DNA from: Maritimibacter sp. | GTDB lineage: Bacteria > Pseudomonadota > Alphaproteobacteria > Rhodobacterales > Rhodobacteraceae | Reading direction: 5' to 3' | Assembly (NCBI GenBank): GCA_017792445.1 | Contig: CP051232.1 | Coordinates: forward strand, 2,516,001-2,580,000 | Length of the DNA stretch: 64,000 nt | Shown here: piece by piece, positions 1 to 64,000 of the stretch | Position numbering within the stretch: position 1 is the first letter of the stretch | How the letters are laid out: each line of letters opens with the position of its first letter | Program-made: the position numbers and the translations under genes | Notes under the pieces: generated by a model | Told to the model about the DNA's origin: nothing | What the model saw: the letters and a program-made list of their open reading frames with translations, nothing else | Databases searched by the model: none

Positions 1-279
1 GTCGACCAGCAGGACCCAGACGATGATGCCGCCCATGATGATCGCGAACGGGCGGAAGCGCAGGTCCAGCTTTATCCGTTCGGCCAGTCTGCCCTGCCAC
101 GCGGCGACCAGCCCAAGACCGACCAGCAGCACACCCAGCGCGATGGGGACAAAGCCCGGACCCATGCGGACGATGGTGCCAAAGGCGTAGTCTCCGGCAA
201 TGAAGATTGCGGCAAGTCCGATGGCGGCCCAGACAAGGCCCGCCGCGATTTCCTGCCGGTTGTGTTCGGGGCGCTTCAT
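1..279 (-). CDS. TctB-type small membrane subunit of a tripartite tricarboxylate transporter (3' part outside window)
   Basis: Only the first 93 codons are in the window; the gene runs off the left edge. The visible protein begins MKRPEHNRQEIAAGL and has three hydrophobic stretches (about residues 11-30, 40-58 and 76-93). A Gly/Pro-rich link (MGPGFVPIALGVLL) follows the first helix, as in TctB proteins, the four-helix small subunit of tripartite tricarboxylate transporters. The large permease TctA would be expected just beyond the left edge. The start codon overlaps the stop of the upstream SDR gene in an ATGA junction, so the two are probably translationally coupled. The matching periplasmic receptor (TctC) lies at 2747-3700 on the other strand. 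The family assignment rests on topology, motif and context. Confidence 0.8.
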   Translation of the reverse strand, partial: MKRPEHNRQEIAAGLVWAAIGLAAIFIAGDYAFGTIVRMGPGFVPIALGVLLVGLGLVAAWQGRLAERIKLDLRFRPFAIIMGGIIVWVLLVD

Positions 280-998
280 GTGGGCGACCTCTCTGATTGG
301 GACGCGACGAGCGAGGCGCCGCCGCATTGCGTTATGGTCTGCCCGGTGATTGCGCCCGCGTCCACCGAGGTCAGGAATGCGACCGTCGCCGCGACCTCTT
401 CGGGGCGGATGACGCGCCCGAAAGGAAGCGGGCGCACCGGCGCGTCGGCGCGGGCAGGGTCGCGAAGCTGCGGGGTGTCGGTGGCGGCGGGCGCCACGAC
501 GTTGACTGTGATGCCGCGGGCGACGTGTTCGCCTGCAAGCGAGCGGGCAAGCCCATCCAGCGCGGCCTTGCTGGCGGCATAGTAGCCACGGCCGGGCCGC
601 CCCTGCGCGGCGCGCGACGACAGGAACACCACGCGGCCACGGCCATCCGGCATGCCGGGGATCAAAGCGCGCGACAGGCGATGCGCCGCGCCCACATGCA
701 GCGTCCAAAGCGCGACACCCGCATCGGCATCCGTCTCTGCGTTGTCCGCCCGCATGATGCCCGCCGCGTGGATGAACGCGCTGGCGGTTACCCCGTCCAG
801 TTGCGCCACGGCGTCGTCGATGCCCGCAACCGTCGCAAGATCGGCGCGGATCATGCGGACCAGCGGCGTGTCGGCGGGCGGGGCTGCGATGTCGAGGCCA
901 AGGACCGACCAGCCGTCTGCTGCAAGCCGCTTTGCCACCGCGTGACCGATGCCCGAGGCGACGCCGGTCACCACGGCAAGAGGTGCGGTTCCGGTCAC
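276..998 (-). CDS. Short-chain dehydrogenase/reductase (SDR), catabolic island
   Basis: A classical SDR of 240 residues with a Rossmann nucleotide-binding motif near the N-terminus (VVTGVASGIG), the NAG-equivalent region (IHAAGIM) and an active-site YxxxK (GYYAASKAALDGLA) preceded by a Ser (FLSSRAA). I place the start at the GTG at 998-996. The open frame extends upstream to 1109, but that codon is a TTG lying inside a regulatory palindrome/-35 element and the extra 37 residues look unlike an SDR N-terminus. The gene is first in a minus-strand unit with TctB, transcribed away from the FAD oxidoreductase gene. It probably oxidises or reduces a hydroxy/keto intermediate of the pathway; the substrate is unknown. 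Confidence 0.85.
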   Translation of the reverse strand: MTGTAPLAVVTGVASGIGHAVAKRLAADGWSVLGLDIAAPPADTPLVRMIRADLATVAGIDDAVAQLDGVTASAFIHAAGIMRADNAETDADAGVALWTLHVGAAHRLSRALIPGMPDGRGRVVFLSSRAAQGRPGRGYYAASKAALDGLARSLAGEHVARGITVNVVAPAATDTPQLRDPARADAPVRPLPFGRVIRPEEVAATVAFLTSVDAGAITGQTITQCGGASLVASQSERSPT

Positions 999-1101
999 GG
1001 GGCGATCCGGACGCGGCGGACGGGCAGGGGAGGTAACGCGAGTCGCGAAGGCATGTGTACCTGTCGATTGAGCTTCGTCTGGAATGGCAAGAGAGCGGCC
1101 A

Positions 1102-1113
1102 ACTGTCAACAGT
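1102..1113. promoter_or_regulatory. Operator site 1 (ACTGT-CA-ACAGT)
   Basis: This is a 12-bp inverted repeat with perfect 5-bp arms and a 2-bp spacer. Three other versions are at 1280, 5794 and 5877, all in the two divergent intergenic regions of the island. The size and dyad fit operators of GntR/FCD regulators, and such a regulator is encoded at 5102-5782. Assigning the site to that protein is inference. Confidence 0.6.
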
Positions 1114-1279
1114 ATGGGTATCGGAAGGCGCGGAGCGCATGTTGATTTTGCCGAAATTGATTGCGGTTTATGCCGTTTCGCGCACCGGAATGTACGGAAA
1201 AACCGCGAAATGACGCGTGCAACGCTGCAAGTAAGGCTTCTTCAAGGAAGGCGTTGACCTCTGGCGCGTCGCTGCGCAT

Positions 1280-1291
1280 AGTGTTGACACT
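1280..1291. promoter_or_regulatory. Operator site 2 (AGTGT-TG-ACACT)
   Basis: This is a 12-bp inverted repeat with perfect 5-bp arms. It lies 16 bp before the start codon of the FAD oxidoreductase gene and immediately before its ribosome-binding site. It is the same motif as sites 1, 3 and 4. Confidence 0.6.
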
Positions 1292-1307
1292 TTGAAGAGG
1301 TGCGAAT

Positions 1308-2750
1308 GTGACCCAGCCGACTGCTTCATCGCCGCAGACACCCGATATCGAGGTCGACGTTCTTGTCGTCGGCGCCGGTGGCTGTGGGCTGGTCGCCGCG
1401 ATTGCGGCGGATGCGGCGGGTGCTTCGGTCGCCGTGCTGGAAAAGCAGTCTCGTCTCGCCGGCAACACGTCGCTGTCCAGCGGCTCGATCCCCGGTGCGG
1501 GCACGCGGCTACAGGCCGCAGCCGGTGTCGATGACGGGCCCGATCTGTTCCGCGACGACCTGATGCGGGTCAGCGGGCCGCATGACGCGGATCACCTGAC
1601 CGAGCGGCTGGCCGGGATCTCGGCCGAGCTGGTCGAGTGGCTGATCGACGAGGCGCATGTCGGTCTGACCCTCGTTGCCGGCTATCGCCACGTCGGCCAT
1701 TCGGTGACCCGCCTGCACGCTCCGCCCTCGCGGACCGGGGCCGAACTGATGGCCGATCTGGAGGCGGAAGCCGACCGGCGGGGCATCCCCGTCGCGCCCG
1801 GCCAGCCGGTGGTGGAACTGACTGTCGCGGATGGCCGCGTGACCGGCGCGCTCGCCCGCGACGCCGACGGTCGCGAAAGCCGCATCGGCGCGAAGGCGGT
1901 GATCCTTGCGACCAACGGCTTCGGCGGCGCGCGCGATCTTGTCGCCGAACTTTGCCCCGGCGCCGAAGCGGCGACCTACGCGGGCTCGACCGGCTCGACG
2001 GGCGAGGCGCTGCGATGGGGCAGGGCGCTGGGCGCGCGGACCGGAAACCTTGGCGCCTATCAGGGCCACGCGGGCCTTGCCGCGCGCAGCGGTGTGCTGG
2101 TGACGTGGACGGTGGTCGAACGCGGCGGCTACATCGTCGGCGCCGACGGCAAGCGGATCGGTGACGAGACGCTGGGCTATTCCGCCTTTGCCGGTGTCGA
2201 ACTGGCGGCGGGCGGACCGCTGTACATGATTTATGACGAACGGATCGAGGCTGACGTGGCCAAGGGCCAGCCCGAGTTCGCCGAGGTCGCCCGCATGGGT
2301 GATGCGGTGGCCGGGGCAACGGCGGCTGATCTGGCCGACGCGATCGGCGTGCCGGGCGATGCGCTGGCGGCGACCCTCGACGCCGCCGCGGCGTCCGCCG
2401 AAGGCAAAGCCGATGCGCATGGACGCATGGCCTGGGGTCTTGGCGCGTTGCAGCCGCCCTACCGCGCGACGCGAATCACGCCCGCGCTGTTCCACACACA
2501 GGGCGGGCTTGCCGTCGACGATGACGCGCGGGTGATCGGGGCCGGTGGCGCACCGATCCCCGGCCTTTATGCCGGCGGCGGGGCCGCCACCGGGATCAGC
2601 GGCCGCGAGGGCGGCGACGGATATGTTTCGGGCAACGGGCTGCTGTCGGCGCTCGGGCTCGGGCTTATTGCCGGGCGCAGTGCGGCGGCGGAAGCCGCTG
2701 CGCCGGTCGGCGAAGAAACGGAAACAGTTCAACAAGGAGAAATGACATGA
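1308..2750 (+). CDS. FAD-dependent oxidoreductase of the fumarate reductase/3-ketosteroid dehydrogenase type
   Basis: A 480-residue flavoprotein with an N-terminal dinucleotide-binding motif (VLVVGAGGCGLVAA, about residues 19-32). The C-terminal FAD_binding_2 signature is intact (TQGGLAVDDDARVIG, then GLYAGGGAATGISG and DGYVSGNGLLSALGLG). In this family (fumarate reductase flavoprotein, tricarballylate dehydrogenase, 3-ketosteroid dehydrogenase) the FAD enzyme adds or removes hydrogen across a C-C bond next to a carbonyl or carboxyl. The GTG start at 1308 is preceded by GAAGAGG. The 3' end overlaps the tctC start (ATGA), so receptor and enzyme are made together. A reasonable role is oxidation of the imported acid to an unsaturated acid; the substrate cannot be read from sequence. 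Confidence 0.85.
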   Translation: MTQPTASSPQTPDIEVDVLVVGAGGCGLVAAIAADAAGASVAVLEKQSRLAGNTSLSSGSIPGAGTRLQAAAGVDDGPDLFRDDLMRVSGPHDADHLTERLAGISAELVEWLIDEAHVGLTLVAGYRHVGHSVTRLHAPPSRTGAELMADLEAEADRRGIPVAPGQPVVELTVADGRVTGALARDADGRESRIGAKAVILATNGFGGARDLVAELCPGAEAATYAGSTGSTGEALRWGRALGARTGNLGAYQGHAGLAARSGVLVTWTVVERGGYIVGADGKRIGDETLGYSAFAGVELAAGGPLYMIYDERIEADVAKGQPEFAEVARMGDAVAGATAADLADAIGVPGDALAATLDAAAASAEGKADAHGRMAWGLGALQPPYRATRITPALFHTQGGLAVDDDARVIGAGGAPIPGLYAGGGAATGISGREGGDGYVSGNGLLSALGLGLIAGRSAAAEAAAPVGEETETVQQGEMT

Positions 2751-3700
2751 GAAAGACAATCACCGGGCTGCTCGCCGGTGCCGCGCTGGCGCTGGGCGTC
2801 ACCGCCGCCGCCGCGCAGGACTATCCGTCGCGCGCGATCACCATCATCGTGCCCTACTCGCCCGGGTCGACCGACACCATGGCCCGCACGCTGGCCGAGG
2901 AGATGTCGAAGGAACTGGGTCAGCCCGTCGTGGTCGAGACCCGTCCGGGCGCCGGTGGCACCGTGGGCGGCGCCGCCGTGGCAAGCGCCGATCCCGACGG
3001 CTACACCCTGCTGTTCGCCGTGTCCTCGGTTCAGACCGTCGCGCCGCACCAGCGTGAACTGCCCTACGGCTTTGACGATCTCGCCCCGGTGGCGCGTGTC
3101 GCCGTCGGCCCGAACATGATGGCCGCCCGCAACGGCGCGCCGTTCTCGACCATCGAAGAGCTGGTGGCCTTCGCGAAAGAGAACCCGGGCGCGGTGAGCT
3201 ATGGCTCTGCCGGCACCGGCGGCGCGACCCACATCGCGGCCGAGGCTTTCGCCCGCGCGGCGGGGATCGAGCTGTTCCACATCCCGTTCAACGGTGTGAC
3301 CCCGGCGGTCGCGGCGACCGTGGCCGGTGACGTCGATCTGGTTCTGGGCTTCGCGTCGGCGATCCTGCCGCAGGACGAAGGCGGAAACCTTGTTGCACTG
3401 GCGCAGCTAAGCGCCGAACGCACCGCCGTCGCCCCCGACACGCCGACGCTGATGGAAAGCGGCGTCGATCTGGCGCTGCCGCCCAACACCGGACTGTGGG
3501 CCCCGGCGGGCACCCCCGAGGACGTGATCGCCACCCTGTCTGCCGCCGTCGAAACGGCTGCCGCCAGCGAAAGCTTCACCACCTTCACCACCAGCGGCCT
3601 GACCGCCGTGGACTATGCCGACTCGGCAGCGTTCACCGAAGTTCTGAAGGCCGAAGACGCGTTCTTCGCCGAGCTTCTGCCGACGCTGAACATGGAGTGA
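2747..3700 (+). CDS. TctC/Bug-family periplasmic solute receptor
   Basis: A 317-residue exported protein with a Sec signal peptide (MRKTITGLLAGAALALG, cleavage after AAAAQ). The mature start YPSRAITIIVPYSPGSTDT is the typical Bug/TctC opening, and VVVETRPGAGGTVGG and YGSAGTGGATH are the conserved ligand-loop segments. Bug receptors bind carboxylates, amides and related small molecules in the periplasm for TctAB. It is translationally coupled to the upstream FAD enzyme and followed by a strong terminator, so the plus-strand unit has two genes. The ligand is unknown; the neighbouring hydrolases suggest a carboxylate or a cyclic amide. Confidence 0.93.
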   Translation: MRKTITGLLAGAALALGVTAAAAQDYPSRAITIIVPYSPGSTDTMARTLAEEMSKELGQPVVVETRPGAGGTVGGAAVASADPDGYTLLFAVSSVQTVAPHQRELPYGFDDLAPVARVAVGPNMMAARNGAPFSTIEELVAFAKENPGAVSYGSAGTGGATHIAAEAFARAAGIELFHIPFNGVTPAVAATVAGDVDLVLGFASAILPQDEGGNLVALAQLSAERTAVAPDTPTLMESGVDLALPPNTGLWAPAGTPEDVIATLSAAVETAAASESFTTFTTSGLTAVDYADSAAFTEVLKAEDAFFAELLPTLNME

Positions 3701-3736
3701 TCCGGTCGCGCGTTCCTCTTCACGCGTGAACGGACC

Positions 3737-3768
3737 AAGGGGCGGGCAGCGATGTCCGCCCCTTTTTT
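3737..3768 (+). terminator. Rho-independent terminator after tctC
   Basis: A 9-bp GC-rich stem (AAGGGGCGG at 3737-3745 pairing with CCGCCCCTT at 3756-3764), a 10-base loop and a run of T to 3768. It ends the FAD oxidoreductase-tctC unit. Confidence 0.9.
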
Positions 3769-3913
3769 CGTGCCATTGGCCGTCGCTTGGTGCGCGGTCG
3801 CGGCGCTTGACATCGACCTTCCGATGGGGCGGATTCAGGCGGTGCGGGGCCGATGCGGCGGCGTCCGGCCGCGTCGACGCAACGCTGGCTGCCCGCCGGA
3901 AGGAAGGTCATTG

Positions 3914-4099
3914 ATGGTTCGTGCTTTGTCGCTGTTGATCGGATTCACCGTCGCGCTGTCCGGCTGCGACGTCGACGGCAACGCGGCCAATCAGGGCAAG
4001 GATCTTCCCGAGCCCGGCATCACCTTCACCGGCACGGCCGTGTTCGGCATCACCGGCGGTTCGGGCAAGCCGACGCGGGTCATCTCTGGCCTCAAGTAG
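3914..4099 (+). CDS. Small predicted lipoprotein (61 aa)
   Basis: The protein starts MVRALSLLIGFTVALSGC: a short charged start, a hydrophobic stretch and a lipobox (LSGC, Cys at residue 18), as for a lipidated envelope protein. The mature part is about 43 residues, Gly- and Thr-rich (GITFTGTAVFGITGGSG), with no domain I can name. Small lipoproteins of this kind are common in Rhodobacterales. A purine-rich site (AGGAAGG) lies 7 bp before the ATG. The gene stands alone between two terminators, so it probably has its own promoter. The function is unknown. Confidence 0.65.
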   Translation: MVRALSLLIGFTVALSGCDVDGNAANQGKDLPEPGITFTGTAVFGITGGSGKPTRVISGLK

Positions 4100-4134
4100 C
4101 CCCGGTCTGCTGTCCGGGCGGCGGTGCGAGAACG

Positions 4135-4170
4135 AAAAGGGGCATGCGGTCATGCCACATGCCCCCGTTT
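4135..4170 (-). terminator. Terminator of the gntR-lyase unit (possibly bidirectional)
   Basis: An 8-bp stem (GGGGCATG at 4139-4146 with CATGCCCC at 4158-4165) is followed on the minus strand by TTTTC. Read on the plus strand it has a weaker CGTTT tail, so it may also end the small lipoprotein gene. Confidence 0.65.
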
Positions 4171-4193
4171 CACCGTGAGTGGTGTGCCGGACC

Positions 4194-5105
4194 TCAGCCC
4201 GCCGTAATTTCCACGCCGTCGAGATCGTTGAACCGCGCCTCAAGGTCGCGGAACTCGTTGAACCCCATCAGGCCCCAGATATCGTCGATCGAGGCCATGA
4301 GGTCCGGACGGTCGACGACCTCGCCGGTCGGGATCGCCTCTTGCAGGGTGGCCAGCACCGTCTCCATCGCCTTCAGCGCAGCGGCGGGCAGCATGCGGGG
4401 CAGCGTGACGCGGCGCACACCAAGTTCCTTCATGCGGGCGATCGGGATCAGCGGCGTAGTGGGCCGCGACCGCAGGCCGAAGCCCATGTTGACCGAGACC
4501 GGGATGTCGACCGCATCGACCAGCGCCTTGATCTGGTCCTCGCCCTTGATGGCGTCGGCAAAGATCAGGTCGGCGCCCGCCTTCTCGTACAGCTTCGCCC
4601 GGCGGATCGCGCCTTCAAGCCCCTCAAGGGCGATGGCGTCGGTGCGGGCCAGCACGACGAAGTCGTCATCGCGGCGGGCGTCGCAGGCGGCCTCGATCTT
4701 GCGGGCCATCTCGCGCATGTCGATCACGTCCTTGCCGGCCATGTGACCGCAGCGCTTGGGCGAGACCTGATCCTCGATGTTGATCCCGGCGACGCCGGTG
4801 TCTTCGAAACGGCGGGCGGCGTGCCAGACGGTCGCGGGGTTGCCATAGCCGGTGTCGGCATCGGCCATCACCGGGATCGACACGCTGCCCGCGATCATGC
4901 GGCAGGCGTCAAGGTTGTCGGTCATCCCCATGATGCCGACGTCTTCCATCCCCATGCGCGAGTTCGCGAGCCCGGCGCCGGTGGTGCAGGCGGTCTTGAA
5001 CCCCATCTTCTCGACGAGGCGCACGCTGTAGCCGTCATAGACGCCGGGCGACACGAGTATGTCGTCCCCGGCCAGAAGTTCGCGCATGCGCTTGGTGGGT
5101 TTCAC
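4194..5105 (-). CDS. Isocitrate lyase/PEP mutase-family C-C lyase (dimethylmalate/methylisocitrate lyase-like)
   Basis: A 303-residue protein of the ICL/PEP mutase superfamily. It shows the Mg-binding and active-site segments DADTGYGN and INIEDQ, and the loop SPKRCGHMAGK with the catalytic Cys of true lyases (mutases and hydrolases differ here). Length and motifs match methylisocitrate lyase and 2,3-dimethylmalate lyase, which split a substituted malate into pyruvate or another 2-oxo acid plus a carboxylic acid. The start is GTG at 5105-5103, with AAAGGAAA upstream and a GTGA overlap with the gntR stop. No methylcitrate synthase or dehydratase is nearby, so the propionate cycle is unlikely. 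The lyase may act on the product of the aconitase-like hydratase at 5916. Confidence 0.87.
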   Translation of the reverse strand: MKPTKRMRELLAGDDILVSPGVYDGYSVRLVEKMGFKTACTTGAGLANSRMGMEDVGIMGMTDNLDACRMIAGSVSIPVMADADTGYGNPATVWHAARRFEDTGVAGINIEDQVSPKRCGHMAGKDVIDMREMARKIEAACDARRDDDFVVLARTDAIALEGLEGAIRRAKLYEKAGADLIFADAIKGEDQIKALVDAVDIPVSVNMGFGLRSRPTTPLIPIARMKELGVRRVTLPRMLPAAALKAMETVLATLQEAIPTGEVVDRPDLMASIDDIWGLMGFNEFRDLEARFNDLDGVEITAG

Positions 5106-5782
5106 GCTTCGGTTTCCTTTCTTCGCCGCCCCTTGGCCGCCTCGGGAGGCGGCTGGGCGGATTCCGTATCCAGAAGACGCTGCAGCGCCTCGGTGGCGCG
5201 GGCGATGTGCGCCCGCATAAGCGACTCGGCCAGTTCGGCATCGCGCGCCTTCATGGCGCGCAGGATCTGCCAGTGTTCCGCCGAGGCGTTGTCGTGACGA
5301 CCGGGGGTCGACCCCGAACGGGCCCGGTAAAGGCGCAGCAGGTAATAGAGTTCGTCGCACAGCAGCGACTGGATGCGGCTGTTGCCGCTTTCCTCTGCGA
5401 TGCGCACGTGCAGGTCGAGAACGCGGCCGTTGCCGCCCGCCTGCTCGAAGTCGTCCAGCAGGCGCTGCATCGCCTCGTCGCTCATTGCGAGGGTGGCGAG
5501 TTTGACGCTCATGCCTTCGACGCTTTCGCGAAGCTGAAAGATCTCTATCATGTCGTGTACGGACAGATCGACGACCCGCGCCTTGAAGTACGGCTCCTTG
5601 GTGACAAGGCCGCGCCCCTGCAGCGCCTTGACCGCTTCCCGCACGGGGCCACGGCTGACGCCGAACCGGTCGGCAAGAGCGGCCTCGTTGACGACGCCGC
5701 CGAGCGGGATCTCACCGCTCAGGATCAACTGGAAGATGGCATCGAAGACGGTGTCGACGCGTGTGCGCTGCTGGCCGGTCAT
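5102..5782 (-). CDS. GntR-family regulator, FCD (FadR) subfamily
   Basis: A 226-residue regulator with an N-terminal winged helix (VNEAALADRFGVSRGPVREAVKAL, about residues 29-52). The C-terminal all-helical FCD ligand domain has plausible metal ligands (DLHVRIAEESGN, SAEHWQILRAM, MRAHIARA). FCD regulators usually sense carboxylates or their derivatives. The gene leads a two-gene unit with the lyase and diverges from the aconitase-like operon. Two copies of the island's palindrome lie within 110 bp of its start, one only 12 bp before the ATG, which suggests autoregulation. The Lys/Arg-rich last ten residues (KGRRRKETEA) are probably disordered. Confidence 0.92.
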   Translation of the reverse strand: MTGQQRTRVDTVFDAIFQLILSGEIPLGGVVNEAALADRFGVSRGPVREAVKALQGRGLVTKEPYFKARVVDLSVHDMIEIFQLRESVEGMSVKLATLAMSDEAMQRLLDDFEQAGGNGRVLDLHVRIAEESGNSRIQSLLCDELYYLLRLYRARSGSTPGRHDNASAEHWQILRAMKARDAELAESLMRAHIARATEALQRLLDTESAQPPPEAAKGRRRKETEA

Positions 5783-5793
5783 TCCTTCCCCAT

Positions 5794-5805
5794 TCTGTCA
5801 ACACT
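5794..5805. promoter_or_regulatory. Operator site 3 (CTGT-CA-ACAC core)
   Basis: This is the same dyad as sites 1, 2 and 4 with one arm position mismatched. It lies 12 bp upstream of the gntR start codon, where binding would interfere with gntR transcription. Confidence 0.55.
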
Positions 5806-5876
5806 TTTGGGAAACTTACCGAGTTCTGCGTGAAAGTAAACGAGAAGATCGCCCGGCACAAGGTTTGGCGGGCAAT

Positions 5877-5888
5877 ACTGTTGACACT
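5877..5888. promoter_or_regulatory. Operator site 4 (ACTGT-TG-ACACT), overlapping a -35 box
   Basis: This near-perfect copy of the island's dyad contains the -35 hexamer TTGACA of the promoter proposed for the aconitase-like operon. A protein bound here would exclude RNA polymerase. Confidence 0.6.
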
Positions 5889-5909
5889 TTTTGGTCCGGG
5901 GCCTATCCA
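5881..5909 (+). promoter_or_regulatory. Predicted promoter of the aconitase-like operon (possibly leaderless)
   Basis: TTGACA (5881-5886) is followed after 17 bp by TATCCA (5904-5909). Transcription would then begin about seven bases on, at or next to the A of the ATG at 5916. There is no clear ribosome-binding site before that ATG, which fits a leaderless mRNA. Confidence 0.5.
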
Positions 5910-5915
5910 GAATCC

Positions 5916-8642
5916 ATGCAGGACGCGCAGCCGACAGATTCCGCAGCGATCGGCGTTGCCGATCTTCCGGTGACGGCGGCCCGAGGGGGCCGTTTCATCG
6001 ACATTTCCCCGTTGCTTGCCCATCGCGCCCGGCCGCTTCCGAAATCGCTGCGCGTCGTGCTTGAGAACCTTGCGTTTCAGGCGCTGGACGGACGCGACGT
6101 GGCGGCGGAAATCGCCGCGTTGGCGAACTGGTCGGCTGAGACCGGCGAAATCGCCGTGCCCCTTTCGGTATCGCGGGTGATGCTGCCCGACAGCAGCGGC
6201 CTGCCTGCTTTGATGGACCTTGCCGCCGCGCGGGACGCGCTGGTGGACCGTGGGCTCGACCCCAAGGGCGTCGAGCCGGCGGTGCCGGTCACGCTGGTGA
6301 TCGACCATTCGCTGATCGTGGACGTCGCCGGGCACCCGAACGCCCGCGCCCGGAACATCGCCAGCGAATACCGCCGCAACGCCGAGCGCTATTCCTTCTT
6401 CAAATGGGCCGAGCAGGCTTTCGACCGCCTGAAGGTCGTGCCGCCGGGCTCCGGCATCATTCATCAGGTCCACCTTGAAAGCATCGCGCAGGTCGCCGCG
6501 ACGCGCGACCTGCCGGACGGGCCGGTGACGACGACCGAGTTCGTGCTGGGCTGCGACAGCCACACCACCATGGTCGGCGGCATTGGCATGCTGGCGTGGG
6601 GTGTCGGTGGCATTGATGGCGAGGCGGCGGCGTTGGGGCTTCCCTATCAGGTGCGGATCCCGCGCGTGGTCGGCGTGCAACTGACCGGAGAGATGCCGGC
6701 AGGCTCGACCACGACCGACCTCGTGCTGACGGTGACCGAACGCCTGCGTCAGGTCGGCGTCGTGGGCGCTTTCGTGGAATTCTGCGGCGCGGGGGCTGCA
6801 AGCCTGTCGGTGCCGGACCGCGCGACCATCGCCAACATGGCCCCGGAATACGGCGCGACCTGCGCCTTCTTCCCGGTCGACGCGCGGACCATCGACTATC
6901 TGTCCGCCTCGGGGCGCGACGCGGATCACGTTGCGGGGGTCAAGGCCTATGCCCGCGCCAGCGGCATGTGGGCCGAGCCGGACGCGCCGCTGCCGGAAGT
7001 GTCGGAGATGGTCGAGATCGACCTGTCCGCCATCGTGCCCAGCGTCGCCGGTCCCAAGCGTCCGCAGGACCGGGTGCCTCTGGACCGCATCGCGCCTGCC
7101 TTCCGCGAAGCGCTGACCGCGCCCGTGGGGCCGGGTGGTTTCGGCCTGTCCCAGGACGCCCTGACCGCCGAGGCACACGTCACGGTGGGCGACACGCCCG
7201 TCACCCTGCGCCACGGCAGCCTGACCATCGCGGCGATCACCTCGTGCACCAACACGTCGAACCCGACCGTCATGCTGGCCGCCGGTCTGCTGGCCCGCAA
7301 CGCGGTGGCGCGGGGCCTGAACGTGCCGTCGCAGGTCAAAACATCCCTCGCGCCGGGATCGCGTCTGGTCGAGGACTACCTCGCCGACGCCGGCCTGATG
7401 GCGCCGCTGGAAACGCTTGGCTTCCACGTGGTCGGCATCGGCTGCACCACCTGTTCCGGCAAGTCCGGTCCGCTGGCGCCGGGCCTCTCCGAAGCGGTGG
7501 CCGAGAACGACCTTGTCTGCGCGGCGGTGCTGTCGGGCAATCGCAATTTCGAGGGGCGCATCCACAAGTCGGCGCGCGCCTCTTACCTCGCCTCGCCGCC
7601 GTTGGTGGTGGCCTTCGCGCTGGCGGGGCGGGTGGATATCGACTTCGCGACCGAACCGCTGGGAACGGATGCCGAAGGCAACCCTGTCATGCTGGCCGAC
7701 ATCTGGCCCGACCGCGACGAGGTCGCCGCTTTGGAACGCGACAGCCAGACGCCGGGCCGGTTCCGCAAGGTCTATCGCACGCTGTTCGACGGCGCGACGC
7801 TGTGGGACGATCTGGACAGCCCGCGCGGCCCTGTCTTCGCGTGGGATCCGGCGTCGACCTACATCAAACGCCCGCCGTTCATCGAACTTGGCAGCGATGG
7901 TTTGCCCGATGTGCTGGGCAATGCCCGTGCGCTGGTCGTCGCGGGGGACTCGCTGACCACCGATTTCGTGACCCCGTCCGGAGAGATCCTGCCAGACACG
8001 CAGGCCGGTCAGTACCTGGTCGACGCAGGCGTTGCGCCCGCCGATTTCAACGCCGTCACCCAGCGGCGCGGCAACCACGAGTTCATGGCCCGTGTCACCT
8101 TCGCCAACCAGCGGATGAAGAACCGCCTCGCCGGAGGGATCGAAGGCGGTTTCACCCGGCTGTCACCCGAAGGCGAGGTTGTGACGATCTACGATGCGGC
8201 GCAGGCTATGCGGGATGCGGGGCAGCTGCCGATCGTTCTGGCGGGCAAGGATTATGGCATGGGCTCCAGCCGCGACTGGGCGGCGAAGGGGCCGAAGCTG
8301 TTGGGCGTCGCGGCTGTGCTGGCCGAAAGCTTCGAGCGGATTCATCGCGCAAACCTGATCGGCATGGGGATCGTGCCCTTGGTGTTCGCGGACGGTCAGA
8401 GCATCGACAGCCTCGGGCTGACCGGGTTCGAGACGTTCCGTTTTTCCGGTCTGCTGGCGGCGGTTGACGACGGCTCGACGGTCGCGGTCCGGGCCGAGGC
8501 TGCCGATGGTTCGGTGACAGCCTTCGACGCGCGGCTTGACGTTGCAAGCACCCACGAAACCGATCTGCTGCGCGAGGGCGGTATCTTCGCCGAGATCCTC
8601 AAGGCCGCGGTCGGCGCAAAGCAGGGGAGGGCGTCCGCATGA
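5916..8642 (+). CDS. Monomeric aconitase (AcnA/IRP)-family hydratase in a catabolic operon
   Basis: A 908-residue protein of AcnA size with all family landmarks. These are CDSHTTMVGG, the three [4Fe-4S] cysteines (TSCTNTSNPTV, about residue 445; GIGCTTCSGKSGPL, about residues 510-513) and the swivel-domain active-site loop DYGMGSSRDWAAKGP. Aconitases interconvert a hydroxy acid and an unsaturated acid through a labile Fe-S cluster. The setting argues for a specialised hydratase, for example acting on an alkylmaleate or aconitate analogue, and not the TCA-cycle enzyme. It leads an operon with an NTF2-like protein, a cyclic amidohydrolase and an amidase, faces a GntR regulator, and lies close to an ICL-type lyase. 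AcnD of the methylcitrate cycle is an alternative, but PrpC and PrpF are absent. The 3' end overlaps the next gene (ATGA). Confidence 0.9.
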   Translation: MQDAQPTDSAAIGVADLPVTAARGGRFIDISPLLAHRARPLPKSLRVVLENLAFQALDGRDVAAEIAALANWSAETGEIAVPLSVSRVMLPDSSGLPALMDLAAARDALVDRGLDPKGVEPAVPVTLVIDHSLIVDVAGHPNARARNIASEYRRNAERYSFFKWAEQAFDRLKVVPPGSGIIHQVHLESIAQVAATRDLPDGPVTTTEFVLGCDSHTTMVGGIGMLAWGVGGIDGEAAALGLPYQVRIPRVVGVQLTGEMPAGSTTTDLVLTVTERLRQVGVVGAFVEFCGAGAASLSVPDRATIANMAPEYGATCAFFPVDARTIDYLSASGRDADHVAGVKAYARASGMWAEPDAPLPEVSEMVEIDLSAIVPSVAGPKRPQDRVPLDRIAPAFREALTAPVGPGGFGLSQDALTAEAHVTVGDTPVTLRHGSLTIAAITSCTNTSNPTVMLAAGLLARNAVARGLNVPSQVKTSLAPGSRLVEDYLADAGLMAPLETLGFHVVGIGCTTCSGKSGPLAPGLSEAVAENDLVCAAVLSGNRNFEGRIHKSARASYLASPPLVVAFALAGRVDIDFATEPLGTDAEGNPVMLADIWPDRDEVAALERDSQTPGRFRKVYRTLFDGATLWDDLDSPRGPVFAWDPASTYIKRPPFIELGSDGLPDVLGNARALVVAGDSLTTDFVTPSGEILPDTQAGQYLVDAGVAPADFNAVTQRRGNHEFMARVTFANQRMKNRLAGGIEGGFTRLSPEGEVVTIYDAAQAMRDAGQLPIVLAGKDYGMGSSRDWAAKGPKLLGVAAVLAESFERIHRANLIGMGIVPLVFADGQSIDSLGLTGFETFRFSGLLAAVDDGSTVAVRAEAADGSVTAFDARLDVASTHETDLLREGGIFAEILKAAVGAKQGRASA

Positions 8643-9043
8643 CGCTTCACGGCACCGCCATCGAACGCGCCGTCGCCTATCTTGCGGCGATGCAGGACCG
8701 AGACCTTGACCTCGCCCGCCGGTATGTCGCCAGCGACGGCCTGACGCTGGTATTTCCGGGCGGCAAGCGCTTTGGCAGCCTCGAAGAGATCCGCGGCAAC
8801 TCTGCCGGGCGCTACGAGGTGGTGAAGAAGCACATCAGCGACTGCCAGTCGTGGGTGATCGACGGCACCGAGCGGGTGATGATCACCGGAACGCTTTACG
8901 GCAAATGGCCGGACGGAACCGCCTTCGACGGCATCCGCTTCATCGACCTGTTCGAGATGCGGGATGGCCTGATCGTGCGGCAGGAGGTCTGGAACGACAC
9001 CGGCGAGAGATTGCTGGAGATGAACAAGAGGACGGGCGTGTGA
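8639..9043 (+). CDS. NTF2-like (SnoaL/DUF4440-type) protein
   Basis: A 134-residue protein with the NTF2-fold pattern: an N-terminal helix (IERAVAYLAAMQDRDLDLARRYV), a strand carrying LTLVFPGGKRF and C-terminal strands ending FEMRDGLIVRQEVWND. Members of this fold are small isomerases, dehydratases, cyclases or binding proteins; catalytic residues cannot be assigned. It is coupled at both ends: its ATG overlaps the hydratase stop and its stop overlaps the GTG of the amidohydrolase. This tight fit suggests it works on the same metabolite, perhaps as an isomerase or a hydratase helper. Confidence 0.75.
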   Translation: MTLHGTAIERAVAYLAAMQDRDLDLARRYVASDGLTLVFPGGKRFGSLEEIRGNSAGRYEVVKKHISDCQSWVIDGTERVMITGTLYGKWPDGTAFDGIRFIDLFEMRDGLIVRQEVWNDTGERLLEMNKRTGV

Positions 9044-10404
9044 GTTACGATCTGATTTTGAAGAACGGCGAGATCGTGTTTCCGGGCGAGGGCGTGACCC
9101 GTGGCTCGGTCGCGGTGAAGGGCGGCAAGATCGCCGCGATCCTGCAACCCGGCGAGACCGTCGAGGCGGCGCGCGTTGTCGACTGCACCGACCGCTGGAT
9201 CCTGCCCGGCGCCATCGACCCGCATACCCACGTGGGCTTCGGCGCGAAGGAAGACGACTGGACGACCGAGACGCGCACCGCCGCGATGCAGGGCGTCACC
9301 GGCCTGATGACCTTCTGGCGGTCCGAGGATCTGGACAAGACGACGCCCGAATGGCGCGACGCGGGCGAGGCGCGGTCGGTGATCGACTTCGGCTTTCACT
9401 TCGGCGTCACAGCCCGGCGGCATGTCGAGGAGTTCCCGAAGCTGGCCGCCAAGTACGGCGTGACCTCGCTGAAGGTTTACCTGATGTACAAGGGCGAGAC
9501 CGGCCGCGCGAAGGGGTTCACCGAGGTGGACGATGCGCTGCTGTTTCAGGCGCTACAGGCGGCGGCGACCGTCAGGGGCGGCGTCGTCGGCGTGCATTGC
9601 GAGAACACCGAGGTGATCCCGGTGTTCCGCGAGCCCGTGAAGGCCTCGGGTCGGATGGATCTTGGCGCGTGGGACGACCAGAGCCCGGGCTTCCTTGAGA
9701 CCGAGAACGTGTTCCGCGTCGCCTATTTCGGCGAGAAGGCGGGCTGCCCGGTGAACATCGTGCATATGTCGGCGGGCGAAAGCCTTGAACTGGTGCGCCG
9801 CATGCGCCGTCCGGACCGCCCGGCGATCAACGTCGAAACCTGCATCCATTACCTCGCCCTGACCCGCGACAGCGGCATCGGCGATCTGGGCAAGGTGAAC
9901 CCGCCGCTGCGCTCGCAGTCGGATGCCGACACCCTGTGGGAAGGCGTGCGCGACGGCGCGGTGCAGACCATCGGCTCCGACCACGTGGCCCGCAAGCGCG
10001 CAACCAAGGGGCCGGACATCTGGCAGGCCTCGGCGGGGTTTCCGGGCATGGCGCAGATCTGGCCGGTGCTGGTGTCCGAGGGCTTCCACAAGCGCGGCAT
10101 CCCGATCGAGACGCTGTCGGCCGCCACCAGCCGCAATGTCGCGAAGCTGTACAACCTGTCCGGCAAGGGCCGGATCGCGCCGGGCTACGACGCCGATTTC
10201 GCGATCGTCGACCCCGAGGGCGAAACGACCGTGCGGCACACCGACTATCCGTCGCACTCTGACTACTCGCCCTACGAAGGCATGACGTTCCGTGGCGCTG
10301 TGACCCACACGGTCCTGCGCGGAATGCTTCTGTCCGAAAACGGCGCGCTGGCCGAGGGCGTCGATGCCGCGCCTGCCGGCAAGTACCTGTTCCGGGCCAA
10401 CTGA
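9040..10404 (+). CDS. Dihydropyrimidinase/hydantoinase-family cyclic amidohydrolase
   Basis: A 454-residue amidohydrolase of the D-hydantoinase/dihydropyrimidinase/allantoinase group. It has the metal HxH (GAIDPHTHVGFG, about residue 62), the Lys expected to be carbamylated (SLKVYLMYKG, about residue 145), metal-binding HCENTE and VHMSAGES, and the late Asp (IGSDHVARK). Members open cyclic amides: hydantoins, dihydropyrimidines and cyclic imides such as succinimide or maleimide. The start GTG (9040) lies in a GTGA overlap with the preceding gene, with AGAGGA upstream. Next to an isochorismatase-like amidase, the simplest scheme is ring opening to a half-amide or N-carbamoyl acid, then release of ammonia (or ammonia and CO2). 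The actual ring is unknown. Confidence 0.9.
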   Translation: MSYDLILKNGEIVFPGEGVTRGSVAVKGGKIAAILQPGETVEAARVVDCTDRWILPGAIDPHTHVGFGAKEDDWTTETRTAAMQGVTGLMTFWRSEDLDKTTPEWRDAGEARSVIDFGFHFGVTARRHVEEFPKLAAKYGVTSLKVYLMYKGETGRAKGFTEVDDALLFQALQAAATVRGGVVGVHCENTEVIPVFREPVKASGRMDLGAWDDQSPGFLETENVFRVAYFGEKAGCPVNIVHMSAGESLELVRRMRRPDRPAINVETCIHYLALTRDSGIGDLGKVNPPLRSQSDADTLWEGVRDGAVQTIGSDHVARKRATKGPDIWQASAGFPGMAQIWPVLVSEGFHKRGIPIETLSAATSRNVAKLYNLSGKGRIAPGYDADFAIVDPEGETTVRHTDYPSHSDYSPYEGMTFRGAVTHTVLRGMLLSENGALAEGVDAAPAGKYLFRAN

Positions 10405-10432
10405 GCCCTATCCGCTTAGAAGAGAGAGACAC

Positions 10433-11146
10433 ATGAGCGAACGCATCTGGGACAAGTTCCTGACCGAGAAAGACAAGCGGATCTACCAGCTGGCCGGCTA
10501 CGGCAAACGCGGTGGCTTCGGCACGCGCCCGGCGCTGTTCATCATCGACGTGCAGTACAACTTCACCGGCGACGAACCGGGCGAGGATCAGGAAGAAGGC
10601 GTCAAGAAATACCGCACCCACTGCGGCGAGGCCGGCTGGAAGGCCGTGCCGCATATCGAGCGGCTGTTGAAGATCGCGCGCGAGAAGAACCTGCCGGTGT
10701 TCTACACAGTCTCCGAACGCCGCCCCGACATGATCGACAGCGGTGTGCAGGTCGGCAAAAGCCACCGCGGCCACGAAAAGACCTCGACCGAGGGCAGCCA
10801 CGCGACCCAGACCGTCGCGCCGCTGGCGCCGCAGCCGCAGGACATCCTGATCGGCAAGCGCAAGCCCTCGGCTTTCTTCGGCACGATCTTCATGAGCCAC
10901 CTCAACTTCCTTGACGTGGACACCTTGATCATGACGGGCTGCACCACCTCGGGCTGCCTGCGGGCCACGACGGTCGACGCCTATTCGTTCAACTTCAAGG
11001 TCGTGATCCCGGAAGAGACCGCCTTCGACCGGTTCGAGGCGAGCCACGCGATCAACCTGTTCGACCTGAACTGCAAGTACGCGGATGTGATCCCGACCGA
11101 CGAGGTCGCGGCCTACATGGAAAGCCTGCCGGTTCGCGAAGCCTGA
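10433..11146 (+). CDS. Isochorismatase-like cysteine amidohydrolase
   Basis: A 237-residue cysteine hydrolase with the triad of N-carbamoylsarcosine amidase and maleamate amidase: Asp in ALFIIDVQ (about residue 36), Lys in IGKRKPSAFFG (about residue 144) and Cys in TGCTTSGCLRATTVDA (about residue 178). The conserved cis-peptide region is also present. It hydrolyses a terminal amide or carbamoyl group. A 28-bp gap separates it from the amidohydrolase gene, and it is followed by a strong terminator, so it closes the operon. The likely substrate is the ring-opened product made by the preceding enzyme; maleamate and N-carbamoyl amino acids are candidates. Confidence 0.88.
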   Translation: MSERIWDKFLTEKDKRIYQLAGYGKRGGFGTRPALFIIDVQYNFTGDEPGEDQEEGVKKYRTHCGEAGWKAVPHIERLLKIAREKNLPVFYTVSERRPDMIDSGVQVGKSHRGHEKTSTEGSHATQTVAPLAPQPQDILIGKRKPSAFFGTIFMSHLNFLDVDTLIMTGCTTSGCLRATTVDAYSFNFKVVIPEETAFDRFEASHAINLFDLNCKYADVIPTDEVAAYMESLPVREA

Positions 11147-11169
11147 GACACGGCACGATACGCCCAGCC

Positions 11170-11207
11170 GAACGCGGTCGCCAAAGGGCGGCCGCGTTCG
11201 CGTTTTT
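11170..11207 (+). terminator. Rho-independent terminator ending the hydratase-amidase operon
   Basis: A 13-bp stem (11170-11182 with 11187-11199, one G-T wobble), an AAAG tetraloop and TTTTT at 11203-11207. It separates the island from the convergent CofD-like gene. Confidence 0.92.
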
Positions 11208-11216
11208 GGTGCGGCG

Positions 11217-12398
11217 TCAGTTCAGCGACACCAGTACCCGCGACACGGCGTCGACGTCGTAGCGGGTCTCGCCCTCTGCGGCGAGCGGCAGGCGGACGCA
11301 GGGGATGCCGTGCACCTTCTCGACCTTGGCGCAGTCGTCGGGCGGCAGCGAGGTGTCGCACAGAACATGGCTGACCACGTCGCGCGGGGTGGCCTTCGGC
11401 CCGGCGTCCCGCAACAGGGGCGTCAAGATCGCGCCGATCTGCCCGGCAAGGTTGTGGCCCAGTGCCTCGGGGTCCTTGCCGAGGCTTGGCAGGTAGACCT
11501 TCGGCACCCGCCGCTTCGCGACCGCGCGGCCCACGCCCGCGGGCAGCAGGTTCGCGATCACGCTGGAGAACAGGCTGCCGGGCGGATAGCAGATCACCTC
11601 TGCCTGCTCGATCAGCCTGCGGTTCCGCTTTGGCAGGGGCACCGCGTCCGCTGACAACTCGGTGTCGCCGTCGCTCAGGAACAGCCGCGCGATCGGGCTG
11701 TCGAGAGGCGCGACCTCTTTGCCGCTGATCTGGCGCTGTCCGACGATCCGCCGCCCATCCTGCAACTCAACGCCAAGCTGCAGGTTCTCGTCGACGATGG
11801 CGCGGACGGTGCCGCGCACGTCGACCATCTTGGACATCAGGAACAGCACCGGCTCCAGCGCGCGCCCGTTGCCAAGATAACCGCCGGCAAGGATCAGGTT
11901 GCCGATGCTCGCGTTTCGATAGTCGAAATCATCCGGCACCTCGTCCGCAAAGCGGGCCAGTTGCGTCTGGATCAACTGCCGCATCGGCTTGGCGATGGCC
12001 GACAGCAGCGGGTGCTTGCCCTGCACCATCCGGGCGACCTCGGCCCTCAGCGCCTTCTGGTCGCCGTCCTTCGGCAGGCGGTGGCTGAACAGCGCATAAA
12101 CGTCCGGTTGACCCAGCACCGTCTCGTCCGCCAGCGCCATCAGCCGCGAGCGGAGGTCGCCCACCGCCGGAATGTCGAAGGCCTGCCGCAGAACCTGCGA
12201 ACTGCCGCCGCTGTCAAACGGGGTGATCAGGTGCATCGAGTTGAAGGTGTAGTGCTTCAGCCGCCGCGAGATCCCGTTCAGCGCGCTGCCGCCGCTGAAG
12301 AACAGGATGCGCGGCCCGAGATGCGGCGCGCTTTCGGCCCGCGCGACCCGCAGGTCGTCGGGAAGCGTCACTTCGCGCGCGACATGGATCGAGGTCAT
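11217..12398 (-). CDS. CofD-like protein of a GAK-type system
   Basis: A 393-residue protein related to 2-phospho-L-lactate transferase (CofD/YvcK fold). It shows the N-terminal nucleotide-loop region ILFFSGGSALNGISR, the substrate-loop region TPFDSGGSSQVLR, and a later YPPGSLFSSVIANLLP that corresponds to a conserved YvcK/CofD segment. From memory, a CofD-like family named for the GAK (ATP-grasp, amphi-Trp, kinase) system has this length and context. The ATG at 12398 follows AGGGGA. It is transcribed away from the Nudix/kinase genes across a 71-bp control region. The reaction is unknown: CofD moves a phospholactyl group, and YvcK binds a nucleotide-sugar. Confidence 0.82.
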   Translation of the reverse strand: MTSIHVAREVTLPDDLRVARAESAPHLGPRILFFSGGSALNGISRRLKHYTFNSMHLITPFDSGGSSQVLRQAFDIPAVGDLRSRLMALADETVLGQPDVYALFSHRLPKDGDQKALRAEVARMVQGKHPLLSAIAKPMRQLIQTQLARFADEVPDDFDYRNASIGNLILAGGYLGNGRALEPVLFLMSKMVDVRGTVRAIVDENLQLGVELQDGRRIVGQRQISGKEVAPLDSPIARLFLSDGDTELSADAVPLPKRNRRLIEQAEVICYPPGSLFSSVIANLLPAGVGRAVAKRRVPKVYLPSLGKDPEALGHNLAGQIGAILTPLLRDAGPKATPRDVVSHVLCDTSLPPDDCAKVEKVHGIPCVRLPLAAEGETRYDVDAVSRVLVSLN

Positions 12399-12469
12399 TT
12401 TCCCGCTGTCCCCTTGCACCGACCGGATTCGATCTTTGCATCCATGTTACCAGAGGCGCATATGGCAGC

Positions 12470-12925
12470 ATGAACGCAGAAGATGTCATACGTCCGACAG
12501 TCCGCGCTGTCATCCGGAAGGGGAATCTCGTTCTCGTGCAGGTCAAGCAATCGCCGTCGGGCAAACGCTATCTGACCCTGCCGGGCGGACGGCTGGAGTA
12601 TGGCGAGACAGTCGCGGACTGCGTGGTGCGCGAGTGCGTCGAAGAGATCGGCGTCGCGCCGGTGGTGGGCGACGTGCTGCATGTCGCCGACGTGTTCCGC
12701 ACCCGGAAGGACGGCAAGCGCCACCTGGTCGAGATCCTGCTGTCCTGCACCGTGCCCGACGACTACAAACCCCGGCTGGGCAAACGCCCAGACCGGCGGC
12801 AGATCCAGACCATCTGGACCGACCCCGCCGCGCCCGAGGCCAAGTTCTTCCCGCGCTACGACCGCTTCCTGTCGCGTGACGATGCGCCGGTGTACCTGGG
12901 AAGGCTCGACAATGTCGTCCCCTGA
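12470..12925 (+). CDS. Nudix hydrolase at the head of the GAK-type operon
   Basis: A 151-residue protein with an intact Nudix box (GGRLEYGETVADCVVREC then VEEIGV, about residues 42-65) that carries the REVEEIG-type metal ligands. Nudix enzymes cleave a nucleoside diphosphate linked to another group. It is the first plus-strand gene of the cluster, 71 bp from the divergent CofD-like gene. Its last 14 bases overlap the start of the PhoU/APH fusion, so both are made from one mRNA. It may hydrolyse an activated intermediate of the pathway or clean up a damaged nucleotide product. Confidence 0.88.
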   Translation: MNAEDVIRPTVRAVIRKGNLVLVQVKQSPSGKRYLTLPGGRLEYGETVADCVVRECVEEIGVAPVVGDVLHVADVFRTRKDGKRHLVEILLSCTVPDDYKPRLGKRPDRRQIQTIWTDPAAPEAKFFPRYDRFLSRDDAPVYLGRLDNVVP

Positions 12926-14543
12926 TCCGATCACCGAGAACATGTCGTTCCTGCTGGCCGAACTCGACGGACAGCTGACACGGCTGATCTCGTATTTCGA
13001 CGCGCCGCGCACCGAAACGGCGCTGCAACTGATCCAGCGGGCGGGCTATTCGCACAACCTGTCGGCGCGTGTCCGCAAGGCCTGTCTGTCCGGCATGATG
13101 CGGGGCAAGACGTCCGAGACAAAGCAGCTTCGCCTGCAGGGGACCGACACCATCGCCCGGAACCTCGACCTGATTTCTCGGCTGGGGCGCCGCGCCGTGG
13201 AACAGGCGGAACGGATGGACCGGCAAAAGGTGCTGCGTGCCGATACCTACGTCACGCCGCTGAAGATGGTGCGGAAGACGGTGGCCCGCATCCAAGAGGC
13301 ATTGGACGACCGCGACAGCAAGATGGCGGTGCAGATCGGCCAGACCCGCGCCGAGCTGGGCGTGTTCAACGACAGGCTCTTTCGCACCTACACCCGCGAC
13401 ATGCAGGGCACGAAGCATGCCGGGGATCTGGCCTATGCCCTGCTGACGCTGAACGAGATCACCCGCATGGGAGAGGCGTTGCAGGCGATCAGCGAGGCGA
13501 TCCTGTCGATCAACATCGGCCAGTCGGTTCAGTTCGAGCGCTATTTCACGCTGCGCAGCGTGCTGGCCGGGGTCTCGCGCGACGAGGATATCTCGCTTCA
13601 GCCGCTGGCGGAAACGCGGTCGGGCAGCGCGATTTCAAGCGTCAGCTTGCGGGACGCGAAGGGCAAGACCGTCTCGGCCGTCTTCAAGGACGGGGACCGC
13701 CGAAAGGTGAAGGAAGAACGGGTCGGCGTGAAAAGCTGGAACTCGGTCTATCCCGGCCTCGCGCCGGAAATCCTGTCCTACGAGAAAAGCGGCGAATCCG
13801 CCGCGCTGCTGATCGAGCATCTCGAGGGCGAGACCTTCGAGGATATCGTTCTGGGCGGCTCCGACGACGCTTTGGCAGAGGCGCAGGCGGCGCTGCACAA
13901 GACAGTACGCGACATCTGGCGGCAGACCCGCACGGACGAGCCCGCCGAGATGAAGGCGATGGACCAGTTGGGCAAGCGGATGAAAGACGTCTACCGCCTG
14001 CACAAGCGCTTCGACCGTGGCGCCGAGTCCATCAACGGCGCCACGGTGGCCAGCCTCGATGACCTGATCGCCGCCGCCGCCGCGCGCGAGGCGAAGCTGA
14101 AGGCGCCGTTCTCGGTCTACATCCACGGCGACTTCAACCTCGACAACGTGATCTACGACGCGGTGGCGAAGAAGATCCGGTTCATCGACCTGCACCGGTC
14201 GCGGTACATGGACTACGTGCAGGACGTATCCGTGTTCATGGTGTCGAACTATCGGCTTCAGGTGCTTGACGCCGGAACGCGCGCACGGATCGCGGGGGTG
14301 GCGGCCGATATGCACGCGATGGCCGCCAAGTTCGCCCGACGCGAGAAGGATCCGACCTTCGAGTATCGCCTTGCGCTTGGTCTCGCCCGGTCCTTCGCCA
14401 GTTCGACGCGCTTCGTCGTCGATCAAAGCCACGCGCGGCGGATGATCCTGCGCGCCCGGTACATTCTGGAAAGCGCGCTTGCGGTGCCTGCGGGGAAAGA
14501 GGCGCGGTTCCGGCTGCCTGTAAGGATGCTGTTCAGTGACTGA
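12912..14543 (+). CDS. PhoU-like / aminoglycoside-phosphotransferase-like fusion protein
   Basis: A 543-residue protein. About residues 1-215 are almost all helix with the spacing and Arg/Lys/Asp pattern of PhoU-like bundles (SFLLAELDGQLTRLI near the start, later MQGTKHAGDLAYALLTL). The C-terminal half (about 240-543) is a kinase of the aminoglycoside/choline-kinase fold. Its catalytic loop is HGDFNLDN (about residues 405-412) and its metal Asp is in FIDLHRS (about 425). A Lys (AVFKDG, about 258) could bind ATP. The start ATG at 12912 has GGAAGG six bases upstream and overlaps the Nudix gene; the 3' end overlaps the ATP-grasp gene by 8 bp. The substrate is unknown; a PhoU-type domain suggests regulation by, or contact with, phosphate or another partner. 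Confidence 0.78.
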   Translation: MSSPDPITENMSFLLAELDGQLTRLISYFDAPRTETALQLIQRAGYSHNLSARVRKACLSGMMRGKTSETKQLRLQGTDTIARNLDLISRLGRRAVEQAERMDRQKVLRADTYVTPLKMVRKTVARIQEALDDRDSKMAVQIGQTRAELGVFNDRLFRTYTRDMQGTKHAGDLAYALLTLNEITRMGEALQAISEAILSINIGQSVQFERYFTLRSVLAGVSRDEDISLQPLAETRSGSAISSVSLRDAKGKTVSAVFKDGDRRKVKEERVGVKSWNSVYPGLAPEILSYEKSGESAALLIEHLEGETFEDIVLGGSDDALAEAQAALHKTVRDIWRQTRTDEPAEMKAMDQLGKRMKDVYRLHKRFDRGAESINGATVASLDDLIAAAAAREAKLKAPFSVYIHGDFNLDNVIYDAVAKKIRFIDLHRSRYMDYVQDVSVFMVSNYRLQVLDAGTRARIAGVAADMHAMAAKFARREKDPTFEYRLALGLARSFASSTRFVVDQSHARRMILRARYILESALAVPAGKEARFRLPVRMLFSD

Positions 14544-15417
14544 GAAAATCGGAGTCATCGGAACCCCCGGAAAATGGTCGACCGAAGCGCTGGCGGATGC
14601 CTTCGAGGCGCGGACCGGCTATCGGCAGGTGATCGACATGGCGCACGTCACGCTGGAACTGGATACCGGGCGCTTGCTGTGTGACGGCACCGACCTGTGC
14701 GAACTCGACGGGCTGGTGCTGAAGAAGGTGGCCGAGGACTACAGTCCCGACGCGCTTGACCGGCTGGAGCTTTTGCGCGTCGCCGAGGCGCGCGGGGTGC
14801 GGGTCTTCAGCCCGGCGGAAAAGGTGATCCGGCTAATGGACCGGCTCGCCTGCACCGTGACGCTGGCCAACGCGGGCATCCCGATGCCGCCGACCACGAT
14901 CACCGAGGATGTCGACGCCGCGCGTGCCGCGCTGGAACGCTTCGGCTCGGCAGTGTTCAAGCCGCTGTTCTCGACCAAGGCGCGGGGCATGGTGCTGCTG
15001 GACCACGATGCGCCGGACGCCGCCGCGCAGATCGAGACGTTCAAGGCCGCGAACCCGATGATGTATATCCAGCAGAAGGCCGACCTGTCGGGCCACGACC
15101 TTGGCATGGTGTTCCTTGCGGGTGAATATGTCTGCACCTACGCCCGCGTCAGCCAGACGGGCAGCTGGAACACCACGATCCATTCAGGCGGCAAATACGC
15201 ACCCTACGCGCCGTCGACGGAGCTGATCGAGCTTGGCCGCAAGGCGCAGGCTCCGTTCGGGCTGACCTTCACCACGGTCGATATCGCGCTGACGCCGGAC
15301 GGTCCCATCGTGTTCGAGGTGTCTGCCTTTGGCGGCTACAGCGGCGCGCTGAAAGGTTGCGGGATCGACGCCGCCGCCTTGGTGGCCGAGCATGTTCTGG
15401 CCGAGGTGTCGCCATGA
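14536..15417 (+). CDS. GAK-type ATP-grasp ligase
   Basis: A 293-residue protein of the RimK/GshB-like ATP-grasp fold. The N-terminal part (residues 1-90) is Rossmann-like. An ATP-grasp core follows with the first nucleotide-binding strand around AVFKPLFSTKARGMVLL (about residues 146-162), the hinge YIQQKADLSGHDLG and the metal-binding strand IVFEVSAFGGYSG, where the usual ENP-type motif is FEVSAFGG. The start is GTG at 14536, with TAAGGA upstream and 8 bp of overlap. ATP-grasp enzymes join a carboxylate to an amine or thiol through an acyl phosphate. In this cluster it probably ligates an amino acid or small acid to the unknown product or a peptide. Confidence 0.83.
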   Translation: MTEKIGVIGTPGKWSTEALADAFEARTGYRQVIDMAHVTLELDTGRLLCDGTDLCELDGLVLKKVAEDYSPDALDRLELLRVAEARGVRVFSPAEKVIRLMDRLACTVTLANAGIPMPPTTITEDVDAARAALERFGSAVFKPLFSTKARGMVLLDHDAPDAAAQIETFKAANPMMYIQQKADLSGHDLGMVFLAGEYVCTYARVSQTGSWNTTIHSGGKYAPYAPSTELIELGRKAQAPFGLTFTTVDIALTPDGPIVFEVSAFGGYSGALKGCGIDAAALVAEHVLAEVSP

Positions 15418-16487
15418 CCGCCGCCGGGATCCTGTCACTCCTCGACCTGTCGCCCGCGCTCGCGTCGGACCCGTTTCACCTGACGGTGGGCCCGGTGGGG
15501 GTGACGGTGCTTTGCCCCGAGCCGCTGCGCGCTGCGCTCGTCTCGTATTTCACCGAGGCCGTGACGGACGTGCCCGGCGACATCACCGTGCATCTGCTGC
15601 CGGGGCAGGCGCTGGCCCCCGAGCCGGAATGGACCGAGTGGCGGCGAGAGGCTGGCAAGGCGGGGCGGAAGGACGCGGTCTGCGACCTTGAAGACGCCCG
15701 CCTTGTCCGCAAGGTTCGCAGCGGCGTGACCTTCCTGCAATCGCCGGAATACGCTGTCGCCTTCGGCCCGCTGGTCGAGAACGAAAGCACCGTCATCAAC
15801 TTCATCAACACGCAGATCCTGAACATCTGCCTGCGCGATGGCTGGCAGCTTGCCCATGCGGCGGCGGTGACCCGTGGGCGGCGGACGCTGGCGGTGTCGG
15901 GGCTGTCCGGTGGCGGCAAGTCGACCTCGGTGCTGCGGCTGATGGATATCGAAGGCGCGGGTTTTCTCAGCAACGACCGGGTGCTGATCCGCGCCGGCGA
16001 TCCGCCCCGCGCGCTGGGCATCCCGAAACATCCGCGCATCAATCCCGGCACGATCCTTGGCAACCCGCGCCTGCGGGGGATGCTGACGCCCGCGCGGATC
16101 GCGGAACTCGAAGCGATGCCGCCGGCCGACCTCTGGTCGCTGGAGGACAAGCACGACCTGATCATTTCACAGGTCTACGGTCCCAAGCGGGTGCGCTATG
16201 AAGGTCCGCTCACCGACTTCTGGGTGTTGAACTGGAGCCGGGACAACGACGCGGCCACACAGGTGACCGAAGTCTCGCTGAAGGACCGGCCGGACCTTCT
16301 GGGCGCGATCATGAAAAGCCCCGGTCCGTTCTACCAGCACAACGACGGCAGCTTCGAGCCGAACGGCAACGCACCCGACCCGGCGCCGTATCTGCGGGCG
16401 CTGAAGGGCGTCCGCGTCTGCGAGGTGTCGGGCGGCGTCGACTTCGACGCGATCGCCCGTATGGGGCGGCAGTTTCTTGATGGCTGA
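15414..16487 (+). CDS. HprK-related kinase (GAK-type)
   Basis: A 357-residue protein with the HPr-kinase-like C-terminal core: a Walker A loop of the HprK type (SGLSGGGKSTSVLRL, about residues 162-176) and FLSNDRVLIRAGD, which replaces the HprK catalytic segment. The N-terminal 150 residues resemble the leader domain of HprK-related kinase B. There are no PTS genes nearby, so HPr is not the obvious substrate. It overlaps the ATP-grasp stop (ATGA) and the next gene by 8 bp. HprK-like kinases phosphorylate small molecules or proteins on Ser; the target may be the amphi-Trp protein at 18526 or a metabolite. Confidence 0.85.
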   Translation: MTAAGILSLLDLSPALASDPFHLTVGPVGVTVLCPEPLRAALVSYFTEAVTDVPGDITVHLLPGQALAPEPEWTEWRREAGKAGRKDAVCDLEDARLVRKVRSGVTFLQSPEYAVAFGPLVENESTVINFINTQILNICLRDGWQLAHAAAVTRGRRTLAVSGLSGGGKSTSVLRLMDIEGAGFLSNDRVLIRAGDPPRALGIPKHPRINPGTILGNPRLRGMLTPARIAELEAMPPADLWSLEDKHDLIISQVYGPKRVRYEGPLTDFWVLNWSRDNDAATQVTEVSLKDRPDLLGAIMKSPGPFYQHNDGSFEPNGNAPDPAPYLRALKGVRVCEVSGGVDFDAIARMGRQFLDG

Positions 16488-17166
16488 CCGTGGCTACGTC
16501 GCCTTCCTGCGCCACGGCGACTATCGCCAACGCGCGGGCGCGCCCTCGGCACGGCAGCCCTATCCTCTGACCGAAAAGGGCTTGCGGCAGGCGGCGGACG
16601 GGGCGGATGCGCTGGCGGCGATGATCGCGGCGCATGGGCTGACCTTGGCGCCGGTGATCTACAGTTCGCGGCAGTTGCGGGCGTGGCAGACCGCTGACGC
16701 GGTGGCGGACCGGCTTCGGTCGCTCGGGCATAGGGTGGACGGGATCGAACAGACCTCGGCCTTGGCAGAGCGCGGCCTTGGCAGCGCCGCGAACCTGACG
16801 GTGGACGAGATCGAAAGCGTGCTGCGCGACGATCCGCGATACGGCGCGCCGCCCGTGGGGTGGAAATCTGACAGCGACTATCGCCTGCCGCTGGAAGGTG
16901 CGGAAAGCCTGATGGACGCGGGGCAGCGGGTCGCGCGGCATATCGAGGCGACCACCCAGCCGGGGCTGGTGACAATCCACGTGGGCCACGGCGCCTCGTT
17001 CCGGCATGCCTGCTGCTGTCTCGGTATTCTCGAAAAAGCACAGATCGCAGCGTTATCCATGTTTCATGCCCGACCGTCACTGATCTGTCATGAACCGGAT
17101 GGTAGCTGGCAACACTTGGACGGAGCATGGAAAATCAGGGAACCTGAGGACGAGCCGAAGGATTGA
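16480..17166 (+). CDS. Histidine phosphatase (phosphoglycerate-mutase fold)
   Basis: A 228-residue protein with the phosphohistidine motif FLRHGDYRQ (His about residue 11), a second-Arg region (YSSRQLRAWQTADAV) and the distal His (VGHGASFRHACC, about residue 168). This fold removes phosphate from small molecules or proteins through a phosphohistidine. It overlaps the HprK-related gene by 8 bp. A phosphatase coupled to a kinase suggests a reversible phosphorylation step. Broad-specificity housekeeping members exist, but the tight linkage makes a dedicated role likely. Confidence 0.87.
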   Translation: MADRGYVAFLRHGDYRQRAGAPSARQPYPLTEKGLRQAADGADALAAMIAAHGLTLAPVIYSSRQLRAWQTADAVADRLRSLGHRVDGIEQTSALAERGLGSAANLTVDEIESVLRDDPRYGAPPVGWKSDSDYRLPLEGAESLMDAGQRVARHIEATTQPGLVTIHVGHGASFRHACCCLGILEKAQIAALSMFHARPSLICHEPDGSWQHLDGAWKIREPEDEPKD

Positions 17167-17193
17167 TCCCTGACAAGGCATCGGGGTCGGCAC

Positions 17194-18510
17194 GTGAGCA
17201 AACTTTCCGAAATCGTACAATCGGGTCGCCCCGCGCTGCCACAGGTGTTCGATACCGCCGCTGTCCTGTCCGATCTTCCCCGCACCGTCGAGCCGTGGCC
17301 CGGCGCCGACAGCCACCCGCAGATCGCCGGTTGCCTTGAACGCGCGCGGCAGAACGGCGGATGGCATTGGCCGACCCAGCCGATCATCTTCATCTCTGAC
17401 CCGCATGCCGATGCCGAGGGCTTTCTGCGCTCGCTGACCGCCGCCGGGGCGATCCGGCGCGACGGCGCGCAGGTGGTGTTGACCGGTTTCGGCCAGCAGG
17501 CGCGGATCATCCTAGGGGGCGACAGTCTCGACAAGGGGCCCAGCAACCTTGGCTTGCTGGATGCCATCGCGGCGGTCCGGGCCGCCGGAGCCGATGTGCA
17601 CATCCTTGCAGGCAACCACGATCTGCGCATGCGGATGGCGGTCGCCGCGCTTTGCGGTCCGCGCACCGCGCTGAACGAACATCTGTTCGTGCGGATGGGA
17701 CGAAAGATCCTGCCCGCGCTGCGCGAAGTGCTGGACCGGTTCGTGACGCCCGCCGATCTTGCCGCGCTGCCGGACGAGACCGCCTGCCGCGCGCGCCTGA
17801 CGCCCCGCACCGACTGGCCCGACCGCTTCGCGGCCGCCGCCAAGGGCGAGTTGCGCCGCAAGGTCATCGCCAAGGAAATCCGCAAGCTGAACGAAAAGCT
17901 TGCCAAGTTCGAGAAAGAGCGTCGCCGGTCCGGGATGACCTGCCGCGAAATCCTGGCCGCCGCCCTGAAGTGCCACGACATCTTCTTCGAGCCCGACGGG
18001 CATTATGCATGGTTCTACGACACGATGGACGTGGTGGCGCAGGTCGGCTCGTTGCTGTTCGTGCATGCAGGCCTGTGCGATAGCATGTGTACGGCGCTGG
18101 TCGCAGAGGGAACCGAGGGCGTGAACGCCCGCTATCGCGAAGCGGCGGAACATGCGTCGCTCGGGTTCTACTTCGGACCGCTCGCCAACCTTGTCCGCAC
18201 CAAGTATCGCGACTCTGACTGCGAACTGACGGACGCGGGCGTCGGCGCCCTGCACCGAGCCGGCATCCACATGGTCGTGCAAGGGCACGTCAACAACCAC
18301 GAGGGCCAGCGTCTGTTGGCCAAGCGCGGTCTTTTACACCTTGAGGCAGACGTGACGCTGGACCGCGCGTCGCGGGCGCTGGAAGGGCTGGACGGCATCG
18401 GGGCCGGTGCGACCTTGATCTTTCCCTCCGGAGATGTGATCGGCTTGAGCCGTGACTTTCCGTGGGCCAAGCACTTTGCCCCGGAACGGATGAGCCCGCG
18501 GATCAGCTGA
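17194..18510 (+). CDS. PPP-like metallophosphoesterase with a large helical insertion
   Basis: A 438-residue calcineurin-fold phosphoesterase with four metal motifs: SDPHADAEG (about residue 69), GGDSLDKGPSN (about 109), GNHDLRMRM (about 142) and GHVNNHEG (about 368). Between the third and fourth lies an insertion of roughly 120 residues that includes a charged helical segment (KLNEKLAKFEKERRR) of coiled-coil type, and a Cys-containing HAGLCDSMC. The start is GTG at 17194, 27 bp after the phosphatase gene. The fold can act on phosphoproteins or dinucleotide phosphates such as Ap4A. It is the second phosphatase in the cluster, and the insertion may fix its specificity. Confidence 0.82.
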   Translation: MSKLSEIVQSGRPALPQVFDTAAVLSDLPRTVEPWPGADSHPQIAGCLERARQNGGWHWPTQPIIFISDPHADAEGFLRSLTAAGAIRRDGAQVVLTGFGQQARIILGGDSLDKGPSNLGLLDAIAAVRAAGADVHILAGNHDLRMRMAVAALCGPRTALNEHLFVRMGRKILPALREVLDRFVTPADLAALPDETACRARLTPRTDWPDRFAAAAKGELRRKVIAKEIRKLNEKLAKFEKERRRSGMTCREILAAALKCHDIFFEPDGHYAWFYDTMDVVAQVGSLLFVHAGLCDSMCTALVAEGTEGVNARYREAAEHASLGFYFGPLANLVRTKYRDSDCELTDAGVGALHRAGIHMVVQGHVNNHEGQRLLAKRGLLHLEADVTLDRASRALEGLDGIGAGATLIFPSGDVIGLSRDFPWAKHFAPERMSPRIS

Positions 18511-18525
18511 CGCAGGAGGCACCGC

Positions 18526-18798
18526 ATGAGCGACGACAACGCGCGTTTCCGGCACGAGTCCTTGCAGGATGCCAAGACGATCAAAACGCTGCTGACGGCG
18601 CTGTCCAAGGGCTTCTCGAAGGGCGAGATGACACTGGGCGACGAGGATGAAGAGCTTGTCCTGAAAGTCGACGGCCTGATGAACGTCCGCATCAAGGGAG
18701 AACGCGAGGACGGCCGGTGCGAGTTCAGCCTGCGCGTCCGCTGGTCGGACCCCGCCGCACCGGTCGCCAGCAAGGGCAAGCCCCGGATCGAAAGCTGA
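18526..18798 (+). CDS. Amphi-Trp domain protein (GAK-type)
   Basis: A 90-residue acidic protein consisting of one amphi-Trp domain. An amphipathic start (FRHESLQDAKTIKTLLTAL) is followed by a Gly/acidic turn and a beta segment ending FSLRVRWSD, with the conserved Trp. It starts 15 bp after the metallophosphoesterase gene, with AGGAGG upstream, and ends the operon. From memory, NCBI/TIGRFAM families describe this domain as a marker that co-occurs with HprK-related kinases and GAK ATP-grasp enzymes. It could be the protein substrate or scaffold on which the kinase, ligase and phosphatases act; this is inference. Confidence 0.8.
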   Translation: MSDDNARFRHESLQDAKTIKTLLTALSKGFSKGEMTLGDEDEELVLKVDGLMNVRIKGEREDGRCEFSLRVRWSDPAAPVASKGKPRIES

Positions 18799-18914
18799 CG
18801 GGCGGGTTCGGGGAAGCCGGGCCGGTCCGGGAATGACAGGGTGCCGGTCCGCTGTTAGCTTTGCCTTCGGGCGCGGTCGCCTTCCCGCCGCGCAGTTCGC
18901 GAAAGGTCGTTTCG

Positions 18915-19238
18915 ATGCCCAGATTTCTCTTTTCCATCGCGGTCGCCGTATTCGCGACCGCAGCCCACGCCCAGCAGATCGTCACGCCCGCCGGTCCCTA
19001 TATCACCGACACCGGCTGCCTTGTTCAGGGGCTCGACCCGAATGGCGACGGTTTCCTTGCATTGCGCGCGGGGCCGGGCACGAATTATTTCCAGATCGGC
19101 AGCCTCCACAACGGCGACGCCGCCTATCTGCGCAAGTGTCAGGGGAAGTGGTGCTATGTCGAGAACGGCGCGCTGAACGGGCGCGAGGCACGGTTCCGCG
19201 GCTGGATCTACACCGCGTGGTGCCAGTTCTATCCGTGA
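18915..19238 (+). CDS. Exported SH3-type domain protein (107 aa)
   Basis: A small exported protein with a Sec signal (MPRFLFSIAVAVFATAAHAQ, cleavage after AHA). The mature part is one bacterial SH3 domain with the FLALRAGPGTNYFQIGSLHNG signature and four Cys that may form disulfides. Such domains bind peptidoglycan or cell-wall components. The ATG at 18915 follows GAAAGG. It lies between the GAK-type operon and the exopolysaccharide locus; with no overlaps it may be independent. Its role is probably envelope-related. Confidence 0.82.
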   Translation: MPRFLFSIAVAVFATAAHAQQIVTPAGPYITDTGCLVQGLDPNGDGFLALRAGPGTNYFQIGSLHNGDAAYLRKCQGKWCYVENGALNGREARFRGWIYTAWCQFYP

Positions 19239-19263
19239 CGGCAAGCCGACCGCACAAGACGGC

Positions 19264-19278
19264 TTAATCAATAATTAA
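19264..19278 (+). promoter_or_regulatory. CtrA box upstream of the wzc-like gene
   Basis: A perfect TTAA-N7-TTAA CtrA half-site pair (TTAA at 19264 and 19275), followed by another TTAA at 19282. It lies 83 bp upstream of the start of the Wzz/Wzc-like gene. CtrA is the cell-cycle regulator of alphaproteobacteria. Confidence 0.65.
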
Positions 19279-19360
19279 CCCTTAACCCTTCCACTTCAGG
19301 TGGTTGCCCGCACCGGCCTTGGTCGCTGGTCCGGGCCGTTTCTCAGTTGGCGGGGCAGGG

Positions 19361-21541
19361 ATGGCCGAGATCGGAACCGTTGTGCAGGCGGCAGGCCGGA
19401 CAGTGCAGGACACGGTCGTCCGGCCGCTGTCGCCCGGCATCGTGCCGACCCGTGGCGCAAGCGCGGACGCGCTGGTGGATCTTGGCCACCTTGCCTCTGC
19501 GCTGTGGCGCGGCCTGTGGCTGATCGCTGTGTGCATCGTGCTGACGGTCGGGCTTGCCAGCTATTACCTGCTGTTCGTCGCGGTGCCGAACTACACCGCC
19601 GAAGCGCGCATCGTCGTGGAAGCTCGGGACCAGACCGTCGTCGATCTTGAAAGCGTGATCTCGGGCCGGGGTACGGACGAGGCGTCGCTGAACACCGAGA
19701 TGTCGGTCATGACGTCGCGCACGATCCTCGAACTTCTGGTGCATGAACTGGACCTGACGAATGATCCGGAGTTCAACGCGGGTCTCGTCCCGGCACGCCC
19801 GCTGTCCGCCATCTGGATGGGCGACCTTGTCCGGGGCTGGCTGGGCTTGCCGCTGGTCGACGGGACGCCGCGCACCGAGCAAGAGGAACTGCTGGAAACC
19901 GTGGATGCGCTGGCCGAGGCGATATTCGTCCGGATCGAGCCCTATTCCTATGTCTTCAGCATCCGCGTCAGGACAGAAGATCCGGGGAAATCTGCGCTGA
20001 TCGCGAACCGTCTGGCGGGGATTTACCTGGACGAACAGATATCGACCAAGTTCTCGGCGACGGAATACGCGGTCGACTGGCTGTCGCAGCGTGTGACCGA
20101 GCTGGAGCTTGAACTGAAACAGAAGGAAGAGGCGGTGCTGGAGCTAAGCTCGGTCTCGCTTCTGATGCCCGAGGCGTCGCTGGAGGCGTTGAAAAGCCGC
20201 GAGCGAGAGGCGCAGGGCAGGATCGCCCTGCTGGAAGACGCGGCGGACCGGGCGGCGCGCGAAGCTGCCGGTCTCGCCGCCGCGCTGGCGGAAGGGGACC
20301 TGCGCGGCGCGGCGGACCTGGCCCGCGATGCGGAAACCTTCGCGCTGCTCGACATCGGCGACGGGGCGGGCGCGCTGGATCGGTTGCGCGCGGTGTTGCG
20401 GGACCGACGTGATGACGCGCGCGCAGCGGCAGAGGATGTCGCCGCCGAGCGCGCCGACCACGCCGCGCTGGTCGACCGGATCGACGCCGAGGACGCGCTG
20501 CGGCAGGACCTGACCCAGCGGGTCCGGGACGCCGACGCCACGCGGGTGCTGTACCAGACCTTTCTGGCGCGGCTGAAAGAGACCTCGATCCAGATCGGGC
20601 TTCAGCAGGCCGACAGCCGCATCCTGTCCGGTGCGGTGCCCGGCGAAGAGGTCGCGCCGCGCCGCGCGATGATCCTTGCCGTGGCCGCGATGCTGGGCGC
20701 GGTGCTGGGCGTCGGGATCATCCTGCTGCGGCAGTACATGAACCGCGGGTTCCGGACGGTGGACGACCTTGAAGAAGCGACCGGCTACACGGTCCTTGGC
20801 CAGATCCCCCGCATCCCCGCGCGGCGGCGGCGCGGGGTGCTGGACTATTTGCGGCGCAAGCCGACCTCTGCCGCGGCAGAGGCGATCCGCAACCTGCGGA
20901 CCTCGGTTCTGTTGTCCGATGTCGACAGGCCGCCAAGGGTCATCATGTCGACCTCGTCGATCCCCGGCGAGGGCAAGACGACGCAGTCCATCGCCTTGGC
21001 GCAGAACCTTGCGGGGCTGGGGCAACGCGTGCTGCTGGTCGAAGGCGACATCCGCCGCCGCACCTTCACCCAGTATCTGCTCGCCGATCCGCCGGGCAGC
21101 CTTGTCCAGGTGGTCTCGGGCACGCTGACGCTGGCCGAGGCGGTGGTGTCCGACCCGGCGCTCGAGATCGACGTACTGATGGGGGACCGTTCCTCGGTGA
21201 ACGCGGCGGACATATTCTCGTCCGACAGCTTCCGGCGGTTCATCCTGTCGGCGCGCAATGCCTATGACTACGTGGTGATCGACACGCCGCCGGTTCTGGT
21301 GGTGCCGGATGCGCGGGTGCTTGGGAAATACGCCGATGCGATCGTCTATTCGGTTCAGTGGGACAGAACCTCGAAAGAGCAGGTCACCGCCGGGCTGCGC
21401 ATGCTGTCGTCGGTGCATCTGAAGATCACCGGTCTGGTCCTGTCGCAGGTCGATCCGAAGGGGATGCGGCGGTACGGATACGGCAGCCGGCATGGCGCCT
21501 ATTCGTCCTATGGCAAGGGCTATTACGACAGCGGCGCCTGA
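19361..21541 (+). CDS. Wzz/Wzc-type polysaccharide co-polymerase with BY-kinase domain
   Basis: A 726-residue inner-membrane protein. It has an N-terminal transmembrane helix (GLWLIAVCIVLTVGLASYYLL, about 50-70), a periplasmic coiled-coil Wzz region (about 80-430) and a second transmembrane helix (about 430-450). The cytoplasmic BY-kinase domain has Walker A (SSIPGEGKTTQS, about 530), the second Walker motif (LVEGDIRRRTF) and Walker B (YVVIDTPPVLVV, about 640). The last 25 residues hold six Tyr (RRYGYGSRHGAYSSYG then YY), the usual autophosphorylation cluster. It sets polysaccharide chain length and export through cycles of Tyr phosphorylation. I start it at the ATG at 19361, with GGGGCAGGG upstream. 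Confidence 0.93.
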   Translation: MAEIGTVVQAAGRTVQDTVVRPLSPGIVPTRGASADALVDLGHLASALWRGLWLIAVCIVLTVGLASYYLLFVAVPNYTAEARIVVEARDQTVVDLESVISGRGTDEASLNTEMSVMTSRTILELLVHELDLTNDPEFNAGLVPARPLSAIWMGDLVRGWLGLPLVDGTPRTEQEELLETVDALAEAIFVRIEPYSYVFSIRVRTEDPGKSALIANRLAGIYLDEQISTKFSATEYAVDWLSQRVTELELELKQKEEAVLELSSVSLLMPEASLEALKSREREAQGRIALLEDAADRAAREAAGLAAALAEGDLRGAADLARDAETFALLDIGDGAGALDRLRAVLRDRRDDARAAAEDVAAERADHAALVDRIDAEDALRQDLTQRVRDADATRVLYQTFLARLKETSIQIGLQQADSRILSGAVPGEEVAPRRAMILAVAAMLGAVLGVGIILLRQYMNRGFRTVDDLEEATGYTVLGQIPRIPARRRRGVLDYLRRKPTSAAAEAIRNLRTSVLLSDVDRPPRVIMSTSSIPGEGKTTQSIALAQNLAGLGQRVLLVEGDIRRRTFTQYLLADPPGSLVQVVSGTLTLAEAVVSDPALEIDVLMGDRSSVNAADIFSSDSFRRFILSARNAYDYVVIDTPPVLVVPDARVLGKYADAIVYSVQWDRTSKEQVTAGLRMLSSVHLKITGLVLSQVDPKGMRRYGYGSRHGAYSSYGKGYYDSGA

Positions 21542-21734
21542 CGCTTTGCGGGCGCAGGCGCGCTGTGTCCAGACCGCACGCGGCGACCGCATAATTCTCG
21601 AAAATCGGACCGTCTGGCAGAGGCTGAAAGCCCTGATTTTCTTGGCCTGAACGCTCGGGTCGGCGGAAAAAGATTAACATTAACCGCCTATTAAATCTTC
21701 GGCCTCAAACCTGTGATCGCTGACGGAGTCAGGG
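21542..21734 (+). promoter_or_regulatory. Intergenic region between wzc-like and WecB/TagA-like genes
   Basis: This 193-bp region carries no gene I can support. It holds a CtrA box (next entry) in an A/T-rich patch (AAAAAGATTAACATTAACC), which stands out from the GC-rich surroundings as a promoter. Confidence 0.5.
21680..21694 (+). promoter_or_regulatory. CtrA box upstream of the WecB/TagA-like gene
   Basis: A perfect TTAA-N7-TTAA (TTAA at 21680 and 21691), with a further TTAA at 21674. It lies 40 bp before the GTG start of the glycosyltransferase gene, a suitable position for control by CtrA. Confidence 0.65.
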
Positions 21735-22520
21735 GTGACTTGTTTCGAGGAACTGACCGTGGATCGTATAAATGTTGGCGGCTACGAAACCGTTACTGCG
21801 GACCGAAAGGAACTGTCCGCCTGGATCACCGAACAATGTCTGGAACGACGAACGGCGGACGCTCCGCCGGCGATGGTGTTCTCGTCGAACGGGCAGGGAA
21901 TCGCCCTGCGCGGGCGGGACGCGGATTTTGACCGGGCCATGCGCGCGGCGGACGTGGTGCATGCCGACGGAATGTCGGTGGTGATGGCTTCGCGCCTGCT
22001 TGCGCGGACGTCGATCCGAGAACGCTCGGCGACGACCGACCTGTTTCACGACGTGGCGCGCGATGCGGTGGCGAACGGGCTGAACTTCTATGTCCTCGGC
22101 GGCACCGAGGATCAGAACCGCCGCGCCGTCCATGCGATGCTGTCGCTGTATCCCGAACTGCGGATCGTCGGCCGCAGGAACGGCTATTTCGGCCGTGATG
22201 AGGACGCGGCGGTCTGCCGGTCCATCGTCGAGGCGGGAACGGATGTTCTGTGGGTCGGGCTGGGCAAACCCCTGCAGGAAACATGGAGCCATTCGAACCG
22301 GGGCCGCCTGCACGGCGTCGGCTGTATCAAGACCTGCGGCGGTCTGTATTCCTACCTGACCGGCGACGCCGCCCGCGCGCCGAAATGGATGCAACGCGCG
22401 GGGCTGGAGTGGCTGTTCCGGCTGGCGCAAGAGCCGCAGCGCCTGATGCGCCGCTATCTGGTGACCAACACGGTCAGCGCATGGCGGTTGCTGACGCAGA
22501 CCGGATCGCGCGGGACCTGA
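21735..22520 (+). CDS. WecB/TagA/CpsF-family glycosyltransferase
   Basis: A 261-residue glycosyltransferase (GT26). It carries the family landmarks: ADGMSVVMASRLL (about residue 75), FYVLGGTEDQN, VLWVGLGKPLQE (UDP-sugar site, about 173) and the C-terminal ARAPKWMQRAGLEWLFRL plus EPQRLMRRY. It transfers ManNAcA or a related sugar to an undecaprenyl-linked acceptor in polysaccharide assembly. The GTG at 21735 has GGAG six bases upstream; a second GTG at 21759 with GAGG at good spacing is an alternative start. The acyltransferase follows after 4 bp. Confidence 0.9.
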   Translation: MTCFEELTVDRINVGGYETVTADRKELSAWITEQCLERRTADAPPAMVFSSNGQGIALRGRDADFDRAMRAADVVHADGMSVVMASRLLARTSIRERSATTDLFHDVARDAVANGLNFYVLGGTEDQNRRAVHAMLSLYPELRIVGRRNGYFGRDEDAAVCRSIVEAGTDVLWVGLGKPLQETWSHSNRGRLHGVGCIKTCGGLYSYLTGDAARAPKWMQRAGLEWLFRLAQEPQRLMRRYLVTNTVSAWRLLTQTGSRGT

Positions 22521-22524
22521 GCGC

Positions 22525-23619
22525 ATGTACCAAGGCTGGTTCCGTCTGTTTCTGGCGGCGCTGGTCGTCTATGCGCACTATTTCCCAAACATCGGCAACA
22601 CCGGCAAATACGCGGTGTTCAGCTTCTACCTCGTCTCGGGGTACCTGATAACGGCCGTGACCTGCGGCCGTTATTCCGATGGTGTCCGGGGCTTCGCCGC
22701 GTTCCTTGTGAACCGGGTCCTGCGCATCTATCCCGCCTATGTCGCCGCGTCGCTGTTCTCGCTTGCGGTGATCCTGCACGCGCCGGACGTGGCGGCGCGG
22801 ATCTCGCCCTACATGCACGTGCCGGACAGCCTGACGGGCTGGCTGCCGCAGGGTCTGATCTTCGGCGCGCTGACCCCGGCAGGGAAGGCCGACGCCCTGT
22901 TCGTTCCCGTCGCGTGGAGCCTGAATGTCGAGCTGGTCTACTACGTCCTGATCGCGGGGCTGCTGGGACGGTCGCTTGCGGTCTGCACCGCGTGGTGGTG
23001 GGCGTCGCTGGCGGTGGCGCTGGGCTATGGCGTGTTCGGGGATATAGACCGGCACTATTTCTCGTTCGTCAGCCCGTCGATCAGCTTCGCGACCGGCGCG
23101 ATGCTGTACCATCATCGCGGCCGGGTGTTCCGCGCCTTGCACGGCGCCCCGATCCCCCGCGTTTTCGTGGGAAGCCTAGCGGCTTTCGCCGTGTTCGTGT
23201 TCTGGCCCGAACCGATTGGCGCGTATCTTTATGCCGTCCGGGGCCTGTCGCTGGCCGAGGTGCAGGCCCGGCTGTGGATCGTGGACGCCTTCTGGCTGGT
23301 TCTGCTGATCGTACCCTTCGCCGCCGCGTCGCTGATGCTGTCGCTGGCGCCGACCCCCGGGGCAAACGAACAAAGCCGCCGCGCCGCGCGGCTCTCGGCC
23401 TTTTGCGGCGACCTGTCTTACCCGATCTTCCTTCTGCACTGGCCGGTTCTGGTGCTGGTCACCGCGCTGTTCGGCGGCTCGGGCGGTTTCGGCCCTGAAC
23501 GCGAGCGGGTCTATTCCGTGCTCGCCCTTCCCGTGGTCATGGGTCTGTCGGCCTTGGTGGTGCTTCTGGTCGAACGCCCGATGGCCACCACGCGCGCCCG
23601 CGTCCGGCTGGCGGCTTAG
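22525..23619 (+). CDS. Acyltransferase-3 family (OafA-like) polysaccharide acyltransferase
   Basis: A 364-residue protein with about ten membrane helices. It has the N-terminal R-x10-H motif of this family (RLFLAALVVYAH, Arg 7 to His 18), GYLITAV and RRVLRIYPAY-like NRVLRIYPAYV, and the last loop LSYPIFLLHWPV. Acyltransferase-3 proteins move acetyl or other acyl groups onto sugars from the cytoplasmic side. It probably O-acetylates the exopolysaccharide. It is coupled to the glycosyltransferase (4-bp gap) and converges with the polymerase gene. Confidence 0.9.
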   Translation: MYQGWFRLFLAALVVYAHYFPNIGNTGKYAVFSFYLVSGYLITAVTCGRYSDGVRGFAAFLVNRVLRIYPAYVAASLFSLAVILHAPDVAARISPYMHVPDSLTGWLPQGLIFGALTPAGKADALFVPVAWSLNVELVYYVLIAGLLGRSLAVCTAWWWASLAVALGYGVFGDIDRHYFSFVSPSISFATGAMLYHHRGRVFRALHGAPIPRVFVGSLAAFAVFVFWPEPIGAYLYAVRGLSLAEVQARLWIVDAFWLVLLIVPFAAASLMLSLAPTPGANEQSRRAARLSAFCGDLSYPIFLLHWPVLVLVTALFGGSGGFGPERERVYSVLALPVVMGLSALVVLLVERPMATTRARVRLAA

Positions 23620-23626
23620 CCGTTTC

Positions 23627-24868
23627 CTAGACCGGTGCGCGCGCCCGCCGCAACAGCGTGGCCGGCCGGTGCTGCGGCACCGCCAGCCCGTTCGCGATGA
23701 TCAGAAGCAGGCCGAACCACGGCAGATCGTGGACCCGGTCCACCAGCATCAGCGTCAGCGCGAACAGACCGAACGCCACCATGGACAGATCGCGTGGCGC
23801 GATGACGAAGCGATAGACCAGCATCGCAAGGACCAGCGCGGTGAAGGGCAACCCGAATTCCGCAAGCATGACCGAGACGCTGGAATAAGGCTTGTTGGAA
23901 CTGGAACTGATCGCCCAGATGTCCTGCAGGAAGGTCGCCATCACCGTCTGCAAATAGCGCTCGTGGTACTCTGGCGTGAACATGCCCGGAAGATCCGGCA
24001 CGGTGAATGAAGACAGCTCTGCCGTCAGGTGGCTGGTCCACAATGCGGCCTGCCCGCCGTACTGTCCGATGCCGCCGCCGATCCACAAGGTCAGCGGGGC
24101 GTCGTCAAACATGCGGGCGATCAGGGCAAACTGGTAGACCTTCGGATGCAGCCCGAAGACCTGCGCGAAGACGGTCGATACCGTTTCGATCCGGTAAGAC
24201 AGGTAGGACCCGATCAGCACGGTCAGGACCGCCAGCGCGAGGGCTGATTTGACCGGTCGGCGCAGACCATAGCATGACAACCCCGCGACCCCGGCGAGGA
24301 TGCCGATCAGGTAGTTCGGCATCAGGAAGTTGATGACGGACAGAAGCAGAAACCCACGCTTGGCGCGACCGCCGAGGCCGCGTTGACGAAGCTCGCACAC
24401 GATACCCACGAAGCCGAACAGAGTGACGATCCGCGCGCCGCCAAGGCCGAAGGTGGCATAGTAATAGTCGGGCAGGAAATGCACGTACGGGAGCCTCAGC
24501 GGAAAGCCCATGCGGATCAGGCTGACAAGGCTGGTCGCCGCGATGACGACCTGAAACAGGCGGATCAGCCTTGTCGGGTCAATCCATTCGCGATCCGGTC
24601 CGGCGCCGAAGGCCCCAAGCAGGAATGCGAAGCACAGCGCGTATTCCAGCACCGCGACGGTGCCCGACACATTCGCCGTCATCGCGTTCGCCGCGAAGGC
24701 GACGGTCAGGAACAATAGCACCGGCACTTGCGCTGGCACCCAATCCCGCCAGCGGACAAGGGCCAGCGGCGCAAGGCTGTAGGCCGGATAGCTCAGCGCG
24801 GTGCGTGGCAGGAAGGTCAGCACGGTCACGGCAGCATAGACCAGCGTCCCGGCGCGGACGCTCACCAT
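23627..24868 (-). CDS. Wzy/O-antigen ligase-like polysaccharide polymerase
   Basis: A 413-residue membrane protein with about ten hydrophobic helices and a large loop (about residues 270-330, containing GGGIGQYGGQ) typical of Wzy/O-antigen polymerases and ligases. There is no catalytic motif to check in this family. The ATG at 24868 is inside the 3' end of the sulfotransferase gene (7-bp overlap), so the two are coupled. The open frame extends much farther upstream (to 25471), but that part lies over the sulfotransferase gene in another frame and has no hydrophobic pattern, so I start it here. It would join repeat units of the exopolysaccharide. Confidence 0.75.
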   Translation of the reverse strand: MVSVRAGTLVYAAVTVLTFLPRTALSYPAYSLAPLALVRWRDWVPAQVPVLLFLTVAFAANAMTANVSGTVAVLEYALCFAFLLGAFGAGPDREWIDPTRLIRLFQVVIAATSLVSLIRMGFPLRLPYVHFLPDYYYATFGLGGARIVTLFGFVGIVCELRQRGLGGRAKRGFLLLSVINFLMPNYLIGILAGVAGLSCYGLRRPVKSALALAVLTVLIGSYLSYRIETVSTVFAQVFGLHPKVYQFALIARMFDDAPLTLWIGGGIGQYGGQAALWTSHLTAELSSFTVPDLPGMFTPEYHERYLQTVMATFLQDIWAISSSSNKPYSSVSVMLAEFGLPFTALVLAMLVYRFVIAPRDLSMVAFGLFALTLMLVDRVHDLPWFGLLLIIANGLAVPQHRPATLLRRARAPV

Positions 24869-25719
24869 GGCAGCGGCCGGTTCAGCAGATCGGCAAGGCG
24901 GGCGTTCTCTGGTGCGAAGGTCGTGCTGAGCCGCGCCAGAATTTCCGGCGGAACACGGCCGGCATAGACGCCGACGTTGCGCGGACGGACCAGAGGCGGC
25001 GTGTGCGGCGGAAGGCCGAGAAAGGCATGCACCTCGGCAAGAACGGCAAGCGGTTCGGCGAAGAACCTGTCGCTGGTCTCGATCAGGAAGTTCTCGCGCG
25101 GGAAGAGGGCGAAGTACCGCTTCAACTGCTCGGCGTATCGTCCGCGACCGACATAGGCAAAGCTTTGCCCCTGTGTCCGGTGCTCGTGCCTGCGGCCAAG
25201 CAAGACCCCGGCGTCCGGGCCGGTGCGCCGCGGTTCGGCGTCCAGCGCCTTTGCCAGCGTCAGGGGTTCGTAGCCAAGCCGCCGCTCGTGGAAATAGTGC
25301 GAAATCGCCCGGTCCACGGGATCCCGCAGCAGGACGATGAACCGCGTGGTCGGGGGCAACGTGTCCGCGATCCGCCGCGCGGCTTCTGGCACGAACAGGT
25401 AGCACGGTGTCGCCTCTCCCGTGAGGGCGGTGCCGTCCGGAAAGTTGGACCGATACCAATCCGGCCCCCATCGATGGAAACGGTCGAAATACGAGATTTC
25501 CTTGGTGCGCGCCGCAGCGGTTCCGGGATGGCGCATGATCAGGTCATACAATGTCGTGGTGCCCGCCTTCTGCGCGCCCAGTATCAGGAAGTCCGGCAGC
25601 CGCCCGGTCTGCCCGGACAAATGTCGCAGCTTCTGAACGCCCCGCCGGGCAAGGTACACCTCGGGCCGGATCAGGTTGCGGACCGTCTGCGGCAGGACCT
25701 TGCGGGCGACCGTGTCCAT
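24862..25719 (-). CDS. PAPS-dependent sulfotransferase (heparan-sulfate type)
   Basis: A 285-residue protein with the 5'-phosphosulfate loop (FLILGAQKAGTTTLYDLI, about residues 44-61), the 3'-phosphate site (FIVLLRDPVDRAISHYFHE, about 127-145) and TKEISYFDR in the acceptor region. These are the marks of the heparan-sulfate/Stf0-like family that transfers sulfate from PAPS to a sugar hydroxyl. It is 3 bp downstream of the flippase gene and overlaps the polymerase gene. Its place in an exopolysaccharide cluster indicates a sulfated polysaccharide. Confidence 0.88.
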   Translation of the reverse strand: MDTVARKVLPQTVRNLIRPEVYLARRGVQKLRHLSGQTGRLPDFLILGAQKAGTTTLYDLIMRHPGTAAARTKEISYFDRFHRWGPDWYRSNFPDGTALTGEATPCYLFVPEAARRIADTLPPTTRFIVLLRDPVDRAISHYFHERRLGYEPLTLAKALDAEPRRTGPDAGVLLGRRHEHRTQGQSFAYVGRGRYAEQLKRYFALFPRENFLIETSDRFFAEPLAVLAEVHAFLGLPPHTPPLVRPRNVGVYAGRVPPEILARLSTTFAPENARLADLLNRPLPW

Positions 25720-25722
25720 CGC

Positions 25723-27006
25723 TCAGCCCGCCCGAAGCCGCCGGAAGGACCACGGCAGGATGCGAAGCCGCGCGTGGCAGACCCACAGAACGTTGAGGTT
25801 CCAGCCGATCATCGCAACGGCGGCGCCTGCGGCGGCCCCGGTCAGCCCGCCCATCGTTGCGCCCAGCCAGACAAGGGCAGGGGTCGCCACGCTCCACCCG
25901 CCCATCACGAAGGTCGCTGCCTTTTCAAGTCCGGCCATGTTCAGCAGCATCGCGTTGGGCCCGCACAGCGTGTTGCCGACCTGCCCGAGGATCAGAAGTG
26001 TCAGCGCCGGGGCCGCCGCACGGTAGCTGTCCGAGAACAGGCCAAGCGCGAAAGGCCCCGCCACGGCAAGGATCAGCCCGCCGCCGACCGCGATGCCGCC
26101 GGCCATCAGCGCGCCAAGGGTCATCACCCGGCGCACGGCCTCGACCCGACCGGCGTGGAAGTCGCGCGACAGAACCGGCGCGACGACCTGGTTCACCGCG
26201 ATCAGGGCAATCGACAGAAGCTTGGCGATCCGGTCGGCGGCGAAATAGGCACCGCCAGCCGCCGGGCCCAGCAACAAAGCCACGACGATGGTGCCCGAGT
26301 GGCTGCCCAGCGGGCCCGCCGCCGCGCCTGCCCAAAGCCAGACCGAGGTTCGGTTCATCTGCTGCCTGTCGCGCGTCGGAAGGATCTGCGGCTTGACCCG
26401 CCGCGCCGACAGGTTGGCGAACTGCGCCAGCGTCACGACGCCCAGCGTACCCGCCGCCAGCCAGATCAGCGACACGCCAGAGGACCTGCCCGCGATCAAG
26501 ACCGCGCTGATCGCCAGACACCGCCAAAGAACCTCGCGCCCGGCCAGCGCCGTCACCACCGCGCCCTGCGCCCGAAGCGCGGCCTGCGCGACCTCGCTCA
26601 GCGCGAAGGCGAGCGTCATGGCAACCAGCGCCAGCGGCGCCTGCAGCACCAACGGCGTGGCAGGCTGTACGAACGAAAGGATCAGCCAGACCAGCGCGAG
26701 GGCGCCGCTTCCGGCCAAGCAGGCCGCCACGGCCCGCAGCAAGGACCATCGCAACGCGGCTTCGGCATAGCCGCGTCCATAGGCCTCGTCATAGGCGGGC
26801 CAGAACCGCAGCACGGCTAGGTGCTGCCCGCCGGTAAAGGCAAAGCCAAGGATCGTCGCCAGCGAGAAGACCGCAGCGAAGATGCCGTACTCGGCATCCG
26901 TCGAGGCGCGGGCGGCGACCAGCAGGAACAGGAAGGCAAGGCAGATCCCGGCCAGCTTCAGAAGGGCGGCGAGCAGGGTGGTTTTCAGCAAATGACCTGT
27001 TCGCAC
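25723..27006 (-). CDS. Wzx-like polysaccharide flippase (MATE/PST family)
   Basis: A 427-residue protein with about twelve membrane helices and the MviN/MATE-type signature of Wzx flippases: a hydrophobic N-terminus (LLKTTLLAALLKLAGICLAF), short loops and paired helices. It would move lipid-linked repeat units to the periplasmic side. The start is GTG at 27006. It is the first gene of the minus-strand EPS unit flippase-sulfotransferase-polymerase. A TTAA-rich patch at 27084-27116 (CTTAAGAAACCGTTACC and others) upstream contains a weak CtrA-like sequence. Confidence 0.85.
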   Translation of the reverse strand: MRTGHLLKTTLLAALLKLAGICLAFLFLLVAARASTDAEYGIFAAVFSLATILGFAFTGGQHLAVLRFWPAYDEAYGRGYAEAALRWSLLRAVAACLAGSGALALVWLILSFVQPATPLVLQAPLALVAMTLAFALSEVAQAALRAQGAVVTALAGREVLWRCLAISAVLIAGRSSGVSLIWLAAGTLGVVTLAQFANLSARRVKPQILPTRDRQQMNRTSVWLWAGAAAGPLGSHSGTIVVALLLGPAAGGAYFAADRIAKLLSIALIAVNQVVAPVLSRDFHAGRVEAVRRVMTLGALMAGGIAVGGGLILAVAGPFALGLFSDSYRAAAPALTLLILGQVGNTLCGPNAMLLNMAGLEKAATFVMGGWSVATPALVWLGATMGGLTGAAAGAAVAMIGWNLNVLWVCHARLRILPWSFRRLRAG

Positions 27007-27132
27007 GGGCGCGGCCTTTCGGTTGCGATGCGGCGACGCCTTTTATCTCAAGAATGATTGAAACGAATGCGGCGCGCCGGACGAGCCCTTAAACCTTCGT
27101 TCGGATTGCTTAAGAAACCGTTACCGAAACCG

Positions 27133-29331
27133 CTACCAGAGCAAGCCGCCCACGAGTTTGACCGAGTGCGCTCCGGTGTTTTCGACCGAAAGGGTCAGCG
27201 CGTGCCCGAAGGGCTCGACGCTGGCGATCGACAGGACGATATCCGTGGCGGTGGTTCCCACGGTCAGACCCGCATCATGCGTGGTCACGGTGCCGATGAC
27301 GGCAGAGGTCGACGCCCCTCCGTCGCGGCGCAGCAAAACGGGCACCTCGACATAGGCGTCGGCGTTGGTGGTAGCCTGACGCAGGCTCAGCGCCAGCTTC
27401 ACGTGCGACCGAAGGTAGGTGCTGGATTGCATCGCGGCGTCGCGCAGGTTCAGCGTATAGGCCCGCGTCTGTCCGCCGCTCAGCGTGTCGCGCGCGATGG
27501 CGCAGCGATAGGCGTCGGTCGCGACGTCGCCCGCGTTGTCGAACCGCACGCCGTCCTTGTTGTAGTAAAGGCGCAGGTCGGTCTGCATCGTCGGCGTGCC
27601 GGTGGGCAGCCGGACATAGACCGTCTGGAAGCCCAGCCCATCGTTGTCGCCGAACGCCCATTGCCCCGCCGAAAGCGTTCCCGGCGTGCCCGCGCCAAGG
27701 TCGCCCGACTCGAACAGCACGCCGTCCGGTCCATCGATGAACGGGTCCGTCCCTTCGCCATAGTCGTTGTTGTCACGCAGGTAATACTCGTCCGTGCCGC
27801 TGCCGGACGGGCTCCACTCGTAGATGTCGGCAAAGTCCGGTTCGCGCAGGTCCATCACCGGCAGGATGCCGGTCACGTTGTTGCCCTGCCAGACAAGGCC
27901 GTCGTGCTGTTCGCAACTGGCGGCGATCAGCGGCGACGGCGCGCCCTTCGACGGCGAAGGCTTCGACGAGCGAGTCTGGAACACGTTGTTGGTCAGGCTG
28001 GAACAACTCGACCCCAGCATGTTGATCGACCGGCGACCGTCCGGCGTCAGGTCCGCGCCCCATCCGGCGCCCTTGAAGATGTTGCCGCAGACGTTGATAT
28101 GGCGCGGCTTGTCGGTGCCCGAGCGCTCGAAATAGATGTCGTTGCCGGCGTTGCGGTCGAAGGTGCAGTTGGCGATCAGGATCTCGTTGGCGTTCCGTCC
28201 AAGGTAGATGCCGTAAGCCGCCTCGTCGAGGTTCGCGCCCGACCGCTGGAACTCGATGAAACAGGTCTGCACCGTGACCTGACCGCCGTTCAGGTAAAGC
28301 GCCCGGTTGCGGTTCGCCGAGAAGGTCGAGCGCAGCAGGAAGCTGTCCTTGCAGTTGCGCAGCCCCCACGCGTTGTTGCGCACCACGCAGAACCGCATGT
28401 CGAGACCGCCCAAGGGCGACCCCACGCCGCCGTTGATGCCGAAGTTGAAGTCAAGAATCTTGACCCCCTGCATCTCTAGCCGGCTGGAACCTTCGGCCTC
28501 GATCCCGTTGCCCGCGCCTGCGTCGGTGCCGCCGTTGCCGTCCATGTCGAAGTTGGTCAGCCGGACGCGGCTGCCGACGGTGAACATCGTGTCGGCATCG
28601 CCCCTCCGGATCAGGCGGGTGCGCCCGTTCGTGGTGACGTTCTCGTAGAAAGAATACAGCGTGCCGTCGATCCAGACATCGTCGGGAACCACGATGTCGC
28701 CCACGACCATCGGCCCGGGCGGAAGCAGCACCAACCCGCCACCCGACGCGGCCGCGCGGTCGATGGCTTTCTGCATCGCCGCGCTGTCATCCGTCACGCC
28801 GTCCAGCGCCGGACCGAACTGCGCGACCGAGATCCGGTTCGCCCCGTTCGCAGCGGCCACCAGTTTGATGCCACCCAATGTCGCACAATCGCTGGTGGCG
28901 GCGCTGCCGGTGACTGCGTAAACGAAGCCGCTTTCCTTCACCTCGACAAGATCGCCCGCGCGGATCTTCTGCCGCCCGGTTCCTCCGTCATACGACAGCG
29001 ACCGGTCCGCCAGCAGGTCGGGCAAGCGCCGGAAGCTGCGCACGACATCACCGCTGTCGCTGCGGATCACCACATCGTCCTGTTCCACGATCACGTCCCC
29101 GGTGCGGGATCGGATCACGACGCGGTAATCGCCGTCGACCAGAAAGCATCGCTCGAACGTACCCGCCGCGTCGGCGCGCAGCGGATTGGCCAGCAAGGCG
29201 GTCAGGTCCGCATCGCGAAACAGCTGCGCCAGCGTGTCCGTCCCGGCGATGTAGACGGACAGCCGCGCCGAAGGGACGGCAGAGGGGTAATAGGCAATCT
29301 GGCTTGGATCGTTGGGGTTCAGCTGTCCCAT
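27133..29331 (-). CDS. Tailspike-like right-handed beta-helix protein in the EPS locus
   Basis: A 732-residue protein without a signal peptide. About residues 1-130 resemble the N-terminal attachment domain of phage tailspikes (MGQLNPNDPSQIAYYPSAV, then AAGTFERCFLVDGDYRVVI). Residues 150-480 form a right-handed parallel beta-helix of pectate-lyase type: it opens QFGPALDGVTDDSAAMQKAI and has many rungs with NNxF and Asn ladders. The last 250 residues are a beta-rich C-terminal part. No other phage genes are present. The context suggests a glycan-binding or glycan-cleaving protein for the local polysaccharide, perhaps a lyase that releases or trims it. The ATG at 29331 has GGGAAGAA upstream. 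Confidence 0.78.
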   Translation of the reverse strand: MGQLNPNDPSQIAYYPSAVPSARLSVYIAGTDTLAQLFRDADLTALLANPLRADAAGTFERCFLVDGDYRVVIRSRTGDVIVEQDDVVIRSDSGDVVRSFRRLPDLLADRSLSYDGGTGRQKIRAGDLVEVKESGFVYAVTGSAATSDCATLGGIKLVAAANGANRISVAQFGPALDGVTDDSAAMQKAIDRAAASGGGLVLLPPGPMVVGDIVVPDDVWIDGTLYSFYENVTTNGRTRLIRRGDADTMFTVGSRVRLTNFDMDGNGGTDAGAGNGIEAEGSSRLEMQGVKILDFNFGINGGVGSPLGGLDMRFCVVRNNAWGLRNCKDSFLLRSTFSANRNRALYLNGGQVTVQTCFIEFQRSGANLDEAAYGIYLGRNANEILIANCTFDRNAGNDIYFERSGTDKPRHINVCGNIFKGAGWGADLTPDGRRSINMLGSSCSSLTNNVFQTRSSKPSPSKGAPSPLIAASCEQHDGLVWQGNNVTGILPVMDLREPDFADIYEWSPSGSGTDEYYLRDNNDYGEGTDPFIDGPDGVLFESGDLGAGTPGTLSAGQWAFGDNDGLGFQTVYVRLPTGTPTMQTDLRLYYNKDGVRFDNAGDVATDAYRCAIARDTLSGGQTRAYTLNLRDAAMQSSTYLRSHVKLALSLRQATTNADAYVEVPVLLRRDGGASTSAVIGTVTTHDAGLTVGTTATDIVLSIASVEPFGHALTLSVENTGAHSVKLVGGLLW

Positions 29332-29540
29332 GCTTGTTCTTCCCGCGTTGTCCCCACGGCCGGGGATGGATGTCGTGCAGCGTCGGTGCGGGGGCAAAGA
29401 TGGTTCAGCCTTCGTTAATTTGGCCCGAAACCACCGCGCGGTGCCCGCCCATGGCCCGCGCGGGTCCGGGGCGGCATTTCTTGACTGTCGTCTGGAACGC
29501 CAATCTGATTTTCTGCGCGGGAATGGTTGGGGCGTGCGGA

Positions 29541-30509
29541 ATGACCACGGCAAGGATCTGGAAGGAAAGGCTAATCGGCGTCTGGCTTGCCGGGACTACC
29601 GCCGTTCTGGCGCTTGGCCTGTTCAGCCATGTCTTCCCGTCCGCAGACCCGCTTCTGGGTACGCTGGCGCGCATGACGGACAGCGCGCGCGTTCATCTGC
29701 TTGGGCTGGCGGTGATCCTTGCCCTTGGCCTTGCCATCCTCGGCGTGCGCTGGATCGCCGCTGCGGTCACGGTCGCCGCAGTCGTGGGATTTGGCTTTCT
29801 GGCGGTCGACTACCGGTCCCGCATCGCCCCGGTGGGCGAGCGGGCGGACCTGACGATCTTGTGGTACAACGTCTTCAAATTCAACGAGTTGGACGTCAAC
29901 GCCTTTGCTGATGGGGTCCGGGCAAGCGGCGCGGACATGGTGATCCTGGCCGAGGCCGAACCGGCGATGGACCTGCCGCCGCTGGTCGCGGACGTCTACC
30001 CGCACCGGATGGGGTGTCAGAATGTCGACCCCGAAGACTGCAACCTGATGGTCCTGTCCAAGGAACCGCTCGACGCCGCAGACATGCAGCCGATGTCGAT
30101 GGGCCCCGAGCGTCTGGCCCGCATCCGGGTCGAGACCGCCGAGGGCCCGATCGACGTCATCGCGGCGCACATGATCAAGCCGTGGATCGTCGCGATGAGC
30201 CTGCGCGACGAAACCACCGTTTGGCGTGCGATCCTGCGCCGCGATCAGGTGCCCTACATCCTAGTGGGCGACTTGAACGCCGCCCCGTGGAGCGCCCGCC
30301 TGCGCCGCATGGAGAAACGCCACAACCTGCGGCACTGGCGCTGGCCAGAGCCGACCTGGCCCGTCGCCATGGGTCCTGCGGGCCTGCCAATCGATCACGT
30401 GCTCGCCAGCGAGGGCGTCGCCATAACGGACTACGTCACGTGGGCCGGCTACGGCTCGAACCACATGGGCATCATGGCCTCCGTCCAGTTGCAGGACCGG
30501 ACAGAGTAG
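29541..30509 (+). CDS. Membrane-anchored endonuclease/exonuclease/phosphatase-family hydrolase
   Basis: A 322-residue protein with about three hydrophobic N-terminal helices (to residue 90) and a periplasmic or cytoplasmic EEP domain. The motifs present are YNVFKFNEL (Asn), ILAEAEPAM (Glu), VIAAHM (His), LVGDLNAAPWS (Asp and Asn) and GSNHMGI (final His). These are the metal and catalytic residues of EEP enzymes (nucleases, sphingomyelinases, phosphodiesterases). It lies at the end of the EPS locus and converges with the xylA gene after 3 bp. A role in lipid or nucleic-acid phosphodiester turnover is possible. Alternative starts lie upstream; I use the ATG at 29541 with GGGGCGTGCGGA upstream. 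Confidence 0.82.
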   Translation: MTTARIWKERLIGVWLAGTTAVLALGLFSHVFPSADPLLGTLARMTDSARVHLLGLAVILALGLAILGVRWIAAAVTVAAVVGFGFLAVDYRSRIAPVGERADLTILWYNVFKFNELDVNAFADGVRASGADMVILAEAEPAMDLPPLVADVYPHRMGCQNVDPEDCNLMVLSKEPLDAADMQPMSMGPERLARIRVETAEGPIDVIAAHMIKPWIVAMSLRDETTVWRAILRRDQVPYILVGDLNAAPWSARLRRMEKRHNLRHWRWPEPTWPVAMGPAGLPIDHVLASEGVAITDYVTWAGYGSNHMGIMASVQLQDRTE

Positions 30510-30512
30510 CCG

Positions 30513-31811
30513 TCAGACGTAGCGGTTGACGAGGTTCTCCAGCACTTCCTGCCGGCCCGACCGGGGCTGCGGGTCAAGACCCTCTGCCTCGACACGTTCG
30601 GCGATGCTGGCAAGGTCCGACGACAGCAACTCGGTCGACGCGGGCGTCTTCCAAGCGGCATAGCGTTCGCGGCGGGCGGCTTCCAACGCGCCGTCTTCCA
30701 GCATCCGCGCGGCCGCCTTCAGCCCGCGCGCACAGACATCCATCGCACCGGCATGGGCGGCCAGCAGATCCTCGGGGTCCAGCGACTGCCGCCGCAGCTT
30801 GGCGTCGAAGTTGGTGCCGCCCGTCTTGAACCCGCCGCCACGCAGGATCTCGTAATAGGCGAGCGCCACCTCGGGCACGTTGTTGGGGAACTGGTCGGTG
30901 TCCCAGCCGGACTGATAGTCGTTGCGGTTCATGTCGATGGACCCGAACACACCCAGCGCGTTGGCCAGCGCGATCTCGTGCTCGAAGCTGTGCCCGGCAA
31001 GGATCGCGTGACCCTGCTCGATGTTCACCTTCACCTCGGTCTCCAGCCCGTACCGCTGCAAGAAGCCGAACACTGTGGCGACGTCATAGTCGTACTGGTG
31101 TTTGGTGGGTTCCTGAGGCTTCGGCTCGATCAGGATGGTGCCCTTGAACCCGATCTTGTGCTTGTAGTCGACGACCATCGACAGGAAGCGGGCCATGTGG
31201 TCCATCTCGGCCTTCAGGTCGGTGTTCAGCAGGGTCTCGTAGCCCTCGCGCCCACCCCACAGAACGTAGTTCTGGCCGCCCAGCCGATGGGTCGCGTCCA
31301 TGCAGGTCTTCACCGTCGCGGCCGACCACGCGAACACGTCCGGGTCGGGGTTGGTCGCGGCGCCCGACATGAAGCGGCGGTGCGAGAACAGGTTGGCGGT
31401 GCCCCACAAAAGCTGTGTCTTCGACGTCGCCATCTTGCGCTCGAAGATGCCGATGATCTCTTCGAAGTTCTTGCGGCTTTCGGCAAAGCTCGCGCCTTCC
31501 GGGCGGATGTCGGCGTCGTGAAAGCAGAAGAACGGCACGCCCAGCAGGTCGAACATCTCGAACGCCGCCTCTGCCTTCAGCCGCGCGCCTTCCATCGTGT
31601 CACCGAACCACGGACGGTCGAATGTCTGGCCGCCGAAGGGGTCGCCGCCGGGCCATGCGAAGCTGTGCCAATAGGCGACGGCGAACCGAAGGTGGTCTTC
31701 CATCCGCTTGCCCATCACGACCTCGTCCGGGTCATAGTGGCGATAGGCCAGACCGGTCGCGTCGGGGTCATAGGTCAGGGGCGCGGCGTCCCCGAAAAAT
31801 CCAGTGGTCAT
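30513..31811 (-). CDS. xylA: D-xylose isomerase
   Basis: A 432-residue XylA of the long (class II) type. The active site is intact: [13 protein letters not shown] (His about residue 98, Asp), [18 protein letters not shown] (Glu, Lys), [20 protein letters not shown] (Glu, His) and [20 protein letters not shown] with its Asp cluster. It converts D-xylose to D-xylulose using Mg or Mn in the cytoplasm. The ATG at 31811 is preceded by GGAGGA. It lies downstream of the LysR gene and 3 bp from the convergent EEP gene. No xylulokinase is in the window. Confidence 0.96.
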
Positions 31812-31954
31812 GTTCGGGGTCCTCCATCGATTCCGTCGGGAGGAGCCGTGCCAACCGCGCTGTGCGGCAGCATGTCGTGACGTCCTCCCGCGCAAAGCCT
31901 GACGTGGCGGCGCGGGAGCGTCAAACCGTTTCTGGCCCTTTCTCAAGGAGGAGG

Positions 31955-31983
31955 GCAAAGGCCGGCCGGGCGTTACCCGGCCA
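31955..31983 (-). terminator. Candidate stem-loop at the end of the LysR gene
   Basis: A 7-bp stem (GGCCGGG at 31964-31970 with CCCGGCC at 31976-31982) has the LysR stop codon in its 5-base loop. The T-run downstream on the minus strand is poor (CCTTTGCCC), so it may be a weak terminator or pause site between lysR and xylA. Confidence 0.4.
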
Positions 31984-32818
31984 GCGCATCCCATGCCCCG
32001 GGAACGACACGGTCGCCGGCATCCTTCAGCCGCAGAAGCCGGATATCCAGCTCCATCAGCGGACCCGCGCCAGCGTGCTGCACAAGTCGGCCGGCGCGCA
32101 GGTCGGTCTCGACCATCGACAGCGGAAGCCACGCGACACCCATGCCCTGTGTGGCAAGGCAATAGGCCGTCTGGACGTCCGCCGTTTCCGCGATCGGAAC
32201 CGACTTCGGCCGCTCGCCGCTGCGAAACAGCGCGCCCGCAAGGAAGGTGTCCGGCGCATACTCGATCACGCGGGGCGAGCCCGGCCGCGTCAGGTGGCTG
32301 GGCGTGCATACCGGCGCGAAGGTCTCGTGCCCGATGGTGCGCGCAAGGAACCCGGCGCGGGCGTCCGCCCCGGCCTGATCGTAGGCGACCAGAAGGTCTG
32401 CCTTCTGCGACAGCAGATCCAGCAGGCCGCCGTCCCTGTCGCAGGCGATCAGGCGCACAGGGCCAAAGCCGCGCTTGCCCAGATCCTTGGTCAGTTGCGG
32501 CGCGATGCTGGCCGCCAGATCGGTCTGGCAGGCCACGGTAATCGCCCGCGTGTTCGACAGCACGGGACGCGTAAGCGTCTCGCGAAGGCAGCGCATCTCC
32601 GCCATCAGGCGGCGCATCTGCGTCTCCTGCTCGCGCAGCGCGCGCCGCAGGGCAACGGGTTTGGAGCCCCGGTCAAAGAGCTCCACACCAAGCAGGTCCT
32701 CGATGGCGGCGATGCGCCGGGTGAAGGTGGACCTGTTCACGCAGCGCCGGTCCGCTGCCCCAGAAAAGGAGCCGGTATCAAGCACTGCCACTACGTCTTC
32801 AAGCCAATCGTGTTGCAT
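31973..32818 (-). CDS. LysR-family transcriptional regulator
   Basis: A 281-residue regulator with an N-terminal winged helix-turn-helix ([38 protein letters not shown], about residues 12-50) and a LysR-type substrate domain. It sits in the same orientation between the GH43 beta-xylosidase and xylA genes. It is therefore a candidate activator of one of these genes, responding to xylose, xylulose or another pathway compound. The start ATG at 32818 is preferred to one further upstream because the HTH then begins at a normal position. Confidence 0.87.
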
Positions 32819-32848
32819 GACTCTGCGATAGGCGGCGCGTGCCTGTCG

Positions 32849-32907
32849 TTGCAAGAGTTGCAACGTATAGGCGGCAAATTACCCATCGAGTTGCAGATAA
32901 TGCGCAA
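32849..32907 (-). promoter_or_regulatory. Candidate LysR-regulator binding region
   Basis: Between the lysR and xynB genes are two TTGCAA hexamers (32849-32854 and 32858-32863) and a TTGC-N9-GCAA dyad (32891-32907). LysR proteins usually bind T-N11-A dyads close to their own promoter. It is a plausible autoregulatory site; no experiment supports it. Confidence 0.4.
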
Positions 32908-32961
32908 CAATCCGCCGAGAGGGCGGTTTTTGGCGATTTTGAATGTGACGGGACGGTGGCT

Positions 32962-34566
32962 CTATCTTGACAACTTCGGGTTGTACGAGAATCGCCCGAA
33001 TCGAGCTTCCCTTCCAAGGCCGCTGATATCGAAGGCCATCATCCCCACGAAAGCACCCGTGAAAGACCCATGCGCCCCCCGCGCGGCCTCGTCCGAGATC
33101 GCCGTGGCGTCGAGTGTCGGGCCGATGGGTATCCAGTCGCCGCCCTGCCGCCAGAAGAACTGCTGCGCCGCGTGGTCGACGTCCACCCGCAGCTCTACCG
33201 CACCGTCCCCGATGGGAACGGGAGCGCCGATCATCTCGACACCGGCCTCGGGGTATTTGCCGGGACAGGACATGATAACCAGCGCGCGGCCCACATCCGG
33301 GTCCTGCGTCACCAGCAGCGCATGGAACTTGAACCGGTTGTAGTAGGTCGTAAGACCGGCGTTCTGCTGATAGGTCAGCGGGTCGAACGTGACAGTGGTC
33401 TCGGCAGAATACGCGTGGTGCTCTTGCCGCCGCGCCACCAGCCCCTGCTCGAACCACGAACCGGGGCTTTCGCGGCCGATAAGGACAAGGCCATTGTCCA
33501 GCCGGAAGATCCTGTCGCTATCGGGTGTCCGCAGCCATTGAAACTCGGGCGGAAGGTCGGGTCCCGCAAAGTCGGTTTCTGTCGCCACCGGCGGCGCGGG
33601 CCCCAAATCGGTCGGGCCGGGCAGGGTGGTGCGCGGCAGCATCCCGCCGTCCTCCAGCCACAGCCAGCCGTCCCGCCACACCACACGCTCGATCCCGGTC
33701 TCCCGGCCAAGGGTGCAGAAACGGCCCGATCCGTCCGGCCCTGCGATGGGCCGCCCCATAAGGAAGGTGTGATAGCCCTGACCGTCCGGCGTCTCGACAT
33801 ATTGCCCATGCCCGGTGCGCTGGATCGGGTGGTCCGGCGCATCGCGGGTCGAAATCAGGTGCTTTTGCGGGTGGGTCTCGTACGGCCCCCAGATGTCGCG
33901 GCTGCGCGCCATCGTCACCGCATGGTCATAGCCGGTGCCGCCCTCGGCTACGGTAAGATAGTACCAACCGTCGCGCTTGAAGATGTGCGGTCCCTCGGTC
34001 AGTCCCCGGTCGGTGCCGTCGTAGATCTTCCGCATCGGCCCCTTCAGGCCGTCCTCCGGCGTCCACTCCTGCAGCAGGATGCCGTCGAAGCTCGCGTGCT
34101 TCGGATTGCCCCCGGTGCCCGCACCCCGGTGGTTCCATTGCAGCACCATGAAGTACTTCGTGCCGTCCTCGTCATGAAACAGCGACGGGTCGAAGCCGTG
34201 GTTGCAGACGAACCACGGATCGGACCACGCCCCGTCGATGGTCTCGCAAGTGGTGATATAGTTCGGCGCGTCCTTGAACGAGCCGTCGTGCCGTTTGACG
34301 TCGGTATAGACCAGCCAGAACCGCCCGTCGGCATGGCTGAGGCAGGGCGCCCAGATTCCGCAGCTGTCCGGGTTGCCGCGCATGTCCAGCAACTCGGCGC
34401 GGTTCAGCGGACGAGACACCAGCGTCCAGTTCACCAGATCGCGCGAATGGTGGATCTGCACGCCGGGGTACCATTCGAAGGTCGAGGTGGCGATGTAATA
34501 GTCGTCGCCCACCCGGCAGATCGACGGATCCGGGTTGAAGCCCGGCAGGATCGGGTTTCGGATCAT
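32962..34566 (-). CDS. xynB: GH43 beta-xylosidase
   Basis: A 534-residue intracellular glycoside hydrolase (no signal peptide). The catalytic propeller holds the base Asp (GFNPDPSICRVGDDYY, about residue 13), the pKa-tuning Asp (GFDPSLFHDEDG, about residue 128) and the acid Glu (LTEGPHIFKRDGWYYL, about residue 186). The C-terminal 200 residues form the beta-sandwich of GH43_11 enzymes. It removes xylose from xylo-oligosaccharides, which the ABC importer encoded upstream probably brings in. The ATG at 34566 has AGGAGG upstream. Confidence 0.93.
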   Translation of the reverse strand: MIRNPILPGFNPDPSICRVGDDYYIATSTFEWYPGVQIHHSRDLVNWTLVSRPLNRAELLDMRGNPDSCGIWAPCLSHADGRFWLVYTDVKRHDGSFKDAPNYITTCETIDGAWSDPWFVCNHGFDPSLFHDEDGTKYFMVLQWNHRGAGTGGNPKHASFDGILLQEWTPEDGLKGPMRKIYDGTDRGLTEGPHIFKRDGWYYLTVAEGGTGYDHAVTMARSRDIWGPYETHPQKHLISTRDAPDHPIQRTGHGQYVETPDGQGYHTFLMGRPIAGPDGSGRFCTLGRETGIERVVWRDGWLWLEDGGMLPRTTLPGPTDLGPAPPVATETDFAGPDLPPEFQWLRTPDSDRIFRLDNGLVLIGRESPGSWFEQGLVARRQEHHAYSAETTVTFDPLTYQQNAGLTTYYNRFKFHALLVTQDPDVGRALVIMSCPGKYPEAGVEMIGAPVPIGDGAVELRVDVDHAAQQFFWRQGGDWIPIGPTLDATAISDEAARGAHGSFTGAFVGMMAFDISGLGREARFGRFSYNPKLSR

Positions 34567-34591
34567 TCGCGCCTCCTCACGCTTTGACCGG

Positions 34592-34627
34592 AGCGCGTCA
34601 CGACCCCCGGAAGGACCGTGACGCGCT
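34592..34627. other. Intergenic stem-loop between AKR and xynB genes
   Basis: An 11-bp perfect stem (AGCGCGTCACG at 34592-34602 with CGTGACGCGCT at 34617-34627) and a 14-base loop. There is no T-run, so it is more likely an mRNA stability or processing element than a terminator. Confidence 0.55.
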
Positions 34628-34666
34628 TGTTCTTGGGGCAAGTCTCGCCGGACGCGCGGCCTTGCC

Positions 34667-35716
34667 TCAGCGCTCCGCCGCGCCCTCCGTGGTTTCCGAC
34701 GACTTGGCCCAGAGATTGATCTTCTCTTCGTCGGCGTATTCGTCGATCAGCTTCAGCTCGCTTTCCGTGAACTCGAGGTTCCCCACCGCGCCGACGCAAT
34801 CCTCCACCTGAGACGGCTTCGACGCCCCGATCAGCGCCGAGGTGATCCCGCCCCCGCGCAGCACCCACGCAATCGCCATCTGCGCCAGCGTCTGGCCGCG
34901 CGACTCCGCGATCTCGTTCAGCTTGCGGATGTTCTCGATCGCATGCTCGGACAGCATGTTCGGGTTCAGCGACTTGCCCTGCGTCGCGCGCGAGCCTTCG
35001 GGAACGCCGCCCAGGTATTTCTTCGTCAGCATCCCCTGCGCCAGCGGCGTGAAGGCGATCGACCCGATGCCCAGTTCGGTCAGCGTGTCCTTCAGCCCGT
35101 CCCGCTCGACCCAGCGGTTCAGCATGTTGTAGCTGGGCTGGTGGATCAGGCAGGGCGTGCCAAGGTCTTTCAGGATCGCGGCCGCTTCGCGCGTGCGCTC
35201 GGAATTATAGGACGAGATCCCGACGTACAGCGCCTTGCCCGCCCGCACGATGGCGTCCAGCGCGCCCATGGTTTCCTCCAGCGGGGTGTCGGGATCGAAG
35301 CGGTGGGAATAGAAGATGTCGACATAGTCCACGCCCATTCGCTTCAGCGACTGGTCGCAGGATGCCATTACGTATTTGCGCGATCCCCATTCGCCATAGG
35401 GGCCGTCCCACATCAGGTAACCCGCCTTGGACGAGATGATCAGCTCGTCCCGATACCCCGCGAAGTCGGTCTTCAGGATGTCGCCGAACGCTTCCTCGGC
35501 GCTGCCCGGAGGCGGGCCGTAGTTGTTGGCGAGGTCGAAATGCGTGATCCCGTTGTCGAACGCGGTCCGGCAAATGTTGCGCTTGGTCTGGTGCGGCGTG
35601 TCATGGCCGAAGTTGTGCCACAGCCCCAGCGAGATCGCGGGAAGTTTCAGGCCGGACGCGCCGCAGCGGCGATAGACCATGCGGTCATAGCGGGTCTCGG
35701 AGGGGCGGTAGCTCAT
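34667..35716 (-). CDS. Aldo/keto reductase (YghZ/GPR-like)
   Basis: A 349-residue NADPH-dependent AKR of the YghZ/L-glyceraldehyde-3-phosphate reductase group. It shows FDLANNYGPPPGSAEE (catalytic Asp and Tyr), IISSKAGYLMWDGPYG (Lys), FYSHRFDPDTP (His) and the C-terminal cofactor region SALIGASKPSQVEDCV. In the xylose locus it could reduce a pentose, a keto sugar or a glyceraldehyde product. It follows the Gfo/Idh/MocA gene after 4 bp and so belongs to the operon. Confidence 0.9.
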   Translation of the reverse strand: MSYRPSETRYDRMVYRRCGASGLKLPAISLGLWHNFGHDTPHQTKRNICRTAFDNGITHFDLANNYGPPPGSAEEAFGDILKTDFAGYRDELIISSKAGYLMWDGPYGEWGSRKYVMASCDQSLKRMGVDYVDIFYSHRFDPDTPLEETMGALDAIVRAGKALYVGISSYNSERTREAAAILKDLGTPCLIHQPSYNMLNRWVERDGLKDTLTELGIGSIAFTPLAQGMLTKKYLGGVPEGSRATQGKSLNPNMLSEHAIENIRKLNEIAESRGQTLAQMAIAWVLRGGGITSALIGASKPSQVEDCVGAVGNLEFTESELKLIDEYADEEKINLWAKSSETTEGAAER

Positions 35717-35720
35717 GGGA

Positions 35721-36860
35721 TCAGTCCTTCAGCAGTTTTGCGGCAGCCTCCGGTCCAAGCGCGTCGGGGCGCGTGCAGGTGGTGGTCAGATCGACCCACT
35801 GGCCGGACTCACCCGCGCGAAGGATGGAGGTCATGACGTCCACCGCGTGCAGCGAAAGGTCGAGCGAACAGCGGTGGTCCCGCCCATCCATAATCGCCTC
35901 GGCCATGTCCGCAAGCCCCGATGCCCGATAGTTCGCCAGCGGCCCGTGGCTCGGATGCTCCTGGTTCGGCTTGCCGAACGGGTGCTCCCACGCATCGAGC
36001 GGCGCGATCTCCCCGTCACGGCCCGCGTGCTCGACGGTGCCGCCGAAGAAGTTCGGGTCGGGCAGGAACAGCGACCCCTCGGTGCCATACAGCTCCATCG
36101 GCTTGTGGCGGTGGGCCCAGATGTCCCAGCTGGCCGAGAAGGTGATCGTCGCGCCGCTCGCGAAATCCAGAAGCGCGTGGATGTTCGTCGGCGTCTTGAC
36201 CGGGATCTCCTCGCCCTGACGCGGGCCCTCGGTCAGGATCGTGCGGGTCGGCGTCGCCGAGGTCGCCAGCGACGCCACGCGCTTCACCGGACCCAGAAGC
36301 TGGATCAGGTTGGTCACGTAATACGGCCCCACGTCCAGCACCGGCCCCGCGCCGGGCAGGAAGAAGAAGTCGGGGTTCGGGTGCCAGTGCTCCATCCCGT
36401 GGCTCATCACGGCGGCCGACCCGGCGGTGATCTCGCCGATCAGCCCCTCGTCGATCCGCGCCCGCGCCAGCTGGTGCGCTCCGCCAAGGAACGTGTCGGG
36501 CGCCGAGCCCACGCGCAGCCCGGCGGTATTGGCGATGGCGCGCAGGTCCTCGCCTTCCTCCAGCGTCAACACGAAGGGCTTTTCGGAATAGACGTGCTTG
36601 CCCGCCTGAAGCGCCTGTTTCGAGATCGCATAGTGCGCCTCGGGGATGGTCAGGTTGACGATCACGTCCACCTCGCCCGAGGCCATCAAATCCTCGACCG
36701 ACAGCGCCTTCACGCCGAATTCGTCGGCCCGAAGGCGGGCGGCCTCCGTGTTGATGTCCGCGACGGCGCGGACCTCCAGCGCGTGAAACAGGGGCGACAA
36801 CCGAAGATAGGCCGTCGAGATGTTGCCGCATCCGACGATGCCGATGCCAAGCTTGCTCAT
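35721..36860 (-). CDS. Gfo/Idh/MocA-family oxidoreductase
   Basis: A 379-residue NAD(P)-dependent sugar dehydrogenase with the N-terminal Rossmann motif (GIGIVGCGNIST, about residues 4-15), EKPFVLTLEEG (conserved EKP, about residue 94) and a C-terminal alpha/beta domain with DVGPYYVTNLIQLLG. Family members oxidise or isomerise sugars and sugar alcohols, often at C1 or C3. It lies 11 bp downstream of the TIM-barrel isomerase/epimerase gene, a common pairing that suggests a shared oxidation-isomerisation step on an imported sugar. The exact sugar is not known. Confidence 0.92.
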   Translation of the reverse strand: MSKLGIGIVGCGNISTAYLRLSPLFHALEVRAVADINTEAARLRADEFGVKALSVEDLMASGEVDVIVNLTIPEAHYAISKQALQAGKHVYSEKPFVLTLEEGEDLRAIANTAGLRVGSAPDTFLGGAHQLARARIDEGLIGEITAGSAAVMSHGMEHWHPNPDFFFLPGAGPVLDVGPYYVTNLIQLLGPVKRVASLATSATPTRTILTEGPRQGEEIPVKTPTNIHALLDFASGATITFSASWDIWAHRHKPMELYGTEGSLFLPDPNFFGGTVEHAGRDGEIAPLDAWEHPFGKPNQEHPSHGPLANYRASGLADMAEAIMDGRDHRCSLDLSLHAVDVMTSILRAGESGQWVDLTTTCTRPDALGPEAAAKLLKD

Positions 36861-36871
36861 GTGTCGGGTCC

Positions 36872-37618
36872 TTACAGGGTCTTCGCGGTTTCCAGCGAGC
36901 GGCGGGCGAAGCGCTCGTGGTCGTTCGGATTGTCGTGCTCCATCACGAAATACTGGCACGGCGTCTTGCGCAGCGCGGCCATGATCGCCGGCCAGTCCAT
37001 CGTTCCGTGGCCGACATCGGCCCAGCCGTCCTCGTCCGCGCATTCGCCCTCGGGCGCGATGTCCTTGACATGCGCCGCGAACAGCCGGTCGCCGTAGGTC
37101 TCGATCCACGCCAGCGGGTCCTGCCCGCCCACGACCGCCCACGCGACGTCGAATTCAAGCGCAAGCGGGCCGCCCTGAAGGATCAGGTCCAGCGGCTTCT
37201 CGGCGCTGTCGATCTCGGCGAATTCGAAGGCGTGGTTGTGCCAGCCGAAGGTCAGGCCGGCGTCCTGCACGGGTTTGCCGACCTCGGCCAGCACACGGCC
37301 CAGTTCCGCCCATCCGGCGGCATCCTTCACCCGGTCTTCGGGGCCGACAGCGGGCACGAACAGGCCCTTCATCCCCAGCACGGTCGCGATTTCCAACACC
37401 CGTCCGGGCTGGTCGCGCACCATCTCAAGGCTGAAGTGGCCGGTCGGCATGGTCAGCCCGTTGCCGTCCAGTTCGGCCTTCAGTTCGGCGATATCGGCCT
37501 CGGCGAAAATGCCGCCGAAGCCCTCGACCTGGGTATAGCCCAGGCCCGAGAGCATCTTCAGCGTGTCGGACAGCGGATAGTTCCGCGAAGAGTAAAGCTG
37601 GTACGAGAAATCGGTCAT
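36872..37618 (-). CDS. TIM-barrel sugar isomerase/epimerase
   Basis: A 248-residue AP-endonuclease-2-fold protein: YQLYSSRNYPL, then FGWHNHAFEF, EFDVAWAVVGGQDP, AAHVKDIAP and VMEHDNP carry the Glu, His and Asp metal ligands. Enzymes of this type isomerise or epimerise sugars or oxidise polyols. The ATG at 37618 is used; the TTG one codon upstream is a poorer start. It is part of the ABC/sugar operon, with 69 bp to the ATPase gene. Confidence 0.9.
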   Translation of the reverse strand: MTDFSYQLYSSRNYPLSDTLKMLSGLGYTQVEGFGGIFAEADIAELKAELDGNGLTMPTGHFSLEMVRDQPGRVLEIATVLGMKGLFVPAVGPEDRVKDAAGWAELGRVLAEVGKPVQDAGLTFGWHNHAFEFAEIDSAEKPLDLILQGGPLALEFDVAWAVVGGQDPLAWIETYGDRLFAAHVKDIAPEGECADEDGWADVGHGTMDWPAIMAALRKTPCQYFVMEHDNPNDHERFARRSLETAKTL

Positions 37619-37687
37619 CAAGCGATCCTTTCCTGGGACCGGCGCGGCCGTGCCGCCCGGCGTCTTGAGCGTGTTAGGCGGCTGACG

Positions 37688-38767
37688 TTACAGCCGCAAT
37701 TCGGTGTCCTTGCCAAACAGCGACCCGCGGGCGCTGTCGAAGCCGATGGTCATCCGGTCGCCGGTGGCCACCTTGTGCTGACCATCGAGGTTGAAGTGGA
37801 ACGGCTGCCCCGCCAGCGTGGTCCAGACCAGCGTGTCGGCGCCCATCGGCTCGAACAGCTCGACGGTGATCTCCTGCCGGAACGGTTTGCCCTGCGCCAA
37901 CTCGCCGGTGGCCACGTGCTCGGGCCGGATGCCAAGCCACGCCGGACCCTGCTTCGGCCCATCGGCCCAGCCGTACCCGTCCAGCGGAATCGTGGTGTCC
38001 CCGGCGGCGAAGCCGCGTTCGGCGACCACACCGTCGATGAAGTTCATCGCGGGCGAACCGATGAACTCGGCCACGTATTTGGTGCGCGGGCGGTTGTAGA
38101 TCTCGTCGGGCGAGCCAAGCTGCTGGATCGCGCCGCTGCGCATGATCGCGATGCGGTCGGCCAGCGTCATCGCCTCGATCTGGTCGTGGGTGACGTAGAT
38201 CATGGTGTTCCGCAGCTTCTGGTGCAGCCGCTTGATCTCGACCCTCAGGTCCGCGCGCAGCTTGGCGTCGAGGTTCGACAGCGGTTCGTCGAACAGGAAC
38301 ACGTCCACGTCGCGCACCAGCGCCCGGCCGATGGCGACGCGTTGCCGCTGGCCGCCGGATAGGGCGGCGGGCTTGCGATCCAGCAGCGGCTGGATCTGCA
38401 GGATCTCGGCGGCGCGGGCGACGCGCTCCTCGATCTCGGCCTTGGCGAACCGGGCGTTCTTCAGTCCGAAGGACAGGTTCCCCTTCACCGTCATCTGCGG
38501 GTACAGGGCGTAGCTTTGGAACACCATGCCGATGCCGCGCTGGCTGGGCTCGGCCCAGGTCACGTTCTGGTCCTTGATGAAGATCTGCCCGCCGGTGATG
38601 TCCAACAGTCCCGCGATGCAATTCAACAACGTGGACTTGCCGCAGCCGGACGCGCCCAGCAGGACAAGAAACTCACCCTCGGGGATTTCCAGGTTCAGGT
38701 CCTTCAGGACCTCCACCGCGCCGAACGCCAGATCCAGGCCGCGGATCTCTACCGAATTCGCTGTCAC
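37688..38767 (-). CDS. ABC transporter ATPase of CUT1 type (UgpC/MalK/MsmK-like)
   Basis: A 359-residue ATPase: Walker A (LLGASGCGKSTLL, about residue 35), Q-loop (MVFQSYALYP), signature (LSGGQRQRVAIGRAL), Walker B (VFLFDEPLSNLD) and the H-loop (THDQIEAM). The C-terminal TOBE/OB domain (from about residue 240) is typical of sugar importers that can be regulated. It powers the two permeases. The GTG at 38767 has GGAGG eight bases upstream; the GTG two codons upstream is too close to that site. Confidence 0.95.
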   Translation of the reverse strand: MTANSVEIRGLDLAFGAVEVLKDLNLEIPEGEFLVLLGASGCGKSTLLNCIAGLLDITGGQIFIKDQNVTWAEPSQRGIGMVFQSYALYPQMTVKGNLSFGLKNARFAKAEIEERVARAAEILQIQPLLDRKPAALSGGQRQRVAIGRALVRDVDVFLFDEPLSNLDAKLRADLRVEIKRLHQKLRNTMIYVTHDQIEAMTLADRIAIMRSGAIQQLGSPDEIYNRPRTKYVAEFIGSPAMNFIDGVVAERGFAAGDTTIPLDGYGWADGPKQGPAWLGIRPEHVATGELAQGKPFRQEITVELFEPMGADTLVWTTLAGQPFHFNLDGQHKVATGDRMTIGFDSARGSLFGKDTELRL

Positions 38768-38807
38768 CAGCACATCCTCCCTGCACCGGGGCGCTTCCGT
38801 CCCCGGC

Positions 38808-38867
38808 TTCTTCTCTTGCCAAATACCTCGGGGGAATCGCCGCAGGCGATGGGGGCAGAGCCCCCTC
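38808..38867 (+). repeat. Dispersed CAAATACCTCGGGGG element, copy A
   Basis: This copy contains TTCTCTTGCCAAATACCTCG, a G-rich run, a small hairpin (TCGCCGCAGGCGA) and GGGGGCAGAGCCCCC, which is itself a hairpin. The same parts occur at 52460-52590 and 63403-63467. It lies between the ATPase and permease genes of one operon, so it is transcribed. Confidence 0.75.
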
Positions 38868-38891
38868 TCTTTGCCGACCGAAAAGCCCTGC

Positions 38892-39833
38892 TCATCCCTT
38901 CACCGCCCCCGCGGCGATGCCGCGCACGAACAGCTTGCCCGAGACGAAGTAGATCGTCAGCGGCACCAGCCCGGTCAGGATCGTCGCCGCCATGTTGACG
39001 TTGTATTCCTTCACCCCCTGCACCGAGTTGACGATGTTGTTCAGCTGAACCGTCATCGGATAGGTGTCGGGCTTGGTGTAGACGACGCCGAACAGGAAAT
39101 CGTTCCAGATGCCGGTGACCTGAATGATCATCGCGACCACGAAGATCGGCAGCGACATCGGCAGCATGATCCGGAAGTAAATCCCCCAGAACCGCGCTCC
39201 GTCCACCCGCGCCGCCTTGAACAGTTCCTCGGGCAGCGAGGTGAAATAGTTGCGGAACAGCAGGGTCAGGATCGGCATCCCGAAGATCGAGTGCACGAGG
39301 ACCAGACCCCACAGCGTGCCATACAGGCCGATTTCCCGCAGGATGATCACGATCGGGTACAGCATCACCTGATAGGGGATGAAGGCCCCGAAGATCAGGA
39401 TGGTGAAGAACGCCTCGGCGCCCTTGAACTTCCAGTTGGCCAGCGCGTAGCCGTTGACGCTGGCAATGGCGATGGACAGGAAGACCGACGGCACGGTGAT
39501 CCGGACAGAGTTCCAGAAACCGCGCGACAGTCCCTCGCAGTTCAGGCCGGTACAGGCCTCGGACCACGCCTTGACCCACGGCTCGAAAGTGATCTCGACC
39601 GGCGGCGCGAAGATGTTGCCCAGACGGATCTCGGGCATCCCCTTCAGCGAGGTGACGATCATCACATACAGCGGCAGCGCATAGTACAGCGCCACGACGA
39701 TCAGCGTGCCGTAGATGAAGATATTGCGGCGTGAGAAGCGCTTGCGCGGCTTCGGGCCCTGCGGCCCCTTGAGGCGGGAGGCAACGGCGTCGGCGCCCGC
39801 GATGGCGGTGGACAGGGTCATCGGATCAGCCAC
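38892..39833 (-). CDS. CUT1 ABC sugar permease (MalG-like)
   Basis: A 313-residue protein with six membrane helices. The EAA loop, at about residues 203-222, reads EELFKAARVDGARFWGIYF. It is the second permease of a sugar importer, and the SBP and ATPase genes are adjacent. The start is GTG at 39833, with GGGAGCAGGAAAC upstream and 8 bp of overlap with the first permease gene. Confidence 0.94.
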   Translation of the reverse strand: MADPMTLSTAIAGADAVASRLKGPQGPKPRKRFSRRNIFIYGTLIVVALYYALPLYVMIVTSLKGMPEIRLGNIFAPPVEITFEPWVKAWSEACTGLNCEGLSRGFWNSVRITVPSVFLSIAIASVNGYALANWKFKGAEAFFTILIFGAFIPYQVMLYPIVIILREIGLYGTLWGLVLVHSIFGMPILTLLFRNYFTSLPEELFKAARVDGARFWGIYFRIMLPMSLPIFVVAMIIQVTGIWNDFLFGVVYTKPDTYPMTVQLNNIVNSVQGVKEYNVNMAATILTGLVPLTIYFVSGKLFVRGIAAGAVKG

Positions 39834-40791
39834 GTTTCCTGCTCCCGAATTCGAGGTAGGCCCAGGGGATCACGACGATGGCGACGGCCAGAAGCATCAT
39901 GGTCGAGGCGGCAAAGCCCTGACCCAGGTTCTGGCCCTGAAACATATAGTCGTAGACGTATTTCGCGGGCACCTCGGACGAGATGCCGGGCCCGCCGGAC
40001 GTCTGCGCGACGATCAGGTCGTAGATCCGCACGATCCCCGAGGCGATGATGACAAGCGTGGTGATGAACACCGGGCGCATCATCGGGATCACGATGAACA
40101 GATAGGTTTTCCACGCCGGGATGCCGTCGACGCGGGCGGCCTTCCAGATCTCCTGATCGATGCCGCGCAGCCCCGCCAGCATCAGCACCATGATCAGCCC
40201 GGTGCCCTGCCACAGCCCCGCAATCAGCACGCCGTAGATCACGATGTCGGCGCTATACAGCGGGTCGAAGGTGAAGCCGACGAAGCCCATGCCGCGGATC
40301 ACAGACTGGATGCCGAAATCGGGGTTCAGCAGCCATTGCCAGACAAGGCCGGTGACGATGAACGACAGTGCGAAGGGGTACAGGATGATGGTGCGGAACG
40401 TGTTCTCGAACCGGATTTTCTGGTCCAGAAGCGCCGCGAGGACGAAGCCGATGATGAAGGACAGCACCAGCGAGCACAGGCCGTAGATGAACAGGTTCTC
40501 GATCGAGACCATCCAGCGGTTCGTGTTCCACAGGCGCTCGTACTGCTGCAATCCCACGAAGCTTTTCCAGACGATGCCGGTCGGGATCGAAAGCGACCAG
40601 TCGCCGATGTTGATGACGTCGGTCCACTCGAACAGCTTCTTGGGAAGCAGCTTCGAGCTGGTGAAGGAATAGATGACGGTCCATGCCGTACCGCCGACGA
40701 AAATCACCAGCGCGGTCAGGATCATCGGGATGGCCGCGATCTTGGCGCTGAGATTTCTGAACAGCGGGTTCGGGCGTCCGGTGGTGTCCAT
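39826..40791 (-). CDS. CUT1 ABC sugar permease (MalF-like)
   Basis: A 321-residue protein with six membrane helices and an EAA loop (DQEIWKAARVDGIPAWKTYLF, about residues 215-235). It is the first permease of the importer and is read just after the receptor gene. Together with the MalG-like subunit it forms the membrane channel for a mono- or oligosaccharide; the linked xylosidase and xylose isomerase suggest xylo-oligosaccharides or xylose. Confidence 0.94.
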   Translation of the reverse strand: MDTTGRPNPLFRNLSAKIAAIPMILTALVIFVGGTAWTVIYSFTSSKLLPKKLFEWTDVINIGDWSLSIPTGIVWKSFVGLQQYERLWNTNRWMVSIENLFIYGLCSLVLSFIIGFVLAALLDQKIRFENTFRTIILYPFALSFIVTGLVWQWLLNPDFGIQSVIRGMGFVGFTFDPLYSADIVIYGVLIAGLWQGTGLIMVLMLAGLRGIDQEIWKAARVDGIPAWKTYLFIVIPMMRPVFITTLVIIASGIVRIYDLIVAQTSGGPGISSEVPAKYVYDYMFQGQNLGQGFAASTMMLLAVAIVVIPWAYLEFGSRKRG

Positions 40792-40827
40792 GCGGGTCCC
40801 CGGGTCCTTGAAGTTGCGTGAAGGGAA

Positions 40828-40854
40828 CCGGCGCCCCGTTTCGCAGGGCGCCGG
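40828..40854. other. Intergenic stem-loop between receptor and permease genes
   Basis: A 9-bp perfect GC stem (CCGGCGCCC at 40828-40836 with GGGCGCCGG at 40846-40854) and a 9-base loop, without a T-run. Such stem-loops after receptor genes protect the upstream mRNA and lower downstream expression, giving the usual excess of receptor over permease. Confidence 0.65.
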
Positions 40855-40883
40855 CCGGTCTGGTCACACCGTCGGGTGTCGCG

Positions 40884-42113
40884 TCAGTCGGCGTTCTCGA
40901 TGATCGAGACGAACCGTTCCTGCGCGGCCTCCGGGGTGATGCTCTTGTCGTTGAAGAACTCCACGAACAGGTCGTTCAGCTGGTTGTTCGTGTCTTCGGT
41001 GTTGAGCATGTTGACGTCCGGCAGGGTCTTGCCCGCGGCAAGGATCTCCAGCCCCTTCTTCATGCAGTCGTTCGCCGTATCGAGGTTCACGTCACCCCGG
41101 ATCGGCAGCGAGCCTTTCGCAAGGTTGAACGACACCTGCGTTTCCGGTGACAGAAGCACCTTCGCAAGCTCGTCCTGCGCCGCGGTGATCTCGGGGTCGT
41201 CGACCACCGGGAAATAGAACGCGTCGCCACCGGTCGAGATGACCTCGTTCACGCCGAGCCCCGGAAGGCAGGAATAGTCCTCGCCCGCGGTTTCTCCCGC
41301 GACGGCGAACTCGCCCTGCGCCCAGTCACCCATCACCTGTCCGCCGGCGGTGTCGGTGATGACCATGTTCGTGGCCTGGTTCCAGTCCTGCACCGCGCTG
41401 CCCTCGGCCATTTCGCGGGCGTCGGCGGCGGCCTTGAAGACACGCGCCATTTCCTCGCCCGCCGCAAGGTCGGTGTCGTGGTCGCCGTAGACGGACTTCA
41501 GCACGTCAGGCCCGGCAAGCGCCACGATCAGCACGTTGAACAGACCCGAGCTTTGCCACGGTTGACCGCCCAGTGCGAGCGGCTGGATACCCGCCTCGCG
41601 CAGCGCGGGACCGGCGGCGACGAACTCGTCCCACGTGGTCGGAACCTCAAGGCCCGCCTTCTCGAAGGCGCCGTTGGACAGCCACAGCCACTGCCACGAG
41701 TGGATGTTGACCGGCGCGCAGTAGATCTTGCCGTCGACCGTGCAGGCGTCCAGCAGCGAGGGCGGGTTGACGATGTCGGTCCAGCCCTCGGCCTCGGCCA
41801 CCGCGGTCATGTCGCGCAGCAGTCCGGCCTCGATCAGTTCCTCGGCCTGACGGCCGTGATTGAACTGGAACGCGCCCATCGGATCGCCGCCGATGATGCG
41901 GCTGACGATGATCGGGCGGGCGGTGCCGCCAGAGCCGGCGATGGCGCCGTCCACCCACGTGTTGTCCGTCGAGGCGTTGAACGCCTCGGCGAATTTGGCG
42001 ACGGCAGCGGCCTCCCCTCCGCTGGTCCACCAATGCGTGACTTCCAGGTCCGCGGCCTGTGCGCTGACACTTGTCAGGGCGGTTGCCGCAAACAGACTAG
42101 CCAGTTTTCTCAT
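40884..42113 (-). CDS. CUT1 ABC sugar-binding protein
   Basis: A 409-residue exported receptor with a Sec signal (MRKLASLFAATALTSVSAQA). The mature protein opens ADLEVTHWWTSGGEAAAVAKF, the typical start of GtsA/mannose-glucose-type CUT1 receptors, and has two Cys pairs that may be disulfides. It binds a sugar in the periplasm and delivers it to the MalF/MalG permeases. It is the first gene of the minus-strand operon and faces the divergent LacI gene. Confidence 0.93.
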   Translation of the reverse strand: MRKLASLFAATALTSVSAQAADLEVTHWWTSGGEAAAVAKFAEAFNASTDNTWVDGAIAGSGGTARPIIVSRIIGGDPMGAFQFNHGRQAEELIEAGLLRDMTAVAEAEGWTDIVNPPSLLDACTVDGKIYCAPVNIHSWQWLWLSNGAFEKAGLEVPTTWDEFVAAGPALREAGIQPLALGGQPWQSSGLFNVLIVALAGPDVLKSVYGDHDTDLAAGEEMARVFKAAADAREMAEGSAVQDWNQATNMVITDTAGGQVMGDWAQGEFAVAGETAGEDYSCLPGLGVNEVISTGGDAFYFPVVDDPEITAAQDELAKVLLSPETQVSFNLAKGSLPIRGDVNLDTANDCMKKGLEILAAGKTLPDVNMLNTEDTNNQLNDLFVEFFNDKSITPEAAQERFVSIIENAD

Positions 42114-42129
42114 AAAGTCCTCCCTTTGG

Positions 42130-42162
42130 CTAAATCGTTTACGTGGAGCCTATAACGTTTTA
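42130..42162. promoter_or_regulatory. Candidate LacI operators upstream of the ABC operon
   Basis: TAAATCGTTTA (42131-42141) and TATAACGTTTTA (42151-42162) lie 17-50 bp before the receptor gene start. Both are A/T-rich dyads around a central CG, as in LacI/GalR operators. The local LacI-family protein is the obvious binder; this is inference. Confidence 0.45.
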
Positions 42163-42203
42163 GATTTTTCGATCAAGCGTTGACATGCGACATTAAACGA
42201 CTT

Positions 42204-42215
42204 GCAATTAATTGC
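42204..42215. promoter_or_regulatory. Palindrome GCAATTAATTGC near the LacI gene
   Basis: A perfect 12-bp palindrome 71 bp before the regulator's start, next to ATTAAACGACTTG. It is a candidate operator for autoregulation or part of the lacI promoter region. Confidence 0.4.
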
Positions 42216-42286
42216 TTGCGGCGCGATTGGACGGGGGGGTCACAGGGGCGTATGCCGCACCGCGGAGACGATTGGAAAACAACAGG

Positions 42287-43327
42287 ATGGCTGCAAGGGA
42301 TCGCAAGAAGCCGACGCTCAAGACGATCTCGGAATTGTCCGGTCTGGCGATTCCGACGGTCAGCCGAGCGCTGCACGACGCCCCCGACATCGGTGCCGAA
42401 ACCAAGGAAAGGGTGCGCCGGATCGCGGCCGAGATCGGCTATGTGCCGAATCGGGCAGGGGTGCGTCTGAAGACCGGGAAGACGAACGTCATCGCCCTGA
42501 TCCTGTCGACCGAGCACGAGATCCTGAACCACACGGCGCGGATGATCTCGGCCATCGCCGGGGGGCTGAGCGGGACGCGCTACCATCTGAACGTGACGCC
42601 CTATTTCCCGAAGGACGACCCTATGGTGCCCGTCCGCTATGTGGTCGAGAACCGGTCGGCCGACGCGGTGATCCTGAACCAGATCCAGCCCGAGGACCCG
42701 CGCGTGAAGTACCTGCTCGAAGAGGAGTTCCCCTTCGCCACGCACGGCCGGTCCGCATGGCGCGAGCGGCACGCCTATTTCGACTATGACAACGAGGCCT
42801 TCGCCTTCCTCGCCGTTTCACGTCTGGCGGAACGGGGACGCCGCAACGTCGTCGTCGTGGCGCCGCCCATCGCCCAGAACTACGCACAGGACATCGCCGC
42901 CGGCACCGCCCGCGCGGCGCGCACGGCAGGGATCAGTGCGCGGCTGGCCGAGGATGCGACCAGCGACGACAGCACTGACCGGATCGCCGTCGCGATCTCG
43001 GCGCTGCTGGACCGGGACCCGACCGTCGACGGCATCCTTTGTGCGTCGACGACCGCGGCGATGGCGGTGGTGGCGACATTGGAGGCGCGGGGCCGGGTGC
43101 TGGGCAAGGATGTCGACGTGATCGCGAAAGAGGCGGTGAATTTCCTGACGCTGTTCCGCCCGCAGATGCTGGCGTTGACCGAGGACGTGGCGCGCGCGGG
43201 CGACTTTCTCGCCAAGGCCGCGATCCGCGCCGTCGAACATCCGGACGCGCCGCCGATGCAGGGGCTCGAGGTGCCGGACCGGGACTCGTTCCGCACCGGC
43301 GGGCTGCTGTCTGCGCCCGCATCCTGA
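42287..43327 (+). CDS. LacI-family transcriptional regulator
   Basis: A 346-residue regulator with the N-terminal LacI HTH (PTLKTISELSGLAIPTVSRALHD, about residues 9-31) and hinge helix, then a periplasmic-binding-protein-like effector domain (from about residue 65). It is divergent from the ABC receptor gene and so is the probable repressor of the sugar-uptake operon; the inducer would be the imported sugar. The ATG at 42287 has no strong ribosome-binding site, while a TTG at 42272 has GGAG six bases upstream, so the true start may be TTG. Confidence 0.9.
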   Translation: MAARDRKKPTLKTISELSGLAIPTVSRALHDAPDIGAETKERVRRIAAEIGYVPNRAGVRLKTGKTNVIALILSTEHEILNHTARMISAIAGGLSGTRYHLNVTPYFPKDDPMVPVRYVVENRSADAVILNQIQPEDPRVKYLLEEEFPFATHGRSAWRERHAYFDYDNEAFAFLAVSRLAERGRRNVVVVAPPIAQNYAQDIAAGTARAARTAGISARLAEDATSDDSTDRIAVAISALLDRDPTVDGILCASTTAAMAVVATLEARGRVLGKDVDVIAKEAVNFLTLFRPQMLALTEDVARAGDFLAKAAIRAVEHPDAPPMQGLEVPDRDSFRTGGLLSAPAS

Positions 43328-43460
43328 CTGACCCGCAAGGGCTGGACCGTTTGCGGCGCATGATCCGCCGCGCACCGTACGTCTTCCACAACTTCCTCGC
43401 TCTCGTAATAGCCACGGGGCGGCAACGTGCTATCTGCTTGGCGAAAGGTCGGAGGGCACG

Positions 43461-44756
43461 ATGCTGTCGAAACGTCTGTGGAAACTTATCCAGCTGTCCC
43501 GGAAGATCTGGGTCCGCACCACGCTGATCGCGTTGCTTGCCGTCGTCGCGGTGGCGGCCTCGTCCTTCCTTGGCCGGTTTATCCCCGACGAGATCGCCGA
43601 CCGGCTGGGGGTCGAGGCGGTGCTGCCCGTGCTGAACGTGCTGGCCAGTTCGATGCTGGCGGTCGTCACCTTCTCGCTTTCCGTCATGGTGTCGTCGTTT
43701 CAGGCTGCCTCCAGTCAGGTCACGCCACGCGCTCACCGTCTGCTGCTGGAAGACACGACGACGCAAACCGTGCTGGCCACGTTCCTTGGCGCATTCATCT
43801 TCGCCCTGCTGGCACTGGTGCTGTTCCGGGCCGGATTTTACGGCGGCCACGCCTCGGTCGTGATCTTCGCTTTCACGGTGCTGGTGATTGCGCTGGTGGT
43901 CATCGCCATCCTGCGCTGGATCGCCCACCTGTCGCGACTGGGCAGCATGGACGAAACCATGCAGATGCTCGAAGACCGCGTCCGCCGCACGATGGAGAAC
44001 CACCGCAAGTGGCCCGGCCTTGGTGCGAAATGCTACGAGGACGGCGACAAGATCCCGACCGGCGCCGTCCCGATCCCCGCAGAAGAAGGCGGATACGTCC
44101 GCCACATCGACGTCGCCGCGCTTCAGACCCGCGCCGAGGAAGAAGACTGCCGGATCTGGCTGCGCGCGATCCCCGGCGACTGGGTCGGCGAGAACGAGGC
44201 GCTTGGCTATCTCGACCGCGCCAGCGAACCGGTGGCGGACGCCGTGCGCGAGGCCTACGTGTTCTCGCCGCTGCGGAACTTCGACCAAGACCCGCGCTTC
44301 GGCCTGTTCGTCATCGCTGAGGTCGCGGAACGCGCGCTGTCTCCGGGCATCAACGATCCGGGCACCGCGATCGAGGTGCTTGCGCGGATGGAACGGCTGC
44401 TGACCCGCTATTCGCCGGACAAGGTGACCGCAGAAGAACCGGGCTATGACCAGATCCGCGTCCGCCGCCTGTCCGAGGCTGACCTGATCGACGAGGCTTT
44501 CACGATGATCGCCCGTGACGGCGCGGGCATGGTCGAGGTGTCGTCACGCCTGCTGGGCTCGCTTCGACGGCTGGCCCGGGGCCGCGACCCCGAACTTTCC
44601 GCAGCCGCGCGGGAACTGGCCAAATACGCGCTGGCGGCAGCAGAGGTCGCGCTGGACCGCGAGCATGATCTCAAACGCCTGCATGCGGCTGTGGAAGGGT
44701 GGGGCGGTTTCGGGCGCGAGGAAGAGAAGGAACCGATGGTCATCCGCAAGGCGTGA
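43461..44756 (+). CDS. DUF2254 membrane protein
   Basis: A 431-residue protein with four N-terminal membrane helices (two before residue 75, two at about 113-155) and a soluble C-terminal region with conserved ALSPGINDPGTA and LSPL-like segments of DUF2254. The function of the family is unknown. The gene is monocistronic, 133 bp after the LacI gene. Confidence 0.88.
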   Translation: MLSKRLWKLIQLSRKIWVRTTLIALLAVVAVAASSFLGRFIPDEIADRLGVEAVLPVLNVLASSMLAVVTFSLSVMVSSFQAASSQVTPRAHRLLLEDTTTQTVLATFLGAFIFALLALVLFRAGFYGGHASVVIFAFTVLVIALVVIAILRWIAHLSRLGSMDETMQMLEDRVRRTMENHRKWPGLGAKCYEDGDKIPTGAVPIPAEEGGYVRHIDVAALQTRAEEEDCRIWLRAIPGDWVGENEALGYLDRASEPVADAVREAYVFSPLRNFDQDPRFGLFVIAEVAERALSPGINDPGTAIEVLARMERLLTRYSPDKVTAEEPGYDQIRVRRLSEADLIDEAFTMIARDGAGMVEVSSRLLGSLRRLARGRDPELSAAARELAKYALAAAEVALDREHDLKRLHAAVEGWGGFGREEEKEPMVIRKA

Positions 44757-44895
44757 CCTGCTGCGGCGTAATGCCGGGCATTCGAATTGCGCTGTATACA
44801 TGGGCGCGGATTTGGTTTAGAGCCTGCCGCTTCCAAGCTGCCGCGACGGCAGATCACGACGCGCCGACGCGTCCCAGATACAGAACGAACCCCGG

Positions 44896-47085
44896 ATGAT
44901 CCAGACCCTCGCCAATGCGCTGTCCGAGCGCGGCTACGACAAGCTGACCCCCGTACAGGAGGCCGTGACGAACCCCGAGCTTGAAGGCTCGGACCTGTTG
45001 GTTTCGGCGCAGACGGGGTCAGGCAAGACGGTGGGCTTCGGTCTGGCGATCGGTCCGACCCTGCTGGAAGAAGACGGAACCTTCGGCCCCGCCGCCGCGC
45101 CGCTGGCGCTGATCGTCGCGCCGACGCGTGAACTGGCGTTTCAGGTGAGCCGCGAACTGGGCTGGCTGTATGCCGGGGCGGGCGCGCGGGTTTCGACCTG
45201 TGTGGGTGGCATGGACATGCGCGACGAACGCCGCGCACTGGAACGCGGCGCGCATATCGTTGTCGGCACGCCGGGCCGTCTGGTCGACCACATCAAGCGC
45301 GGCTCGCTGGAACTTGGCGACATTCGCGCCGTGGTGCTGGATGAAGCGGACGAGATGCTGGACCTCGGCTTCCGCGAGGATCTGGAATTCATGCTGGGCG
45401 AGGCGCCCGCCGAACGCCGCACCTTGCTGTTCTCGGCCACCGTGCCGCCGATGATCGCCAAGCTGGCGCAACAGTTCCAGCGCGACGCCGTGCGCGTCAC
45501 GACGCTGGGCGAAGCCCGCCAGCACGCCGACATCACCTATCAGGCGCTGCGCGTGGCCGACGCCGATGCCGAGCACGCGATCATCAACGTCCTGCGCTAT
45601 CACGAGGCGCAGAACGCCATCGTATTCGCCAACACCCGCGCCACCGTCAGCCGCCTGACCGCGCGCTTCGCGAACCGGGGCTTCTCGGTCGTGTCGCTGT
45701 CTGGCGAACTCAGCCAGACCGAGCGCAGCCACGCGCTTCAGGCGATGCGGGACGGGCGCGCGCGGGTCTGCGTCGCCACCGACGTCGCGGCGCGCGGCAT
45801 CGACCTGCCGAACCTCGAACTGGTGATCCACGCCGAACTGCCGTCGAACTCGGAAACCCTGCTGCACCGTTCTGGCCGGACCGGTCGGGCCGGGCGCAAA
45901 GGCACGTCGGCGCTGGTGGTGCCGCCGAAGTTCGTCAAGAAGGCCGAGCGCCTGTTGAAATTCGCCAAGATCACCGCCGAGTGGGCCACCGCGCCCACCG
46001 CGGAAGAGATCCTGCGCCGCGACGAGGAACGGCTGCTGTCCGATCCTGCGTGGTCCGAGCCCATCACCGAGAACGAGGCCGAGTTCGCCGCGCGCTTGCT
46101 GGACGCCCAATCGCCCGAGCAGATCGCCGCCGCCTACCTGCGCCTGTTCCGCTCGCGTCATTCCGCGCCCGAGGAACTGTCGGATCCCGACACACGTCCC
46201 GCCCCGCGCGAGCGGGCGCCCTTCGGTCCGTCCGCGTGGATCAGCCTGTCGGTGGGTCGCAATGACCGGGCTGAACCCCGCTGGCTGCTGCCGATGCTGT
46301 GCCGCGCCGGTGGTCTGGACAAGGACCAGATCGGTGCGATCCGCATCCGCCCGACCGAGACCTTCGTGGAAATCTCGGAACCCGCGTTGCAGGGCTTCCT
46401 TGGCGGCCTGAACGCTGGCGGTGAACTGGAACGCGGCGTGAAAGCCCGCGCCGCCGACGGCCCGCCCGAGGACGACCGCCGCGGCCCGCCGCCGAACCGC
46501 GACAAGCGCCCGCCGCGTCCGCGTGATGACGCGCGATCCGACAGCCGTCCGCCGCGCAAGCCCGCGCGAGAAGAGGCCGCGTCCGAGGCGTCGGACGCGC
46601 CGAGGACCGAACCCGTTCGCGAAGAAGCCCCGCGACCGCGCCGCGACGACGAAGTCCACCGCCCCCGCAAACCGCGCGAGGCGACAGACCGCCGGTCGGG
46701 CGACACCGGCAAGCCGGGCCCGAAGAAATCCTTCGGCGGCAAACCGTCTGGTCCCAAGGGCCGCTTTGGCGACGGAGAGGGCAAGCCGCGCTTCCGCGAT
46801 GGCGACAAGCCCAAACGCCGCGATGGCGACAAGCCGCGTGGCCGCGATGGCGACAAGCCCGCATTCAAGGGCAAGCCGAAAGCCGAGGATCGCGCGTGCG
46901 CGTCCGACACCTCGAAACGCTTCGAGCCGCCGCACCGTGCGGGCGCCAAGTCCGGCAAGCCCGGTGGCAAGCCCAGCGGCAAACCCGGTGGCAAAGGTGG
47001 CCCGAAAGGCGGGTTCAAGGGTGGCCCCAAGGGCGGCAAGAAGCCCTTCGGCGGCGACGCCCGGCCCAAGCGGCGCGACAGCTAG
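44896..47085 (+). CDS. DEAD-box RNA helicase with DbpA-type RNA-binding domain and disordered basic tail
   Basis: A 729-residue protein. The helicase core shows motif I (SAQTGSGKT), PTRELA, TPGRLVDH, DEAD (VLDEADEML), SATVP, ARGIDLP and HRSGRTGRAGRKG (residues 1-360). A DbpA/CsdA-type RNA-binding domain covers about 440-515 (WISLSVGRNDRAEPRWLLPM through FVEISEPALQGFL). The C-terminal 210 residues are low-complexity and rich in Arg, Lys, Gly, Pro and Asp, with three RDGDKP repeats (about 634-657) and a GKPGGKP run. It would unwind RNA, perhaps in ribosome assembly or cold adaptation; such tails promote phase separation and RNA binding. Confidence 0.93.
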   Translation: MIQTLANALSERGYDKLTPVQEAVTNPELEGSDLLVSAQTGSGKTVGFGLAIGPTLLEEDGTFGPAAAPLALIVAPTRELAFQVSRELGWLYAGAGARVSTCVGGMDMRDERRALERGAHIVVGTPGRLVDHIKRGSLELGDIRAVVLDEADEMLDLGFREDLEFMLGEAPAERRTLLFSATVPPMIAKLAQQFQRDAVRVTTLGEARQHADITYQALRVADADAEHAIINVLRYHEAQNAIVFANTRATVSRLTARFANRGFSVVSLSGELSQTERSHALQAMRDGRARVCVATDVAARGIDLPNLELVIHAELPSNSETLLHRSGRTGRAGRKGTSALVVPPKFVKKAERLLKFAKITAEWATAPTAEEILRRDEERLLSDPAWSEPITENEAEFAARLLDAQSPEQIAAAYLRLFRSRHSAPEELSDPDTRPAPRERAPFGPSAWISLSVGRNDRAEPRWLLPMLCRAGGLDKDQIGAIRIRPTETFVEISEPALQGFLGGLNAGGELERGVKARAADGPPEDDRRGPPPNRDKRPPRPRDDARSDSRPPRKPAREEAASEASDAPRTEPVREEAPRPRRDDEVHRPRKPREATDRRSGDTGKPGPKKSFGGKPSGPKGRFGDGEGKPRFRDGDKPKRRDGDKPRGRDGDKPAFKGKPKAEDRACASDTSKRFEPPHRAGAKSGKPGGKPSGKPGGKGGPKGGFKGGPKGGKKPFGGDARPKRRDS

Positions 47086-47127
47086 AAAAAAGCCTGCGGG
47101 GGACACGCCGCAGGCTTCTTCTTTTCG
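47085..47127. terminator. Bidirectional Rho-independent terminator
   Basis: A 10-bp stem (AAGCCTGCGG at 47090-47099 with CCGCAGGCTT at 47108-47117) with an 8-base loop. The minus strand has a T6 tail (end of gcvP) and the plus strand CTTCTTTT (end of the helicase gene). Confidence 0.92.
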
Positions 47128-47144
47128 ACGATAGAAGCGCGCCG

Positions 47145-49994
47145 CTACTCGGCGGCTTCCGCGTAGGCCTCTAGCGGCGGGCAGGTGCAGATCAGGTGCC
47201 GGTCGCCATAGACGTTGTCGACCCGGTTGACCGGCGGCCAGTACTTGTCGACCCGGAACGCGCCCGGCGGATAGCAGCCCTGTTCGCGCGAATAGGGGCG
47301 ATCCCATTCCCCGATCAGGTCCTCGACCGTGTGCGGCGCATGCTTCAGCGGGTTGTTCGCCGCGTCGATCTTGCCGGCTTCGATGTCCGCAATCTCGTCC
47401 CGGATCGCCAGCATCGCGTTGCAGAAGCGGTCAAGCTCGGCCTTGGTTTCCGATTCCGTCGGTTCCACCATCAGCGTGCCCGCCACGGGAAAGGACATGG
47501 TCGGCGCGTGAAAGCCGTTGTCCATCAGACGCTTGGCGATATCGTCCACGGTCACGCCCGCCGATTTCTCGAACGGACGGGTTTCAAGGATGCACTCGTG
47601 GGCGACGTGGCCGGTCTTGCCCTTGAACAGCACGTCATACGCGCCCTCCAGCCGCTTCGCGATATAGTTGGCATTCAGGATCGCGACCTTGGTCGCCTGC
47701 GTCAGGCCCTCGCCCGCCATCATCAGGATATAGGCCCACGAGATCGGCAGGATCATCCCGGATCCGAACGGCGCGGCGGACACCGGGCCTTCCGCGCCTC
47801 CGGTTTCAGGGTGGCCGGGCAGGTAGGGCGCCAGATGCGCTTTCACCCCGATCGGCCCCATGCCGGGGCCGCCGCCGCCATGCGGGATGGCGAAGGTCTT
47901 GTGCAGGTTCAGGTGCGACACGTCCGACCCAAGCTCGCCCGGTTTCGACAGCCCGACCATCGCGTTCATGTTCGCGCCGTCCAGATAGACCTGCCCGCCG
48001 TACGTGTGGGTGATCTCGCAAACCTCGCGCACCGTCTCTTCGAACACGCCGTGCGTCGAGGGATAGGTGATCATGCAGGCGGCCAGCGTGTCGCCCGCCG
48101 CCTCGGCCTTGGCGCGGAAGTCGTCCAGGTCGATGTCGCCATTGGCGGCGGATTTCACCACCACCACCTTCATGCCGCACATCTGCGCCGAGGCGGGGTT
48201 AGTGCCATGCGCCGAAGTCGGGATCAGGCAGACCGTCCTCTGGGTGTCGCCGTTGGCGCGGTGATAGGCTGCGATGGTCAGCAGCCCCGCGTATTCCCCC
48301 TGCGCGCCAGAGTTCGGCTGCATCGACATCGCGTCGTAGCCGGTGATCTCGCACAGCTTGGCCGACAGGTCCTCGACCAGTTCGGCATAGCCCTCGGTCT
48401 GATCGGCAGGCGCATAGGGGTGGATGTTCGAGAACTCGGGCCAGGTGATCGGCATCATCTCGGCTGCGGCGTTCAGCTTCATCGTGCAGGATCCCAGCGG
48501 GATCATCGCCCGGTCCAGCGCAAGGTCGCGATCGGCAAGGCGGCGCATGTAGCGCATCATCTCGGTCTCGGCCCGGTTCATCTGGAACACCGGATGCGTC
48601 AGGTAGTCGGTCGTGCGGATCAACGCGTCCGGCACGCAGACGTTGGCCGACTTCGCGCCGTAGGTTTCCTCGATCCCGAACGCACGCCACAACGCCTCGA
48701 CCGAGGCGGGGCGGGTGGTCTCGTCGATCGACAGGCCCAGCTTGGTACGGCCGACCCGGCGCAGGTTGATCCCCTCGGCGGCGGCGGCCTTCAGGATGGC
48801 GCCCTGCAGCGCGCCTACCTCGACCGTGATCGTGTCGAAGAACGCCTCGGGCTCTACGGCGTAACCCGCCGCCTGCAATACTTCGGCCACGCGGACCGTC
48901 TTGCGGTGTACCTCTTGCGCGATGGCCTTCAGCCCGACCGGCCCGTGGAACACGGCGTAGAACGAGGCCATGACCGCCAGCAGCGCCTGCGCGGTGCAGA
49001 CGTTCGACGTCGCCTTCTCGCGGCGGATATGCTGCTCGCGCGTTTGCAGCGACAGCCGATAGGCCTTGTTGCCGCGCGCGTCGACCGACACGCCGACGAT
49101 ACGTCCCGGCATCGCCCGCTTGTGCGCGTCACGGCACGCCATGTAGGCAGCGTGCGGCCCGCCATAGCCCATCGGCACGCCGAAGCGCTGGGTCGAGCCC
49201 ACCGCGATGTCGGCGCCCATCTGGCCCGGTTCCTGCAGCACGGTCAGCGCCAGCGGGTCGGCGATGACGATGCCTAGCGCCTGCTGCGCATGCAGCGCCG
49301 CGATCTCGTCGGTGAAGTCCCGCGCGTGCCCATAGGTTCCGGGATACTGGAAGATCGCGCCGAACAACCCTTCGGACGGCATGTCTTCAGGCGCCCCAAC
49401 GATGACCTCGAACCCCAGCGGCTCGGCGCGGGTCTTCATCACCGCGATGTTCTGCGGATGGCAGTTCTCGTCGATGAAGAAGCCCATCGCCTTTGTCTTC
49501 GCCACCCGCTGCGCCATCGCCATCGCCTCGGCGGCGGCGGTGGATTCGTCCAGCAGCGAGGCGTTCGCGATATCCAGCCCCGTCAGGTCGCAGATCATCG
49601 TCTGGTAATTCAACAGCGCTTCCAGCCGGCCCTGACTGATCTCGGGCTGGTACGGCGTGTAAGCCGTGTACCAGGCCGGGTTCTCAAGGATATAGCGCTG
49701 GATCGCCGGCGGCGTGACCGTGCCGTAATAGCCCTGACCTATCATCGTCACCAACACGCGGTTCTTCTTCGCCACCTCCCGCATGTGCCAGATCAACTCG
49801 CGCTCTGACTTCGGCGGCCCGAACGACAACGGCTCCGCCTGCCGGATCGAGGCGGGCACGGTCTCGTCGATCAGCGCGTCGAGGCTGTCGCAGCCGATCA
49901 CCTTCAGCATCTCTTCCATCTCGGCAGGAGACGGGCCGATGTGGCGGCGGTTGGCGAAGTCGTGCGGATTATAGTCGTCGGGCGTGAAAGGCAT
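47145..49994 (-). CDS. gcvP: Glycine dehydrogenase (decarboxylating), P-protein of the glycine cleavage system
   Basis: A 949-residue single-chain P-protein. The PLP lysine lies in [17 protein letters not shown] and glycine-rich stretches characteristic of GcvP are intact; the length fits the fused alpha/beta form. It decarboxylates glycine and passes the aminomethyl group to the lipoyl arm of GcvH. It is last in the gcvT-gcvH-gcvP operon that starts with a glycine riboswitch. Confidence 0.97.
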
Positions 49995-50070
49995 CTGGTG
50001 TCCTCGGTGACGGGCAAGGGCGGGACGAGACCCCCGGCAAGGGGGGCTCGGAAAAGCGGTGGGGCAGGGG

Positions 50071-50430
50071 CTAGCCGATGAAGTCCTTGTACTCGCCCTC
50101 GTCCATGAAATCGTCGAGCGCGCTGGGGTCCTCGATCTTCATCTTGAAAAACCACGCGTCGCCCATCGGGTCTTCGTTCACCAGCCCGGGGTTGGCGACG
50201 ATGGCTTCGTTCACCTCGACGATCTCGCCATCCAGCGGCGCGAGGATGTCGGACGCGGCCTTCACGGATTCGATCACCGCGACCTCGTCATCCTTCGACA
50301 CGGTGGTATCGGCCTCGGGCAGTTCCACGAACACCACGTCGCCCAGTTGCTCGCTGGCGTGTTCGGTGATGCCCACGACGATCAGGTCGCCTTCAGGCCG
50401 CAGCCATTCATGTTCTTCGGTGAATTTCAT
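50071..50430 (-). CDS. gcvH: Glycine cleavage system H-protein
   Basis: A 119-residue lipoyl-carrier with the lipoylation Lys in [11 protein letters not shown] (about residue 62) and the usual beta-sandwich pattern. It shuttles the aminomethyl group between P- and T-proteins. It is 16 bp downstream of gcvT, with GGAGACC upstream of the ATG. Confidence 0.97.
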
Positions 50431-50446
50431 CGGGGTCTCCTGTTGG

Positions 50447-51577
50447 TCATCTTTTGTAGGTTGAAGGGCGGAATGGCATCGGCACGACGCGCGCGGGAAG
50501 GCGCTTGCCGCGCACCTCTCCGAAAAGCTCTGTGCCGTCGGCGGCATGGGCGATGTCGACATAGCCCATCGACATCGGACCCTCGATCGACGGGCCGAAC
50601 GCGCCAGAAGTCACGGCGCCGATCGGCGCGCCGCCTTCGGCTGCGGCGAAAATCTCGGTTCCCGCCCGCATCGGTGCGCGGCCATCGGGCAGCAGGCCGA
50701 TCCGGCGGCGGGTGGCGCCGGTCTCCAGCTCGTCCAGAACACGCGCGGCGCCGGGGAAGCCGCCTTCGCGCGCGCCACCGGTGCGGCGGGCCTTCTGGAT
50801 CGCCCATTCCAGCGCCGCTTCGACCGGGCTGGTGGTGGTGTCGATGTCGTTGCCGTACAGGCACAGCCCCGCTTCCAGCCGCAGCGAGTCGCGCGCGCCA
50901 AGACCGATGGGCTCGACCGTATCGCCGGCAAGCAGCGCGCGGGCAAATGCCTCGGCCTGCGCTTCGGGGACCGAAATCTCGTATCCGTCCTCGCCGGTGT
51001 AGCCAGAGCGCGAGATCCACAGCGCGCCCCAGTCGCTGTCCGTCACCAGGACGTCCATGAACGTCATCTCGGCCGCGCCGGGCACCAGTGCCGACAGCGC
51101 CGCTTCGGCGGCGGGGCCCTGTAACGCCAGCAACGCGCGGTCGGTGATCTCTTCGACGCGGCAGCGGTCCGACAGATGCGCGCGCAGGTGGGCGATGTCG
51201 GCCTCCTTGCAGGCGGCGTTGACGACAAGGAACAGGTGATCGCCCCGGTTCGCCACCATCAGGTCGTCCAGGATGCCGCCCGCCGCGTCGGTGAACAGGG
51301 CATAGCGCTGGCGGCCCTCTTTCAGCCCGAGGATCGCCTGCGGCACAAGCGTCTCCAGCGCCGCGGCGGCGCTTGCGACATCGCCGTCCAGCGGGGTCAG
51401 CAGGACCTGTCCCATGTGGCTTACGTCGAACAGCCCGGCGGCGGCGCGGCAGTGCAGGTGCTCCTTCATCACGCCCAGCGGGTACTGCACAGGCATGTCA
51501 TAGCCGGCGAAGGGCACCATCTTCGCGCCAAGCTCCACGTGCAGATCGTACAGACAGGTCCGTTTCAACTCGGCCAT
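50447..51577 (-). CDS. gcvT: Aminomethyltransferase, T-protein of the glycine cleavage system
   Basis: A 376-residue T-protein with the folate-binding segments ([34 protein letters not shown]) and the conserved end. It releases ammonia and makes methylene-tetrahydrofolate. The ATG at 51577 has AAAGGGGC upstream. It is the first gene behind the tandem glycine riboswitch. The Asp and Arg residues used for folate and catalysis are present. Confidence 0.96.
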
Positions 51578-51639
51578 GCCGCCCCTTTCATAGCTCGCCG
51601 GAAACGATGCCGGCACCGAAGAACGCGGTCACTCCCGCG
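51578..51639 (-). promoter_or_regulatory. gcvT leader between riboswitch and start codon
   Basis: This 62-nt leader contains the expression platform. Its GC-rich inverted parts (for example GCCGGAAACGATGCCGGC, read on the plus strand) can form a stem near the ribosome-binding site. Confidence 0.5.
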
Positions 51640-51800
51640 CACGATGCCCCCTCTGTCCTTTCGCCTGAGATCGTTATCCCTTCGGCGGACGCCCATCGCG
51701 CCTCTCTCCAGAGTTTCTGACCGACCAGCAGGTCCTGTTGCCTGAGAGTTTACCGGGGCGGTTGCTCCTTCGGCACCGGTCTGAACCGGTTCTCCCTGGG
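51640..51800 (-). promoter_or_regulatory. Tandem glycine riboswitch controlling gcvTHP
   Basis: Read on the minus strand, two glycine-aptamer cores are evident. Aptamer 1 (about 51709-51800) has GCCGAAGGAGCAACC and CTCTCAGGCAACAGGACC. Aptamer 2 (about 51642-51708) has CCGCCGAAGGGATAACG and ATCTCAGGCGAAAGGACAG. The conserved CCGAAGG and CTCAGGC-AAAGGAC blocks occur in both. Glycine binding would turn on expression of the glycine cleavage operon. Confidence 0.93.
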
Positions 51801-51880
51801 TCGGCTGCGCTCACGCTACGCGAAGCGCCGCGGTGCGGCAAGGGGTTGTGTTCGGGGCGCGGACAGGCGACCTGTCGGGC

Positions 51881-52444
51881 ATGTCTGATCCCTTCTTCTT
51901 CGGCTACGGCTCGCTTGTGAACCGCAACACGCACGTCTTCACCGACGCGCACCCCGCAACGCTGAAAGGCTGGCGGCGGGTCTGGCGCCACACGCGCCTG
52001 CGCCCGGTGGCCTTCCTGACAGCCGAGCCCGCCGACGGGGTCGAGATCGAGGGTCTGGTCGCCCATGTGCCCGGCGACGACTGGGTTGCGCTGGACGAGC
52101 GCGAGGCGGCCTATGACCGCACGGTGGTGACCGACCGCATCGGCCACCCCGTCACCCGCGCGATCGAGGTGCAAGTCTATTCGATCCCGGACGGAAAGCA
52201 CGGGGTCCCCGACGAGGCGCATCCGGTGCTGCTCAGCTATCTCGACGTGGTGGTGCAGGGCTATCTGCGGGAATACGGCGAGGCGGGCGTCGCCCGGTTC
52301 TTCCAAACCACCGGCGGCTGGGACGCCCCGATCCGCGACGACCGCGCCGCGCCGGTCTACAGCCGCCATCAGGTGCTGGGCGACGACGAACGCGTGCTGG
52401 TCAACGACTGGCTGCGCGAAGTGGACGCGCGGGTCATCGCCTGA
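51881..52444 (+). CDS. Gamma-glutamylcyclotransferase-like protein
   Basis: A 187-residue GGCT-fold protein. The N-terminal FFFGYGSLVNRNTH carries the YGSL substrate loop, and the later WVALDEREAAYDR holds the candidate catalytic Glu. The fold releases 5-oxoproline from gamma-glutamyl compounds, or acts on a similar amine. It is divergent from gcvT and so lies next to the riboswitch but is read the other way. The short upstream ORF extension to 51833 lacks a good start signal. Confidence 0.85.
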   Translation: MSDPFFFGYGSLVNRNTHVFTDAHPATLKGWRRVWRHTRLRPVAFLTAEPADGVEIEGLVAHVPGDDWVALDEREAAYDRTVVTDRIGHPVTRAIEVQVYSIPDGKHGVPDEAHPVLLSYLDVVVQGYLREYGEAGVARFFQTTGGWDAPIRDDRAAPVYSRHQVLGDDERVLVNDWLREVDARVIA

Positions 52445-52459
52445 TTTTGGCGTCGGAGC

Positions 52460-52590
52460 GAGGGGCCAGCCCCTCGCGCTCCCCGAGGTATTTCAAAAGA
52501 GAAGAAGCAGCCTCGTCCGCGCCCCTTTCTTCTCTTTCCAAGTACCTCGGGGGAGTCACGCCATGGCGTGACGGGGGCGGAGCCCCCTTT
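52460..52590. repeat. Dispersed CAAATACCTCGGGGG element, two inverted copies (B)
   Basis: A minus-oriented partial copy (52460-52507; read in reverse: CTTCTTCTCTTTTGAAATACC, then CGGGGA) is followed by a full plus copy (52526-52590) with TCTCTTTCCAAGTACCTCGG, GGGGAG, a CACGCCATGGCGTG palindrome and GGGGGCGGAGCCCCC. The two copies face each other, giving a large imperfect inverted repeat between the GGCT-like gene and the convergent aldolase gene. Confidence 0.75.
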
Positions 52591-52640
52591 CGTTCTTCAT
52601 GCGCAATTTTGGTGCGACGGGGCAAAGCGCCCTTCCGCCG

Positions 52641-53795
52641 TCAGTAACTCCGCCCGCGTGCCGAGACGGGCCACAGCGCCTCGACCACGCCGTTCCGCAC
52701 ACCGACGTACCAGTCGTGCAGGTTGCAGGTCGGATCGCAGTGGCTGGGCACAAGCTTCAGTTTCTCGCCCAGCGTCAGCACGTTGCCCGTGTCTTCGATG
52801 GTGCCGTGTTCGTCCGAGGGCTGGATGTAGGTCACGTCGGTCCGCCCGAAGACATGCGGCACGCCGAACTCGAACGTGGTCGATTTCAGCCCCGCGTCGC
52901 AGACCGCCCGTCCGGGCTGGGCGGTGCTGAGGATCTGTGTCAGCAGGAACAGCGCGTTCTCCCAGGTCCCCGCGTCCAGACGCTTGCCGTCCTCGGCCAG
53001 CACCCGGCCATAGTCGCCGTCCATGAAGGCGTAGGACCCGCACTGGATCTCGGTATAGAGGCCCGAGGCCGTCTCGAACTCGAAACTGCCGGTGCCCGCA
53101 CCGGTCACCGTTTCCGCTGGCAGGCCCGCGTCCTTCAGGGCGTCCAGCACCCCGGACAGCAACGTGTGCAGACCCGCGAAGATTTCGGCCCGCTCGGCGT
53201 GGGTCGGCACGTGCTGAAGCGAGCCGTGATAGGCCTGGATGCCGGCGAACCGCAGGCCCGGCGCGTCGTCCACGGCCTTCGCCAGCGCCACCGCCTCGTC
53301 CGCCGTGCCGACGCCGCAGCGGCGCATGCCGCAGTCCAGTTCGACAAGGCAATCCAGCGTCACGCCGTGCCGCTCGGCGGCGGCCGACAGGTCCGCCACG
53401 TTGCCCGCGTCATCGACGCAGACCGAGACAGTGCCCCCCAGCGACGGCAGCGTCATCAGCCGGTCGATCTTTGCCGGGTCGACGATCTGGTTGGTCACCA
53501 GCACGTCCGTCACGCCGCCGCGCACGAAAGTCTCGGCTTCGGCCACCTTCTGGCAGCAGACGCCAACCGCGCCGCCAAGCTCCATCTGCAGCTTCGCCAC
53601 GTCCACTGACCGGTGCATCTTTCCGTGCGCCCGGTGCCGGATGCCATGCGCGCGGGCGTAGTCGCCCAGCTTGCGGATGTTGCGCTCAAGCGCGTCGAGG
53701 TCGAGCACGAGGGCGGGTGTCTGGATGTCCTTGGCCGCCATGCCGGGCGCGGCGGGGATGTCGTACCCCACCACGAGGTCTTGCAGATCTTTCAT
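52641..53795 (-). CDS. bhcC: BhcC-like (3R)-3-hydroxy-D-aspartate aldolase (PLP, D-threonine aldolase family)
   Basis: A 384-residue fold-type III PLP enzyme of the D-threonine aldolase/alanine-racemase-like group. Motifs: IQTPALVLDLDALERNIRK, the PLP lysine HRAHGKMHRSVDV (about residue 58), VCVDDAGNVADL, ECGMRRCGVG-type LVELDCGMRRCGVG, GAGTGSFEFET and the end HDWYVGVRNGVVEALWPVSA. From memory, the Paracoccus denitrificans BhcC of the beta-hydroxyaspartate cycle matches this pattern closely. It condenses glycine and glyoxylate to 3-hydroxyaspartate or runs in reverse. Its presence near gcvTHP is consistent with glycine/glyoxylate metabolism, but BhcA, BhcB and BhcD are not in the window. A small exported protein gene lies just upstream, 8 bp away. 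Confidence 0.82.
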   Translation of the reverse strand: MKDLQDLVVGYDIPAAPGMAAKDIQTPALVLDLDALERNIRKLGDYARAHGIRHRAHGKMHRSVDVAKLQMELGGAVGVCCQKVAEAETFVRGGVTDVLVTNQIVDPAKIDRLMTLPSLGGTVSVCVDDAGNVADLSAAAERHGVTLDCLVELDCGMRRCGVGTADEAVALAKAVDDAPGLRFAGIQAYHGSLQHVPTHAERAEIFAGLHTLLSGVLDALKDAGLPAETVTGAGTGSFEFETASGLYTEIQCGSYAFMDGDYGRVLAEDGKRLDAGTWENALFLLTQILSTAQPGRAVCDAGLKSTTFEFGVPHVFGRTDVTYIQPSDEHGTIEDTGNVLTLGEKLKLVPSHCDPTCNLHDWYVGVRNGVVEALWPVSARGRSY

Positions 53796-53803
53796 CGGGT
53801 CCC

Positions 53804-54184
53804 TCAGTTGGGCGTGAGTTTCTCCAGCGCGCGGCCGTCGTCCCATGTGCCGTGCAGTTCGCCGTCGGGCATCACCACGTAGACGACCGGGCTTTCCGCG
53901 CCCCAGTCCACGGCCACCAGCCGCCCGTCGATGGCGCCGCGGCCGCGGAACGTATCGTTCCCGACGAACCACGTGAACTCGACCGCTTCGCCTTGCTGCA
54001 CGATCTGCGCACGGCCCATGTACTCGGTGCCATCGGCGTTCAGCCCGCGAGAGCTGTAGGTTCCGGCGATTTCGATCAGGGCGGGGGCGGTGTTCGGTCC
54101 GCTGCCTTTCTTGCCTTCCTGTGCGAAGGCGGGCAGCGCGGCAAGCGCGATCAGGCCGGCGGTGAACAGGCGACGGGTGGTCAT
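53804..54184 (-). CDS. Small exported protein of unknown function (126 aa)
   Basis: This protein has a Sec signal peptide (MTTRRLFTAGLIALAALPAFAQ) and a beta-strand-rich mature part (EFTWFVGNDTFRGRGAIDGR). No domain is recognised. It lies 8 bp upstream of the BhcC-like gene, in the same orientation, so it probably shares its transcript. An alternative upstream start at 54241 gives no signal peptide and is rejected. Confidence 0.65.
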   Translation of the reverse strand: MTTRRLFTAGLIALAALPAFAQEGKKGSGPNTAPALIEIAGTYSSRGLNADGTEYMGRAQIVQQGEAVEFTWFVGNDTFRGRGAIDGRLVAVDWGAESPVVYVVMPDGELHGTWDDGRALEKLTPN

Positions 54185-54269
54185 GCGGGGGGCTCCTGTC
54201 TGGACAGGGCCGAGTGTGTGCCAGCGGCGCAGCGATAGCAAGTCGCCGCGCCGCGCAAAAAGCTGGCGC

Positions 54270-57200
54270 TTACTGAAGCGAGCGGACGCCGATCTCGCCT
54301 TCCTGCCGCGCTTTCATCGCCAGAGCGGCTGCGTGGCTTCCGGCAAGCGTGGTGAAGTACGGGATCTTGTCCATCAGCGCGACGTTGCGCATCGACCGCG
54401 AGTCCTCGACAGCCTGCGCGCCCTCGGTAGAGTTCATCACCAGTGCCACGCCGCCGTCCTTCATCATGTCGACGATGTTCGGACGGCCCTCGTAGGCCTT
54501 CTTCACCACTTCGGCCGCGATGCCCTGTTCCTTCAGGAACGACGCGGTGCCGCGCGTGGCGAGGATGTCAAAGCCAAGGTCGGCAAGGATCTGCGCCGTC
54601 TCGATCAGTTCGGGCGACTTGTCCTCGTCCTTGATCGACAGGAACACCGTGCCGCCTTCGGGCAGTACGGTGCCTGCGCCAAGCTGGGCCTTGTAGAACG
54701 CCTGCGGGAAGGAGCGGTCCCAACCCATGACCTCGCCGGTGGACCGCATTTCCGGCCCAAGCAGCGTGTCGACGCCCGGGAAGCGGGCGAAGGGCATCAC
54801 GGCTTCCTTCACCGAGAACCAAGGCATGTTCGGATCGGCCAGCGTCATCGGGTCGGCCAGCGGCAGCGGGTCGTCCGGGCTCATGCCGGGCGTGTAGGGC
54901 GGCCGCGTCGGGAAGGTGGACAGCGGCTCGCCCGCCATCAGCCGAGCGGCGATGGACGCGATGGCCGAGTCGGTCGCCTTGGCGACGAAGGGCACGGTGC
55001 GCGAGGCGCGCGGGTTCACCTCGATCAGGTAGACCTCGCCGTCCTTCACCGCGAACTGCACGTTCATCAGGCCGACGACGTTCAGGGCGCGGGCCAGCGC
55101 GACGGCCTGACGTTCCAGTTCCTCGACGATGTCGCGCGGCAGCGTATGCGGTGGCAGCGAACAGGCGCTGTCGCCCGAGTGGACGCCGGCTTCTTCGATA
55201 TGCTGCATCACGCCCGCGATGTGGACGTTCTCGCCATCCGACAGGCAGTCGACGTCGACCTCGGTCGCGCCCGACAGGTAGCTGTCCAGCAGCACCGGGC
55301 TGTCACCCGAGACGACGACGGCCTCGTTGATGTAGCGTTCGAGATGCGCCATGTCGCGCACGATCTCCATCGCGCGGCCGCCCAGAACGTAGGACGGACG
55401 TATCACCAGCGGGAAACCGATCCGTTCGGCGGCTGCAAGCGCTTCGGCGTCGGTCGAGGCGATGGCGTTGTTCGGCTGCTTCAGGTCCAGCTTGTGCAGA
55501 AGCGACTGGAACCGCTCGCGGTCTTCGGCAAGGTCGATCGCATCGGGCGTGGTGCCGAGGATCGGAATGCCGGCTTCGTGCAAGGAATTGGCCAGTTTCA
55601 GCGGGGTTTGCCCGCCAAATTGTACGATTACGCCATGCAGCGTGCCCGCTTCCTGCTCAACGCGGAGGATCTCCATCACGTGTTCGAAGGTCAGCGGTTC
55701 AAAGTACAGCCGGTCCGAGGTGTCATAGTCGGTCGACACGGTCTCGGGGTTGCAGTTGATCATGATCGTCTCGTAGCCCTGATCGCTGAGCGCGAAACAG
55801 GCGTGACAGCAGCAGTAGTCGAACTCGATCCCCTGACCGATCCGGTTCGGGCCGCCGCCGAGGATCACGACCTTCTTCTTGTCGGACGGCCGGGCTTCGT
55901 CCTCGACGTCGCCCATCACCGGGCTTTCGTAGGTCGAGTACATATAGGGCGTCTGCGCCTCGAATTCGGCGGCGCAGGTGTCGATGCGCTTGAACACGGC
56001 GGTCACGCCCTGGGCCAGCCGCGCGGCGCGGACGCTGGCCTCGGTCCGTCCGGACAGCTTGGCAAGGCGCGCGTCGGTGAAGCCCAGCATCTTCAGCTTG
56101 CGCAGGCCGGTCTCGTCCTGCGGCAGGCCGTTTTCACGCACGCCAGCCTCGGCGTCCACGATCTCGCGGATGCGGGCAAGGAACCACGGGTCGAACTTGG
56201 TGACGTGCTGGATCGTGTCGTCGTCCAGACCGTGCCGCATCGCTTGTGCGATCATCCGCAGACGGTCCGGCGTCTGGGCCGACAGCGCCTTGATGATGGC
56301 GGCCTCGTCCGGCGTGCCGTCGGCGCCTGGAATGTCGATTTCGTCAAAGCCGGACAGGCCGGTTTCCAGCGAAGCCAGCGCTTTTTGCAAGGATTCGTGA
56401 ATCGTGCGGCCGATGGCCATCGCCTCGCCAACCGACTTCATCGCGGTGGTCAGTTCGGGCTTGGAGCCCGGGAACTTCTCGAAGGCGAAACGCGGGATCT
56501 TGGTGACGACATAGTCGATGGTCGGCTCGAACGAGGCGGGCGTGACCTTGGTGATGTCGTTGTCCAGTTCGTCCAGCGTATAGCCCACGGCCAGTTTCGC
56601 GGCGATCTTGGCGATGGGGAAGCCGGTGGCTTTCGACGCCAGCGCCGAGGACCGCGACACGCGCGGGTTCATCTCGATCACGACCATCCGGCCGTCTTCG
56701 GGGTTCACCGCCCACTGCACGTTGGACCCGCCGGTTTCCACGCCGATCTCGCGCAGCACGGCGATCGAGCCGTTGCGCATGATCTGGTATTCCTTGTCGG
56801 TCAGCGTCAGCGCCGGGGCGACGGTGATCGAGTCGCCGGTGTGGACGCCCATCGGGTCGACGTTCTCGATGGCGCAGACGATGATCGCGTTGTCCGCCTT
56901 GTCGCGGACGACCTCCATCTCGAACTCTTTCCAGCCCAGCAGGCTTTCGTCGACAAGGATCTGCCCCACGGGCGAGGCTTCCATGCCCGACCTGCAGTAC
57001 AGTTCATAGTCTTCGCGGTTGTAGGCCACGCCGCCGCCAGTGCCGCCAAGGGTAAAGGCGGGGCGGATGATCGCGGGCAGGCCGATGTGTTCCAGCGCGT
57101 CCAGCGCGTCTTTCATGCCGGCGGCGATGTCGCGCTTGCCGTTCTCCATCTTCGGAGAGGTCACGATGGTCGCCTTCGGGTTTTCCAGCCCGATCCGGTC

Positions 57201-57608
57201 CATCGCGTCGCGGAACAGCTTACGGTCCTCTGCCATCTCGATGGCGTCGCGCTTGGCGCCGATCATCTCGACGCCGAACTTCTCAAGCACGCCCATCTCT
57301 TCCAGCGCCAGCGAGGTGTTCAGCCCGGTCTGCCCGCCCATCGTCGGCAGCAGCGCGTCGGGGCGTTCCTTCTCGATGATCTTGGCGACGACCTCGGGGG
57401 TGATCGGCTCGATATAGGTCGCGTCGGCAAGGCCGGGGTCGGTCATGATCGTCGCGGGGTTCGAGTTCACCAGGATGACCCGGTAGCCTTCCTCGCGCAG
57501 CGCCTTGCAGGCCTGTGCGCCGGAATAGTCGAACTCGCAGGCCTGCCCGATGATGATGGGACCCGCGCCGATGATCATGATGGACTGGATGTCTGTTCTC
57601 TTCGGCAT
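54270..57608 (-). CDS. carB: Carbamoyl-phosphate synthase large subunit
   Basis: A 1112-residue CarB with the N-terminal [17 protein letters not shown], two ATP-grasp halves ([13 protein letters not shown] and later [15 protein letters not shown]), a Rossmann joint at the middle ([17 protein letters not shown]), and the C-terminal MGS-like allosteric domain. It makes carbamoyl phosphate from bicarbonate, ammonia and two ATP for arginine and pyrimidine synthesis. CarA is not next to it. The ATG at 57608 is the one followed by [16 protein letters not shown]. Confidence 0.98.
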
Positions 57609-57813
57609 GGCGTTTCCCCGGGCATGACAGCGGGCGCGTGACGAGCAGAGTCGCGCGCAAAATTGGCGCGGGTTTACGGCCCCTCCGGGTCCGCTGCAAC
57701 CCCCAACGGGGAAACGCTGCGCGCATGTCCGACACGCGTTCACGACAAGGAAAGGCTTGCGCGACCGGTGCGCGATTTGGCAGCAGATGCGGCAGACGAA
57801 ACGGGAGGCGGAA

Positions 57814-58557
57814 ATGTTGCAGGGAAAGCGGGCCATCGTCAGCGGCGCCAGCCGGGGCATCGGGCGGGCAATCGCGCTGCGTCTGGCGCAAGCCGGGGCC
57901 GATGTGATGGTGCACGGCACCAAGGCCGAGGCGCTGAAGGCGCTGGCGCAGGAGATCGCGGCGCTGGGGGTGCGGTCTGCGTGGATCGCGGGCGACGTGG
58001 CCGCGCCCGAAACGGCGCAGGAGGCGGTCGCACAGGCGACAGAGGCGTTCGGCGGCGTCGACATCCTTGTCTGCAACGCCGGGATCAATACGCGATCCTC
58101 GACGCTCGACATGGCGCTGGACGATTGGCAGCGGGTGATGGACGTGAACCTGAACGGCACGCTGCATTTCTGCCGCGCCGTGCTGCCGGGCATGATCGCA
58201 CAGGGCGGCGGCAAGATCGTCAACGTGTCGTCCACCACCGCCAAGACGCCGCACAAGAACGCGGCTCCGGCCTATGGCGCCTCGAAGGCGGCGGTAAATT
58301 ACCTGACGCAGCATCTTGCCCGCGAGATGGCGCCGCACGGTATCTTCGTGAACGCGGTCTGCCCCGGCCCGGTGGAAAGCGACATGACCGCCCAATGGGA
58401 CGAAGCCTATCGCGAACGGGTGCTGGCGGGCGTCCCCATCGGGCGGCTCGGAACGCCAGAGCAGATCGCCGAGACGGTTGTTTTTCTGGCCGGTCCGGGG
58501 TCAGACTTCATCACCGGAGAGACGGTGAACGCCAATGGCGGTACCTACATGAACTAA
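57814..58557 (+). CDS. FabG-like SDR (divergent from carB)
   Basis: A 247-residue classical [16 protein letters not shown], the NAG motif (CNAGINT), catalytic Ser and YxxxK ([20 protein letters not shown]) and a C-terminal region ending GGTYMN. It prefers NADP(H) or NAD(H) and oxidises a secondary alcohol or reduces a ketone. The ATG at 57814 has GGGAGG upstream. It lies 87 bp before the sugar-acid kinase-like gene and probably forms a catabolic unit with it and the GntR gene. Confidence 0.88.
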
Positions 58558-58589
58558 GTTAATGTAAACTTGTAAATGCGATGAAATCG

Positions 58590-58617
58590 TTGACTGCAAA
58601 GGGATGCCGGGTTTAGC
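58590..58617 (+). promoter_or_regulatory. Candidate promoter of the kinase-gntR unit
   Basis: TTGACT (58590-58595) followed after 16 bp by TTTAGC (58612-58617), with the kinase start at 58645. Two TGTAAA direct repeats (58563, 58571) lie just upstream and could bind the local GntR protein. The assignments are weak. Confidence 0.4.
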
Positions 58618-58644
58618 TTGAACAACTTTTAGGGAGTTCGGGCG

Positions 58645-59658
58645 ATGGCGGGACCGCGGCTGGCGATCATTGCAGACGATCTGACGGGCGCGCTGGACAG
58701 CGCCGCTCCCTTCGCCGGTATCGACGGCGGCGTGGTCGTGGCGACCCATCTGATGGCGCTTCCCGCCGCGCTGGAGGCCGGGGGCGGCGTGGTCGCCGTC
58801 TCGACCCGCTCGCGCGAGATCCCGGCGAAAGAGGCGCGTGGCCGGGTGGCGGCGGCGCTGGCTGCCATCGGGCCGGACGTGCGGATCTTCAAGAAGATCG
58901 ATTCCCGGCTGAAAGGCCACCTTGCCGCCGAACTGGACCCGGTTCGGGGCCCGCTGACAGTGCTGCCCGCCATTCCGGAATTCGGTCGTATCGTGAAGGA
59001 CGGCGCGCTTCAGGGTTTCGGCGTCGAGACGCCGCTTCCGGTGCTGGACGCGCTGGGCGCGGCGGCCGGTCGCGCGGTCGTGCCCGACGTGGCCACGGAC
59101 GCGGACATGGCGCGGGCGCTCGCCTTGGCCGAGGGCGCGCTTGTCGGCGCGCGGGGGCTGGCGCAGGCGCTGGCGGCCAGCTGGGGTCTTGGACCGGTGG
59201 CCGCGGGCGGTCTGCCCGCGCCGGCCTGCATCGTGGTGGGTTCGACCGACCCGATCACCCGGGCGCAGGTGGCGGCACTCAGCGCCGCGCGGGACGATGT
59301 GCGGGTCGTGTCCGCGCCGGGCGGGCTGGTGCCAGCGCAAGAGCCTGCGGCTGGCATCACCGTGATCATGGCAGAGCCGGGCGCCGAGACGCGTCCGGTC
59401 GCCGTCGCCGCCGCGCTGGCCGACGGGGTGCGCCCGTGGCTTGCCGCGACGCGCGGCGCGCTGCTGACGGGCGGCGCAACGGCAGAGGCGGTGCTGGACG
59501 CGGCGGGGATCGATTGCCTGAAGGTGGCGGGAGAAGCGCTGCCGGGGCTGCCGTTATGTCGCGCCGGCGGACGGGTGATCGTGACGAAATCCGGTGGATT
59601 TGGCGCCGAGGACGCATTACTTCGCCTCGCACCGGCGGCGATCGGGGCGGAAGGATAA
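58645..59658 (+). CDS. Four-carbon acid sugar kinase-like protein (short form, DUF1537)
   Basis: A 337-residue protein of the OtnK/DUF1537 family. The N-terminal IIADDLTGALDSAAPFA carries the substrate-binding Asp-Asp, FKKIDSRLKGH is the second conserved element, and VIVTKSGGFGAEDALL is the C-terminal ATP/SKSG element. Known members phosphorylate D-threonate, L-threonate or erythronate. At 337 residues it is some 70-100 residues shorter than the classical OtnK proteins, but all conserved ends are present, so it looks like an intact short form. It is followed directly by a GntR-family gene. Confidence 0.78.
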   Translation: MAGPRLAIIADDLTGALDSAAPFAGIDGGVVVATHLMALPAALEAGGGVVAVSTRSREIPAKEARGRVAAALAAIGPDVRIFKKIDSRLKGHLAAELDPVRGPLTVLPAIPEFGRIVKDGALQGFGVETPLPVLDALGAAAGRAVVPDVATDADMARALALAEGALVGARGLAQALAASWGLGPVAAGGLPAPACIVVGSTDPITRAQVAALSAARDDVRVVSAPGGLVPAQEPAAGITVIMAEPGAETRPVAVAAALADGVRPWLAATRGALLTGGATAEAVLDAAGIDCLKVAGEALPGLPLCRAGGRVIVTKSGGFGAEDALLRLAPAAIGAEG

Positions 59659-60375
59659 ATGATGGGGCAGGAAGCGGAAAAGAGCGTGGCGCAGCGCCGG
59701 AGTCTGGCGGACGTGGTGTTCGAGCGCCTGAACAGGGCGATCAAGTCCGGGGCCTATGGTGCCGACGAACGCCTGCCGACCGAGCACGACCTTGCCGCCG
59801 AGTTCCAGGTGTCCCGCCCCGTGGTGCGCGAGGCGCTGCGGCGGTTGCGCGAACACGGGCTGATCTATTCCCGTCGCGGCGCGGGCAGCTTCGTGCGGCA
59901 GTCGGGCCTGAAAGAGCCGCTTGGCTTCGGGCAGGTCGCCAGCATCTCGGATCTTGAGCGTTGCTATGAATTCCGCATCACGCTGGAGCCCGAAGCCGCC
60001 GCCGCAGCGGCCTGGCGGCACGATGCCGAAGGGATGGCCGGAATCGAGACGGCGCTGCGCGAAATGCGCGAGGCGACGGATCGCAACCGGCACCGCGAGG
60101 ATGCGGATTTTGCCTTTCACCTCGCCATCGCCCGCGCCTCGGACAATGGATATTTCGCGACTGCGATGGAGGCGCTGGAAGACCATATCGCGGTGGGCAT
60201 GCAGTTTCACGGCGCGTCGCTGAAGGTGACGCCCGACGGGCTGGCGCATGTCTACGGCGAACACAAGGCCATCGCCGAGGCCATTGCCAACCGCGACGCC
60301 GACCGGGCGCGCGACCTCATGCGCACGCACCTGATGGGCTCGCGCGACCGGCTGTTCGACGGCCGGCGGGGCTAG
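59659..60375 (+). CDS. GntR-family regulator, FCD subfamily
   Basis: A 238-residue regulator with the winged helix (LPTEHDLAAEFQVSRPVVREALRRL, about residues 40-64) and an FCD effector domain (DADFAFHLAIARASDNGY, EHKAIAEAI, RAHL-type MRTHLMG). It likely controls the kinase/SDR genes in response to a sugar acid. Either ATG (59659 or 59662) is possible; the ribosome-binding site GGAAGGA (59648-59654) favours 59662. Confidence 0.9.
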   Translation: MMGQEAEKSVAQRRSLADVVFERLNRAIKSGAYGADERLPTEHDLAAEFQVSRPVVREALRRLREHGLIYSRRGAGSFVRQSGLKEPLGFGQVASISDLERCYEFRITLEPEAAAAAAWRHDAEGMAGIETALREMREATDRNRHREDADFAFHLAIARASDNGYFATAMEALEDHIAVGMQFHGASLKVTPDGLAHVYGEHKAIAEAIANRDADRARDLMRTHLMGSRDRLFDGRRG

Positions 60376-60382
60376 GCCCGCC

Positions 60383-60922
60383 TCACCACAGTGCCCAGTG
60401 GCTGTCCGCGAAGGCGTGGCCCACGAAGTGCACGAAGGCGTTCAGGTACAGAACGCCCAGCACCACCGCCGCGACACGCTGCGCGCGTTTGCGGGTCCAC
60501 AGGACCCAAAGGCAGACCGCCGTCAGCGCGGCCTCCAGCAGTCCGAACACTCGGCCGTGATGATCGGCATCCCAGAACGAGACGGGGCTGTGATACGCGC
60601 GGTCGGTGAAGGGCCAGAAATGCGCGTGCGCGTCGCCTGCGTGGAATGGCAGGTCGAAGGCGATATGCAGCAGCGCCGAGGCGGCCAGCAGGACCAGCCG
60701 CCTGCGATTGGTGGCAAGCGCGCCGACCAGCAGCGCGGCATATAGCGGGACCGAGTTGAACAGGTCGACCAGCAGACCGCTCGCGCCCCGGCCAAGCAAA
60801 TGCTCGGCATAAAGGAACAGGTCCGGCAGCAGCGCCCCGCCCAGAATCCACCAGATGTCGCCTTTCCGCGCGCGGCGGCCAAGGGCGGCAAGGGACAGGG
60901 CCATGTGGGCGGGGGTGTTCAT
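60383..60922 (-). CDS. Predicted membrane-bound metal-dependent hydrolase-like protein (YdjM/DUF457-like)
   Basis: A 179-residue protein with about five membrane helices and His/Asp-rich ends: MNTPAHMALSLAALG, LLPDLFLYAEH, LLHIAFDLPFHAGDAHAHFWPF and SFWDADHHG. Spacing of these polar residues resembles the YdjM/LexA-regulated membrane hydrolase group. There is no functional context; it converges with the GntR gene after 7 bp. Function is uncertain. Confidence 0.55.
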   Translation of the reverse strand: MNTPAHMALSLAALGRRARKGDIWWILGGALLPDLFLYAEHLLGRGASGLLVDLFNSVPLYAALLVGALATNRRRLVLLAASALLHIAFDLPFHAGDAHAHFWPFTDRAYHSPVSFWDADHHGRVFGLLEAALTAVCLWVLWTRKRAQRVAAVVLGVLYLNAFVHFVGHAFADSHWALW

Positions 60923-61038
60923 CGGGCGCTCCGTTCGGTCACGGGGGAGGGACCACGCGAAGCGCTTCGGTGCAAGGGGGCGCTGGCGTCAGCGGGCGCG
61001 CGGCGCAGGGGCCCCCGCTTTCGCGGGGACCGGGTCCG

Positions 61039-61830
61039 TCAGTCGTAAGGGCGCGCCTCGACCGAGGGCAGGGGCATGTCGCGCACCTGACGCAGAAGCT
61101 CGATGAAGCCCGCGACCTGATGGGCGCAGGTGGCCTCGCCCTTCTCGGCGGTCGCAAGCGAGGCGTCGCCCACGGTGCCGTCGGGGTTCATGTCCGCCGC
61201 GATCCAGCCCCGGCTGATCGGGCCGGTGGGCGGCACCGGGTCGATCTCGGCCTGACTGCGGAAGTTGATCGCCTTCGACATGTCGACGCACTGGGGCTGG
61301 AACGCGAGCATCAGCGAGGTTTCGACGTCGCCACCGTGGATGCCGTACTGGCGTTCATGGTCCGTGTACATGCCCTCGGGCTGGCCGAAGTTGCCCCACT
61401 GGCACTTCACCGCCAGCATCCCGGCCTCGACCCGCAACTCGCGCGACAGGATGGACACGAGATCGAGGTTGCCGCCATGCGAGTTGACGATGACGATCTT
61501 GCGGTAGCCGGCGCGGGCGACCGACAAGCCGATCTCGGTCCAGGCCGCCAGTGCGGTGGGGGCGGACAGGGTCAGCGTGCCCTTGGCCCACAGGTGTTCG
61601 TTCGACTTGCCCACGGCCATCACCGGCAGGATCGCCACGTCCAGATCGTCCGGACAGGTGGCGCGGAAGCGCTCCAGCATCCCGTTCGCGATCATCGTGT
61701 CGGTGCCCACGGGCAGATGCGGCCCGTGCTGTTCGATCGCGGCGGTGGGCAGTATGGCGATTGCCTTGTCGGCGTCGATGCTGGCGAATTCGGGGGCGCG
61801 GCGTTCGGCCCAGTCGTATCTGTCGGTCAT
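61039..61830 (-). CDS. Creatininase-family amidohydrolase
   Basis: A 263-residue creatininase-fold protein with the metal and catalytic residues: AAIEQHGPHLPVGTD (Glu, His, Asp), VNSHGGNLD and GIHGGDVETSLML (Glu). The family opens lactams or removes small amide/formyl groups (creatininase, FAPy deformylase, MftE). It overlaps the upstream 2OG-oxygenase gene (ATGA) and ends an operon with two flavodoxin-fold reductases. The substrate is unknown; oxidation followed by amide hydrolysis is a reasonable scheme. Confidence 0.87.
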   Translation of the reverse strand: MTDRYDWAERRAPEFASIDADKAIAILPTAAIEQHGPHLPVGTDTMIANGMLERFRATCPDDLDVAILPVMAVGKSNEHLWAKGTLTLSAPTALAAWTEIGLSVARAGYRKIVIVNSHGGNLDLVSILSRELRVEAGMLAVKCQWGNFGQPEGMYTDHERQYGIHGGDVETSLMLAFQPQCVDMSKAINFRSQAEIDPVPPTGPISRGWIAADMNPDGTVGDASLATAEKGEATCAHQVAGFIELLRQVRDMPLPSVEARPYD

Positions 61831-62747
61831 TCCACGGAATCCGGTGTGTAGGTGGCGTCGAGGCGCGAACGCAGATAGTCCGCGCCGGTGACGGGGGGAT
61901 ACTTGGCCTCGCCGGTGCCGGGCAGCGCGCGGATCACGCTGTCGGGGTTCGGGTCGAGGAAGAAGGCGACCGAGCGGCGGCGGCGCTTGGGCGGCAGCAC
62001 CCGGTGCGGGGTCGAGACGTAGATGTCGTTCGACCACCGCATCAGGCAGTCTCCGATGTTGACCACGTAGGCGCCCGGCACGTGCGGCACGTCGGTCCAG
62101 TCGCCGCCGCGCGGCTTCACCTGCAACCCGGCCTCGCCATCGGTCATCAGCAGCGTGACAGAGCCGTAGTCGGTATGCGCGCCCGCGCCGATCTCGCCTT
62201 CGGTGCCCTTGGCCTCGGGGTAGGCGAGGATGCGCAGCGTGGCGAGCGGCGCGGTGAAGTGTTCGGCGAAATAGTCCGCAGGCAGGCCGAGGTCGGCCGC
62301 GATGGCGTGGTGCAGGTCGACGCCCAGTTTCCAGACCGCGTCGTAATAGGCCAGCATGGTATCGCGGAACCCGACCTGATCCGGCCAGACGTTCACGCCG
62401 CGAAACGGCTCTTTGGACAGCACACGGGGGTCGTCGGCAGGCAGGTCCAGCCCGACGTTGAACGCTTCCTTGCTGTCGATCTGGCCGGAGGTGTCGTCAA
62501 GGCTTTCCGACCCGATCCGCGCCCAGCCCCGGTTGTGCGGGTTCTTCGAGATCGACAGCGGCTGTTTCTCGGCATCGGGCTTGGCGAAGAAGCCGTCGGC
62601 CTGAAGGAACACGTCGGCGATCAGGTCCTCGGGAACGCCGTGGCCCTTCAGCAGGAAAAAGCCGGTGTCGCGGCAGGCCTTGCCGAGATCGCTGGTGAAG
62701 CTTGCGGGATCGGTCGCGTAGGTCGACCAGTCGAGTACCGGGATCAT
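61827..62747 (-). CDS. 2-Oxoglutarate/Fe(II) oxygenase of the isopenicillin-N-synthase-like family
   Basis: A 306-residue DSBH enzyme. The facial triad is GAGAHTDYGSVTLL (HxD, about residues 192-194) and STPHRVLPP (His, about residue 252), and RRRSVAFF carries the Arg-x-Ser 2-oxoglutarate site. The N-terminal (IPVLDWSTYATDP, GFFLLKGHGVP) is typical for DIOX_N proteins. It would hydroxylate or desaturate a small molecule using O2. It overlaps the reductase gene (ATGA) and the creatininase-family gene (ATGA), so it is tightly coupled to both. Confidence 0.88.
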   Translation of the reverse strand: MIPVLDWSTYATDPASFTSDLGKACRDTGFFLLKGHGVPEDLIADVFLQADGFFAKPDAEKQPLSISKNPHNRGWARIGSESLDDTSGQIDSKEAFNVGLDLPADDPRVLSKEPFRGVNVWPDQVGFRDTMLAYYDAVWKLGVDLHHAIAADLGLPADYFAEHFTAPLATLRILAYPEAKGTEGEIGAGAHTDYGSVTLLMTDGEAGLQVKPRGGDWTDVPHVPGAYVVNIGDCLMRWSNDIYVSTPHRVLPPKRRRRSVAFFLDPNPDSVIRALPGTGEAKYPPVTGADYLRSRLDATYTPDSVE

Positions 62748-63370
62748 GCTGTCGTCTCCTCGTTTACGGTCTTGCCGCGCAGGAAGCGGTCCATCTGCTT
62801 TTCCACCTTGGCAAGGTGAATGCCGCGGCTTTCGTCGCTGGAACTGTCCATCAGGTAATGGGCGGCGAAGGCGGTCTTGCAACGCTTGGCGCAGATCAGC
62901 CGCAGCCCGCGCAGAAGGGTGCGGCGGCCGGGCGCGCCGACGAAACGGGTCAGCCACCAGCTTGCGCCGCATGTGGTGAAGACGCCGAGCCGGGTGATGT
63001 TGGTCATGCCGGGGCGGATCGTCTCGTTCTCGGCCTGCGGCATCTTGAAGGCGATGCCGGGCACCAGAACCCGGTCGAGCCAGCCCTTCAGCATCGCGGG
63101 CAGCCCGTACCACCATGTCGGATAGACGAAGATCAGCGTGTCGCACCACTGCAGGTCGGCGATGCGATCCTCGAGCCCTTTCTGGTTCAGGGACTCGTCG
63201 AGGTAGATCTCGTGCTCGTGGGCCGACATGACAGGATCGAACCCCTCGGCATAAAGGTCGCGCAGCCGGACGTCGGCGCCATGGGTCTTGAGGCGTTCAA
63301 GCACCTTGTCGCGGACCGCGGCGGTGAAGCTTCCCTCGCGGGGGTGGCAGTAGATGACGAGTGCGCGCAT
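62744..63370 (-). CDS. NAD(P)H:quinone oxidoreductase-like flavodoxin-fold protein
   Basis: A 208-residue protein with the flavodoxin-2 fold: VIYCHPREGSFTAAVRDKV (FMN/FAD loop), FVYPTWWYGLPAMLKGWLDRV (flavin-binding, about residues 83-103) and a C-terminal region with CAKRC. It reduces quinones or nitro/flavin substrates with NAD(P)H. It overlaps the oxygenase gene (ATGA). A second member lies 105 bp upstream at the window edge. Confidence 0.85.
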   Translation of the reverse strand: MRALVIYCHPREGSFTAAVRDKVLERLKTHGADVRLRDLYAEGFDPVMSAHEHEIYLDESLNQKGLEDRIADLQWCDTLIFVYPTWWYGLPAMLKGWLDRVLVPGIAFKMPQAENETIRPGMTNITRLGVFTTCGASWWLTRFVGAPGRRTLLRGLRLICAKRCKTAFAAHYLMDSSSDESRGIHLAKVEKQMDRFLRGKTVNEETTA

Positions 63371-63402
63371 GGGGTTAGGGCCGAATTCTGAATTTTCGGG
63401 TG

Positions 63403-63467
63403 GAGGGGGCTCTGCCCCCGCCGCGCTGTCGCGCGACTCCCCCGAGGTATTTGGAAAGAGAAGAAGG
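63403..63467 (-). repeat. Dispersed CAAATACCTCGGGGG element, copy C (minus)
   Basis: Read on the minus strand: CTTCTCTTTCCAAATACCTC, GGGGGAGTCG, a CGCGACAGCGCG hairpin and GGGGGCAGAGCCCCC. It lies between the two flavodoxin-fold reductase genes. It matches copies A and B in all parts except the variable hairpin. Confidence 0.78.
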
Positions 63468-63475
63468 GGCGGGCA

Positions 63476-64000
63476 TCAGAGGGTTTCCATCTCGCGCTTC
63501 ACGCGGGCGAGGTGGGCGGTGAGCTGTGCGTCCGTGTTGTTGTTCATGTCGTAGAGCGCGACGTAGCGCTTCTTGGGCATCCCGCAGGCGTACCAGACGG
63601 CGCGGGTGACGCATTTGCGCGGCGGGTCGCCGTTCAGCCTCGCCCGCATCCGGGTGCCGCCGTAGGTGGTGCAGGCGGCGAGCTTCTTGATGTTGGTCAG
63701 GCCGGGGCGCACGCCGCCATCCTGCAGTTTGAAGCTGACGCCGGGCAGAAACACGCGGTCGAGAAAGCCCTTCAGGATCGCCGGGTAGCCGAAGTTCCAC
63801 ACCGGGAACACCATGACCATCGCATCGGCAGCGCGGACCCGTTCGACGTAGTCCTTCACCGGCTCGATGTTGGCGGGCTGGTCGTGGTAGCCGCGGCGTT
63901 CGAGTTCGGTGAGGACCGGGAAGAACCCCTCGGCGTTCAGGTCGCAGTCGTCGACCTCCCAGCCGCGCGTGGTGAGCGTGTCCACCACGGTGGAATGCAC
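63476..64000 (-). CDS. Second flavodoxin-fold NAD(P)H:quinone oxidoreductase-like protein (5' end outside window)
   Basis: 174 residues are visible; the N-terminal flavin loop lies outside. The parts seen match the flavodoxin-2 family: MVMVFPVWNFGYPAILKGF (flavin contact) and GVRPGLTNIKKLAACTTYGG. It resembles its neighbour (62744-63370) in length and motif order, so the two may be paralogues. Transcription runs toward the smaller paralogue, which is 105 bp downstream beyond a dispersed repeat. Confidence 0.8.
   Translation of the reverse strand: MHSTVVDTLTTRGWEVDDCDLNAEGFFPVLTELERRGYHDQPANIEPVKDYVERVRAADAMVMVFPVWNFGYPAILKGFLDRVFLPGVSFKLQDGGVRPGLTNIKKLAACTTYGGTRMRARLNGDPPRKCVTRAVWYACGMPKKRYVALYDMNNNTDAQLTAHLARVKREMETL

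Follow-up and report, generated by a model that had tools for sequence, protein, structure and literature searches.

Core and accessory genes of a GAK-type kinase, ligase and phosphatase cluster in Maritimibacter sp.

Gene content of the locus

Here we present an analysis of eight linked genes at positions 11217 to 18798 of the window, by which we mean the whole 64-kb stretch of Maritimibacter DNA that was analysed (64,000 nucleotides). All eight open reading frames (8/8) were confirmed, and the sequence reads as one minus-strand gene beside a run of plus-strand genes that overlap or almost abut:

11217..12419, minus strand: GAK CofD-like protein (probably YvcK/GlmR-type), divergent from the other seven genes; TIGR04357, 490 bits; accessory
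12420..12469, no strand: 50-bp spacer between the divergent cofD and Nudix genes, from the coordinates of the two reading frames
12470..12925, plus strand: Nudix hydrolase, 151 aa; PF00293, E 1.8e-15; accessory
12912..14543, plus strand: PhoU-domain/APH-type kinase fusion, 543 aa; overlaps the Nudix gene by 14 nt; core
14536..15417, plus strand: GAK ATP-grasp ligase, RimK/LysX-like; overlaps the PhoU-kinase gene by 8 nt; TIGR04356, 441 bits; core
15414..16487, plus strand: HprK-related kinase B (HprK-B); ATGA overlap with the ATP-grasp gene; TIGR04355, 294 bits; core
16480..17166, plus strand: histidine phosphatase, branch 1; overlaps the HprK-B gene by 8 nt; PF00300, E 1e-15; near-core
17194..18510, plus strand: PPP-like metallophosphoesterase; 27-nt gap after the histidine phosphatase; PF00149; near-core
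18526..18798, plus strand: amphi-Trp protein, 90 aa; 15-nt gap with AGGAGG after the PPP gene; TIGR04354, 65 bits

The original prediction had named these eight linked families and their plus-strand overlaps, and every reading frame and family match was borne out. It had also called the cluster a GAK-type system, and four of the proteins do exceed the cut-offs of NCBIfam GAK models: the CofD-like protein (CofD_rel_GAK, cut-off 340 bits), the ATP-grasp ligase (grasp_GAK, 440.6 bits, cut-off 300), HprK-B (HprK_rel_B, cut-off 200) and the amphi-Trp protein (64.9 bits, cut-off 31), the last of which reaches 25.7 bits against Pfam PF20068, under the cut-off of 27. Pfam further recognises NUDIX (E 2e-15), APH (E 4e-12), His_Phos_1 (E 1e-15) and Metallophos (E 3e-4; 21.7 bits for the PPP protein against a cut-off of 21.5). 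The locus is therefore a further example of a known but uncharacterised system. GAK is a database name, and the literature searched held no paper on its function, in keeping with the earlier statement that none is established.

Distribution and co-inheritance

Across 249 Pseudomonadota genomes, the ATP-grasp ligase and the PhoU-kinase coincide (12 of 12 genomes against 0 of 237), with a Fisher p of 1e-20 that is inflated because the 12 GAK genomes fall in 9 genera and share ancestry. Since the PhoU-kinase is found in exactly the 12 ATP-grasp genomes, we count it as core, even though no GAK model is among its matches. HprK-B exceeds its cut-off in the same 12 genomes and in one more, with the gene at the edge of a contig, and the amphi-Trp protein is found in 11 of the 12, the missing case being a contig end. 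The gene order is repeated in 80 named genome loci, save where genes are missing and for a single gene that was inserted or relocated; this recurrence, together with the coincidence of ligase and PhoU-kinase, argues that the cluster did not arise by chance.

When 127 distinct loci were compared, HprK-B was present in 124, the amphi-Trp protein in 121, the histidine phosphatase in 105 and the PPP phosphatase in 118 as a full copy and in 4 as a fragment, while CofD and the small Nudix protein were each present in 56. A SixA-Nudix fusion, which has no match within the 64-kb window, occurs in 38; outside the window, the same genome has SixA-like and Nudix genes that are separate. Neither kind of Nudix was seen in 58 of the 127 loci, within the stretch examined around each. 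The proposed co-occurrence of all eight families thus stood for six, which are co-conserved, and fell for CofD and the small Nudix protein, which are accessory.

HprK-B is missing in three of the 127 loci, counting the cluster only, and in one of these (L200) the amphi-Trp protein keeps FHHESL; both phosphatases are lost or fragmentary in seven loci titled as Rhodobacterales genera. In one genus, g103, 36 of 48 genomes carry GAK, and the histidine phosphatase family (E 1e-25 or better) was found in 24 of these 36 and in none of the 12 GAK-less genomes, its copies lying inside the cluster. Among the 45 and 30 largest neighbour clusters, SixA-Nudix was the only further recurring neighbour of the core, the others being lineage-bound. 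The TIGR04358 XXXCH domain was discarded as a missing partner, having matched none of the 12 GAK genomes; it matched no control genome either, so its absence is not proven.

The system is patchy, occurring in one of 14 sampled genomes of the window's own family and on five of 72,556 plasmids. Such a distribution, like the partial occupancy of g103, would suit a mobile island for defence or for a peptide natural product, with the amphi-Trp protein as antitoxin or precursor, and HprK-like kinases and ATP-grasp enzymes do occur in RiPP clusters (PMC8498205). We nevertheless regard this as very improbable. The GAK plasmids are typed non-mobilizable, the amphi-Trp protein is predicted to be folded, and the same 45 and 30 largest neighbour clusters show no recurring gene for a transporter, protease or leader peptide. 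Known anti-phage defence was set aside, since the Nudix protein alone matches a PADLOC model in the cluster, and weakly (PDC-S07, 33 bits over 62 residues).

Kinases and ligase

Opposed kinases and phosphatases had been predicted, and the conserved active-site motifs agree with that description. Taken singly, the window's PhoU-kinase matches PhoU weakly (E 2e-4, 22.4 bits, under the Pfam cut-off of 23.5); the family profile clearly matches PDB 4q25 (E 1.9e-9), so we take the domain to be real. The kinase part is predicted to have an APH(3') fold (Foldseek E 6e-8, from an AF2 model of mean pLDDT 86), and its HGDFNxDN loop is kept in 126 of 127 loci, the exception being a copy cut at a contig end. 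None of the papers found by a literature search deals, in its title or the opening of its abstract, with a PhoU domain joined to an APH kinase.

By sequence, HprK-B is homologous to the HPr kinases: hhalign gives E 7e-14 against ten windowed HprK-type sequences (one in the wrong frame, L209, and one a longer relative, L205), and the P-loop core of HA..V, SGxGKS and the DR region is shared. The HprK-B profile search returned no match among solved HprK structures. In all 124 sequences, K169 and S170 of the P-loop and D188 and R189 are kept, as are the basic residues R78, K86, R96 and K100 ahead of it; K82 is kept in 122 of 124, and position 102 is R or K throughout. An initial pattern for this basic motif matched only 84 of 124, and it was the column-by-column alignment that revealed the residues to be kept.

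The ATP-grasp ligase matches RimK in the PDB at E 1e-18 and the MptN model at 136 bits, under its cut-off of 350. In RimK the asparagine of the ExN motif binds metal; the GAK enzymes have ExS in 127 of 127 loci and so lack the RimK-type glutamate-ligase motif.

APH folds mostly phosphorylate small molecules, and a reading in which GAK synthesises and breaks down a phosphorylated or pyrophosphorylated small molecule, as a signal or store of phosphate status, is accordingly a possible one that we hold with some doubt. The PhoU-gated APH kinase and HprK-B would phosphorylate the molecule, the ATP-grasp ligase would conjugate it, the amphi-Trp protein would bind it, and the Nudix, SixA-Nudix, PPP and histidine phosphatase proteins would degrade it. 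The PhoU domain and the near-unvarying basic residues ahead of the HprK-B P-loop both favour it; against it, we know of no HPr-kinase relative that acts on such molecules.

Phosphatases and Nudix proteins

R11, H12 and H170 of the histidine phosphatase are invariant in 21 sequences, and the PPP protein keeps DxH, GGDxxDKG, NHD, HAG and GH in all 25 examined, in line with the DxH, GDxxD, GNH and GH motifs of PPP phosphatases; it has no solved-structure match at E 0.001. The Nudix domain of SixA-Nudix, searched with one sequence, is nearest in the PDB to diphosphoinositol polyphosphate phosphohydrolases and then to Ap4A hydrolases, which speaks for a small-molecule substrate. The loci with neither kind of Nudix speak against it, since pyrophosphate hydrolysis is then not core, as does the fact that, in the neighbour clusters surveyed, SixA-Nudix is the sole further pathway gene to recur next to the core.

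The CofD-like protein

The second NCBIfam match of CofD-GAK is TIGR01826 (YvcK), below cut-off. It also matches the Pfam CofD family, and its profile finds five PDB proteins at E 0.001, all UPF0052 or uncharacterised and none named CofD; a role as an F420-type 2-phospho-L-lactate transferase is unsupported by these matches, and the sequence is instead that of a YvcK/GlmR-like protein, as far as homology can tell. In the two genomes read, unlinked CofD-GAK adjoins a GDPD phosphodiesterase and a HAD hydrolase (Pfam) and genes that we take, by eye, to be an ABC sugar or glycerophosphate importer, a neighbourhood that also suits a small-molecule substrate.

The likeness to GlmR and the homology of HprK-B to HprK raise the alternative of a proteobacterial counterpart of HprK-Crh-GlmR, in which the amphi-Trp protein would stand for Crh/HPr, HprK-B would phosphorylate it and the YvcK-like protein would gate carbon to UDP-sugars. 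This is unlikely: CofD is absent from seven of the 12 GAK genomes, occurs in one of the 237 without GAK, and is carried by 48 of 48 genomes of g103, thus by all 12 that are GAK-less. The amphi-Trp protein speaks against it too, in its modelled fold and at S12, as set out next.

The amphi-Trp protein

The AF2 model of the amphi-Trp protein has one helix and four strands and is predicted to be folded. Foldseek found no significant PDB match (best E 0.88), which leaves an HPr-like fold unsupported. Across 119 GAK sequences no residue other than F8 and W74 is invariant; position 10 is His in 100 and Tyr in 19, and position 12 is Ser in 87 and Ala in 32, which rules out Ser12 as an obligatory HprK-B site. 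The original prediction had proposed this protein as carrier or substrate. Its use as a covalent carrier is weakened because no candidate acceptor residue is invariant, a pattern that a small-molecule substrate would fit; it may instead serve as client or adaptor, as its N-terminal FxHxSL and its tail would allow.

FxHxSL is typical of GAK and is lacking in all eight non-GAK amphi-Trp proteins seen, L130 having FRH alone. A variable linker leads to a conserved C-terminal end (PRIES in the window), and [PL]x[IV] followed by at most nine residues ends 113 of 120 tails, whereas shuffled tails do so in 16 cases on average. Serine is the last residue in 56 of 120, compared with 7.5% of the remaining tail; these tail counts come from related sequences and are not independent. 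Twenty of the 120 lack both Ser and Thr among their eight C-terminal residues, and an -IS end is also found in three of the eight non-GAK proteins (L122, L124 and L127), which argues that the end was not made for GAK enzymes. In g103, the histidine phosphatase is lacking in 11 of 19 Tyr10 loci and in one of 16 His10 loci (Fisher p 0.0016). A linked loss of His10 and phosphatase was rejected, each trait having three changes and no tree-aware support on a quick tree whose intended outgroup did not hold together.

A working model and its significance

What we observed is which genes are present, how they are related to known families, that active-site motifs and the tail are conserved and that the genes are inherited together; the substrate, the reaction directions and the physiological role of GAK are our inference. 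We tentatively favour a soluble phospho-regulatory module that acts on or through the amphi-Trp protein as client or adaptor, while holding it to be well short of established; a phosphorylated small molecule is nearly as likely. The PhoU domain would be the sensor of its kinase, and HprK-B would be a second kinase; the characterised enzymes of its family transfer phosphate to serine in small proteins or peptides. The RimK-like ligase may couple a carboxylate, in the simplest case that of a protein C-terminus, to an amino acid or another nucleophile. The PPP and histidine phosphatases, with SixA-Nudix in some lineages, would undo the phosphorylations, and the YvcK-like CofD and the Nudix protein might be accessory links to sugar-nucleotide status. 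The amphi-Trp protein would present a folded part with FxHxSL and, after the linker, a conserved end for docking or modification.

This module draws support from the co-inherited core with its active-site motifs, the homology of HprK-B to HPr kinase, the GAK-only histidine phosphatase within g103, the lack of FxHxSL in the eight non-GAK amphi-Trp proteins and the conserved tail end. Precedents come from HPr-kinase homologues of lasso-peptide clusters, which phosphorylate a C-terminal Ser with little regard to the rest of the peptide sequence (PMC8498205), and from SixA, which acts on the phosphocarrier NPr (PMC7948535). It is weakened by the lack of an invariant acceptor, the tails without Ser or Thr, the -IS end outside GAK, the loci without HprK-B or phosphatases and the small-molecule bias of APH folds. 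A more specific protein-modification cycle is doubtful: HprK-B, in the manner of the lasso-peptide homologues, would phosphorylate the amphi-Trp C-terminal end, the ligase would extend it, the PhoU-kinase would set the cycle by phosphate status, and the PPP, histidine phosphatase and SixA-Nudix proteins would reset it.

Both phosphatases, PPP and histidine, and the PhoU-domain kinase now belong to the reproducible GAK core, with CofD separable, and what was a list of database names becomes a delimited genetic unit that leaves few substrates to consider. If the amphi-Trp protein or a phosphorylated metabolite is the target, GAK would represent a novel system of regulatory phosphorylation in marine and symbiotic Pseudomonadota; if the modification cycle holds, marine bacteria would have in it a phosphate/carbon switch without counterpart in the known PTS or Pho systems.

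Comparison with known systems

The closest relatives are the NCBIfam GAK clusters (TIGR04354 to TIGR04357), for example on plasmids of Tritonibacter mobilis and Qingshengfaniella alkalisoli, in which the same four families exceed curated cut-offs. On the Qingshengfaniella plasmid the complete set of eight is found with its order unchanged, and on that of Tritonibacter the last six. In the NCBI records there, CofD and ATP-grasp are the sole matches of GAK-named models, HprK-B and amphi-Trp adjoining them, whereas the PhoU-kinase, PPP and histidine phosphatase carry generic names, even though the PhoU-kinase is as constant as ATP-grasp.

The GAK ligase shares the fold family of RimK, LysX and MptN and differs from RimK in having ExS (127/127 loci) for EVN. 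Like the paeninodin-type lasso-peptide systems, GAK sets an HprK-family kinase beside a small protein that often ends in Ser (56/120), but no lasso maturation genes were noticed, and the C-terminal Ser is neither universal nor confined to GAK. SixA-Nudix, where present (38/127 loci, though not in the 64-kb window), joins a SixA phosphatase to a Nudix domain like that of DIPP or MutT1-type enzymes.

In Bacillus, the yvcI-yvcJ-glmR-yvcL-crh operon, in which yvcI is the Nudix gene, and HprK, which is encoded elsewhere, likewise bring together a YvcK-like protein, a Nudix protein, an HPr-kinase family enzyme and a small protein. GAK differs in that its amphi-Trp protein bears no sign of an HPr fold, its CofD is not obligate, and it adds a kinase, a ligase and phosphatases.

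Results

All eight open reading frames claimed for the cluster at 11217-18798 of the window are present, and their claimed overlaps are borne out from the sequence. Four exceed the curated NCBI model cut-offs (CofD_rel_GAK, grasp_GAK, HprK_rel_B and amphi-Trp), while the remaining frames encode a Nudix protein, a PhoU-like domain followed by an APH-type kinase (PhoU-kinase), a histidine phosphatase of branch 1 and, with a match just at the cut-off, a metallophosphoesterase (PPP). A PADLOC search of the cluster returned nothing but a weak match of the Nudix protein. Two further genes lie beside it:

10364-11146, plus strand: isochorismatase-family hydrolase (PF00857, E 2e-24), upstream of the cluster and outside GAK
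18861-19238, plus strand: protein of 125 aa just 3' of amphi-Trp, with a weak SH3_3 match below the Pfam cut-off

Co-inheritance in Pseudomonadota

All co-occurrence counts come from one sample of 249 Pseudomonadota genomes. The grasp_GAK model exceeds its cut-off in 12 of them (at E 0.001 there is some match in 167, mostly from the wider RimK family), and the PhoU-kinase profile at E 1e-20 finds exactly the same 12. HprK_rel_B passes in 13, which are these 12 and G140, where the gene begins at base 214 of its contig. Amphi-Trp passes in 19 genomes, of which 11 belong to the 12; in the one left over, G156, the contig stops within the PPP gene. The eight other amphi-Trp genomes comprise G184, whose contig also bears a truncated HprK-B, and seven without GAK. 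In G033 a contig starts with truncated copies of ATP-grasp and HprK-B, neither of which reaches its cut-off. Contig ends have thus probably masked GAK in G033, G140 and G184. Fisher tests pairing ATP-grasp with HprK-B, PhoU-kinase and amphi-Trp gave p from 2e-13 to 1e-20, values inflated by shared ancestry since the 12 genomes fall in 9 genera.

Content and order of the loci

Loci were selected by ATP-grasp or PhoU-kinase, and some are cut by contig ends. The best 80 of at least 493 confirmed relatives in named genomes and 49 further loci made 129, or 127 after two with identical ATP-grasps were removed. Sampling covers Pseudomonadota and, for the named genomes, those best 80; ATP-grasp and PhoU-kinase are found in all 127 by construction. 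HprK-B is present in 124 (the clusters of L096, L101 and L200 lack it), amphi-Trp in 121, PPP in 118 complete and 4 more as fragments, and the histidine phosphatase in 105, plus one fragment. Amphi-Trp is lacking in six loci, of which all but L195 break off at or close to a contig end. Co-conservation of all eight families, by which the original prediction was to be judged, was borne out for six, among them PhoU-kinase and ATP-grasp, shared by the same 12 genomes, and failed for CofD and the small Nudix, each present in 56 of the 127 loci. The order, CofD on the minus strand and then Nudix, PhoU-kinase, ATP-grasp, HprK-B, histidine phosphatase, PPP and amphi-Trp on the plus strand, recurs from Rhodobacterales to Gammaproteobacteria, with exceptions in L148 (CofD behind amphi-Trp) and L152 (amphi-Trp 4 kb off).

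Four loci (L066, L067, L069, L085) carry short PPP remnants just before amphi-Trp, and L085 a histidine phosphatase remnant as well, which suggests that the phosphatase arm was lost recently while the kinases, ligase and amphi-Trp were retained. Two record titles are doubtful. L034, titled Enemella evansiae TN21-6, has an ATP-grasp 85% identical to that of the window and sits within a run of Rhodobacteraceae matches; since Enemella evansiae is an actinobacterium, a wrong label or contamination of the record is probable. L097, titled as a Halobacteria archaeon MAG, has a gammaproteobacterial arrangement with a SixA piece after HprK-B, and the bin was probably misnamed.

A fusion of a SixA-like phosphatase with a Nudix domain accompanies 35 of the 80 named-genome loci (one copy cut), and both halves are found in 38 of the 127. 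It lies between HprK-B and the histidine phosphatase in 21 loci, mostly gammaproteobacterial by title, L097 (Halobacteria) and L109 (Rhodospirillales) being titled otherwise. In 13 alphaproteobacterial loci it is on the opposite side, directly behind CofD in 6, in CofD's place in 5 and farther off in 2; L096, too, carries it behind CofD. For one sequence searched, the nearest PDB relatives of the Nudix half are DIPP enzymes. Neither half has a match in the 64-kb window; separate SixA-like and Nudix genes are found elsewhere in its genome. According to PMC7948535, SixA removes phosphate from the phosphocarrier NPr.

CofD is separable from GAK

One genus, g103, was compared genome by genome and is presumably Marinomonas, since the GAK proteins of two of its loci show 100% identity to those of Marinomonas-titled loci. 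PhoU-kinase is present in 36 of its 48 genomes and CofD_GAK in all 48 (one copy broken), and CofD therefore does not require GAK. The histidine phosphatase family at E 1e-25 appears in 24 of the 36 genomes with GAK and 0 of the 12 without, its copies located inside the cluster. In the 249-genome sample, CofD_GAK is found in 6, namely 5 of the 12 GAK genomes (two unlinked) and one without GAK (p 6e-7). In two g103 genomes where it was read apart from GAK (L159:7674-8903 and L160:7812-9005), its neighbours are a HAD hydrolase and a GDPD phosphodiesterase by Pfam and, as recognised by eye, a DeoR-like regulator and an ABC importer. Within g103, GAK itself is flanked by an ABC transporter in L182, L185, L187, L188 and L190-L192, a lineage-bound neighbourhood; overlapping loci also show a gene of the inositol-monophosphatase family.

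By profile comparison, CofD is classed as YvcK type, because its solved relatives are UPF0052, the family of YvcK, or uncharacterised, and its second NCBIfam match is YvcK. A network like that of the GlmR-Crh operon, as it appears in PMC6171935, is a weakened reading because CofD is separable.

Enzyme motifs and the amphi-Trp protein

The PhoU-kinase loop HGDFNxDN is found in 126 of 127 copies, the remaining one being cut; the N-terminal domain is PhoU, and the kinase domain is predicted to be APH(3')-like (AF2 mean pLDDT 86; Foldseek). HprK-B keeps its P-loop K169 and S170 with D188 and R189 in 124 of 124; it aligns with HprK-type proteins at hhalign E 7e-14, although no HprK turned up when its profile was run against the PDB. 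In aligned sets of 21 (histidine phosphatase) and 25 (PPP) sequences, neither phosphatase varies at its catalytic residues.

Amphi-Trp is modelled by AF2 as one helix and four strands (pLDDT 82, five models from 82 to 65; pTM 0.61), and the best PDB match of the model has E 0.88. The pattern used to locate its start, which itself requires F, then H/Y, then S/A, fits 121 of 121 with Tyr permitted at the last place; in the 119 aligned (a contig-cut copy and one reading FVHESY left out), F8 and W74 are the sole invariant residues, with His (100) or Tyr (19) at position 10 and Ser (87) or Ala (32) at position 12. FxHxSL is missing from the eight non-GAK amphi-Trps examined, of which L130 has FRH. 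Among these non-GAK copies, those of L124 and L127 directly follow an NAD-dependent glycerol-3-phosphate dehydrogenase gene and that of L122 lies near a Ppx/GppA gene.

After the Trp comes a tail of median 16 residues, ending in [PL]x[IV] and at most nine more in 113 of 120 copies, whereas shuffling the tails gave 16 on average. In 56 of 120 the protein ends in Ser, which accounts for 7.5% of the remaining tail residues; 20 of 120 lack Ser/Thr in the last eight residues, and an -IS end also occurs in 3 of the 8 non-GAK copies.

Discussion

HPr-kinase relatives modify small proteins and peptides, including the C-terminal Ser of lasso precursors (PMC8498205). Since amphi-Trp is constant and tailed, we tentatively favour a phospho-module that works at the protein level, in which amphi-Trp would be the client or an adaptor. 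Nearly as likely, if itself doubtful, is a phosphorylated small molecule as the target, with which amphi-Trp without an invariant acceptor, the APH fold of PhoU-kinase, the basic residues of HprK-B and the DIPP-like SixA-Nudix partner are consistent.

In the open-access library searched we found no paper mentioning amphi-Trp and none on GAK, and the main text of PMC12389409 mentions neither XXXCH nor GAK. As a system, GAK is already known by name, because NCBI annotation names its members in other Rhodobacterales. The present analysis adds a wider core with a SixA-Nudix partner, a CofD that is of YvcK type and separable, the amphi-Trp tail and a substitution in the ATP-grasp. This enzyme is RimK/LysX-like, and the substrate site of RimK is a protein C-terminus; where RimK has the Asn of its EVN motif, however, the GAK ATP-grasp has Ser at the same place in 127 of 127.
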